27,669 bases of DNA from a virus. Both the position numbers and the translations under genes were made by a program. The notes under the pieces are model-generated. The model had not been told where the DNA came from and searched no databases. It was given only the letters and a program-made list of their open reading frames with translations. Positions 1-27,669 of the stretch are shown here, in pieces. The stretch spans positions 1-27,669 of IMG/VR virus record IMGVR_UViG_3300046001_003586; one strand, 5' to 3'. Every line of letters starts with the position of its first letter. Positions within the stretch are counted from its first letter, which is position 1.

Positions 1-61
1 TGCCGTCTTCCTTATGGCGGATGAGGGTTTCGTAGGGGCGAGTGCGTTCGGACAGAGCCAT
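1..61 (-). CDS. Partial phage protein downstream of the tail fibre (N-terminus only)
   Basis: An ATG at 61-59 opens a frame that runs off the left edge of the window, so only about 20 codons are visible, beginning MALSERTRPYETLIRHKEDG. It starts 2 nt after the stop codon of the tail fibre gene and reads the same way, so it is probably co-transcribed with it. Small genes just after a tail fibre often encode fibre chaperones or fibre-associated proteins, but 20 residues are too few to assign a family. The gene is truncated by the window, not broken. Confidence 0.6.
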   Translation of the reverse strand, partial: MALSERTRPYETLIRHKEDG

Positions 62-63
62 AG

Positions 64-924
64 TCAGGATACCGTGGTGGTGGTGTTGAGGATTTTCCAG
101 TTGGTGCCGTCACTGCGGCAGCGCTTGGCGCCGCCGGCGGCGTCGGTCACATCGATTTCGTAACCGGTCCAGGCTGATGCACTTGGCAGGCTCGCCAAGG
201 TGTATTGGCCTGTCCGGATCGGGCCCGAACACTGGAGAGAGGTCGTGAAGGACGGCGCATCGCTCATTGCGGATTCGCGCCATGGCGTCCAGCTGGCCGA
301 GCCGAATTTGTTTCGGATGAAAAGCCTTCCTACCGTCGCCGTAGGACAGAAAATCTGGGTGAAAGACGAGCTGTCGTAGGACTGCTGAAAGAGCACCCCC
401 GATGTACCGACCGGGATGTTCGCGGAATTGAAGGGCAGCCGATACACTCCGGAAACGGTAATGGCGTTAGCGTCGGTCGCCGTCGGTGCTGTGAGCGTGC
501 CGATTCCAAATGCTGTCGGGTCCAGTTCCTTCCAGGCCGACCAGGTACCGCTCACCTGGTTGCGGTAGTAGATCCGGGCCTCAGCAGAGGCGGTGACCGC
601 TAGCTGTTGTCCTGCCCCCGGCGAATGCATCGAGGCCATCACCGTGAACAAGGTATTGGTCCGCGGCGTGTTAAGCGTCGAGGAAATCGCACGATAGAAG
701 CCGGAGGCCGCGATCTCGTTCAGGTCAGAAACTATCTGACCAGTGTTTGATGCCAAACCTGCGACACCAGCCTCCAGCAAGTTACCCGCTGCGGTACCTA
801 CAAGGCGGCTGGCTGCGTTGGTGGTATCAGTGAAATTGGCGTTGATCTTGCCGAATGCCGCCCGAGCGGTATCCCCCTGGCTGCCATCGCTGGCCGAACC
901 GAAGTTGACTTGCTGTAGTGCCAT
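64..924 (-). CDS. Tail fibre protein with pyocin-knob-like modules
   Basis: This 286-residue protein is probably a distal or side tail fibre that contacts the host surface. The N-terminal 40 residues (ALQQVNFGSASDGSQGDTA and after) look like a virion-anchoring segment. Two modules follow with the aromatic pattern of pyocin-knob repeats: GFYRA ending in SGTWSAWKEL, then GVYRLPF ending in SASWTPWRES. The C-terminus has a small tip motif with RSDGTNWKI. The start is placed at the ATG at 924 because GGAGAA lies 7 nt upstream; an in-frame ATG five codons earlier has no such site. A terminator lies just upstream, so the gene is reached by read-through or has its own weak start. Receptor specificity cannot be read from the sequence. 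Confidence 0.8.
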   Translation of the reverse strand: MALQQVNFGSASDGSQGDTARAAFGKINANFTDTTNAASRLVGTAAGNLLEAGVAGLASNTGQIVSDLNEIAASGFYRAISSTLNTPRTNTLFTVMASMHSPGAGQQLAVTASAEARIYYRNQVSGTWSAWKELDPTAFGIGTLTAPTATDANAITVSGVYRLPFNSANIPVGTSGVLFQQSYDSSSFTQIFCPTATVGRLFIRNKFGSASWTPWRESAMSDAPSFTTSLQCSGPIRTGQYTLASLPSASAWTGYEIDVTDAAGGAKRCRSDGTNWKILNTTTTVS

Positions 925-939
925 GATTTCTCCAGGCAT

Positions 940-963
940 AAAAAAGCCCGCGCGCGGCGGGCT
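940..963 (-). terminator. Intrinsic terminator before the tail fibre gene
   Basis: In the minus-strand transcript a 7-bp stem (AGCCCGC pairing with GCGGGCT, 5-nt loop, 945-963) is followed by six T residues (945-940). It lies between the 239-residue tail protein gene and the fibre gene and would end late transcripts unless the polymerase is antiterminated. Confidence 0.8.
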
Positions 964-980
964 GTAGGGTCAGAAGGTGG

Positions 981-1700
981 TCACCACTCGTCGGTGGGCA
1001 TCGCATAGATCACAGGCTGGATGTAGTTCGGGTTCGAGCCGTTCTCGCCGGTGATCTGCATCGTGAAGCGCGCCCGGTTCTGATAGACGTAGAGCGCAGG
1101 CACATAAACCGAGTCAAACGCAGCGATGCCGTCGGTGGGCGTCACGATGGTGTTCAGCATCACGTAGGCGTCGGCCCGCACGCTGTAGGCCACGGCCGTA
1201 TCCCAGGCCCAGTACCGCGTCACCCCCTCCCGGCGGTTCGAAACGTTCCAGGCCCGGGTGGCGAAGAGGTACCGCATGCACGGGTAGCCGGTGTCGAATA
1301 GCACCTGGTTGTCCGACTGGCGCCGCAGGCGCATACCGAACCGCGCCGAGGAAGGCGGCGGGTTGGATAGGCTCGCCACGTAGCGCCAGCTGGTGGTGCC
1401 GAAGGCGTTGCCTAGGGCGGCGAAGCTGAAGCCCGTCCAGTTGCCTGGCCCTCCCTCCATGCGCACGTCATAAGCCAACAGCACCGCGCCACTGGGACCA
1501 GCGAAGGGTCTGATCTGCGCGAAGACATGCGGCTTTTCCTGGGTCGGTATCGGCTGGGAGAAACCAACGAACATCCGCCCGCCGGTCGCTCCCGAGTCGA
1601 TGGAGAAGGCCCCGCGGCGCACGACATGCAGCACGCCGTTCTGCTGATCCAGGATCAGTTGCCGAGAGCTACCCCGGATGCGCACTCCGAAGCTGCTCAT
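981..1700 (-). CDS. Tail tip-associated protein, function unknown
   Basis: A 239-residue protein encoded between the J-like tip gene and the fibre gene. Its ATG overlaps the stop of the preceding gene in an ATGA, so the two are translationally coupled. The sequence is rich in aromatic residues and beta-type segments (for example TSWRYVASLSN and RYWAWDTAVAYSV), as expected of a surface-exposed virion protein. No signal peptide or membrane segment is visible. I do not recognise the family. Position suggests a tail tip decoration or fibre-adaptor role, which is an inference. Confidence 0.7.
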   Translation of the reverse strand: MSSFGVRIRGSSRQLILDQQNGVLHVVRRGAFSIDSGATGGRMFVGFSQPIPTQEKPHVFAQIRPFAGPSGAVLLAYDVRMEGGPGNWTGFSFAALGNAFGTTSWRYVASLSNPPPSSARFGMRLRRQSDNQVLFDTGYPCMRYLFATRAWNVSNRREGVTRYWAWDTAVAYSVRADAYVMLNTIVTPTDGIAAFDSVYVPALYVYQNRARFTMQITGENGSNPNYIQPVIYAMPTDEW

Positions 1701-1972
1701 CCGAACGACATCGCCATGATGGTCACCTGAATAGGCGTCTGCCCAATCCCTCGGACATAGACCGTGTTGCCATTCACTGAATACGGCGGCAGGGCTCCTT
1801 CACTCTCGACCCAGATCATGCTCATGTCCCCCAGATCCGGAATGGTACGGGTCACCTCCGTGCCGAAGCTCATCTGGAGCCGCTCGTAATAGACGACTCG
1901 GTTCGAGAAGCTCTCCGAATCGAAGATCGTCCGCCCTTGCTCGTCCTTCAGCCTTACTGCACCTGCTGCCAT
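1697..1972 (-). CDS. Small tail tip-associated protein, function unknown
   Basis: A 91-residue protein coupled on both sides: its ATG overlaps the J-like gene's stop as TGATG, and its own stop overlaps the next ATG as ATGA. The sequence starts AAGAVRLKDEQGRTIFDSES, has an acidic middle with VTRTIPDLGDMSMIWVESEG, and ends in short hydrophobic strands. This looks like a small beta-rich structural protein. The family is not recognised. The tight coupling argues for stoichiometric production with its neighbours at the tail tip. Confidence 0.7.
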   Translation of the reverse strand: MAAGAVRLKDEQGRTIFDSESFSNRVVYYERLQMSFGTEVTRTIPDLGDMSMIWVESEGALPPYSVNGNTVYVRGIGQTPIQVTIMAMSFG

Positions 1973-4900
1973 CAGCTAAGTCTCCCGATCTTCACCAGCT
2001 CAACACCACCGGCCACCATGGAGAAGCCGTTTTCGTCCTGGTTGGTGTAGGCGCCGTTCTGCGAGAAATCTCGTATGGTCACTGCGCCGCGATTGAAGTC
2101 GATCGTCATGACCGGCTGCCCGTAATCGGTGAAGCGCTGCGACTGCAGCGTCTGGCCGATGAACGCCTCGACGATGTACGCCTTGTTGATGAAGGCGGTG
2201 TCGATGTAGGTCTTGTTGTCGACCACCGAGAAGAACGACCGTCCATAACCATCAATACCAGGCCCCAGAACAACGAAACGATCGGCCGAGACAGCGAAGG
2301 TGGACTGAAAGCCGGCACTGCCGCCGCCGGCCTCGATACCCAGCCCAATGCCGGCCGCGTAGTAGGTGCCCTCCCTGGTTACCCCAAGCTTCACCGACCA
2401 AGTCGCGTTGACCTTTTCATCCGTGATGACCTGCGCCTGACTGATCTGCTGCACCGAGGCGTTGGTATTGCCGAGCGCCGCCTGGGTCGTATCCACCCGG
2501 CGCGCCAGGGCAGTGTCAGCATCCGCCCTCGCCACCTGTTCGCTCTGCAGCGCCGCCCGCGTGGCTGCGTTGTTGGCCGTCGCCTGGACGGTGTCGATAC
2601 GATTGGCCAGGGCCGAATCAGCGTTAGCCCGCGTCGTCTGCTCCGTCTGAATCAGTGCGGCGTTGTCATTGGCCTTGGCCTGTACCGTGTCGATGCGCTG
2701 ACCCAGGGCTCCATCGGCATTGACCCGGGCAGTCTGCTCGGAAGTCACTGCCGCTGCAGCACCGGCTGCTGTGGCCTGTACCGAATCAATCCGGATAGCC
2801 AGAGCGCCGTCAGCACTAGCGCGAGCCTGCTGCTCCGCCGTGATCTGCGCCGTGTTGCCGGCCACCGAGGCGTTGGTAGTATCGATGCGGCGACCCAGGG
2901 CGTTGTCGGCATCGGCCCGGGCATACTGCTCAGACCAGACCCCCGCCAGCACCGTGGGCGACCCGGCATACCAGTCGTTGGCACCGGCCAGCGGCGGGTT
3001 CACCTGGGCATAGATGCCGCTGACCCGGGTGGTGACCGCCGATAGGCCAGCCTCGGTGTTGTCCGCGCGCCCGGTGAGGTTGTCCACGGCAGACGAGAGC
3101 GCCGTGTTTCCCGTCTTCGGATCAGTGACGCGCGCGGTCAGGGTGCTGATGTCCTGCGCCAGGGCTTGGTCAGCTGTTGCCCGCGCCGTCTGCTCGGCAG
3201 TGAGCGCCGCGTAGCTTGCCCCTGGCGAGGCCCGACCGATGGCGACCCAGTCCAGCTCGTAAAATGCGGAGCTGCTCTGGCTACCCAAATCCAGGCGGAT
3301 CTGGCCGACGGTACCGGCCCAGGACAGGTTCAAGATGACGGTCGAAACGCCGTTCACATCGAACGTGGGCGCATCGATCGCCATCGAGTTGGCCCAGCTT
3401 TCGCCCCAGTACAGGCGACCATTCCACGACGGGCTTCCAGTCCGCTTGATCCTGAAGCGCACCTGCTGGTAGGTGTCGGCATTCACCGCCAGGCCGGCAG
3501 GGCTGTAGATGCTGGCCAGGGTAGCGTTGGCCGGGCGCAGGAAGCCGCCCGATGCAGTGGGCGTTCCGTTGCCGGTCCATCCCTCGACGCCACTGTCGAA
3601 GAACCAGATGACGCCAGAGTCGAACTGCTCCCCTACCCCGGCCGAGACCAGGCTGATCTGCTGCGAGAGCGCCTGTTCCGCGCTGAGGCGAATGCGGCGC
3701 TCTTGGTAGATCAGGCCGGACGTTACCTGGTTAGGATCGGTGCCGGTGTAGCCCCCGCGTAGCTGCGCGGACAGGGTGTCACGCGCCAGAGCCTCGGCGG
3801 CATCACCCTGGGCCCGGGCGAACTGCTCGGACCAAACGCCCGCGTAGGTCGCTGTCGAGCCTGCTGCCCAGCCCCCGCCCGCCATCGGCGGATTGACCTG
3901 GGCGTAGACGCCCTGGATGCGGCTGGACATCTGCTCGTCTGCGGCCTGGCGGATGGTCGCCTCATTGATGATCGCCTGACCGCGCGCCGAGGACTCAGCG
4001 GCCAGATTGTCTGCTGCTACCTGGGCGACCTGCTGCAATCCAGATTGGCGCGCCTGTTGCTCGGCCACGATCGCGGAAGCTCGGTCAGTGCGCTCCTGCG
4101 CCAGTCCTGACTCAATCACCGGGATCTTGTCGATCTGCTTGTTCAGCTCCTGCCCCAGCAGGCTCTGGTTAACCTGCCCACTCAGCGCCGCCAGGTAGGC
4201 CGACACGTCGTTGGAGGTGTAGGCGATGATCTTCAGGAAGGCGCTGGTGCCGTAGGCGTTACGCGACCGCACGAAGTAGGCGTAGGCCGTGGAGAAGGCC
4301 AGCCCGGTATGGGTGAAGGTCATGCCGCGACCCAGGTACTGGCCATCCCGCTCGCTCGCCTGGGGGTTGGTGCTGAAGTAGAACTCGTAGTCCCCGCCGT
4401 TCAGGCCGGCGCTGTTGCGCGGCACCAGGGTGATGGAGTCGATCGACGACTGGACCGAAACCGACTCGGGGATCGGCGGGCCGCCGATGCTCACGGTGAT
4501 GCTCACCTCGCCCGAGCGCGCGAGCGGGCCCACCGCCGCCACCGACATGACGTAGTTGCCCGAGGGCAAGCCGCTCAGCGGGCAGGTTACCGCCGTCTCA
4601 GGCAGCTGCTGCGCCTGCACCACGTTCGTGCCCTGGCGGACGGTCACCGCGTAGCCGCTGACGATTCCGACCGGACGGGTCCAGCTCAGGACGCCCTGCA
4701 CCACCTCGGCGGTGGCATCCGGCGTCCACTTCAGGTCCGTAGGCGAGCCCAGGCCGCCAGCCGGCAGGTTGATGAAACCGATCGGGTTGTAGGGCTTGCC
4801 CACGGCGTCATCGAAGATCGCCGGCTCGTACTGCTGCAGGGAGACCGTGCAGGCCTCCTGGGTGCCCATGCTCCAGTCGGTGACGATGAACTCGCCCGAC

Positions 4901-6135
4901 ATGTTCAGCGACGGAAGATCCAGGCGCACTACCCGCCCCGGGCGGCAGTTGTAGCCGGCGAAGTTCATGGGCAGGCTGATGGTGCCGCCCGCCCGGCGCC
5001 GGCGCAGCTCGATGTTGGCCAGGCGCTGGGCCTGGTAGGGATCGTTGACGTAGGAGAAGGTCAGGGTCTCCGCCGCCTCGCCGCCGTCTTCCAGCACCCA
5101 CTCGGCCACCACCACCTCGGGGTAGTCGGTCTCGGTCCAGGACTGCTTCGGGTCCATGAAGGTGCCACGCACGGTGTTGATCACCGCGTCGTTGCTCGGC
5201 TCGGTGGTGCCGGTAACGGTCCCGATCACCATGTCCTCGGTGATGGTGAAGTCGGCCGGGCCGTAGTAGGCGCCTGCCTGCAGCATCCAGCGACCACCGA
5301 CGCGGATCAGCTGGCCAGCGCAGGAGGCCTCGAGCTTCTGCAGCACCTGGGTGCGGGACTCGTCGGCGCCGATGACGCAGCCGGTCCGATAGCGAGGGCT
5401 GCCGGTGCCGTCCGGGTTCGAAGTGAACTCGTCGCAGACGTTGGCCGCGCTGGCGAAGGTCTCGAACACGATCTCATCGTCTGGCACATGGCAGCGATTG
5501 CGCAGGAACCACAGCAGGTGCAGCGCGTTGTTCTCGGTGTAGATGCTGGCGCCCGAGCGCGGATCGTAGATGTCGCGGCGGCCGCGCACCACGAAGCGCA
5601 CATCCGGCAGGCCGCTGGGGAATTTCTCGGCGCTATAGCGCAGCGACAGGCGCACGAAGCTCAGGCCACGGCCGATCTGCGAGTCCTTCCAGTCCGGGCA
5701 GTAGGTCTTGAGGAAGGTATTGACCTGGGTCGGGTTGACGATCAGCTCGTAGCTGGCCTGCTCGGCGAAGGTCGCAATGCTCTCCTCGCCCAGGAAGATG
5801 TCCTCCAGGCCGTCGATCTCGCCTTCCGACAGCACATAGACCAGGTGCAGCCACTCGCCATCGGCATCAGCGCCGCCCTGCTCCTGGGCCCAGGCCAGCA
5901 CGCCGCCAGTGCTCACGCGGCCGAGGATGTAGCGCGCCGGCGCCTTGCTGGAGCGAACGGTCTGGGCAGACGGCTCGCTCTCGCGCAGATTGGACTTGGC
6001 CGCCAGCTTCTCCTGCTGGTTGGCCGAGTACAGCGCAAGGCCAGCGCCGATAACAGCGCCCCAGGGGCCGCCCTGCATGAAGCCGATCGCGGCGCCAATG
6101 GCGACCTGGCCGATCTTACCGACGCCCTTGCTCAT
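1972..6135 (-). CDS. J: J-like central tail tip / host specificity protein
   Basis: A 1387-residue protein corresponding to lambda gpJ, the tail tip protein that binds the receptor. It begins with a glycine-rich hydrophobic segment (residues 7-40). A conserved J core follows to about residue 450, including VRFVVRGRRDIYDP and NALHLLWFLRNRCHVPDDEI. Two fibronectin-III-like domains occupy about 455-640. A long alanine- and glutamine-rich, probably coiled region runs to about 1225 and contains an inserted sugar-binding-like beta domain (about 838-970) and repeated modules. A C-terminal DUF1983-like domain (from about 1230) begins near EKVNATWSVKLG. It overlaps the upstream gene by ATGA and the downstream one by TGATG. 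The length is a little above lambda J because of the repeat region. The C-terminal half is the likely receptor-specific part. Confidence 0.92.
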   Translation of the reverse strand: MSKGVGKIGQVAIGAAIGFMQGGPWGAVIGAGLALYSANQQEKLAAKSNLRESEPSAQTVRSSKAPARYILGRVSTGGVLAWAQEQGGADADGEWLHLVYVLSEGEIDGLEDIFLGEESIATFAEQASYELIVNPTQVNTFLKTYCPDWKDSQIGRGLSFVRLSLRYSAEKFPSGLPDVRFVVRGRRDIYDPRSGASIYTENNALHLLWFLRNRCHVPDDEIVFETFASAANVCDEFTSNPDGTGSPRYRTGCVIGADESRTQVLQKLEASCAGQLIRVGGRWMLQAGAYYGPADFTITEDMVIGTVTGTTEPSNDAVINTVRGTFMDPKQSWTETDYPEVVVAEWVLEDGGEAAETLTFSYVNDPYQAQRLANIELRRRRAGGTISLPMNFAGYNCRPGRVVRLDLPSLNMSGEFIVTDWSMGTQEACTVSLQQYEPAIFDDAVGKPYNPIGFINLPAGGLGSPTDLKWTPDATAEVVQGVLSWTRPVGIVSGYAVTVRQGTNVVQAQQLPETAVTCPLSGLPSGNYVMSVAAVGPLARSGEVSITVSIGGPPIPESVSVQSSIDSITLVPRNSAGLNGGDYEFYFSTNPQASERDGQYLGRGMTFTHTGLAFSTAYAYFVRSRNAYGTSAFLKIIAYTSNDVSAYLAALSGQVNQSLLGQELNKQIDKIPVIESGLAQERTDRASAIVAEQQARQSGLQQVAQVAADNLAAESSARGQAIINEATIRQAADEQMSSRIQGVYAQVNPPMAGGGWAAGSTATYAGVWSEQFARAQGDAAEALARDTLSAQLRGGYTGTDPNQVTSGLIYQERRIRLSAEQALSQQISLVSAGVGEQFDSGVIWFFDSGVEGWTGNGTPTASGGFLRPANATLASIYSPAGLAVNADTYQQVRFRIKRTGSPSWNGRLYWGESWANSMAIDAPTFDVNGVSTVILNLSWAGTVGQIRLDLGSQSSSAFYELDWVAIGRASPGASYAALTAEQTARATADQALAQDISTLTARVTDPKTGNTALSSAVDNLTGRADNTEAGLSAVTTRVSGIYAQVNPPLAGANDWYAGSPTVLAGVWSEQYARADADNALGRRIDTTNASVAGNTAQITAEQQARASADGALAIRIDSVQATAAGAAAAVTSEQTARVNADGALGQRIDTVQAKANDNAALIQTEQTTRANADSALANRIDTVQATANNAATRAALQSEQVARADADTALARRVDTTQAALGNTNASVQQISQAQVITDEKVNATWSVKLGVTREGTYYAAGIGLGIEAGGGSAGFQSTFAVSADRFVVLGPGIDGYGRSFFSVVDNKTYIDTAFINKAYIVEAFIGQTLQSQRFTDYGQPVMTIDFNRGAVTIRDFSQNGAYTNQDENGFSMVAGGVELVKIGRLS
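2460..2850 (-). repeat. Four tandem 32-residue repeats within the J-like gene
   Basis: About four units of roughly 96 nt encode repeats with the consensus (T/S)EQxARxxADxALxxRIDxxQA. Units begin at ITAEQQARASAD, VTSEQTARVNAD, IQTEQTTRANAD and LQSEQVARADAD; the third unit is two residues longer. Diverged copies occur upstream (LTAEQTARATAD, EQYARADADNAL). The register suggests a trimeric coiled-coil stalk. These are coding repeats, not a CRISPR array. Confidence 0.8.
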
Positions 6136-6530
6136 TCAACTCTCCAAACCACTTCAGGCTCACACTCAACGCGCGCGGCGCCGATCTCGACCGATGTCCA
6201 GAACTCGCCGGCCCAATACACCGCCACCCCGCGCCCGTTCGGGCCCTGGTACAGCGCCACGTCGCCCCGCTGGATGAAAGCCGGGTTCACTCGGGCGAAG
6301 CAGGCATCCCAGGCCGCCTCCAGGCTGCCGTGCCGCTTGCTCAGCGCGCGCTTGGCCGAGGCCTCGCTGTCGTACTGGCCGCGGTAGTCGGCCGCCGGGT
6401 CCACCCCGCATACCGCCAGGGCGCAATCGGCGGCGAACAGGCAGCAGTCGAACTCGCCCCATGAAAAAGGCCGCTCGGAGGCGGCCTTGATCGTGTCGTT
6501 CAGTCGGGTGGTCCAGTCGCGGTAGCGCAT
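6132..6530 (-). CDS. NlpC/P60-like tail assembly protein (lambda K position)
   Basis: A 132-residue protein directly upstream of the J-like gene, where lambda encodes the NlpC/P60-family tail protein gpK. The motif FSWGEFDCCLFAADCA (residues 22-37) fits the nucleophile cysteine region of this fold, and the length fits the short DUF6950-like subgroup. The lambda family pairs a protease-like or peptidoglycan-hydrolase domain with tail tip assembly. I cannot assign the histidine partner with confidence; activity on peptidoglycan is therefore inferred. The stop overlaps the J-like ATG (ATGA). An intrinsic-terminator-like hairpin lies inside the first 70 nt of the coding sequence. Confidence 0.72.
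   Translation of the reverse strand: MRYRDWTTRLNDTIKAASERPFSWGEFDCCLFAADCALAVCGVDPAADYRGQYDSEASAKRALSKRHGSLEAAWDACFARVNPAFIQRGDVALYQGPNGRGVAVYWAGEFWTSVEIGAARVECEPEVVWRVE
6464..6488 (-). terminator. Intragenic terminator-like hairpin in the NlpC/P60-like gene
   Basis: In the minus-strand RNA an 8-bp stem (AAGGCCGC with GCGGCCTT, 6-nt loop) is followed by a run of five T residues. It lies 42-66 nt after the start codon and encodes part of IKAASERPFSWG. A translating ribosome would block it, so it could act as a polarity or attenuation element. Confidence 0.5.
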
Positions 6531-6534
6531 CGGG

Positions 6535-7134
6535 TTACTCGTAGGTGAAGGGCGGCGCGTCCTTGCTGGCGCCCCAGTAGATGGGCCATTCGGACATCTG
6601 CGCCACGGCGTAGAAGAAGCGGTCGCCCTGGTGGCGCGCGCGGTGGTTCTCGTCCGTCCAGCGCTCGGTGCCGGTGCGGTTCCATTCGGCCATGCGGTCG
6701 ATCAGCGGGACGGTGATCTTGTTGCCGTCCTCCCCATTGCCGGCGTAGGACAGCTGGGCCGCGTCCATCCGCCCGGAGAACAGGATGTCAGCGGCGTACT
6801 CGCCGGCCTGGTTGAAGACCACGAACATCAGCTTGCCCTGGCGCCCCCGGCAACCCTTCACGCTGGTCTCCTGGATGATGGTGCTGTCCAGGCCGTTCAG
6901 GGTCAGGTCAATGGACATGGGCGAGCCGCTGTTGCTGCTCTCCTGGGCCTGGCCGACCTCGCCGAACTGGCCGACACCGGTGTAGGTGATGCCGTCGATC
7001 ACCAGGTCACCGGTACCGGTGTGGGCGAAGACCATCCCGTCCGGGAAATCCAGCTGCACCGCCATGACCGCCAGGAAGTTGCCCTGGGCGATGATGTCGA
7101 TCACGCGCTGGCTGAAGGGGAACATGGACGCCAT
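6535..7134 (-). CDS. Minor tail protein (lambda L-like position)
   Basis: A 199-residue structural protein encoded between the 194-residue minor tail protein and the NlpC/P60-like gene, the position of lambda L. The sequence shows repeated beta-type segments such as LVIDGITYTGVGQFGEVGQ and SPMSIDLTLNGLD, typical of tail hub or minor tail proteins. The start at 7134 is chosen because its ATG overlaps the upstream stop as TGATG; the frame stays open further upstream, but that part is antisense-like low-complexity sequence. Lambda L carries a C-terminal iron-sulphur domain; I see no cysteine cluster here, so only the positional correspondence is claimed. Confidence 0.75.
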   Translation of the reverse strand: MASMFPFSQRVIDIIAQGNFLAVMAVQLDFPDGMVFAHTGTGDLVIDGITYTGVGQFGEVGQAQESSNSGSPMSIDLTLNGLDSTIIQETSVKGCRGRQGKLMFVVFNQAGEYAADILFSGRMDAAQLSYAGNGEDGNKITVPLIDRMAEWNRTGTERWTDENHRARHQGDRFFYAVAQMSEWPIYWGASKDAPPFTYE

Positions 7135-7718
7135 CAGAAGGCCTCCCGAAATGCCAGGTTGGCGTTGGCCACGATCGGCTGAATGCTGATCTGGTGGGTG
7201 TCGTCGGCCCGGCGCATCACGGCGTAGGGGTTGCGGTACTCCACGGCGGTGCCGGCGGCGATCGCTCGGCGGATCCGCTTGTTCAGGTTCAGCGTCACCA
7301 GGCCGCTGGCGTTCGACGTGGCATCGTCCACCACCTCGAACATCTCGTCGGCCACGGTGATGTAGTCGCCGCGGCTGAAGACCTTGGCGCTGGCTGTCAC
7401 GCCGCTGAGCTGCATGAAGGACGCCTGGGCGCTGGCCTGGGCCACCTTCGGCGCACCGATGTTGTCGGCCCGGGTGCGGGTGAAGGCAGGGATCTTCACG
7501 GTGCCGAACATGCCCTGCAGGCGGCCCAGCAGCGAAGTCAGCTCGCGCTCGTCGGCGCCAAACAGGGCTGGGAAGCTGAGCTGGCACTGCCAATAGGCGC
7601 CCGGGTAGCCAACCAGCTGTTGCGCGTTCGACAGCGATGAGGTGAAGGCCCGGTTGTTGTAGACGATGCCCCAGGTCATCTCCCGAGGGGTGAGGCTGGC
7701 GGGCCACTCGATAGCCAT
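7134..7718 (-). CDS. Minor tail protein (lambda M-like position)
   Basis: A 194-residue protein that opens the tip module after the tape measure. It starts AIEWPASLTPREMTWGIVYN and contains FPALFGADERELTSLLGRLQG, a pattern common in minor tail proteins of lambda-like Pseudomonas phages. A clear ribosome binding site (CTGGAG) precedes the ATG, and an intrinsic terminator ends a few bases upstream of that site. Its stop overlaps the next ATG (TGATG). No enzymatic motif is visible. A tail tip assembly role is inferred from position. Confidence 0.72.
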   Translation of the reverse strand: MAIEWPASLTPREMTWGIVYNNRAFTSSLSNAQQLVGYPGAYWQCQLSFPALFGADERELTSLLGRLQGMFGTVKIPAFTRTRADNIGAPKVAQASAQASFMQLSGVTASAKVFSRGDYITVADEMFEVVDDATSNASGLVTLNLNKRIRRAIAAGTAVEYRNPYAVMRRADDTHQISIQPIVANANLAFREAF

Positions 7719-7730
7719 CGCGCACTCCAG

Positions 7731-7756
7731 AAAAAAGAAAACCCGCCGATGCGGGT
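7731..7756 (-). terminator. Intrinsic terminator before the minor tail genes
   Basis: Minus-strand stem ACCCGC with GCGGGT around the loop ATCG (7741-7756), followed by a T-rich tract TTTTCTTTTTT (7741-7731). It follows the small gene at 8171-8040 and precedes the ribosome binding site of the 7718-7134 gene. Confidence 0.75.
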
Positions 7757-7849
7757 ATGGGGAATCATCCTCAAGGCCCCGGCCGCCGGCTCCACAACCA
7801 CGGACGGGGATGCGCCATCCAGGCGCTGACTGATGACCAGGAGGTCACG

Positions 7850-8077
7850 ATGGAAGAAACATCCGTAACCAGTAGCGAAATGCGGGCTGTCCAGGTTGCT
7901 ATCAAATGCCTTGCCGCCAGCCTGAAACAACAGGGCCTATTGAATGCCGAGTTGTATGTGGCGAGGCTGCAGGGTCACATCGACAACGAGTATCCAAGCG
8001 CGGCGGACAAGCGAGTATTCGACGTCGTTCTGAACAATTTTATTGAGGATATTGATCGCGCGAAGGTGCAGGAGTAG
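7850..8077 (+). CDS. Plus-strand moron gene, function unknown
   Basis: This is the only gene in the window read on the plus strand. It encodes 75 residues from an ATG preceded by a near-perfect AGGAGG at 7-nt spacing. The protein (starts MEETSVTSSEMRAVQVAIKC, ends near NNFIEDIDRAKVQE) is predicted to be helical and soluble, without a signal peptide. It looks like a genuine compact domain and its DNA is less GC-rich than the flanking tail genes. It sits between the tape-measure and minor tail genes, the classic setting of a moron expressed independently of the late operon. I could not find a convincing promoter in 7757-7849. Its 3' end overlaps a minus-strand gene by 38 nt. The family is not recognised. 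Defence, anti-defence or lysogenic conversion are possible, but nothing in the sequence favours one. Confidence 0.65.
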   Translation: MEETSVTSSEMRAVQVAIKCLAASLKQQGLLNAELYVARLQGHIDNEYPSAADKRVFDVVLNNFIEDIDRAKVQE

Positions 8078-8171
8078 TTGGCTCCTTCGTAAGCATCGCG
8101 AGTTGCTCGGCTAATACAGCATCCCGGGCAGCTCGACTCTTGGTCTCTTCATCAAATTGATCTTTGTTCAT
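8040..8171 (-). CDS. Small charged protein downstream of the tape measure
   Basis: A 43-residue open frame (MNKDQFDEETKSRAARDAVL and after, ending TPAPSRDQYPQ) starts from an ATG with a strong AGGAG ribosome binding site 6-7 nt upstream. It lies 31 nt after the tape-measure stop and reads with the late operon. The protein is charged, with a proline-rich tail and no membrane segment. Its last 38 nt overlap the end of the plus-strand gene at 7850-8077. It is short and unrecognised, so it could be a chance frame, but the ribosome binding site and position support it. Confidence 0.55.
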   Translation of the reverse strand: MNKDQFDEETKSRAARDAVLAEQLAMLTKEPTTPAPSRDQYPQ

Positions 8172-8202
8172 AATCTCTCCTGCGGCCCTGCCGCTCTGAA
8201 AT

Positions 8203-10944
8203 TCACTTCTGCTTACGGATCATCTGCATCAGCGGTCCATTGCGCTTCACGTCCTGGACCGCCAGCTGGTAGCCGGCCCGCGCGCCCTCTTCCGCTGCCT
8301 GTCTGATTCGCTGCAAGGTCGCCTCGTCGGCGGTGCCCATGACCTGGATGGGGACATTGATGGATGCTCCGCCGGCTACGGTAGGTACAGCGGATGCAGT
8401 GGCCTGGCCTTTATCCAGAGCCTTGACGCCCAAGGAGCCGTCAGCGGCTCTCGTCAAAGGCATGATTGCCTCCGGGCCGGCTTCTCCCATCAAACCCAGG
8501 CCGCCGCTGTGTGCGAATGCGGTAGGAGTTGCAACCACCTGATTGGTGAAAGCGCCGCCATTGGCGAACTTCTGAATACCGCTTTCCCATGCACCGCCAT
8601 TCGCCTGCGCAGCGCTGAATAGAGAAGCAAAGCCACCACCATAGGCGCTATAGGCAGCACTCAGCCCGGAAACTAAGGCCTGCCTGACTTGGATCCGTAT
8701 CAGATCAGTAATAATGGAGTTTGCCAGATCAGAAAATGAAAGCTTGCCTGTCTTAACGAAGTTCACAATTGCATCTTCAGCGCCAGAGAATGCAGTTCTG
8801 AACAAGTCCTGAGTTTGTTTGGCTACGTTCTTGGCCTCTGCAACGTAGTTATTCCACGCATCACCTGCGCCTTTCGTCCAGTCTTGGTTGAGCTGGTCGA
8901 GCTGCGAGTAGTAGGCCTCATGACTCCTAAGAGCATCGTTCAGGCCAGCCTGGATCTTCTCGACAGCAGCGCTGTACTGCTCACTCCCAAGAAGGTCTTT
9001 CGGCGTGGACTTGTCCAGTTGCTCGCGGTAGCGCTGGAATTCCCGATAGATCGACTTCTGCTGATTCAGGCGCTCCCGATACTGGTCGCCCATGCCGGCA
9101 CCGTCTAATTGCCGGCCGTACTGCTCCTGCTGCGAGGCCAAGGAGTTGGCAATCGAAGCATCCAGCTGGGCTGCACGCTCCGTGAGCCTTTGCAGCTCCT
9201 GCTTCTGGGCGATCTCCTGTTCGATAGCGGAATTTTTCTGCAGCTGCGCTTTGATCTGGTCCTGGCTGGCCAACAGGCTCTGCTGATCGGCCGTCAGCGT
9301 CTGCTTGGTCTTCAGGTCAGCGATCTGCTGCTCGAACTGCACCAGCTTCTGCTGTGCGCCGGTCAGCTTGGTGGTGCTGGAAAGCTGCTCTTCCAGGCTG
9401 CTCTGCTGCTGACGCAGGGCCAGAAGAGTCCGCGTGGCTTCGTCGTCGGTGTAGGCCTTGGCCCGCGGGGCCGCCTTCTCCTTGTATTTGTCCTCAATAC
9501 CAGCGCGTGCCGCAGCGTAATCGCGCTCGATCGCCGCGGTATCTACATTCGCTCCCTTCAGGGCCTGGATGCGTGCCTGGTCGAGCTTTTGAATCTCGAG
9601 CTTTTTCTTGCCTTCCTTGTCGAGGTTAGAGAGGTAACTCTGGTGGAGCGTGTTCACCGCCTGAATGGCGTTGCGCTCGGTTTCCGCAGACTCGCCCTGC
9701 GCCTTCGACTCGGCATTGGCCGCGTCTCTCTGCTTGATTAGCAGATCCAGCTTTGCCTGGTACGCCGTGTTGTCGTAGCCGCCGAGCTTTTGGCGCTTCT
9801 CGATGAATTCGCTGAGCTGGGTGATCTCCTGCTGCAGCGACTTCTCGCGCCCGATGTCGAGCATCGCATCCCAGGCCGACTTGGCTGTGCTGGTGATGCC
9901 TTTCCAGGCCGCCTCGATGGTGCCGAGGTTCTCCTTGATGCCCTTGGCGCGCTCTTGAAGGGCACCGGCATAGGTTGCCTCGGCCAGGTTGGCGGCAGCC
10001 GTCTTATTGCCCTGCTCTTCCAGCGCCTGGATCTGCTGGTAAACCGCGGCGGTCAGGTAGTTGTACTGCTCGTTCAGCGCTGCTGAGCCCTTGGCGGGCT
10101 CGTCGGCCAGGCGCTTGAACTCGGCAACGGTGTCGGCCACGGCCTTCCCGGTAGCGGACTCCCAGGCCACGGCGGCGATCGCCATGTCCTTGAACTGATC
10201 GCTGGTCAGCGACCCGGTGGCCACCAGCTGCGCAAGAGCGTCGGCAGCGGCGCCGGTGGTGCCGGTCACGCCACTGACCTCTTTGGCCAGGTCCGCCATT
10301 TGCCCGGTGTTTTTCCCGGCCAGGTTGCCGGTGGAGACCAAGGACACACGGAAGGCGTCTTGCTCAGCACTTCCCTGCTTGTAAGCGAGCGCCAGCACCC
10401 CGGCGGCTGCCGCAAGCAGCGTGAACGGGTTGACCATGCCTGCGACGTACCCGCCCAGGGCGCGAGCCGCAGGCCCGATACCGCCGAACATGTCTTTAAG
10501 CTGGCCACCCTGCTGCAGCAGCACCTGCAGCGGCTGCTGGCCGGCCTGAAGGCTGACCACGATGTCTGTGAACTGGGCAGGCACGCCACGCAATGCCGCG
10601 GCCTGGGCCTTGGCGCTCATGGTGTACTTTTCGTTCGCCCCAGCCGCGCCGGTCAGGCCGTCCCGCATGGCGTTGAGCTTGCCCAGATACTCGGCATAGT
10701 CATCAGCCGGCAGGCGGTTGGCTTTGCGATGGGCGGCCAGCTGCTGCTCCATCTTGTCCAGTTCGCCCAGGCGCCCCACCACCGGATCGATCCTGCCCAG
10801 CAGCTTTTCCAGGTCGTTCTGCTGCTTGGTGGTCTCGGTCTTGAACCGCTGCATGGAGCGCGAGGCACGGTCCATGCCCTGCTCGAAGCCGCCGGTCTTG
10901 GCGACCAAGTCAAGCGTCAAACTGCCGAGGGAGCGGGTTGCCAT
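8203..10944 (-). CDS. H: Tape-measure protein (lambda H-like)
   Basis: This 913-residue protein sets tail length and is ejected with DNA. The N-terminal 130 residues are coiled. A lambda-H-like region follows at about 115-200, with RGVPAQFTDIVVSLQAGQQP and a hydrophobic segment MVNPFTLLAAAAGVLALAY. The middle is long glutamine- and lysine-rich coiled coil. Near the C-terminus is a Tape_meas_lam_C-type block (AFSGAEDAIVNFVKTGKLSF) and the common motif GEAGPEAIMPL. Using the general rule of about 0.15 nm of tail per residue, the tail would be near 135-140 nm. The ATG at 10944 has GGTGGAG upstream. The gene is flanked upstream by a terminator and a lipoprotein gene, which separates it from the G/GT chaperone genes it normally follows directly. 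Confidence 0.95.
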   Translation of the reverse strand: MATRSLGSLTLDLVAKTGGFEQGMDRASRSMQRFKTETTKQQNDLEKLLGRIDPVVGRLGELDKMEQQLAAHRKANRLPADDYAEYLGKLNAMRDGLTGAAGANEKYTMSAKAQAAALRGVPAQFTDIVVSLQAGQQPLQVLLQQGGQLKDMFGGIGPAARALGGYVAGMVNPFTLLAAAAGVLALAYKQGSAEQDAFRVSLVSTGNLAGKNTGQMADLAKEVSGVTGTTGAAADALAQLVATGSLTSDQFKDMAIAAVAWESATGKAVADTVAEFKRLADEPAKGSAALNEQYNYLTAAVYQQIQALEEQGNKTAAANLAEATYAGALQERAKGIKENLGTIEAAWKGITSTAKSAWDAMLDIGREKSLQQEITQLSEFIEKRQKLGGYDNTAYQAKLDLLIKQRDAANAESKAQGESAETERNAIQAVNTLHQSYLSNLDKEGKKKLEIQKLDQARIQALKGANVDTAAIERDYAAARAGIEDKYKEKAAPRAKAYTDDEATRTLLALRQQQSSLEEQLSSTTKLTGAQQKLVQFEQQIADLKTKQTLTADQQSLLASQDQIKAQLQKNSAIEQEIAQKQELQRLTERAAQLDASIANSLASQQEQYGRQLDGAGMGDQYRERLNQQKSIYREFQRYREQLDKSTPKDLLGSEQYSAAVEKIQAGLNDALRSHEAYYSQLDQLNQDWTKGAGDAWNNYVAEAKNVAKQTQDLFRTAFSGAEDAIVNFVKTGKLSFSDLANSIITDLIRIQVRQALVSGLSAAYSAYGGGFASLFSAAQANGGAWESGIQKFANGGAFTNQVVATPTAFAHSGGLGLMGEAGPEAIMPLTRAADGSLGVKALDKGQATASAVPTVAGGASINVPIQVMGTADEATLQRIRQAAEEGARAGYQLAVQDVKRNGPLMQMIRKQK

Positions 10945-10959
10945 ATTTTCTCCACCAAT

Positions 10960-10982
10960 AAAAAACCCGCCGAAGCGGGTTT
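10960..10982 (-). terminator. Intrinsic terminator between the lipoprotein and tape-measure genes
   Basis: Minus-strand 8-bp stem AAACCCGC with GCGGGTTT closed by a TTCG loop in a C(UUCG)G context, followed by TTTTTT. The short T-rich sequence on the other side could give some activity on the plus strand too. It ends the lipoprotein transcript just before the tape-measure ribosome binding site. Confidence 0.85.
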
Positions 10983-10985
10983 ATT

Positions 10986-11429
10986 TCAACTAGCGCCAAG
11001 TGAGTTTAGAAACCCCTGTATAGCGTTTCTATCTTTATTCCCGTTCGCCTCGACCTTTCTTACTTGTCCGCCAGGCATAACGCTTTCCACCCACGGATAT
11101 GCGACAACCCTTACATCGTCCCCAACTTGCACAGGGACAAACTTCACTTTCATCTGAGGGGTAGTGCTATAGCTATTCGAAATAGCTATCTGCGTGAAAG
11201 ATGCCTGAAGGCCATCAAGCTCCCTGGAGCAAACTATCTGGCCGGCTCCAGAATCTTCAATTTGAAGGCCCTTATTGATACAGCCATTTATAATTTTGCT
11301 CCTTACTTCCGCTGTCGAGGCGGTTTTGAACATGCCTTCCGGGTACCCCGACTGCGTCTGCTTGCGGACAGCCTCCTGAGCACACCCTGTGAGAACCAGA
11401 GCCGCTAGGGCCAACGAGATAATGCGCAT
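10986..11429 (-). CDS. Secreted lipoprotein, probable lysogenic-conversion moron
   Basis: A 147-residue lipoprotein. The N-terminus MRIISLALAALVLTGC is a lipoprotein signal peptide with lipobox LTGC (acylated Cys16); Ala at +2 predicts the outer membrane. Two further cysteines (about 50 and 67) could form a disulphide. The start at 11429 is preferred over an upstream in-frame ATG at 11447 because it gives a proper signal peptide and has AGG upstream. It interrupts the conserved G/T to H order of lambda tail operons and is followed by its own terminator, so it was probably inserted as a moron. In phage HK97 the superinfection-exclusion gene 15 lies beside the tape-measure gene, so a role in blocking re-infection at the cell envelope is a reasonable but unproven guess. 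Confidence 0.8.
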   Translation of the reverse strand: MRIISLALAALVLTGCAQEAVRKQTQSGYPEGMFKTASTAEVRSKIINGCINKGLQIEDSGAGQIVCSRELDGLQASFTQIAISNSYSTTPQMKVKFVPVQVGDDVRVVAYPWVESVMPGGQVRKVEANGNKDRNAIQGFLNSLGAS

Positions 11430-11510
11430 TTCTGACCTGCCTTCCATGTGATAACTAGCTCACAAACGGTAGACCAGCTACGAATTGTCTTACAAGTCAC
11501 AGGCCATACC

Positions 11511-11529
11511 GGCGGCGTGATCCGCCGCC
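11511..11529 (-). other. GC-rich stem-loop after the T-like gene
   Basis: A perfect 7-bp GC stem (GGCGGCG with CGCCGCC, 5-nt loop) lies 9 nt after the stop codon of the T-like frame. There is no T-tract, so it is not a standard terminator; it could stabilise the 3' end of the upstream message. The rest of the 11430-11537 gap shows no clear promoter for the lipoprotein gene. Confidence 0.4.
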
Positions 11530-11537
11530 TAGGTGGT

Positions 11538-11831
11538 TCAGTGCCAGATTTCCCGCGCCCGCTCGACGGAGATGCTCGACCAGTCGTCCTGCTCCTGGGT
11601 CAGAGCCGACTCGTATGGCATGAAGGCCTCCATTTCTACCTCGCCACCATGGATCCGGCTCAGCACCGTGGCCAGCATGGCAAATCCGTGCTCCAAGCGA
11701 TTGCCCAGGTTCAGGCTGCCGCGCCGGCGGATATAGGCGTACCAGTCCATCGCCTCGGCGTAGGTCAGCCGTTCCTTCGCTTCGAGGATCGTGCACCCGC
11801 CGATGCCGTGCAGCACGAGCTCGTGCCACAC
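11538..11831 (-). CDS. T: Tail assembly chaperone T-like frame, expressed mainly as the GT fusion
   Basis: A 97-codon frame from a GTG at 11831 (WHELVLHGIGG, then EAMDWYAYIRRRGSLNLGNR) that matches lambda gene T by size and position. In lambda, T is made only as a gpG-T fusion through -1 frameshifting. Here the same frame continues upstream without a stop across the end of the G-like gene, adding LTPADEV after the slippery heptamer. Independent translation from the GTG is unlikely because no good ribosome binding site precedes it. The T part recruits tail tube subunits in lambda. A conserved aromatic segment (MDWYAYIRRRG) is typical of T-like proteins. Confidence 0.8.
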   Translation of the reverse strand: MWHELVLHGIGGCTILEAKERLTYAEAMDWYAYIRRRGSLNLGNRLEHGFAMLATVLSRIHGGEVEMEAFMPYESALTQEQDDWSSISVERAREIWH

Positions 11832-12220
11832 CTCATCGGCGGGTGTCAGTTTTTTGCAGCGCCCTTCCCGATGCCGTTGACCTCGTGCACCGCATTGAGC
11901 AGCGCGAAGGCCAGGTTAGGTTCGAGGTTCAGCGCGTCCTCGTAGGGGATCTGTTCGTCGCCCTGCTCACCCAGCAACACGCATTCGCTGATGAGCTTGG
12001 CGTTGCGGCTGCGCTTGGCCACAGCGGCCTCGTCCTCACCCTCGGCCGGCGCGTAGAGCTTCTCGATCACGCCGAAGGACTGACGCTTCACCAGCACGGT
12101 GAACTCGTCGATCACCGGCTTTTCCTCGGCATCCAGCCGGCCGCGGTCCCACTGGATGGTCTTCTTCACCGGCGCCGCTTCGACAAAGGCGCCGGCGGCT
12201 TTCAGGTCTTTCAGCTTCAT
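11538..12220 (-). CDS. GT: Predicted GT frameshift fusion, tail assembly chaperone
   Basis: Predicted product of a -1 slip: codons 12220-11849 in the G frame, then 11849-11538 in the T frame, giving 227 residues. In lambda the G:GT ratio is controlled by frameshift efficiency and is essential for tail assembly; the chaperones coat the tape-measure protein and bring in tube subunits. What is seen here is the heptamer A AAA AAC immediately before the G stop codon, an open -1 frame without stops into T, and a strong downstream inverted repeat. The efficiency cannot be estimated from sequence. Confidence 0.8.
11794..11855 (-). promoter_or_regulatory. Programmed -1 ribosomal frameshift signal (heptamer plus stem-loop)
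   Basis: The slippery heptamer A AAA AAC occupies 11855-11849 in the correct phase, followed directly by the G stop TGA (11848-11846). Three nucleotides after the heptamer starts a perfect 12-bp inverted repeat (CACCCGCCGATG at 11845-11834, complement at 11805-11794). Its 28-nt loop holds a 14-nt palindrome (11826-11813) that can form an inner hairpin. Slippery site, stop and stimulatory stem together form a canonical -1 frameshift element, though the 3-nt spacer is shorter than the usual 5-9 nt. Confidence 0.85.
11846..12220 (-). CDS. G: Tail assembly chaperone G-like
   Basis: A 124-residue protein (MKLKDLKAAGAFVEAAPVKK at the start, ending NGIGKGAAKN) encoded just after the tail tube gene, matching lambda gene G in position and close to it in length. 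It probably coats the tape-measure protein during tail assembly and is not part of the mature virion. It includes an acidic helical middle (EGEDEAAVAKRSRNAKLIS). Its last codons GCA AAA AAC TGA carry the frameshift site that produces the GT fusion. Ten nt separate it from the tube gene. Confidence 0.82.
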   Translation of the reverse strand: MKLKDLKAAGAFVEAAPVKKTIQWDRGRLDAEEKPVIDEFTVLVKRQSFGVIEKLYAPAEGEDEAAVAKRSRNAKLISECVLLGEQGDEQIPYEDALNLEPNLAFALLNAVHEVNGIGKGAAKN

Positions 12221-12229
12221 GGCGATTCC

Positions 12230-12724
12230 TTAGCTGGCGCTCTTGGGCGTCCAGGCGCCGGGGCCGGAGCGCTGGATGGTCAGAGCGGTGCTCACGACGG
12301 TGTTGGTGGCGAAATCGAACGGGAAGTCGGAGACGTAGCCGTCGAAGGTGAACCAGGTGCGGGCGGGCGGCAGGGTGAAGTCGCTGCCACCGCTGGCGAC
12401 GGTCGGCGGAACGGTACCGTCCGAGAAACCCACCGCGAACTTCAGATTGGCGTCGCTATCGTCGGCGGCGAGCTGCGCCAGGCGGACGTGGCTGGCCTTG
12501 GTCGGATCGGCCTGGACAGTGCCAGTGGCGCTGCCCGGGGTGCGCAGGCCTTTCATGAAGGTACGGGCCTTGTCCTTCAGGGTGGTGGTGTCGATTTGAT
12601 CGGCCGGCGAGCCACCGGGGTTGAAGGCGGTCAGGCCTTCGATCTCCAGCACGGTGTTGGCACCGGTGCCGCTGGCGGGCGGGACCAGGACATAGACCTG
12701 GGTTCCTTGGGTCTTGATGGACAT
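12230..12724 (-). CDS. V: Major tail tube protein (lambda V-like)
   Basis: A 164-residue tail tube subunit. The sequence has the tube-protein hallmarks: an N-terminal strand region ([11 protein letters not shown]), then [20 protein letters not shown], where the short acidic motif before TTL is typical of lambda-V and siphophage tube proteins, and a C-terminal [15 protein letters not shown]. Lambda V is longer because of an extra Ig-like domain, which is absent here. AGGAG precedes the ATG at 12724. It is followed by the G/GT chaperones and preceded by a terminator. High expression is expected because hundreds of copies are needed per tail. Confidence 0.88.
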
Positions 12725-12745
12725 GGAGCGTCTCCTGCGGGCATG

Positions 12746-12766
12746 AAAAAACCCGCCGGAGCGGGT
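12746..12766 (-). terminator. Intrinsic terminator before the tail tube gene
   Basis: Minus-strand stem ACCCGC with GCGGGT around TCCG (12751-12766), followed by TTTTTT (12751-12746). It lies between the tail terminator gene and the tube gene, just before the latter's ribosome binding site. Confidence 0.8.
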
Positions 12767-12787
12767 CGAGGGGTAGTCGGTGAAAGG

Positions 12788-13153
12788 TCAGCGGAGCACA
12801 GTCCACTCGATGTCGAAGCTGACCCGGTAATTCTTGGTGTCTCGGTCGCGGTTCTCGCCGTTGTAGGCCACCAGGTAGGCCACACCCTCCAGCGCGTCAC
12901 GCAGGGCCGTAGCGGCGGCGCGGGTGCTGGCAGCAGTGGCGCCGTAGACGTCCACCTGGGTGCGGAAGCCATCCACATCCGGCTTGCCGGACAGGTAGTT
13001 CTCGGGGCTACCGCTGATGACCTGCCAGGCGGCATACGGCAGCGCGGTGCCCTCCTCGGCCTCGCCGAAGGGATAGACCCGAACAGGGTCACTGCCCAGC
13101 AGCGCCTTGACCTCGGCGGATGCCGCTGCAGCCTTGAACAGAGGGGGAAACAT
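12788..13153 (-). CDS. Tail terminator / completion protein (DUF3168-like)
   Basis: A 121-residue protein of the DUF3168 type, the family of lambda gpU-like tail terminators that cap the tube and join it to the head. It starts MFPPLFKAAAASAEVKALLG, with the PVRVYPFGEAEEGTALPYA segment characteristic of this family, and ends in FDIEWTVLR. The ATG overlaps the gp10-like stop as TGATG. It lies between the head-tail joining genes and the tube gene, as in HK97-type phages. Confidence 0.85.
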   Translation of the reverse strand: MFPPLFKAAAASAEVKALLGSDPVRVYPFGEAEEGTALPYAAWQVISGSPENYLSGKPDVDGFRTQVDVYGATAASTRAAATALRDALEGVAYLVAYNGENRDRDTKNYRVSFDIEWTVLR

Positions 13154-13587
13154 CAGACCAACTCCTTGTTCAGCTCGTCGTCGAGCACATCGATGAAGGT
13201 CTGGATGACGTCCGGCACGTTGTTATCCAGCGACGGCCGCATGAAGGGCTTGGCCCGGGAGCGCTCGGTGCCCAGCTCGACGAAGCGCCAGTAGGTAGGG
13301 TTCGGTGAGTTCTTGTCGTAGCGGGCGCCGCCCATGACGCCGACCCGCATGACGATCCCGCCCTCGCGCCGCCCCTTGATCGTGCCCTCGCGGATCACGA
13401 TGAAGTCGGCAATGTTCATGGGCGTTTCCGGGTCATCCTGCTGGTTGGCCCGGTCGACAGCCTCGTCGCGGACGATCTTCATCGCCGCCCGCGCGGCCCG
13501 GCGCACCGAAGACCGCTGGACCTTCTCGGGCAGCTGGGTCAGCCGCTCGATCGCATCATCCACGCCCTTGAGGGTAAAGGTGATCAT
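13153..13587 (-). CDS. HK97 gp10-like head-tail protein
   Basis: A 144-residue protein of the HK97-gp10_like family. It begins ITFTLKGVDDAIERLTQLPE, has a basic RRAARAAMKIVRDEAVDRA segment, and the diagnostic TYWRFVELGTERSRAKPFMR motif near residues 105-125. Members lie between the head closure and tail terminator proteins and act at the neck or in tail assembly. The start at 13587 leaves 2 nt after the upstream stop; the longer open frame upstream is a shadow of the adaptor gene. Confidence 0.88.
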   Translation of the reverse strand: MITFTLKGVDDAIERLTQLPEKVQRSSVRRAARAAMKIVRDEAVDRANQQDDPETPMNIADFIVIREGTIKGRREGGIVMRVGVMGGARYDKNSPNPTYWRFVELGTERSRAKPFMRPSLDNNVPDVIQTFIDVLDDELNKELV

Positions 13588-13589
13588 GG

Positions 13590-13928
13590 TCAGCCCTCGT
13601 CGAGTCCGCCGGACACCATCAAGGTGAGGTACTCCCGCCCGGACCGGGGGTCGGGCAGGACAGCCTCGATGTTGTAGATCACGCCGCGGTGCACGGCGCG
13701 CATGGCGGCAGTCACCCCAGCGCGGTACCGGATTACGATCCGAGCCGTGACCTCGTTCTGGGTCGCCTGGCCGGCGATGAACTCGCGGCCGCTCACCGGC
13801 TCGACTGAGCAAGGGATAGGCTTGTCGGTCAGGTTCGACCAGCCACTGATGATCTCGCCAGTGTCTGGGTCCTGGTGGCGCCCGTTGCGCTGCAGCATCA
13901 CGCGCTGCCGGAGCTTCCCGGCGCGCAT
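13590..13928 (-). CDS. Head-tail adaptor / head closure protein
   Basis: A 112-residue protein of the phage head-tail joining family (SPP1 gp16-like stopper, PF05521). Visible marks are the N-terminus MRAGKLRQRVMLQR, the DPDTGEIISGWSN turn and the REFIAGQATQNEVTARIVIRY segment followed by RGVIYNIEAVLPDP. It closes the portal-connector channel after packaging and offers the docking surface for the tail. The ATG at 13928 overlaps the connector stop as TGATG. Confidence 0.88.
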   Translation of the reverse strand: MRAGKLRQRVMLQRNGRHQDPDTGEIISGWSNLTDKPIPCSVEPVSGREFIAGQATQNEVTARIVIRYRAGVTAAMRAVHRGVIYNIEAVLPDPRSGREYLTLMVSGGLDEG

Positions 13929-14404
13929 CACACGCCCATCCCGGTACGGTACGGCGCCAGCAGGTGCCGGGAGCCCATGGGAATCTCGGCGACGGTCACG
14001 CCGGTGGCCACGTCCTCGCGGTTGGCGAAGAGGTGGCCCAGGATCAGTAGGCACGCGGCCTGGATTGCGCTGTTGATGACGATGCCCCGGGCCTTCATCT
14101 CGACTTCGGCCCGGGCATCGGCGAACGCCTGGGCAGCACGGTCACGCGCGCCCCTGCGGTCATTGAGGTCTACCACCACGTCAGCGGCAGCCACGGCCTG
14201 TTCGTAGCGGATACGGGTGGAGCTGATCGCCGCCGGCACTTCGGCCAGGGCGGCGTCCAGCGCCTCCTGATCGGCATAGAACCGCCGCTGCATGTACTGG
14301 CTGGCCGATTCCTCGGCGCCATCCAGCATGGCCTGGACCAGGACCTGATCCTCTTCCTCGGCCAGCAGGTGCTGCATGGCGATCGCTATGCTGATCACGG
14401 ACAT
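13928..14404 (-). CDS. Head-tail connector protein (HK97 gp6-like) with an insertion
   Basis: A 158-residue head-tail connector that forms a ring under the portal. The N-terminal helices (ISIAIAMQHLLAEEEDQVLV) and C-terminal part (IQAACLLILGHLFANRED, then PYRTGMG) match the gp6/gp15-type connector layout, in which the terminal Y-R-x-G motif is typical. HK97 gp6 is about 108 residues; the extra length here is a charged helical segment at about residues 50-105. Neighbours are the small 77-residue head protein and the adaptor, the usual order. Confidence 0.8.
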   Translation of the reverse strand: MSVISIAIAMQHLLAEEEDQVLVQAMLDGAEESASQYMQRRFYADQEALDAALAEVPAAISSTRIRYEQAVAAADVVVDLNDRRGARDRAAQAFADARAEVEMKARGIVINSAIQAACLLILGHLFANREDVATGVTVAEIPMGSRHLLAPYRTGMGV

Positions 14405-14407
14405 CGG

Positions 14408-14641
14408 TTACTCCTCGGCGCTACCGCTCTTGGCGGCGGCCTTGTTCTTCGGGGCCGGAGCCTTCTTGTTCTCCGGCTCCTCGGCGGCCTTTGCCTCGAA
14501 CTCCTCGATGAGGCCGTTCTGGCGCAGGTCGACGGCGCGGGCGCGCTCAACTTCCAGCGCGGAGCCGGCGTTCACCCACTCGCGCTTGTCCTGGTCGTAG
14601 AAGTCGCGGGTAGTCTTCACGCTTACGGTGGTCGTGGTCAT
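14408..14641 (-). CDS. Small head-region protein with charged low-complexity tail
   Basis: A 77-residue protein between the capsid and connector genes. The first 50 residues (TTTTVSVKTTRDFYDQDKRE, then NAGSALEVERARAVDLRQNG) look like a small beta-helix domain common at this locus in D3/HK97-type phages; the rest is an Ala/Lys/Glu/Pro-rich tail. A minor head or head-fibre-like component is possible, but I do not recognise a defined family. Confidence 0.7.
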   Translation of the reverse strand: MTTTTVSVKTTRDFYDQDKREWVNAGSALEVERARAVDLRQNGLIEEFEAKAAEEPENKKAPAPKNKAAAKSGSAEE

Positions 14642-14650
14642 CGCAGATCA

Positions 14651-14670
14651 GCGCCCGGTTGCCCGGGCGC
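14651..14670 (-). other. Stem-loop between the capsid and next head gene
   Basis: A perfect 8-bp GC stem (GCGCCCGG with CCGGGCGC, 4-nt loop) lies just after the capsid stop and has no T-tract. It may protect the 3' end of the capsid message or mark a processing point; it does not look like a terminator. Confidence 0.45.
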
Positions 14671-14680
14671 GCCTCGTGGG

Positions 14681-15937
14681 TTAGGAGCCGCTGGCCAGGG
14701 AGCCGTAGACGAACGACTCGGGGCGGTACACAGCCAGGGCCAGGCGCTCTTCCGCCCGGATGGTGACCATGTTGGTGCGGAAGTTGTCGCCGTCCTCGGT
14801 CGACACTTCCACGGCCGCCTCTTCTCGGTCGAACAGCTGGGCGCCCATGTCCATCGCACCGACCATGAACTTGCCGGCCGGGATGGAGTTGGTGTCGACC
14901 ACCGGCAGCTTCCACATGCGCGGGGTGCCGCCCTCCTGGACGTTGACCCAGATGTAGGAGCCGGTGGTGTCCTTCTGCAGCTCCATGTCCGCCCAGTCAG
15001 CCGGGTTGAGCACGATGCCGGTGGCGCGATATTCGGCGAGGCGAACCTGCAGGATGGCGCGGCGCAGCACGTCGATGCCGGTATCCCCAGCCTTGCGCAG
15101 CGACTCGTTGAAGGGGGTCGCCTGAGGGATCAGGCCCAGCAGGTTCTGGCCGGTGCCGTCGCCGGCGAGGATCTGGTTCTCTTCGGCGTATTTCAGACCG
15201 TAGATGGCGCGACCGTTGATGTAACTCTGCAGCAGCGGCAGATCCGCCAGCACCTGCTTAGATGCCCGGAACCAGTGGGCGATGGTGCGCACGGGCGCAG
15301 CCTTCAGCTCCATCTTCAGGTCCGACTGGGCTTTCAGCGCGCCCTCGCCCGCCTGAGGAGCTGCCATGTTCTGGAAGCCCGTCTCTTGGACGAACTCGAC
15401 GCCGTTCGAGGCGGTACGGCCCGGCATGATCAGGTCGCGGATAGTCAGCACCCGCTCCGGCGCAGCGATGACTCCAGGAATGCGGTCGGGGCGGATCACG
15501 CCACCGACACCGCCGGTCCCGGTGGTGGCGCTGGTGATGTTCGCCACCGCCTTGACACCCAGCCGGGCGATTCCGCGACCACGGGTGCTCAGGGACTGGA
15601 AGTCCTCGGTCTCGGTCAGCTGCTCGCCCAGCGACTTCTCGTCCATGGGGTCATTGGCGGAGAAGCGGCGACCCAGCTTCTGCTCGACGTCCTGCAGGCG
15701 GTCCTGCAGCGCCAGGCCGCTCTTGGCTAGGCCGTCCAGGACGGTCTTGGTGTCGTCCAGGATCTTGCCGTGCTCCTTGATCTCCTGGCTGGCCTTCTCG
15801 GCGAATGCCTTGATCTCCTGGTCACGCTGGTCCAGCGCGGACATGACGTCCTTCAGTTCCAGCTGATCGTTGGCGCGCTCCTTGCGCTCGAATTGGCGTT
15901 GCTCGGAGCGAGCGGCGTTGCTCAGTACGTTGTGCAT
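14681..15937 (-). CDS. Major capsid protein, HK97 gp5-like
   Basis: A 418-residue HK97-fold capsid protein. Residues 1 to about 130 form the charged, coiled delta domain (scaffold) that the protease should remove; the mature part starts near KAVANITSATTGTGGVGG. The E-loop (GEGALKAQSDLK), IVLNPADW and the C-terminus ending SLASGS align closely with HK97 gp5. By alignment the three residues of the HK97 covalent crosslink are kept: Lys202 (K169), Asn389 (N356) and Glu396 (E363). GAGGATTC precedes the ATG. The protease gene ends 9 nt upstream and the portal lies before that, the HK97 order. Confidence 0.96.
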   Translation of the reverse strand: MHNVLSNAARSEQRQFERKERANDQLELKDVMSALDQRDQEIKAFAEKASQEIKEHGKILDDTKTVLDGLAKSGLALQDRLQDVEQKLGRRFSANDPMDEKSLGEQLTETEDFQSLSTRGRGIARLGVKAVANITSATTGTGGVGGVIRPDRIPGVIAAPERVLTIRDLIMPGRTASNGVEFVQETGFQNMAAPQAGEGALKAQSDLKMELKAAPVRTIAHWFRASKQVLADLPLLQSYINGRAIYGLKYAEENQILAGDGTGQNLLGLIPQATPFNESLRKAGDTGIDVLRRAILQVRLAEYRATGIVLNPADWADMELQKDTTGSYIWVNVQEGGTPRMWKLPVVDTNSIPAGKFMVGAMDMGAQLFDREEAAVEVSTEDGDNFRTNMVTIRAEERLALAVYRPESFVYGSLASGS

Positions 15938-15946
15938 GGTGAATCC

Positions 15947-16648
15947 TCAAAACGAAGGGAGGGAAAGGCCGCGGCTGAGCTGCTCGTGCAGCGCCTTGGC
16001 AATAACGGGTTCCGCCTGTTCGCCCTCGGACTCGCTCCGGAGCATGTGCTTCAGGCCGCGATTGGCGATCACGGCGGCCTGAGTTTTCGAGAAGCCTGCC
16101 TCGCGCAGGAGCTGCTCAAATTCGGGAAGGGTCGGCAGCGAGCCGTGGGCCAGCTTCGACTTGATGACGTCGGTCCGGGCCTCGTCGTTGGCCGGCACCG
16201 TGACGATGGAGATCTCCACCAGGTCCAGCTTGGTCAGGGTGCGGATCCCGGTCTTCTCGTCGCGGTTGGACTCGCGGACGTAGTAGCCGATGGACAGGCC
16301 GGTGATAGCCCGGGACTTCATCCCGCGATAGGCCACCCGGGCATAGGCCGCGTCCTCCAGCCACAGCTCGCCATCACCGAAAAGCCCGCGGTCATCTTCC
16401 TTCAGGCTGTCGATGTTCCAGGAGCCGATTGGCTCGCCGGTGCGGTGCTGCCAAAGCACCGGGAAGGTCCGGCCCTTGGCCTTGGCATCCGCGATGGACT
16501 CCAGGAAGGCACCGGGGGCCACGACCTCGTTGTAGCTATCGATGACGCCGAACACCGAGCCGTAGCCAGAAAAAAGGCCGTCATCGCTGACAGCCTTGGC
16601 GTCGAAGTCGAATGACCGAATCTGCATCGGTCGCTCTTTGCGGTTCAT
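15947..16648 (-). CDS. Prohead maturation protease, HK97 gp4-like (S78)
   Basis: A 233-residue serine protease that cleaves the capsid delta domain during maturation. The herpesvirus-assemblin-like triad is visible: His68 in FPVLWQHRTG, Ser119 in AITGLSIGYY and an acidic residue at Glu145 in LDLVEISIV. The N-terminal SGYGSVFG motif is typical of the family. The start at 16648 is taken because GAGGAA lies 8 nt upstream and the ATG overlaps the portal stop (ATGA); a second ATG seven codons later is possible. A terminator-like hairpin lies 51-78 nt into the coding sequence. Confidence 0.94.
   Translation of the reverse strand: MNRKERPMQIRSFDFDAKAVSDDGLFSGYGSVFGVIDSYNEVVAPGAFLESIADAKAKGRTFPVLWQHRTGEPIGSWNIDSLKEDDRGLFGDGELWLEDAAYARVAYRGMKSRAITGLSIGYYVRESNRDEKTGIRTLTKLDLVEISIVTVPANDEARTDVIKSKLAHGSLPTLPEFEQLLREAGFSKTQAAVIANRGLKHMLRSESEGEQAEPVIAKALHEQLSRGLSLPSF
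16570..16597 (-). terminator. Intragenic terminator-like hairpin in the protease gene
   Basis: The minus-strand RNA can form a 10-bp stem (AAGGCTGTCA with TGACGGCCTT, loop GCGA, 16597-16574) followed by TTTTTT (16575-16570). One pair is a G-U wobble on this strand and would be a mismatch on the other, so the structure is specific to the late message. It overlaps codons for KAVSDDGLF. Confidence 0.55.
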
Positions 16649-17979
16649 TCGCGGTTCCTCGGTTGATCGTTGAGCCAGTCCATCAGCGCGGAGCGCGCCT
16701 GCTGGGCGTCGCCAGCGCCCTCGCCCAGCTTGTCGATGGGCAGCATGTTGGATTGAACGGTGAGCTCCGCCGCGTTGCCGCCCATGGGCGCCAGGTTTTC
16801 GCGGATGCGGCAGTCGTCCCGGGTGTAGATGCCGTTCTGGACCATGGAGCTGTAGAACTGGGCCCGGCCGGCGCTATCAGCGCGCAGCAGGCCCTCCGGG
16901 TTGAACTTGACGAAGAAGCGGCGGCGCTCTTCCGGGCGCAGCAGGCGCCGGTTGGCGCTCATCTCGATCCGCTTCATCCAGGGCAGTAGGGTGAAGGTCA
17001 GGAAGCCGATCATCTGCTGCTCCATCCCAGTGCCCCAGCTGGTGGAGTTCTGGGTGTGGCCGACCATCCAGGGCGGCACGCGGAACCAGCGGCAGATCTC
17101 CTCGACGTTGAACGCCCGGGTCTGCAGCATCTGGGCGTCTTCCGGCGTCATGCTGACCTGCTGGTACTTCATGCCGGCCTCAAGGACCATGGTCTTGCCG
17201 GAGTTCGTCGCCCCGGCGAACTGCTTGACCATGTCGTCGCGGATCTCGTCCCGCTGGTCCTTCTTCAGGATCTGCTCGGTGGAGAGCACGCCGCCCAGCT
17301 TCATGCCATTGGCGAACATCTTGGCGGCCGACTCATCCGCGGCCATCGCTGCGCCCAGGACATTGCGGCCGATTGCCAGCGGCGGGAGGCCGCACAGTGG
17401 GTCGGTGCCGAAGGCACGGGTATGCCATATCGTTTCGTCGGTGAAGGTGTGAGGCTTCCCGGCGGTGTCGGTGTAACGGTACTCGATGGATCCGTTTGCC
17501 AGCCGGCGCGGCGGGCTCACGCTCTGCGGCAGCAGAAATTCCACGCTGCTGAGGTCGCGGCGAGAAAAGGTGGGCTCGCCGAAGGCGTTGCCCTGGAGCA
17601 GCAGGCTGGCCGCCATGTTCTCCCAGAACTCCACAGGGGTCTGGTCGGCATTGGGCTGCTGGCTGATGACGAAGTGGACCGGGTGGCTCTCGGCTACCAC
17701 CGGCACCCCGTCCTGCCGTTCGTAGAGAGCGATGGGTAGGGTGGCCAGGGTCTCGGCGATCAGACGGACGCAGGACCAGACCGTCGACAGCTGCAGGGCC
17801 GTCTGCTGGCTGACCACCTTGCCCGAGGCCGAGTCGGCCCCGTAGTAGGTGCTCCAGAAGTTGCCATCGCCGAGGCCGATCTTGCGGCCGATCCAGCCGG
17901 CCAGTGAGGACTTGGCGAAGCCAGGCTCCGCCGAGCGCACCATGGCCTGGCCCAGCACCTGGGTCAGGGATTTATTCAC
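16645..17979 (-). CDS. Portal protein, HK97 gp3-like
   Basis: A 444-residue portal subunit forming the dodecameric DNA gateway. Family signatures include STVWSCVRLIAETLATLPIA (about 65-85), LLLQGNAFGEP, and the stretch RAFNVEEICRWFRVPPWMVG followed by GTGMEQQMIGFLTFTLLPWM. Translation starts at a GTG (17979) overlapping the 3' end of the preceding mini-protein gene by 8 nt. The stop overlaps the protease ATG. Length is normal for the family. Confidence 0.95.
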   Translation of the reverse strand: MNKSLTQVLGQAMVRSAEPGFAKSSLAGWIGRKIGLGDGNFWSTYYGADSASGKVVSQQTALQLSTVWSCVRLIAETLATLPIALYERQDGVPVVAESHPVHFVISQQPNADQTPVEFWENMAASLLLQGNAFGEPTFSRRDLSSVEFLLPQSVSPPRRLANGSIEYRYTDTAGKPHTFTDETIWHTRAFGTDPLCGLPPLAIGRNVLGAAMAADESAAKMFANGMKLGGVLSTEQILKKDQRDEIRDDMVKQFAGATNSGKTMVLEAGMKYQQVSMTPEDAQMLQTRAFNVEEICRWFRVPPWMVGHTQNSTSWGTGMEQQMIGFLTFTLLPWMKRIEMSANRRLLRPEERRRFFVKFNPEGLLRADSAGRAQFYSSMVQNGIYTRDDCRIRENLAPMGGNAAELTVQSNMLPIDKLGEGAGDAQQARSALMDWLNDQPRNRE

Positions 17980-18136
17980 CGATCAGCCCCTTGCGAATGA
18001 AGCCCGCGACCAGCAGCAGTGCCACTCCACCAGCCAGCAGGGCATAGCCCACGCCGGTCAGCACGTAGACACCGCCGACGATCAGGCACAGGCCCGCCGC
18101 GGCCGCCAGCAGGAAGATGAGGAGGCCCTTGTGCAT
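17972..18136 (-). CDS. Two-TM mini-protein between terminase and portal
   Basis: A 54-residue membrane protein beginning MHKGLLIFLLAAAAGLCLIV, with two hydrophobic helices (about 4-24 and 27-46) joined by a short glycine turn, and a basic end (FIRKGLIGE). AGGACA precedes its ATG 11 nt after the terminase stop, and its end overlaps the portal start. A small holin-like or packaging-associated membrane protein would fit, but no family is recognised. The clear ribosome binding site and overlap support it as a real gene. Confidence 0.72.
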   Translation of the reverse strand: MHKGLLIFLLAAAAGLCLIVGGVYVLTGVGYALLAGGVALLLVAGFIRKGLIGE

Positions 18137-18147
18137 GTCGTGTCCTG

Positions 18148-19875
18148 TTACCCGATCACGATCGGGTTGCTGAAGAAGTCGTCGAAGCCGCCGGAGCCGT
18201 TGGCCACGAGGCGCATCACACTGCCGACACCCATGATCAGCGCCACGGCGCCGTCGATCTTGTTGTCGTTGCCCTGCTTGATGGGCCGGACGATGTCGTC
18301 GTTGCCTGGCAGGTTCTTGCCGATCACGTTGGCGATACACCAGGTCATGATCGGGTTGCCGTCGTGGTGGAACCGGCCCGACTGGATAGCTGCTTCCAGC
18401 TCCTTCATCGGGTCGGACATGTTGGTGTAGTTCTGCACCGTGGTGACGGGGGTCAGACCCTCGTCGTCCAGCTGGTGGCTCAGGTTCGTGGCGCCGTGCG
18501 GGTCAATGGGGCTTTCGCTGACAGGCGAGACCTCGTTGGCCTCCTTGGCGTCCTCTAGGATCTCGCGATAGTCGATCTCGGCGCCCGGGGTTACCTGCAG
18601 GTGTCCGGTATTGATCCAGGCCTGGAAGCGCTCGGCCATCCGCTTGTTGTCGTCGTTGAAGGCCGTGTCCTCCGGTACCCAGAAGCCCGGCGCCACGCTG
18701 TAGTAGTGGGTACGGCCGTCGATGACGCGCCAAAACAGCCGGGCCATGGAGTTCATGTCCAGCTTGCGCGCCAGGTCGAACGCCAAGACGCATTCCTGGC
18801 CCTCGAATTGCTCCAGGGTGAGGGTCGTGTCCTCGCACGCCTTCCAGTTCTCGACGTTGAAGAAGCCGGCCTTGGCGCTCACCCAGAGGTTCAGGTGCTT
18901 CGTCTTGAAGGTGTTGGTGAAGCGCGCCGAGCGGATGGCCCGGGCCAGCTGGCTCTCCAGGTACTCCTGATAGACCGACACGCCCATGCAGGGGTTGGCC
19001 TTGGCCAGGTTCTTCGGGTCGGTCCAGTCGTCGCCCTCGTCCAGAGTCCAGATCCAGGCGAACAGCTCAGGATCCGGCACCGAGCCTTCCAGCATCTCGA
19101 TGGACTGGCGGCGCTTGTCGTAGCACGGCCCCTCGATGTTGGCGCCCGCCGTGGTGATGATGAACATCAGCGGCTGCCGGCGGGCGCCCATGCCGGTCAG
19201 CATGGTGTCGTACTGGGCCGAGCTGTCGTGCTCGTGAAATTCGTCGATGATCGCGCAGCTGGGTGAAGCACCGTCGCCGGGGTTGCCGATCAGGGGTTCG
19301 AAGCGCGAGCCCTGGGCCGGCACGTTCATGTTCGAGGCATTCACCTCGATCCCGGCCGCCTCGATCAGCATCGGCGAGCGCTTCACCATCAGCCTGGCCG
19401 GGCGGAAGACCTCCCAGGCCTGCTTCTCGGTGGTGGCGCCGCTGTACACCTCGGCGCCGAACTCGTTGTCGGCGACGAACATGCTGATGCCGACGCCCGC
19501 GGCGATCACCGACTTGCCGTTCTTGCGCGGCACCTCCCAGTAGCTCTCGCGGAAGCGCCGGTAGCCGTCTTTCTTCCTGAGCCAGCCGAAGGTGCAGGCC
19601 ATGCCGAACAGCTGCCAGGGCTCCAGGGTGATGAGCTGGCGCTTGAACGCCCACTCGCCCTTGGTGTGCGGCATCAGCTGCACCAGGCGCAGCTTCTTCT
19701 CCGCCTGGGCCGCGTCGAACTTGTAGGGGAAGCCCTTGCCGCGGCTCTCGGCGACGTCGTCGAAGTGCCGCTGGATCGCTAGGTGGATGAACCGGCACGC
19801 CGGCACTCTGCCCTTCAGGACGGACCGCGCCCACGCCATCGCCTTGTCGACGTTGGGCGTGGGGGTCTTGGCCAT
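18148..19875 (-). CDS. terL: Terminase large subunit (Terminase_1)
   Basis: A 575-residue packaging motor ATPase and nuclease. The Walker A variant PRKNGKS is at 116-122 and the Walker B end IIDEFHEHD at 209-217 (Asp211-Glu212). The C-terminal nuclease domain contains [14 protein letters not shown] and the final acidic site [14 protein letters not shown]. The ATG at 19875 overlaps the small subunit stop as TGATG; a longer open frame upstream is a shadow of TerS. The HK97-type neighbourhood and nearby HNH gene suggest cohesive-end (cos) packaging. Confidence 0.96.
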
Positions 19876-20360
19876 CAGGAACCTAAGAGAGCAGCGAACT
19901 CGTTGGTGGATTTCTGTTTGTTGCCGCCGATCAGGCGCGTCCGGCTGGCCGGGTCGAGCCCGAGCAGTGAACCGAAGGTCACCATCTGGCGCATCGTTTC
20001 GTTGGCGGCGGTCAGGGCCGGGTTCTTCATCGGCCCGCCCTGGGCTCCCTCCACGACGATGCCGTGGGTGTTGATCGATTCCTGCGCGAGGCGCCAGTTG
20101 CCATAGGCCGTGCAGAAGGCCTCGACGTTGTGCAGGTCGGTGAGCGCCAGCACGTTCTCGCGCAGCAGCTCGGGAATGATCATCTTCCACATGTCAGCCG
20201 CTCGGTCGTTCAGCCACTCGGGCGGATCGACGTTGGTGACCGTGGAGAACTGGGGTTCGGCCTTGTTCAAGGCCCGCTTGCCGGGATTTCCGGCGAGCTG
20301 TTTCTTGGCCGTGGGCTTGGGCTTGCGACCTCGGCCAGCGACCGCCGCTGTGCCGCCCAT
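19875..20360 (-). CDS. terS: Terminase small subunit (P27 family)
   Basis: A 161-residue DNA-recognition subunit of the P27/Terminase_4 family. It has the basic N-terminus [20 protein letters not shown], the [20 protein letters not shown] segment, and the [15 protein letters not shown] helix typical of the family. AGGAG lies 8 nt before the ATG. It is the first packaging gene after a 130-nt gap that may hold the cos site it binds. Confidence 0.94.
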
Positions 20361-20490
20361 GGCGCTACTCCTGAATTTTTAATTTCGCGGGCGTGAAAAA
20401 TTGACGGGGCGGACGGTGTCCGACCCTATAGCCCTGGACTTTTGACCCACCCCCACCCATAGGCCAGGCCTATATCGGGGGTGTGACGTG
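20361..20490 (-). other. Candidate packaging (cos) region between HNH and terS
   Basis: The 130-nt gap holds several dyads: ATAGGCC-A-GGCCTAT (20459-20473), enclosed by ACCCCC (20449-20454) and GGGGGT (20477-20482); CGGAC-GGT-GTCCG (20410-20422); and an AT-rich tract near 20383-20402. In HK97-type phages the cos site lies just before terS and an HNH protein assists its cleavage. No terminator T-tract or convincing promoter is present. The exact nick positions cannot be read. Confidence 0.45.
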
Positions 20491-20856
20491 CTACAGACTG
20501 GATCGCCGGCCTGCCGCTGACTCGCGCAGCGTCTTGACCCGATGGCAGTCATGGTTGATGGCTGCCAGGTTGTCCGGGGTATCGCTGCCGCCTTGCGCCA
20601 GGGCCACGATATGGTCGACCTCATGCGCCGGCCTGACACGACCCAGCCGCTTGCAGTCCTCGCACTGGCAGAGGTAACCATCACGCTTTAGCACCTGCTC
20701 ACGCATCCGTCGCCACGGCCGGCCACCACGACCAGAGCCCTGCCGATTGGCCCAGGCCTTGGCTTGGTCGGCGTGCTCATCGCAGTAGCCACCAGCATTG
20801 CGGGTCAGCGCGTTGCAGCCTCGGGCGCGGCACGGCTTGTTGGGTCGCAGCGCCAT
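20491..20856 (-). CDS. HNH endonuclease next to the terminase
   Basis: A 121-residue HNH nuclease, similar in size and place to HK97 gp74, which stimulates terminase cleavage at cos. The core is HEVDHIVALAQGG (78-90, with Asp81-His82), Asn95 in the DNLAAINHDCHRVKT stretch, and His102/His105. Cysteines at 63, 65, 68 and 104 probably bind structural zinc, and an N-terminal C9/C14/C25/H28 group may form another site. The ATG overlaps the upstream stop as TGATG. Confidence 0.9.
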   Translation of the reverse strand: MALRPNKPCRARGCNALTRNAGGYCDEHADQAKAWANRQGSGRGGRPWRRMREQVLKRDGYLCQCEDCKRLGRVRPAHEVDHIVALAQGGSDTPDNLAAINHDCHRVKTLRESAAGRRSSL

Positions 20857-21041
20857 CAGATTGGCCTACCTGCCAGGTCACGGCGCGGCGCCTCGTCACC
20901 GGCGTCCTCGCCCTGCTGGTCGGCCAGGTAGTCCACCATCTCGCGGTTGCTCTCGGCCAACAGCCTATTGCTCTCGGCCAACTCGATCATCGCCTGGGTC
21001 TGGCGTGCCAGCGCGGCTATCAGTTCTTGGTGCTCAGTCAC
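20856..21041 (-). CDS. Small helical protein, function unknown
   Basis: A 61-residue protein (TEHQELIAALARQTQAMIEL at the start), predicted as one amphipathic helix with an acidic tail. It contains a short tandem repeat, LAESNRLLAESNRE, made by a 15-nt direct repeat at 20947-20961 and 20968-20982. The stop overlaps the HNH ATG, and its 5' end overlaps the preceding gene by 8 nt. No family is recognised. Confidence 0.65.
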   Translation of the reverse strand: MTEHQELIAALARQTQAMIELAESNRLLAESNREMVDYLADQQGEDAGDEAPRRDLAGRPI

Positions 21042-21243
21042 TGATCGGCTCCACAGTTACTTGGCCGCGAAGCGTACGGGTGTACAGTTCATCGCTGTTG
21101 CGCTTGATTCGCATAGGGGTAGGTGCATAGCAGACCAAGCCGCGCTTGAGGTCTGCCCATATGGCACGCTCCACCTCATTGCCATTCACGAAGACACGTC
21201 GCCGCCCTCTCCCATCGAATGGGCTGTGAATGTGATCGCTCAT
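21034..21243 (-). CDS. Small conserved-looking phage protein, function unknown
   Basis: A 69-residue protein (SDHIHSPFDGRGRRRVFVNG, then NEVERAIWADLKRGLVCYAP) with an AGGAG ribosome binding site that overlaps the stop region of the glycoside hydrolase gene. The basic and aromatic pattern looks like a small folded domain. Proteins of this kind are common next to terminase genes in Pseudomonas phages (recollection, not checked); I assign no function. Confidence 0.7.
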   Translation of the reverse strand: MSDHIHSPFDGRGRRRVFVNGNEVERAIWADLKRGLVCYAPTPMRIKRNSDELYTRTLRGQVTVEPISD

Positions 21244-21255
21244 GTGGCGACTCTC

Positions 21256-22845
21256 CTACGCTCTAACCGGTTTCCACTCAGCCATGCGCTCATTCGCCCG
21301 AGACTTGATCAGCTCGCGGGTAGCGGCGTGGCCGGTGTCATCGAGATTCATCTTCTCGCCACCCATGGCTCCATCACCTCCGGCAATCCAGAGGGTGACC
21401 GGGACGCCGTTGGCCTTGGCTTCATCCAGTGCGCGGGCAAGGGCTTGGCGGGCCGACTCAGTAGGCGGGATACCCGTCTCACCGATGAAGCAGCGCAGAC
21501 CCTTGGTAGCCATGTAGCTGTAGGCCGGCCGGAAGACGTTGGCGATCTGGTCCACCGGGAAGGCGTTCAGGTTGCCGCTGCTGTACCGACCGCTCGAATC
21601 GCCACTGAGATCGCCGTAACCGTGCACTTCGGGGATCCAGTTGTTCGCCGGGTCCTTGATGCCAGCAGCGAATGTGCCGCTCACCTGGGCGAAGTTGCGA
21701 GCCGACGCCCACTGATTGCCGCAGACGAACACCGGCTTGTTGGTGACCTTGCGGATGATCGGCAGCATCACGTTCGCATCGGCGACCACCTTGGCTTCCA
21801 TCGCCGTGACAGTGAGGCTGTCGAGGGCGCCGCCGGAGGCATAGGGCTCATTGCCCAGGCCGTAGCCCAGGATCATAGGCTCATCGAAGGTCGTGGCCAT
21901 GGAGGCGATATGGTCGCCCAGGTCCGCTGCGCCCCAGCCGTTGGCGTCGTCGATGAAAACCAGTTCCTGGCGCTTCCATCGGCCACCCTGCCCGGCTGCC
22001 TCGCCGGACGGCAGTAGCGCACCGGTCTGCTTGCGGACGCCATCTACCAACGCGGTCTGGTTGCGGTACATGCGCCAGTAGTGGTGCGGGTCGAAGATGA
22101 CCAGCGCCTCGCCGTTCGAGTCCTCGCGGATCCAGCCCAGCACGGTCTTCATCTTGGCGACGAAGGTCGGGTCGAGCTGGCCGCCTTTCACCGGCAGGCC
22201 GGTCGAGTCGATCAGCGTGGCGCGCTGGAGCGCATAGGGGAAACGGATCAGCCGGACGCCCAGGTCGCGCACGTAGAGGCGGACATCTGCGCGGCTGGGC
22301 CACTTGAAGTGGGTACCGGCTTCACCCGGCAGCACCTGGTTCGCGTTCGAGTGCGCCGCCAGGTTCACGCCCAGGTAGGGGATATTTTTGAGCACCGCCA
22401 CGCCTGGCACCGTGACGGGCTCAGGCTCAGCGACCGGAGGCGTGACCACTGGCGTCTCAGGTACCGGATCAGGCTTGGGCGCGGTCTCCGGCTTGGCGTA
22501 GCGGTCGCGCACCGTGGCGGCCTTACCGATAACCTTGGACGGGTCACCGATGCTCTGGTCGATCACCGCCACCAGGTCGCCGTTGTCGCGGCGGCCGATG
22601 CTGACCACGTTCACCGCCTGGCCGGTAGCCAACTGGATCACCACCTGGCCAGCAACGACCAGCGAGCTGTAGGGCAGGATCAGTGTCTTGTCGAAGGCGC
22701 CGCGAATCGTCGTTTCCAGCGGCAGCCTGCCTACCGGCTTGTCCGGGATCGGCGTGGGAGTCGGGTTCTCTGCAGCAACCAGTTCCGCCAGCTGCTTTTG
22801 CGCAGTCGAAAGCGTGTCGCCCAATTCCTTCAGGGTGGCAGTCAT
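21256..22845 (-). CDS. GH5-like glycoside hydrolase in the lysis region
   Basis: A 529-residue protein from the ATG at 22845 (GGAG 7 nt upstream; an in-frame GTG at 22869 is less likely). It has an N-terminal coiled segment, a small beta domain (about 40-115), a Pro/Val/Glu-rich linker (about 118-148), and a C-terminal GH5-type barrel (about 153-529). Clan-A signature residues are visible: Arg201 (RLIRFP), His254 (FDPHHY), acid/base Glu333 (LGNEPY), His408 and Tyr410 (VHGYGD), nucleophile Glu456 (FIGETGI) and Trp486. There is no signal peptide or membrane segment, so it would reach the envelope through a holin or as a virion part. GH5 enzymes cut beta-linked glucans or related polysaccharides; the substrate here is unknown. 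It lies between the holin-like genes and the terminase genes, where an endolysin is often found. Confidence 0.85.
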   Translation of the reverse strand: MTATLKELGDTLSTAQKQLAELVAAENPTPTPIPDKPVGRLPLETTIRGAFDKTLILPYSSLVVAGQVVIQLATGQAVNVVSIGRRDNGDLVAVIDQSIGDPSKVIGKAATVRDRYAKPETAPKPDPVPETPVVTPPVAEPEPVTVPGVAVLKNIPYLGVNLAAHSNANQVLPGEAGTHFKWPSRADVRLYVRDLGVRLIRFPYALQRATLIDSTGLPVKGGQLDPTFVAKMKTVLGWIREDSNGEALVIFDPHHYWRMYRNQTALVDGVRKQTGALLPSGEAAGQGGRWKRQELVFIDDANGWGAADLGDHIASMATTFDEPMILGYGLGNEPYASGGALDSLTVTAMEAKVVADANVMLPIIRKVTNKPVFVCGNQWASARNFAQVSGTFAAGIKDPANNWIPEVHGYGDLSGDSSGRYSSGNLNAFPVDQIANVFRPAYSYMATKGLRCFIGETGIPPTESARQALARALDEAKANGVPVTLWIAGGDGAMGGEKMNLDDTGHAATRELIKSRANERMAEWKPVRA

Positions 22846-22902
22846 GTTGCTCTCCGGTGAGTTTGGCACCGGAATACACAGCTCGGGCCGAGAGGATGGT
22901 TC

Positions 22903-23154
22903 TTACGGGTAGCCGTGGAGGGGCTCGCGTTGTCCGCCCCATTGCTCAGGCAGCGTGCAGGCCGTTACCTGCAGGCGATATAGCTTTTCGGGCAACTGCA
23001 TAGCTCCGGCGTCATAGCCAGGGGCAGCAACCCAGATGGTCTGGAGCGCGTTTCGGCATTCCCACGTCCTGCCGAGATAGCCCAGGCCATTTCCGAACAC
23101 GAACACCAGAGCGGCGCCCAGCAGCAGTTTCGCGGTCTGTTTGAGCCGCCTCAC
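22903..23154 (-). CDS. Small N-anchored membrane protein of the lysis region
   Basis: An 83-residue protein starting at a GTG that overlaps the upstream stop (GTGA). One hydrophobic segment (about residues 9-28, AKLLLGAALVFVFGNGLGYL) follows a basic N-terminus, predicting an inner-membrane anchor with a periplasmic tail. The tail has cysteines but no lipobox and no clear Rz coiled coil. A spanin-like or lysis-control role is suggested by context only. Confidence 0.65.
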   Translation of the reverse strand: MRRLKQTAKLLLGAALVFVFGNGLGYLGRTWECRNALQTIWVAAPGYDAGAMQLPEKLYRLQVTACTLPEQWGGQREPLHGYP

Positions 23155-23474
23155 TGCCTGGCTTCCTGTCGGCGCTCAGCAACCCGGCGCTCGCGGCCTA
23201 CGATCAGCGAGCCGACACGGTGGAAGATGTAGCCGGCGATGAAGACCGAGTGGCCCACCACCAGGGCGCTACCGTCGCTGTTGTTGACCATCTTCCAGGG
23301 CTCGGCGTACCAGAGCTGGATGTGCCCCAGCATCAGCAGCAGGGTCGAGACCATCAGGAAGGCTATCTCGGCGTGGTCGTCTTGGCGGAACCGGCCACCC
23401 AGGGTCAGGAATACGGCGCAGCGGCCAATGACCAGGGCATATGCCACAAGGGCGATTAGCGACACGATGAACAT
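23151..23474 (-). CDS. Three-TM holin-like membrane protein
   Basis: A 107-residue membrane protein with hydrophobic segments near 1-25, 37-56 and 71-91 and a basic C-terminus (REREV-like run after GSLIVGRE). Size, topology and place in a short membrane-protein cluster fit a holin or antiholin. ATG and stop overlap both neighbours (TGATG and GTGA), so it is coupled to them. The family is not firmly recognised. Confidence 0.7.
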   Translation of the reverse strand: MFIVSLIALVAYALVIGRCAVFLTLGGRFRQDDHAEIAFLMVSTLLLMLGHIQLWYAEPWKMVNNSDGSALVVGHSVFIAGYIFHRVGSLIVGRERRVAERRQEARQ

Positions 23475-23764
23475 CAGGGGCCTCCGGGGCTGAAGCGCTC
23501 CACAGCAGACTTGACCTTGACCTCCAGCACCCCGAGCACCGGGTAAGCGAAGAAGCCCAGCAGCATGATGATGCCGGCCCGGTACTGGTTGGAGACATCG
23601 ATGAACTCGCCAGCCACCTTGCCCACGAAGAACGCCACCACCAGCTTGCCGACGAAGGTTCGCCAGTCGAAGCGCATAGATGTGGCGCCGGGGTAGAACA
23701 GGCTGGCAAGCCCACCCAGCATCCCGAGGAAGCCGACCAGTGCCCAGTCCAGGAGCTTTTCCAC
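23474..23764 (-). CDS. Holin candidate, first gene after the late terminator
   Basis: A 96-residue membrane protein with two or three hydrophobic segments (LDWALVGFLGMLGGLASLFY; FVGKLVVAFFVGKVAGEF; RAGIIMLLGFFAYPVLGVLE) and a charged C-terminus. It starts at the GTG at 23764, preceded by AGAGG at 9 nt; the frame stays open upstream but that part crosses the terminator and promoter, so it is not taken. It resembles LydA-type holins in pattern, which I recall but cannot confirm. As the first gene after the late promoter and terminator it sits where lambda S does. Confidence 0.72.
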   Translation of the reverse strand: MEKLLDWALVGFLGMLGGLASLFYPGATSMRFDWRTFVGKLVVAFFVGKVAGEFIDVSNQYRAGIIMLLGFFAYPVLGVLEVKVKSAVERFSPGGP

Positions 23765-23786
23765 TGGCTTGGTCCTCTCGGAAATG

Positions 23787-23812
23787 AAAAAGCCCAGCAC
23801 GGTGGCTGGGCT
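23787..23812 (-). terminator. Intrinsic terminator before the lysis genes (tR'-like)
   Basis: Minus-strand 8-bp stem AGCCCAGC with GCTGGGCT (6-nt loop, 23812-23791), followed by five T residues (23791-23787). It begins about 40 nt after the predicted start of the late promoter and precedes the holin candidate, matching tR' of lambda in layout. Confidence 0.85.
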
Positions 23813-23860
23813 TGTGTGCCGCTGCATCTTCATCATTCGCAGGATCGGCAAGATAGGGAA

Positions 23861-23889
23861 ATCATCGGCCAAACGGCCAATCCTGTCAA
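23861..23889 (-). promoter_or_regulatory. Strong sigma70-type promoter, candidate late promoter (pR'-like)
   Basis: On the minus strand a perfect -35 TTGACA (23889-23884), a 17-nt spacer and -10 GATGAT (23866-23861). Start of transcription is expected near 23854. The spacer holds a direct repeat of TTGGCCG (23880-23874 and 23872-23866), a possible Q binding element. The -35 includes the stop codon of the Q-like gene. Confidence 0.75.
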
Positions 23890-24440
23890 GCAACTTCTCT
23901 TTCGAACAATTCCTGACCTTCTAGCAGGTGAATTGCAGCAGCAATCGCCAAATCCAGGGCCTCGTTTAGCATCTCGTGGATGTAGCCTCGCCAGCGCCGC
24001 ATGGTGCGCTCAGAGGTGCCCTGGTTGTTGTCCCAGCGGGCCATGTCGTAGATGTTCTCGCGCAGCACGATGGTGGAGCGTTTGCCCTCAACGCCGGCGC
24101 GCTGGGGCATGGCCCAGGCCAGGACGGCGTAGGACTTGAAGTGGTCGTGGGCCGGGGTGGCGATGATCCTGGCCAGCCTCTTGATCGCCGGGGCACGGTC
24201 GGCCGGCTCGATGGTGTAGCGGGCGATCAGGGCGTCCCAGTGGCGCTCCTTCAGGTGCTTGCGTAGGAACGCTCGGTATTCGCAGTCCAGCTCGAAGCGC
24301 TCCTGGCGCGACAGGCCACCGAAGCCCCCTCTCCCATCCTGGTCAGCGTCCAACCAGGCGGCGGATGCGGTCTTGCCCTCGCTGCCGGCGAGGAGGATGC
24401 GGACCAGGGTTGATACCTTGCTACTGCTGAAACTCTGCAT
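23886..24440 (-). CDS. Candidate late antiterminator (Q-like by position)
   Basis: A 184-residue soluble protein, the last gene before the late promoter and lysis genes, the place of Q in lambdoid phages. The sequence has a helical core (RQERFELDCEYRAFLRKHL, then HWDALIARYTIEP), and a possible helix-turn-helix near the C-terminus (TSERTMRRWRGYIHEML, residues 142-158) followed by a long alanine-rich helix. I do not recognise a defined Q family by sequence, so the call rests on position, DNA-binding-like features and the promoter-terminator pair that follows. Confidence 0.6.
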   Translation of the reverse strand: MQSFSSSKVSTLVRILLAGSEGKTASAAWLDADQDGRGGFGGLSRQERFELDCEYRAFLRKHLKERHWDALIARYTIEPADRAPAIKRLARIIATPAHDHFKSYAVLAWAMPQRAGVEGKRSTIVLRENIYDMARWDNNQGTSERTMRRWRGYIHEMLNEALDLAIAAAIHLLEGQELFEREVA

Positions 24441-24442
24441 GG

Positions 24443-24742
24443 TCAGTCTCCGGTGTAGTGCGAGCCGTGCGGGCCGCGGCGGTTGCTTGATTCGTAGGGC
24501 TGCATCCGCTGCAGGGTGGCCAGCTGCTGTTCCAGGTGCAGAAGGCGGTGACTCAGGGTGAAAACCAGATCCTCGGCGGGCATCGCCTGGCCGGTGGCGT
24601 GGTCAACCCAGCCAGTGCCGGCGCAGGTGTCGCACGCCATCTCGTAGAAGAGGCCCCGGGTGACGCCGCGCCCGTGACATGTCACGCAGCGCGAAATCGG
24701 CTTCACCTTCCGGGTGAGGTCAGGCCCGTGCTGCTTGCGCAT
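24443..24742 (-). CDS. Zinc-finger protein with DnaJ-like CxxCxGxG motifs
   Basis: A 99-residue protein with two CxxCxGxG units, CVTCHGRG (from Cys19) and CDTCAGTG (from Cys37), enough for one zinc site, then a helix (LSHRLLHLEQQLATLQRM) that could dimerise. It starts inside the 3' end of the preceding gene (23-nt overlap) and ends 2 nt before the Q-like gene. A nucleic-acid or protein-binding regulator is plausible; function is unknown. Confidence 0.75.
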   Translation of the reverse strand: MRKQHGPDLTRKVKPISRCVTCHGRGVTRGLFYEMACDTCAGTGWVDHATGQAMPAEDLVFTLSHRLLHLEQQLATLQRMQPYESSNRRGPHGSHYTGD

Positions 24743-25151
24743 TGGCCCTCCGGTCGATCTCCTTCTGGATGTCTTCCATCTCGCCCAGGGCGCGTGACAT
24801 GTCACGTTGTGCCTTTTGCTCGCCTGCCTTGTTGACGCTGGAGCGTTCCTTCCAGACGCGGCCACCAAGGCGAGATCCAGGGCGCAGGGCCGACTGGTAA
24901 CCACGGCAGGCGTGCGCGGTGCTGGCGGCGTTCGTATAGAGGGACCGGAGCACCATCCGCCGGCGGCGTAGATCCTCCTCGCTGGCAGTGGCCAGGCGCT
25001 GGGCAGCTAGGGCGTTCATCTCGGCGATCACAGCATCGGCGTTGTCAGGCGCTGCCAGGCGGGCTTCGTCGTGGTGGCTGAAGAAGACGACCAGCGAGTG
25101 GCCGAGGATCTGCCGGGCCAGGCCGGCCAGGTCTTGTGCTGGGTGGTTCAT
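24720..25151 (-). CDS. Helical nin-region protein, function unknown
   Basis: A 143-residue soluble protein (NHPAQDLAGLARQILGHSLV at the start), mostly helical, with a basic arginine cluster (EEDLRRRRMVLRSLY) and a coiled C-terminus (LGEMEDIQKEIDRRANAQ). Its ATG overlaps the VRR-NUC stop (ATGA). No family is recognised. A DNA-binding or regulatory role is possible. Confidence 0.72.
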   Translation of the reverse strand: MNHPAQDLAGLARQILGHSLVVFFSHHDEARLAAPDNADAVIAEMNALAAQRLATASEEDLRRRRMVLRSLYTNAASTAHACRGYQSALRPGSRLGGRVWKERSSVNKAGEQKAQRDMSRALGEMEDIQKEIDRRANAQAARA

Positions 25152-25585
25152 GGGCGGGCCTCGGTGGCAGGCAGGCGGAGATAGGCGGTCAGCTGCAAGC
25201 GGGCGTCGTGCACACCCCGGCAGACGATCGCCAGGTAGCCCTGGTCGTTGAGGCGCTGCAGGGCGGCGATCTGGCTGGCTGATACCGCGGCGTCATGCGG
25301 CGGCGTGGCCTTGAACTCGATCCGCATGCCGAAGTAACCGCCCCGGGCGATGTCGACGTTGATGTCTGGCATCCCGGCGCGCACACCCTGCCCTTTCAGC
25401 TTGCCGGCCGTGGCCTTGTGGCGGTGGCCACCGTTGGGCACGTGGTAGATCGACTTCGCCTCCTTGGGAAAGGCCAGGTCCAGCCAGGTAAACAGCTGGG
25501 CCTGCTCGATGCCTTCCCAGTCGGTGGGCTTCTTGCGGGTGCGGGTCTCGCGCGGGGCTGCCCAGGCCTTGAGGGCTGCGGTTAT
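25148..25585 (-). CDS. VRR-NUC nuclease with a probable ATA start
   Basis: A 145-codon VRR-NUC domain protein (PD-(D/E)XK fold), probably a structure-specific nuclease acting on recombination or replication intermediates. The catalytic pattern is GMPD (Asp74), IEFK (Glu90, Lys92) and SASQ (Gln106), preceded by the conserved EGIEQAQLFTWL and IYHVPNGG parts. No ATG, GTG or TTG exists in frame between a TAA at 25618 and the GTG at 25441, which lies inside the conserved domain. The best start is ATA at 25585: GGGAG lies 9 nt upstream and the codon overlaps the preceding stop as ATAA, parallel to the ATGA overlaps around it. Alternatives are a mutated ATG or the shorter 97-residue product. Confidence 0.8.
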   Translation of the reverse strand: MTAALKAWAAPRETRTRKKPTDWEGIEQAQLFTWLDLAFPKEAKSIYHVPNGGHRHKATAGKLKGQGVRAGMPDINVDIARGGYFGMRIEFKATPPHDAAVSASQIAALQRLNDQGYLAIVCRGVHDARLQLTAYLRLPATEARP

Positions 25586-25785
25586 TGGTATGCGCTCCCA
25601 GGCTGTCCAGGCTCGTTACTTCCCGTGCACGCCAGTTCATGGTCAGCGGCGTGAGGGCAGCGCTTGTTCCCGCATATCGGGCACAGGATCATCTTCATGC
25701 TGGACAGCGGGATGAAGCCGAACGGGGGACCTTCGCGGCCAAGGCGATGTTCTTCGATGCAACGATGGCACTCACACCAGTTCAT
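25582..25785 (-). CDS. Small cysteine-rich zinc-binding protein
   Basis: A 67-residue protein with clustered cysteines (MNWCECHRC; CPICGNKRCPHA) suggesting one or two zinc ribbons. Its ATG overlaps the stop of the Ref-like gene (ATGA) and its TAA overlaps the ATA start proposed for the VRR-NUC gene. It may be an accessory to the neighbouring nucleases, but no family is recognised. Confidence 0.7.
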   Translation of the reverse strand: MNWCECHRCIEEHRLGREGPPFGFIPLSSMKMILCPICGNKRCPHAADHELACTGSNEPGQPGSAYQ

Positions 25786-26093
25786 GCGGCACCTACTTCG
25801 GCCAACAGGCCGTGGCAACGCTGCAGCAACTCGTCCTGGCTGCCATAGCGATCCTCGAAGCGGCGCTTCCAGGGGTGGACGGCGATCAGGCCGGGAATCC
25901 CGGTGCCGTCCTGGTGGTGGCCCGCGCACAGCGGCAACACGCGGAGGTGGGCACCGGGCCGGGTGCGGCCGTCGATGTGGTGGATGCTCACGAGCGGGTT
26001 CAGGCGACCATCCAGGCGGCAGGCGATGCAGCCCAGGCTGGCCAGGGCGGTGTGGAAGCGCTTCTCGGCGGCGCTGGGGTTCTTGCCCTTCAC
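25782..26093 (-). CDS. Ref-like RecA-dependent nuclease
   Basis: A 103-residue protein matching the core of the phage P1 Ref family (recombination enhancement; RecA-dependent HNH-type nuclease). Visible marks are C22-x2-C25, VSIHHIDGRTRPGAHL with His38-His39, LPLCAGHHQ, and the HPWKRRFEDRYGSQDELL tail. P1 Ref cuts DNA within RecA filaments and has an extra N-terminal basic region absent here. Start is a GTG overlapping the upstream stop (GTGA). It likely acts in phage recombination along with the VRR-NUC protein. Confidence 0.85.
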   Translation of the reverse strand: MKGKNPSAAEKRFHTALASLGCIACRLDGRLNPLVSIHHIDGRTRPGAHLRVLPLCAGHHQDGTGIPGLIAVHPWKRRFEDRYGSQDELLQRCHGLLAEVGAA

Positions 26094-26269
26094 TCTGAGG
26101 CCTCCCCTGCTGCGCGCTGGCGCTTGGCCAGACCTTCCAGCTCCTGCTCGCGGAAGTGGATGTAGGCCTCGGTGTGCTGGACCTTGGGGTCCATGCCAGA
26201 GCCGCGGTTAAAGCCCTGGTCATAGGCTAGGCGGCGCGCGTCGTCGTATTCCTCCTGGGTGAACATCAT
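26090..26269 (-). CDS. Small hypothetical nin-region protein
   Basis: A 59-residue frame (MMFTQEEYDDARRLAYDQGF, ending QRAAGEASE) whose ATG overlaps the upstream stop (ATGA) and whose stop overlaps the Ref-like GTG (GTGA). Helical and charged, with the EYDDARRLAYDQGFNRG pattern seen in small phage regulatory or accessory proteins. The two-sided overlap makes it a convincing gene; function is unknown. Confidence 0.75.
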   Translation of the reverse strand: MMFTQEEYDDARRLAYDQGFNRGSGMDPKVQHTEAYIHFREQELEGLAKRQRAAGEASE

Positions 26270-26544
26270 GCCGGCACCTCCTGGGACTTCTGGCGAACCG
26301 GTGCCGCATCACCCTGCAGGGGCATGAAAAACCGAACAGGGGCATGGCCCGAAAGGCCAGCCGGTATAGACGAATGACCGAAAAAGTAGAGATCCTCAGC
26401 AGCAACGCAGCGCTCGCCTCGCTTGTTGTGCAGGATGGTGCCCTTCGGCCAAAAGCGTTCGATCTCAACTACGCTGCCCGCCGCAACAGGCTCGACCTGA
26501 GTGGTGAGAAGCGCCAGATCACCCGGCTTGAAGTTGTGATTCAT
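26266..26544 (-). CDS. Small hypothetical nin-region protein with a beta-rich core
   Basis: A 92-residue protein starting NHNFKPGDLALLTTQVEPVA, with a short beta-barrel-like segment (AGSVVEIERFWPKGTILHNK) and YFFGHSSIP. The first 60 residues resemble small SH3-like domains found in phage accessory genes. It is coupled to both neighbours by ATGA overlaps. Function is not known. Confidence 0.7.
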   Translation of the reverse strand: MNHNFKPGDLALLTTQVEPVAAGSVVEIERFWPKGTILHNKRGERCVAAEDLYFFGHSSIPAGLSGHAPVRFFMPLQGDAAPVRQKSQEVPA

Positions 26545-26666
26545 GCTACGTCGGCCTCCGGCCAGATGATGCGAGCGCAGGCCAGCGCCTCGTCGCGGTT
26601 GATTTGGGCGCCGACCATTGCGAAGGGCGCGCGATTGGGGAGCAGGACCATCCAGCAGGCCTTCAC
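26541..26666 (-). CDS. 41-residue phage mini-protein
   Basis: A very short frame encoding VKACWMVLLPNRAPFAMVGA, then QINRDEALACARIIWPEADV and a final Ala. It starts at a GTG that overlaps the P-like gene stop (GTGA) and stops inside the next ATG (ATGA), so it fills exactly the space between two coupled genes. The compact pattern of strands and one helix looks conserved. No function is assigned. Confidence 0.7.
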   Translation of the reverse strand: MKACWMVLLPNRAPFAMVGAQINRDEALACARIIWPEADVA

Positions 26667-27325
26667 GAGCGGCGACCCAGCGCGGCGCGCATCTTGGCCA
26701 GCTCGGACTGGACGGTTTCAGGCTTGGCCGGCGTGGAAACCTCGGCGGGCAGCGCCTTCGGGATCTCGCGCAGCGGCTGGCCGGCGGCGACCATGCGGCA
26801 GGCGATCGAGTAGTTGCGCTCGAACAGCTTGCGGCCGGCGTCTTCGTTCAAGCGGAACAGGTTGCTCAACCCGGACTCCGTGGCGGCGTGGTGCACGGCC
26901 GGGTGGCTCCAGCGGGCGCCCTGCCCCACAGCTGGGTGCGAATTGCTGGCGGCTTCCTGGAAGGCCTTCTCGGTCGGCGGCAGGCCCAACTGCTCGGCGG
27001 TGGGCTGGCACCACTCCACGAACTTGCCGACGCTGGGCGCGAAGTCCTGGCCGCTGGCCCGGCAGGTCATCAGGCCGAAGCGGATCTGCTCCAGCGAGTG
27101 GATGCCGGCGGCCATCAGGCCCTTGATCCAGGAGCGCTTGGCGCGCTTCAGGGCTTCGTCGTCCGGCCAGGCCTGCTTCCAGGCGGGGAAGATGGACTTC
27201 AGCTCGTTGAACAGCGCGTTGACGACCTGGGCTGTGCCCTCGTCGATGCTGGCCGGCTGCTGCTGGACTGCCGGGCGAGGCTGGCTGAAGTCCACGTGCT
27301 TCACGATCTCGGTGGCGTTGCGCAT
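26663..27325 (-). CDS. P: Replication protein P-like (helicase loader)
   Basis: A 220-residue protein of the lambda P family, which recruits the host DnaB helicase to the phage origin. Supporting parts are VVNALFNELKSIFPAWKQAW, KRSWIKGLMAAGIHSLEQIR and FAPSVGKFVEWCQP, the core pattern of the family; lambda P is 233 residues. The ATG at 27325 overlaps the O-like stop (TGATG). A longer open frame upstream is a shadow of the O-like gene. Confidence 0.88.
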   Translation of the reverse strand: MRNATEIVKHVDFSQPRPAVQQQPASIDEGTAQVVNALFNELKSIFPAWKQAWPDDEALKRAKRSWIKGLMAAGIHSLEQIRFGLMTCRASGQDFAPSVGKFVEWCQPTAEQLGLPPTEKAFQEAASNSHPAVGQGARWSHPAVHHAATESGLSNLFRLNEDAGRKLFERNYSIACRMVAAGQPLREIPKALPAEVSTPAKPETVQSELAKMRAALGRRS

Positions 27326-27669
27326 CAGACGCTGTCCTCGTTCAGGTTGTTGGCCCAGCTGGTGTCGTCGTCGTTGGGGCCGGCCCCCGGGCCCTGGTGG
27401 TGCTTCAGGCGGTTCACCAGCCACTCGCACTTCAGGCCACGCCAGCCGGCGGTCATAGCCTCGGCCAGGCCCTGGTCGGCGCTGATACCGTGCACGGCGG
27501 CCTTGGCTAGTTCGGTCAGGATGGTTTTCCAGATCGTGGCGTTGAGCGGCTTCTTGAGTTCGCGGCGGAAGGCCAGGTAGTCCTGGGCGACGTCGGCGGA
27601 GATGACGATGCCGGCGGTGTCGGTCAGGGCCTGCATGTCGTCCAGGCCGAAACCCTTGGCGCGGCTACG
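27325..27669 (-). CDS. O-like replication initiator, 3' part only
   Basis: The frame is open to the right edge of the window, so only about 114 C-terminal residues are seen (from RSRAKGFGLDD). The segment VAQDYLAFRRELKKPLNATI, then GWRGLKCEWLVNRLK is the typical C-terminus of phage replication initiators that lie before P-like genes. An internal ATG at 27636 is not taken as the start because the frame continues upstream. The origin-binding part and the origin would lie outside the window. Confidence 0.75.
   Translation of the reverse strand, partial: RSRAKGFGLDDMQALTDTAGIVISADVAQDYLAFRRELKKPLNATIWKTILTELAKAAVHGISADQGLAEAMTAGWRGLKCEWLVNRLKHHQGPGAGPNDDDTSWANNLNEDSV

Follow-up and report, generated by a model that had tools for sequence, protein, structure and literature searches.

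Prophage-borne genes for GH5 glycoside hydrolases have already been described in pseudomonads. In P. syringae, Psyr_4600 and PSPPH_0655 are annotated as a "putative GH5 cellulase" and have com located upstream (PMC3899960). Prophages and tailocins often carry LlpA genes as cargo, mostly with Com in front of them, and release of LlpA by prophage lysis ("piggybacking") has been proposed (PMC6240691, PMC2647930). Among other phages, gp095 of Erwinia phage S6 is a GH5 enzyme that degrades carboxymethylcellulose, and S6 uses cellulose as its receptor (PMC9544554). Moreover, Pseudomonas phages ZRG1 and ZQG1 encode a "cellulase family glycosylhydrolase", which is a GH5 protein with the same active-site residues as the one described here.

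The DNA analyzed here is a 27,669-nucleotide stretch (the window; positions 1 to 27,669 of IMG/VR record IMGVR_UViG_3300046001_003586), probably a fragment, from a temperate Pseudomonas siphovirus. By description, the P. syringae genes resemble the Com-linked GH5 genes reported below, to which they would be homologous; the window gene differs in having an extra N-terminal domain, and no Com gene was found in the window. With LlpA, the GH5 protein shares its niche, the lack of a signal peptide and an optional presence, LlpA genes lying beside holin, repressor and Com genes; unlike LlpA, it is a hydrolase and not a lectin toxin, and no killing activity is implied. It is, as S6 gp095, a phage GH5 with extra N-terminal domains, but S6 is a lytic member of the Schitoviridae, and both the N-terminal domains and the genomic region of gp095 differ. 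The ZRG1 and ZQG1 proteins are also different, with 27% identity, a long helical N-terminus and a location outside any lysis cassette. We propose, with a probability of roughly 0.6, that the window gene is accessory cargo of the late operon, encoding a beta-glucan-type hydrolase that is let out at lysis.

The GH5 gene (P0001) lies on the minus strand (22845..21256), with its ATG at 22845 and its stop at 21256, and encodes 529 amino acids; an RBS-like GGAG is found 6 nt upstream of the start, and the same interval on the forward strand has an internal stop. Residues 185-489 match PF00150 (Cellulase) with an E-value of 3.8e-22 and 79.5 bits (Pfam cut-off 23.5), while NCBIfam gave no name for the protein or for its neighbours. 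A PDB sequence search retrieved the P. stutzeri endoglucanase 4lx4 (1.2e-19) and RBcel1 4ee9 (2.2e-15). The catalytic set was previously noted as intact, and it is: R201, H254, N332, E333, H408-x-Y410, E456 and W486 do not vary across 14 phage homologues, and the same eight residues are also invariant in six tailocin or island homologues and two lytic-phage GH5s. In the HMMER alignment with RBcel1, E333 (codon 21847..21849, minus strand) corresponds to Glu135, Y410 to Tyr201 and E456 (codon 21478..21480, minus strand) to Glu245, which in RBcel1 are the acid/base, a conserved tyrosine and the nucleophile, respectively (PMC8900817); E333 is thus the predicted acid/base, and E456 the predicted nucleophile. 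The catalytic domain, with a dN/dS of 0.10-0.16, is under purifying selection. In addition, the AF2 model of the protein contains a barrel predicted with moderate confidence (mean pLDDT 62, pTM 0.57), for which Foldseek returned RBcel1 as the top PDB match (4.5e-14, TMt 0.74). Among solved structures, RBcel1 and P. stutzeri Cel5A, both GH5_5 endoglucanases, are therefore the nearest, and the enzyme appears to be GH5_5-like. The likeness extends to the modelled fold and to all catalytic residues, including the three equivalents named above, but identity is approximately 21-25%, and the window protein has an extra N-terminal helix, beta domain and linker and is phage-borne.

The protein begins with a predicted amphipathic helix (residues 1-26; 22768..22845, minus strand), modelled by AF2 as a helix over residues 2-26 and supported by hydropathy. 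It is followed by a small beta domain (residues 36-116; 22498..22740, minus strand; pLDDT about 80-87), a proline-rich linker (residues 117-150; 22396..22497, minus strand; pLDDT < 50) and the GH5_5-like catalytic domain (residues 151-529; 21259..22395, minus strand), assigned from PF00150 and the Foldseek match to RBcel1. No signal-peptide-like hydrophobic stretch was detected by hydropathy, so that model, sequence and hydropathy agree with the N-terminal beta domain, proline-rich linker and missing export signal described in the earlier note. This architecture raises the main rival to our reading, namely a virion-attached depolymerase, in which the helix and beta domain would dock the GH5 enzyme to the particle and the incoming phage would cut exopolysaccharide at adsorption, a mode of action already suggested for S6 gp095. 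In its favour, Foldseek gave weak matches of 75-95 columns (E about 1e-3 to 1e-2) to phage tail or virion proteins, among them proteins of Burkholderia phage KL1 and Achromobacter phage Motura, and these matches, judged by their length, would fall on the beta domain. Moreover, window-clade homologues whose sequence extends that far, all from phage contigs, have the N-terminal domain, and six Com-linked tailocin or island copies lack it; S6, whose gp095 degrades carboxymethylcellulose, needs host cellulose (PMC9544554). On the other hand, no similarity to the KL1 tail protein emerged when the domain was compared with it by profile, and the gene sits in the lysis region, from holin-like genes to terminase, and not among tail genes. 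Near-identical N-termini also occur together with TerL, portal and capsid proteins that are less than 50% identical, which indicates that the N-terminal type does not track the head genes. Searches with the N-terminal domain gave no convincing relatives by tblastn, no match by PDB profile search and only marginal PHROG matches. In G008 and L008, the GH5 part is 90-91% identical to that of the window, whereas the beta domain is 14-16% identical, suggesting that the N-terminal module has been swapped or is fast-evolving. Altogether, we regard attachment to the virion as rather unlikely.

The genes described here on either side of the GH5 gene are all on the minus strand. Furthest upstream lies a 184-aa protein of phrog_3412 (23886..24440), probably a late regulator, as the equivalent interval of a sister prophage (G014) encodes a Phage_antitermQ protein. 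Next come a 139-aa holin-like membrane protein (23474..23893; PHROG holin 3.8e-4; PF16083 4.9e-6, its 27.0 bits being slightly below the 28.4 cut-off), the small membrane protein p107 (107 aa; 23151..23474), which matched no family and is placed by synteny, lying beside the holin in relatives, and p83 (83 aa; 22903..23154), directly upstream of the GH5 gene, placed by synteny and with a single TM segment recognized by inspection. Downstream of the GH5 slot are an HNH endonuclease (20491..20856; PF01844, 5.4e-13) and the terminase small (19875..20360; PF05119, 2.4e-25) and large (18148..19881; PF03354/PF20441) subunits, which confirms that the gene stands between holin-like genes and the terminase cluster. 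Small genes of other relatives (F31/F20) were considered as holins and rejected, as they matched no holin family. Elsewhere in the window, a DUF6950/phrog_2134 protein with a DCC motif (6132-6530, minus strand) is encoded immediately upstream of the tail-tip gene J; it is a possible tail-tip peptidase, given that NlpC/P60 proteins occupy that position in similar phages.

The earlier note placed the GH5 gene where an endolysin is expected and saw no endolysin in the window. The latter observation held, since Pfam recognized no lysin in the window proteins that were scanned, but the former was not supported. In two relatives whose GH5 is 90-91% identical (G001 and G003), a 157-158-aa phrog_3108 protein is encoded past the tail fibre, followed by an Rz-like protein and an Rz1-like lipoprotein. 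The two phrog_3108 copies (L023:770-1243, minus strand; L027:18612-19088, plus strand), both upstream of Rz/Rz1, are 98% identical to each other. PHROG assigns no function to this family; Achromobacter phage Mano has a homologue that carries an endolysin annotation and lies between holin/antiholin and i-/o-spanin genes, and further homologues are annotated as lysozyme. The family is probably one of phage endolysins, a role resting on synteny and annotated homologues, as fold and profile searches gave no confirmation: the model, all-helical and confident (pLDDT 85), resembled no PDB structure at E <= 0.001, and the profile search had no PDB match and a single weak SLT match (E 0.27). An invariant E38 and a GPARG-x-WQFE stretch in this family are reminiscent of the lytic-transglycosylase ES...GLMQ motif, and the enzyme class may accordingly be lytic-transglycosylase-like. 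Other relatives have a phage lysozyme (G005), a GH19 lysin past the tail (G006) or a lysozyme adjoining the GH5 gene (G010, G011 and G013). Because in the closest relatives the endolysin gene lies at what would be just beyond the left end of the window (position 1), its absence from the window is best seen as an edge effect; looking left of that position thus located the gene in G001 and G003, and by extension the window phage would carry it there too.

These observations bear directly on the suggestion that the GH5 protein is an unusual lysis factor, which would replace or assist the endolysin by cutting a cell-wall or envelope glycan. The gene does adjoin holin-like genes, but the relatives have a separate endolysin-family gene with Rz/Rz1, a lysozyme or a GH19 lysin, the sister prophages described below have no GH5 gene, and the active site fits beta-1,4-glucanases and not muramidases. 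The protein has a GH5 fold and no peptidoglycan-hydrolase domain, and, judging from the relatives, would not be the sole lysin. A role as the phage lysin is rejected on the evidence of the relatives' endolysin genes together with the GH5-less sister prophages, and any such part in lysis is very improbable.

The sister prophages (G014-G017) were reached through endolysin homologues; their endolysins are 98-99% identical, they share a varying selection of tail, holin, HNH and terminase genes with the window and its relatives, and none carries GH5. In G016, the holin, p107 and p83 genes run directly to a 65-aa ORF and then HNH, in G015 a 110-aa ORF takes the GH5 position, and in G014 the interval holds small ORFs besides the antitermination-Q protein. 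In G017, whose TerS is 100% identical to that of the window, the interval between late regulator and terminase, where GH5 lies in the window, contains Com, an LlpA-like lectin and two holins; at L082:14570-15609 are the Com Zn-ribbon (PF10122) and, following it, the two-domain lectin bacteriocin, whose best PDB match is Putidacin L1 (9.3e-64). The GH5 gene is therefore an optional accessory gene, dispensable among sister phages, and shares with Com-linked cargo the lack of a signal peptide, a place beside lysis genes and this dispensability. As to insertion sites, the prophage integrase of G001 (L025) directly adjoins mutS, and in P. fluorescens prophage 01-like pyocin elements are known to occupy the mutS-cinA region (PMC2647930).

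More distant homologues were found in bacterial genomes, where seven of the 398 Pseudomonadaceae genomes had a strong GH5 match; a wider alignment-based viral scan gave the same 13 loci again. One of the seven (G022; L015 / L108, Pseudomonas sp. EpS/L25) has a window-type copy apparently broken into several frames, which looks like a decaying prophage copy. The remaining six encode GH5 proteins of approximately 390 aa, 44-47% identical over the catalytic domain, without the N-terminal domain, and all six have Com directly upstream. In G391 (L104/L109, about 5334000-5352400), the gene belongs to a tailocin of the R type, located between trpE and trpC. Alongside repressor, Com and GH5, this element has genes for sheath, baseplate and fibre as well as a GH19-like lysin, and no head genes were seen; the trp genes and several tail genes were named by inspection, and the sheath was identified through a Pfam match in its G360 homologue. 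In G289 (L105:8761-11979), the order is repressor, Com, GH5, a small membrane protein that by position would be a holin, and a GH19-like lysin, and in G404 (L106:7547-11928) it is repressor, Com, GH5, holin (PF05106) and cell wall hydrolase (PF07486). Both loci have apparent host genes on their flanks, and no virion genes were noticed within the 19 kb read, so they are possible sacrificial lysis islands. The tailocin and island contexts argue that the enzyme can act without a virion.

Regarding the substrate, the modelled fold points to beta-1,4-glucan-like chains, and a beta-glucan-type substrate is what we infer. Host cellulose was considered but not supported, as carriers show no enrichment of BcsB, used as the marker of cellulose synthesis, which was full-length in one of seven carriers compared with about 66 of the 298 background genomes; these numbers are small, and the Com-linked clade supplies most of them. 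Furthermore, a prophage-borne glycosyl hydrolase of P. syringae PG4180, with com upstream, had no detectable cellulose-degrading activity (PMC3899960). Both results caution against naming cellulose as the substrate. The PG4180 result also weighs against the idea that the enzyme, freed by a few lysing cells, would serve the lysogen population as a shared nutrient enzyme that digests polysaccharide of plants or soil and not bacterial matrix. That the closest enzymes of solved structure are cellulases from soil and Pseudomonas, that tailocin and island copies would be freed by sacrificial lysis, and that prophage-borne "GH5 cellulase" genes exist in P. syringae (PMC3899960) are in agreement with such a role, which we nevertheless consider improbable.

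Overall, of the three options put forward in the earlier note, a lysis-time matrix-degrading enzyme is the best-supported, given the active site, purifying selection, the position in the lysis region, the lysis set of relatives, dispensability, and recurrence beside Com, holin and lysin genes. According to this proposal, the GH5 protein would be optional cargo of the lysis/late operon, a retaining GH5_5-like endo-beta-glucanase made late, in the cytoplasm and without an export signal. Holin, a separate endolysin encoded left of the window and Rz/Rz1 would open the cell and free the enzyme, which would then cut a beta-glucan-type polysaccharide outside it, be it matrix or a surface glycan, belonging to kin or to neighbouring cells, and this should help progeny to spread; late expression, release at lysis, substrate and benefit are all presumed. 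Against it stands the N-terminal domain, found in the phage copies but not in the six tailocin and island copies, which may serve the phage copies in an additional way, e.g., virion docking. The PG4180 and BcsB results also count against it. A broader and more tentative possibility is that Pseudomonas phages, tailocins and repressor-Com-GH5-holin-lysin islands follow one scheme, retaining prophage lysis genes as a sacrificial secretion device for a polysaccharide-cutting enzyme, much as colicin lysis releases toxins.

What appeared to be an oddity, a cellulase and no endolysin, thus becomes a testable pattern of optional cargo beside lysis genes. In some prophages a GH5 gene fills the cargo slot, in another a lectin bacteriocin does, and the virion-free islands appear to retain just repressor, cargo, holin and lysin. 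If true, lysis would deliver matrix-active enzymes as well as toxins, which would bear on how signal-less cargo proteins of Pseudomonas exit the cell.
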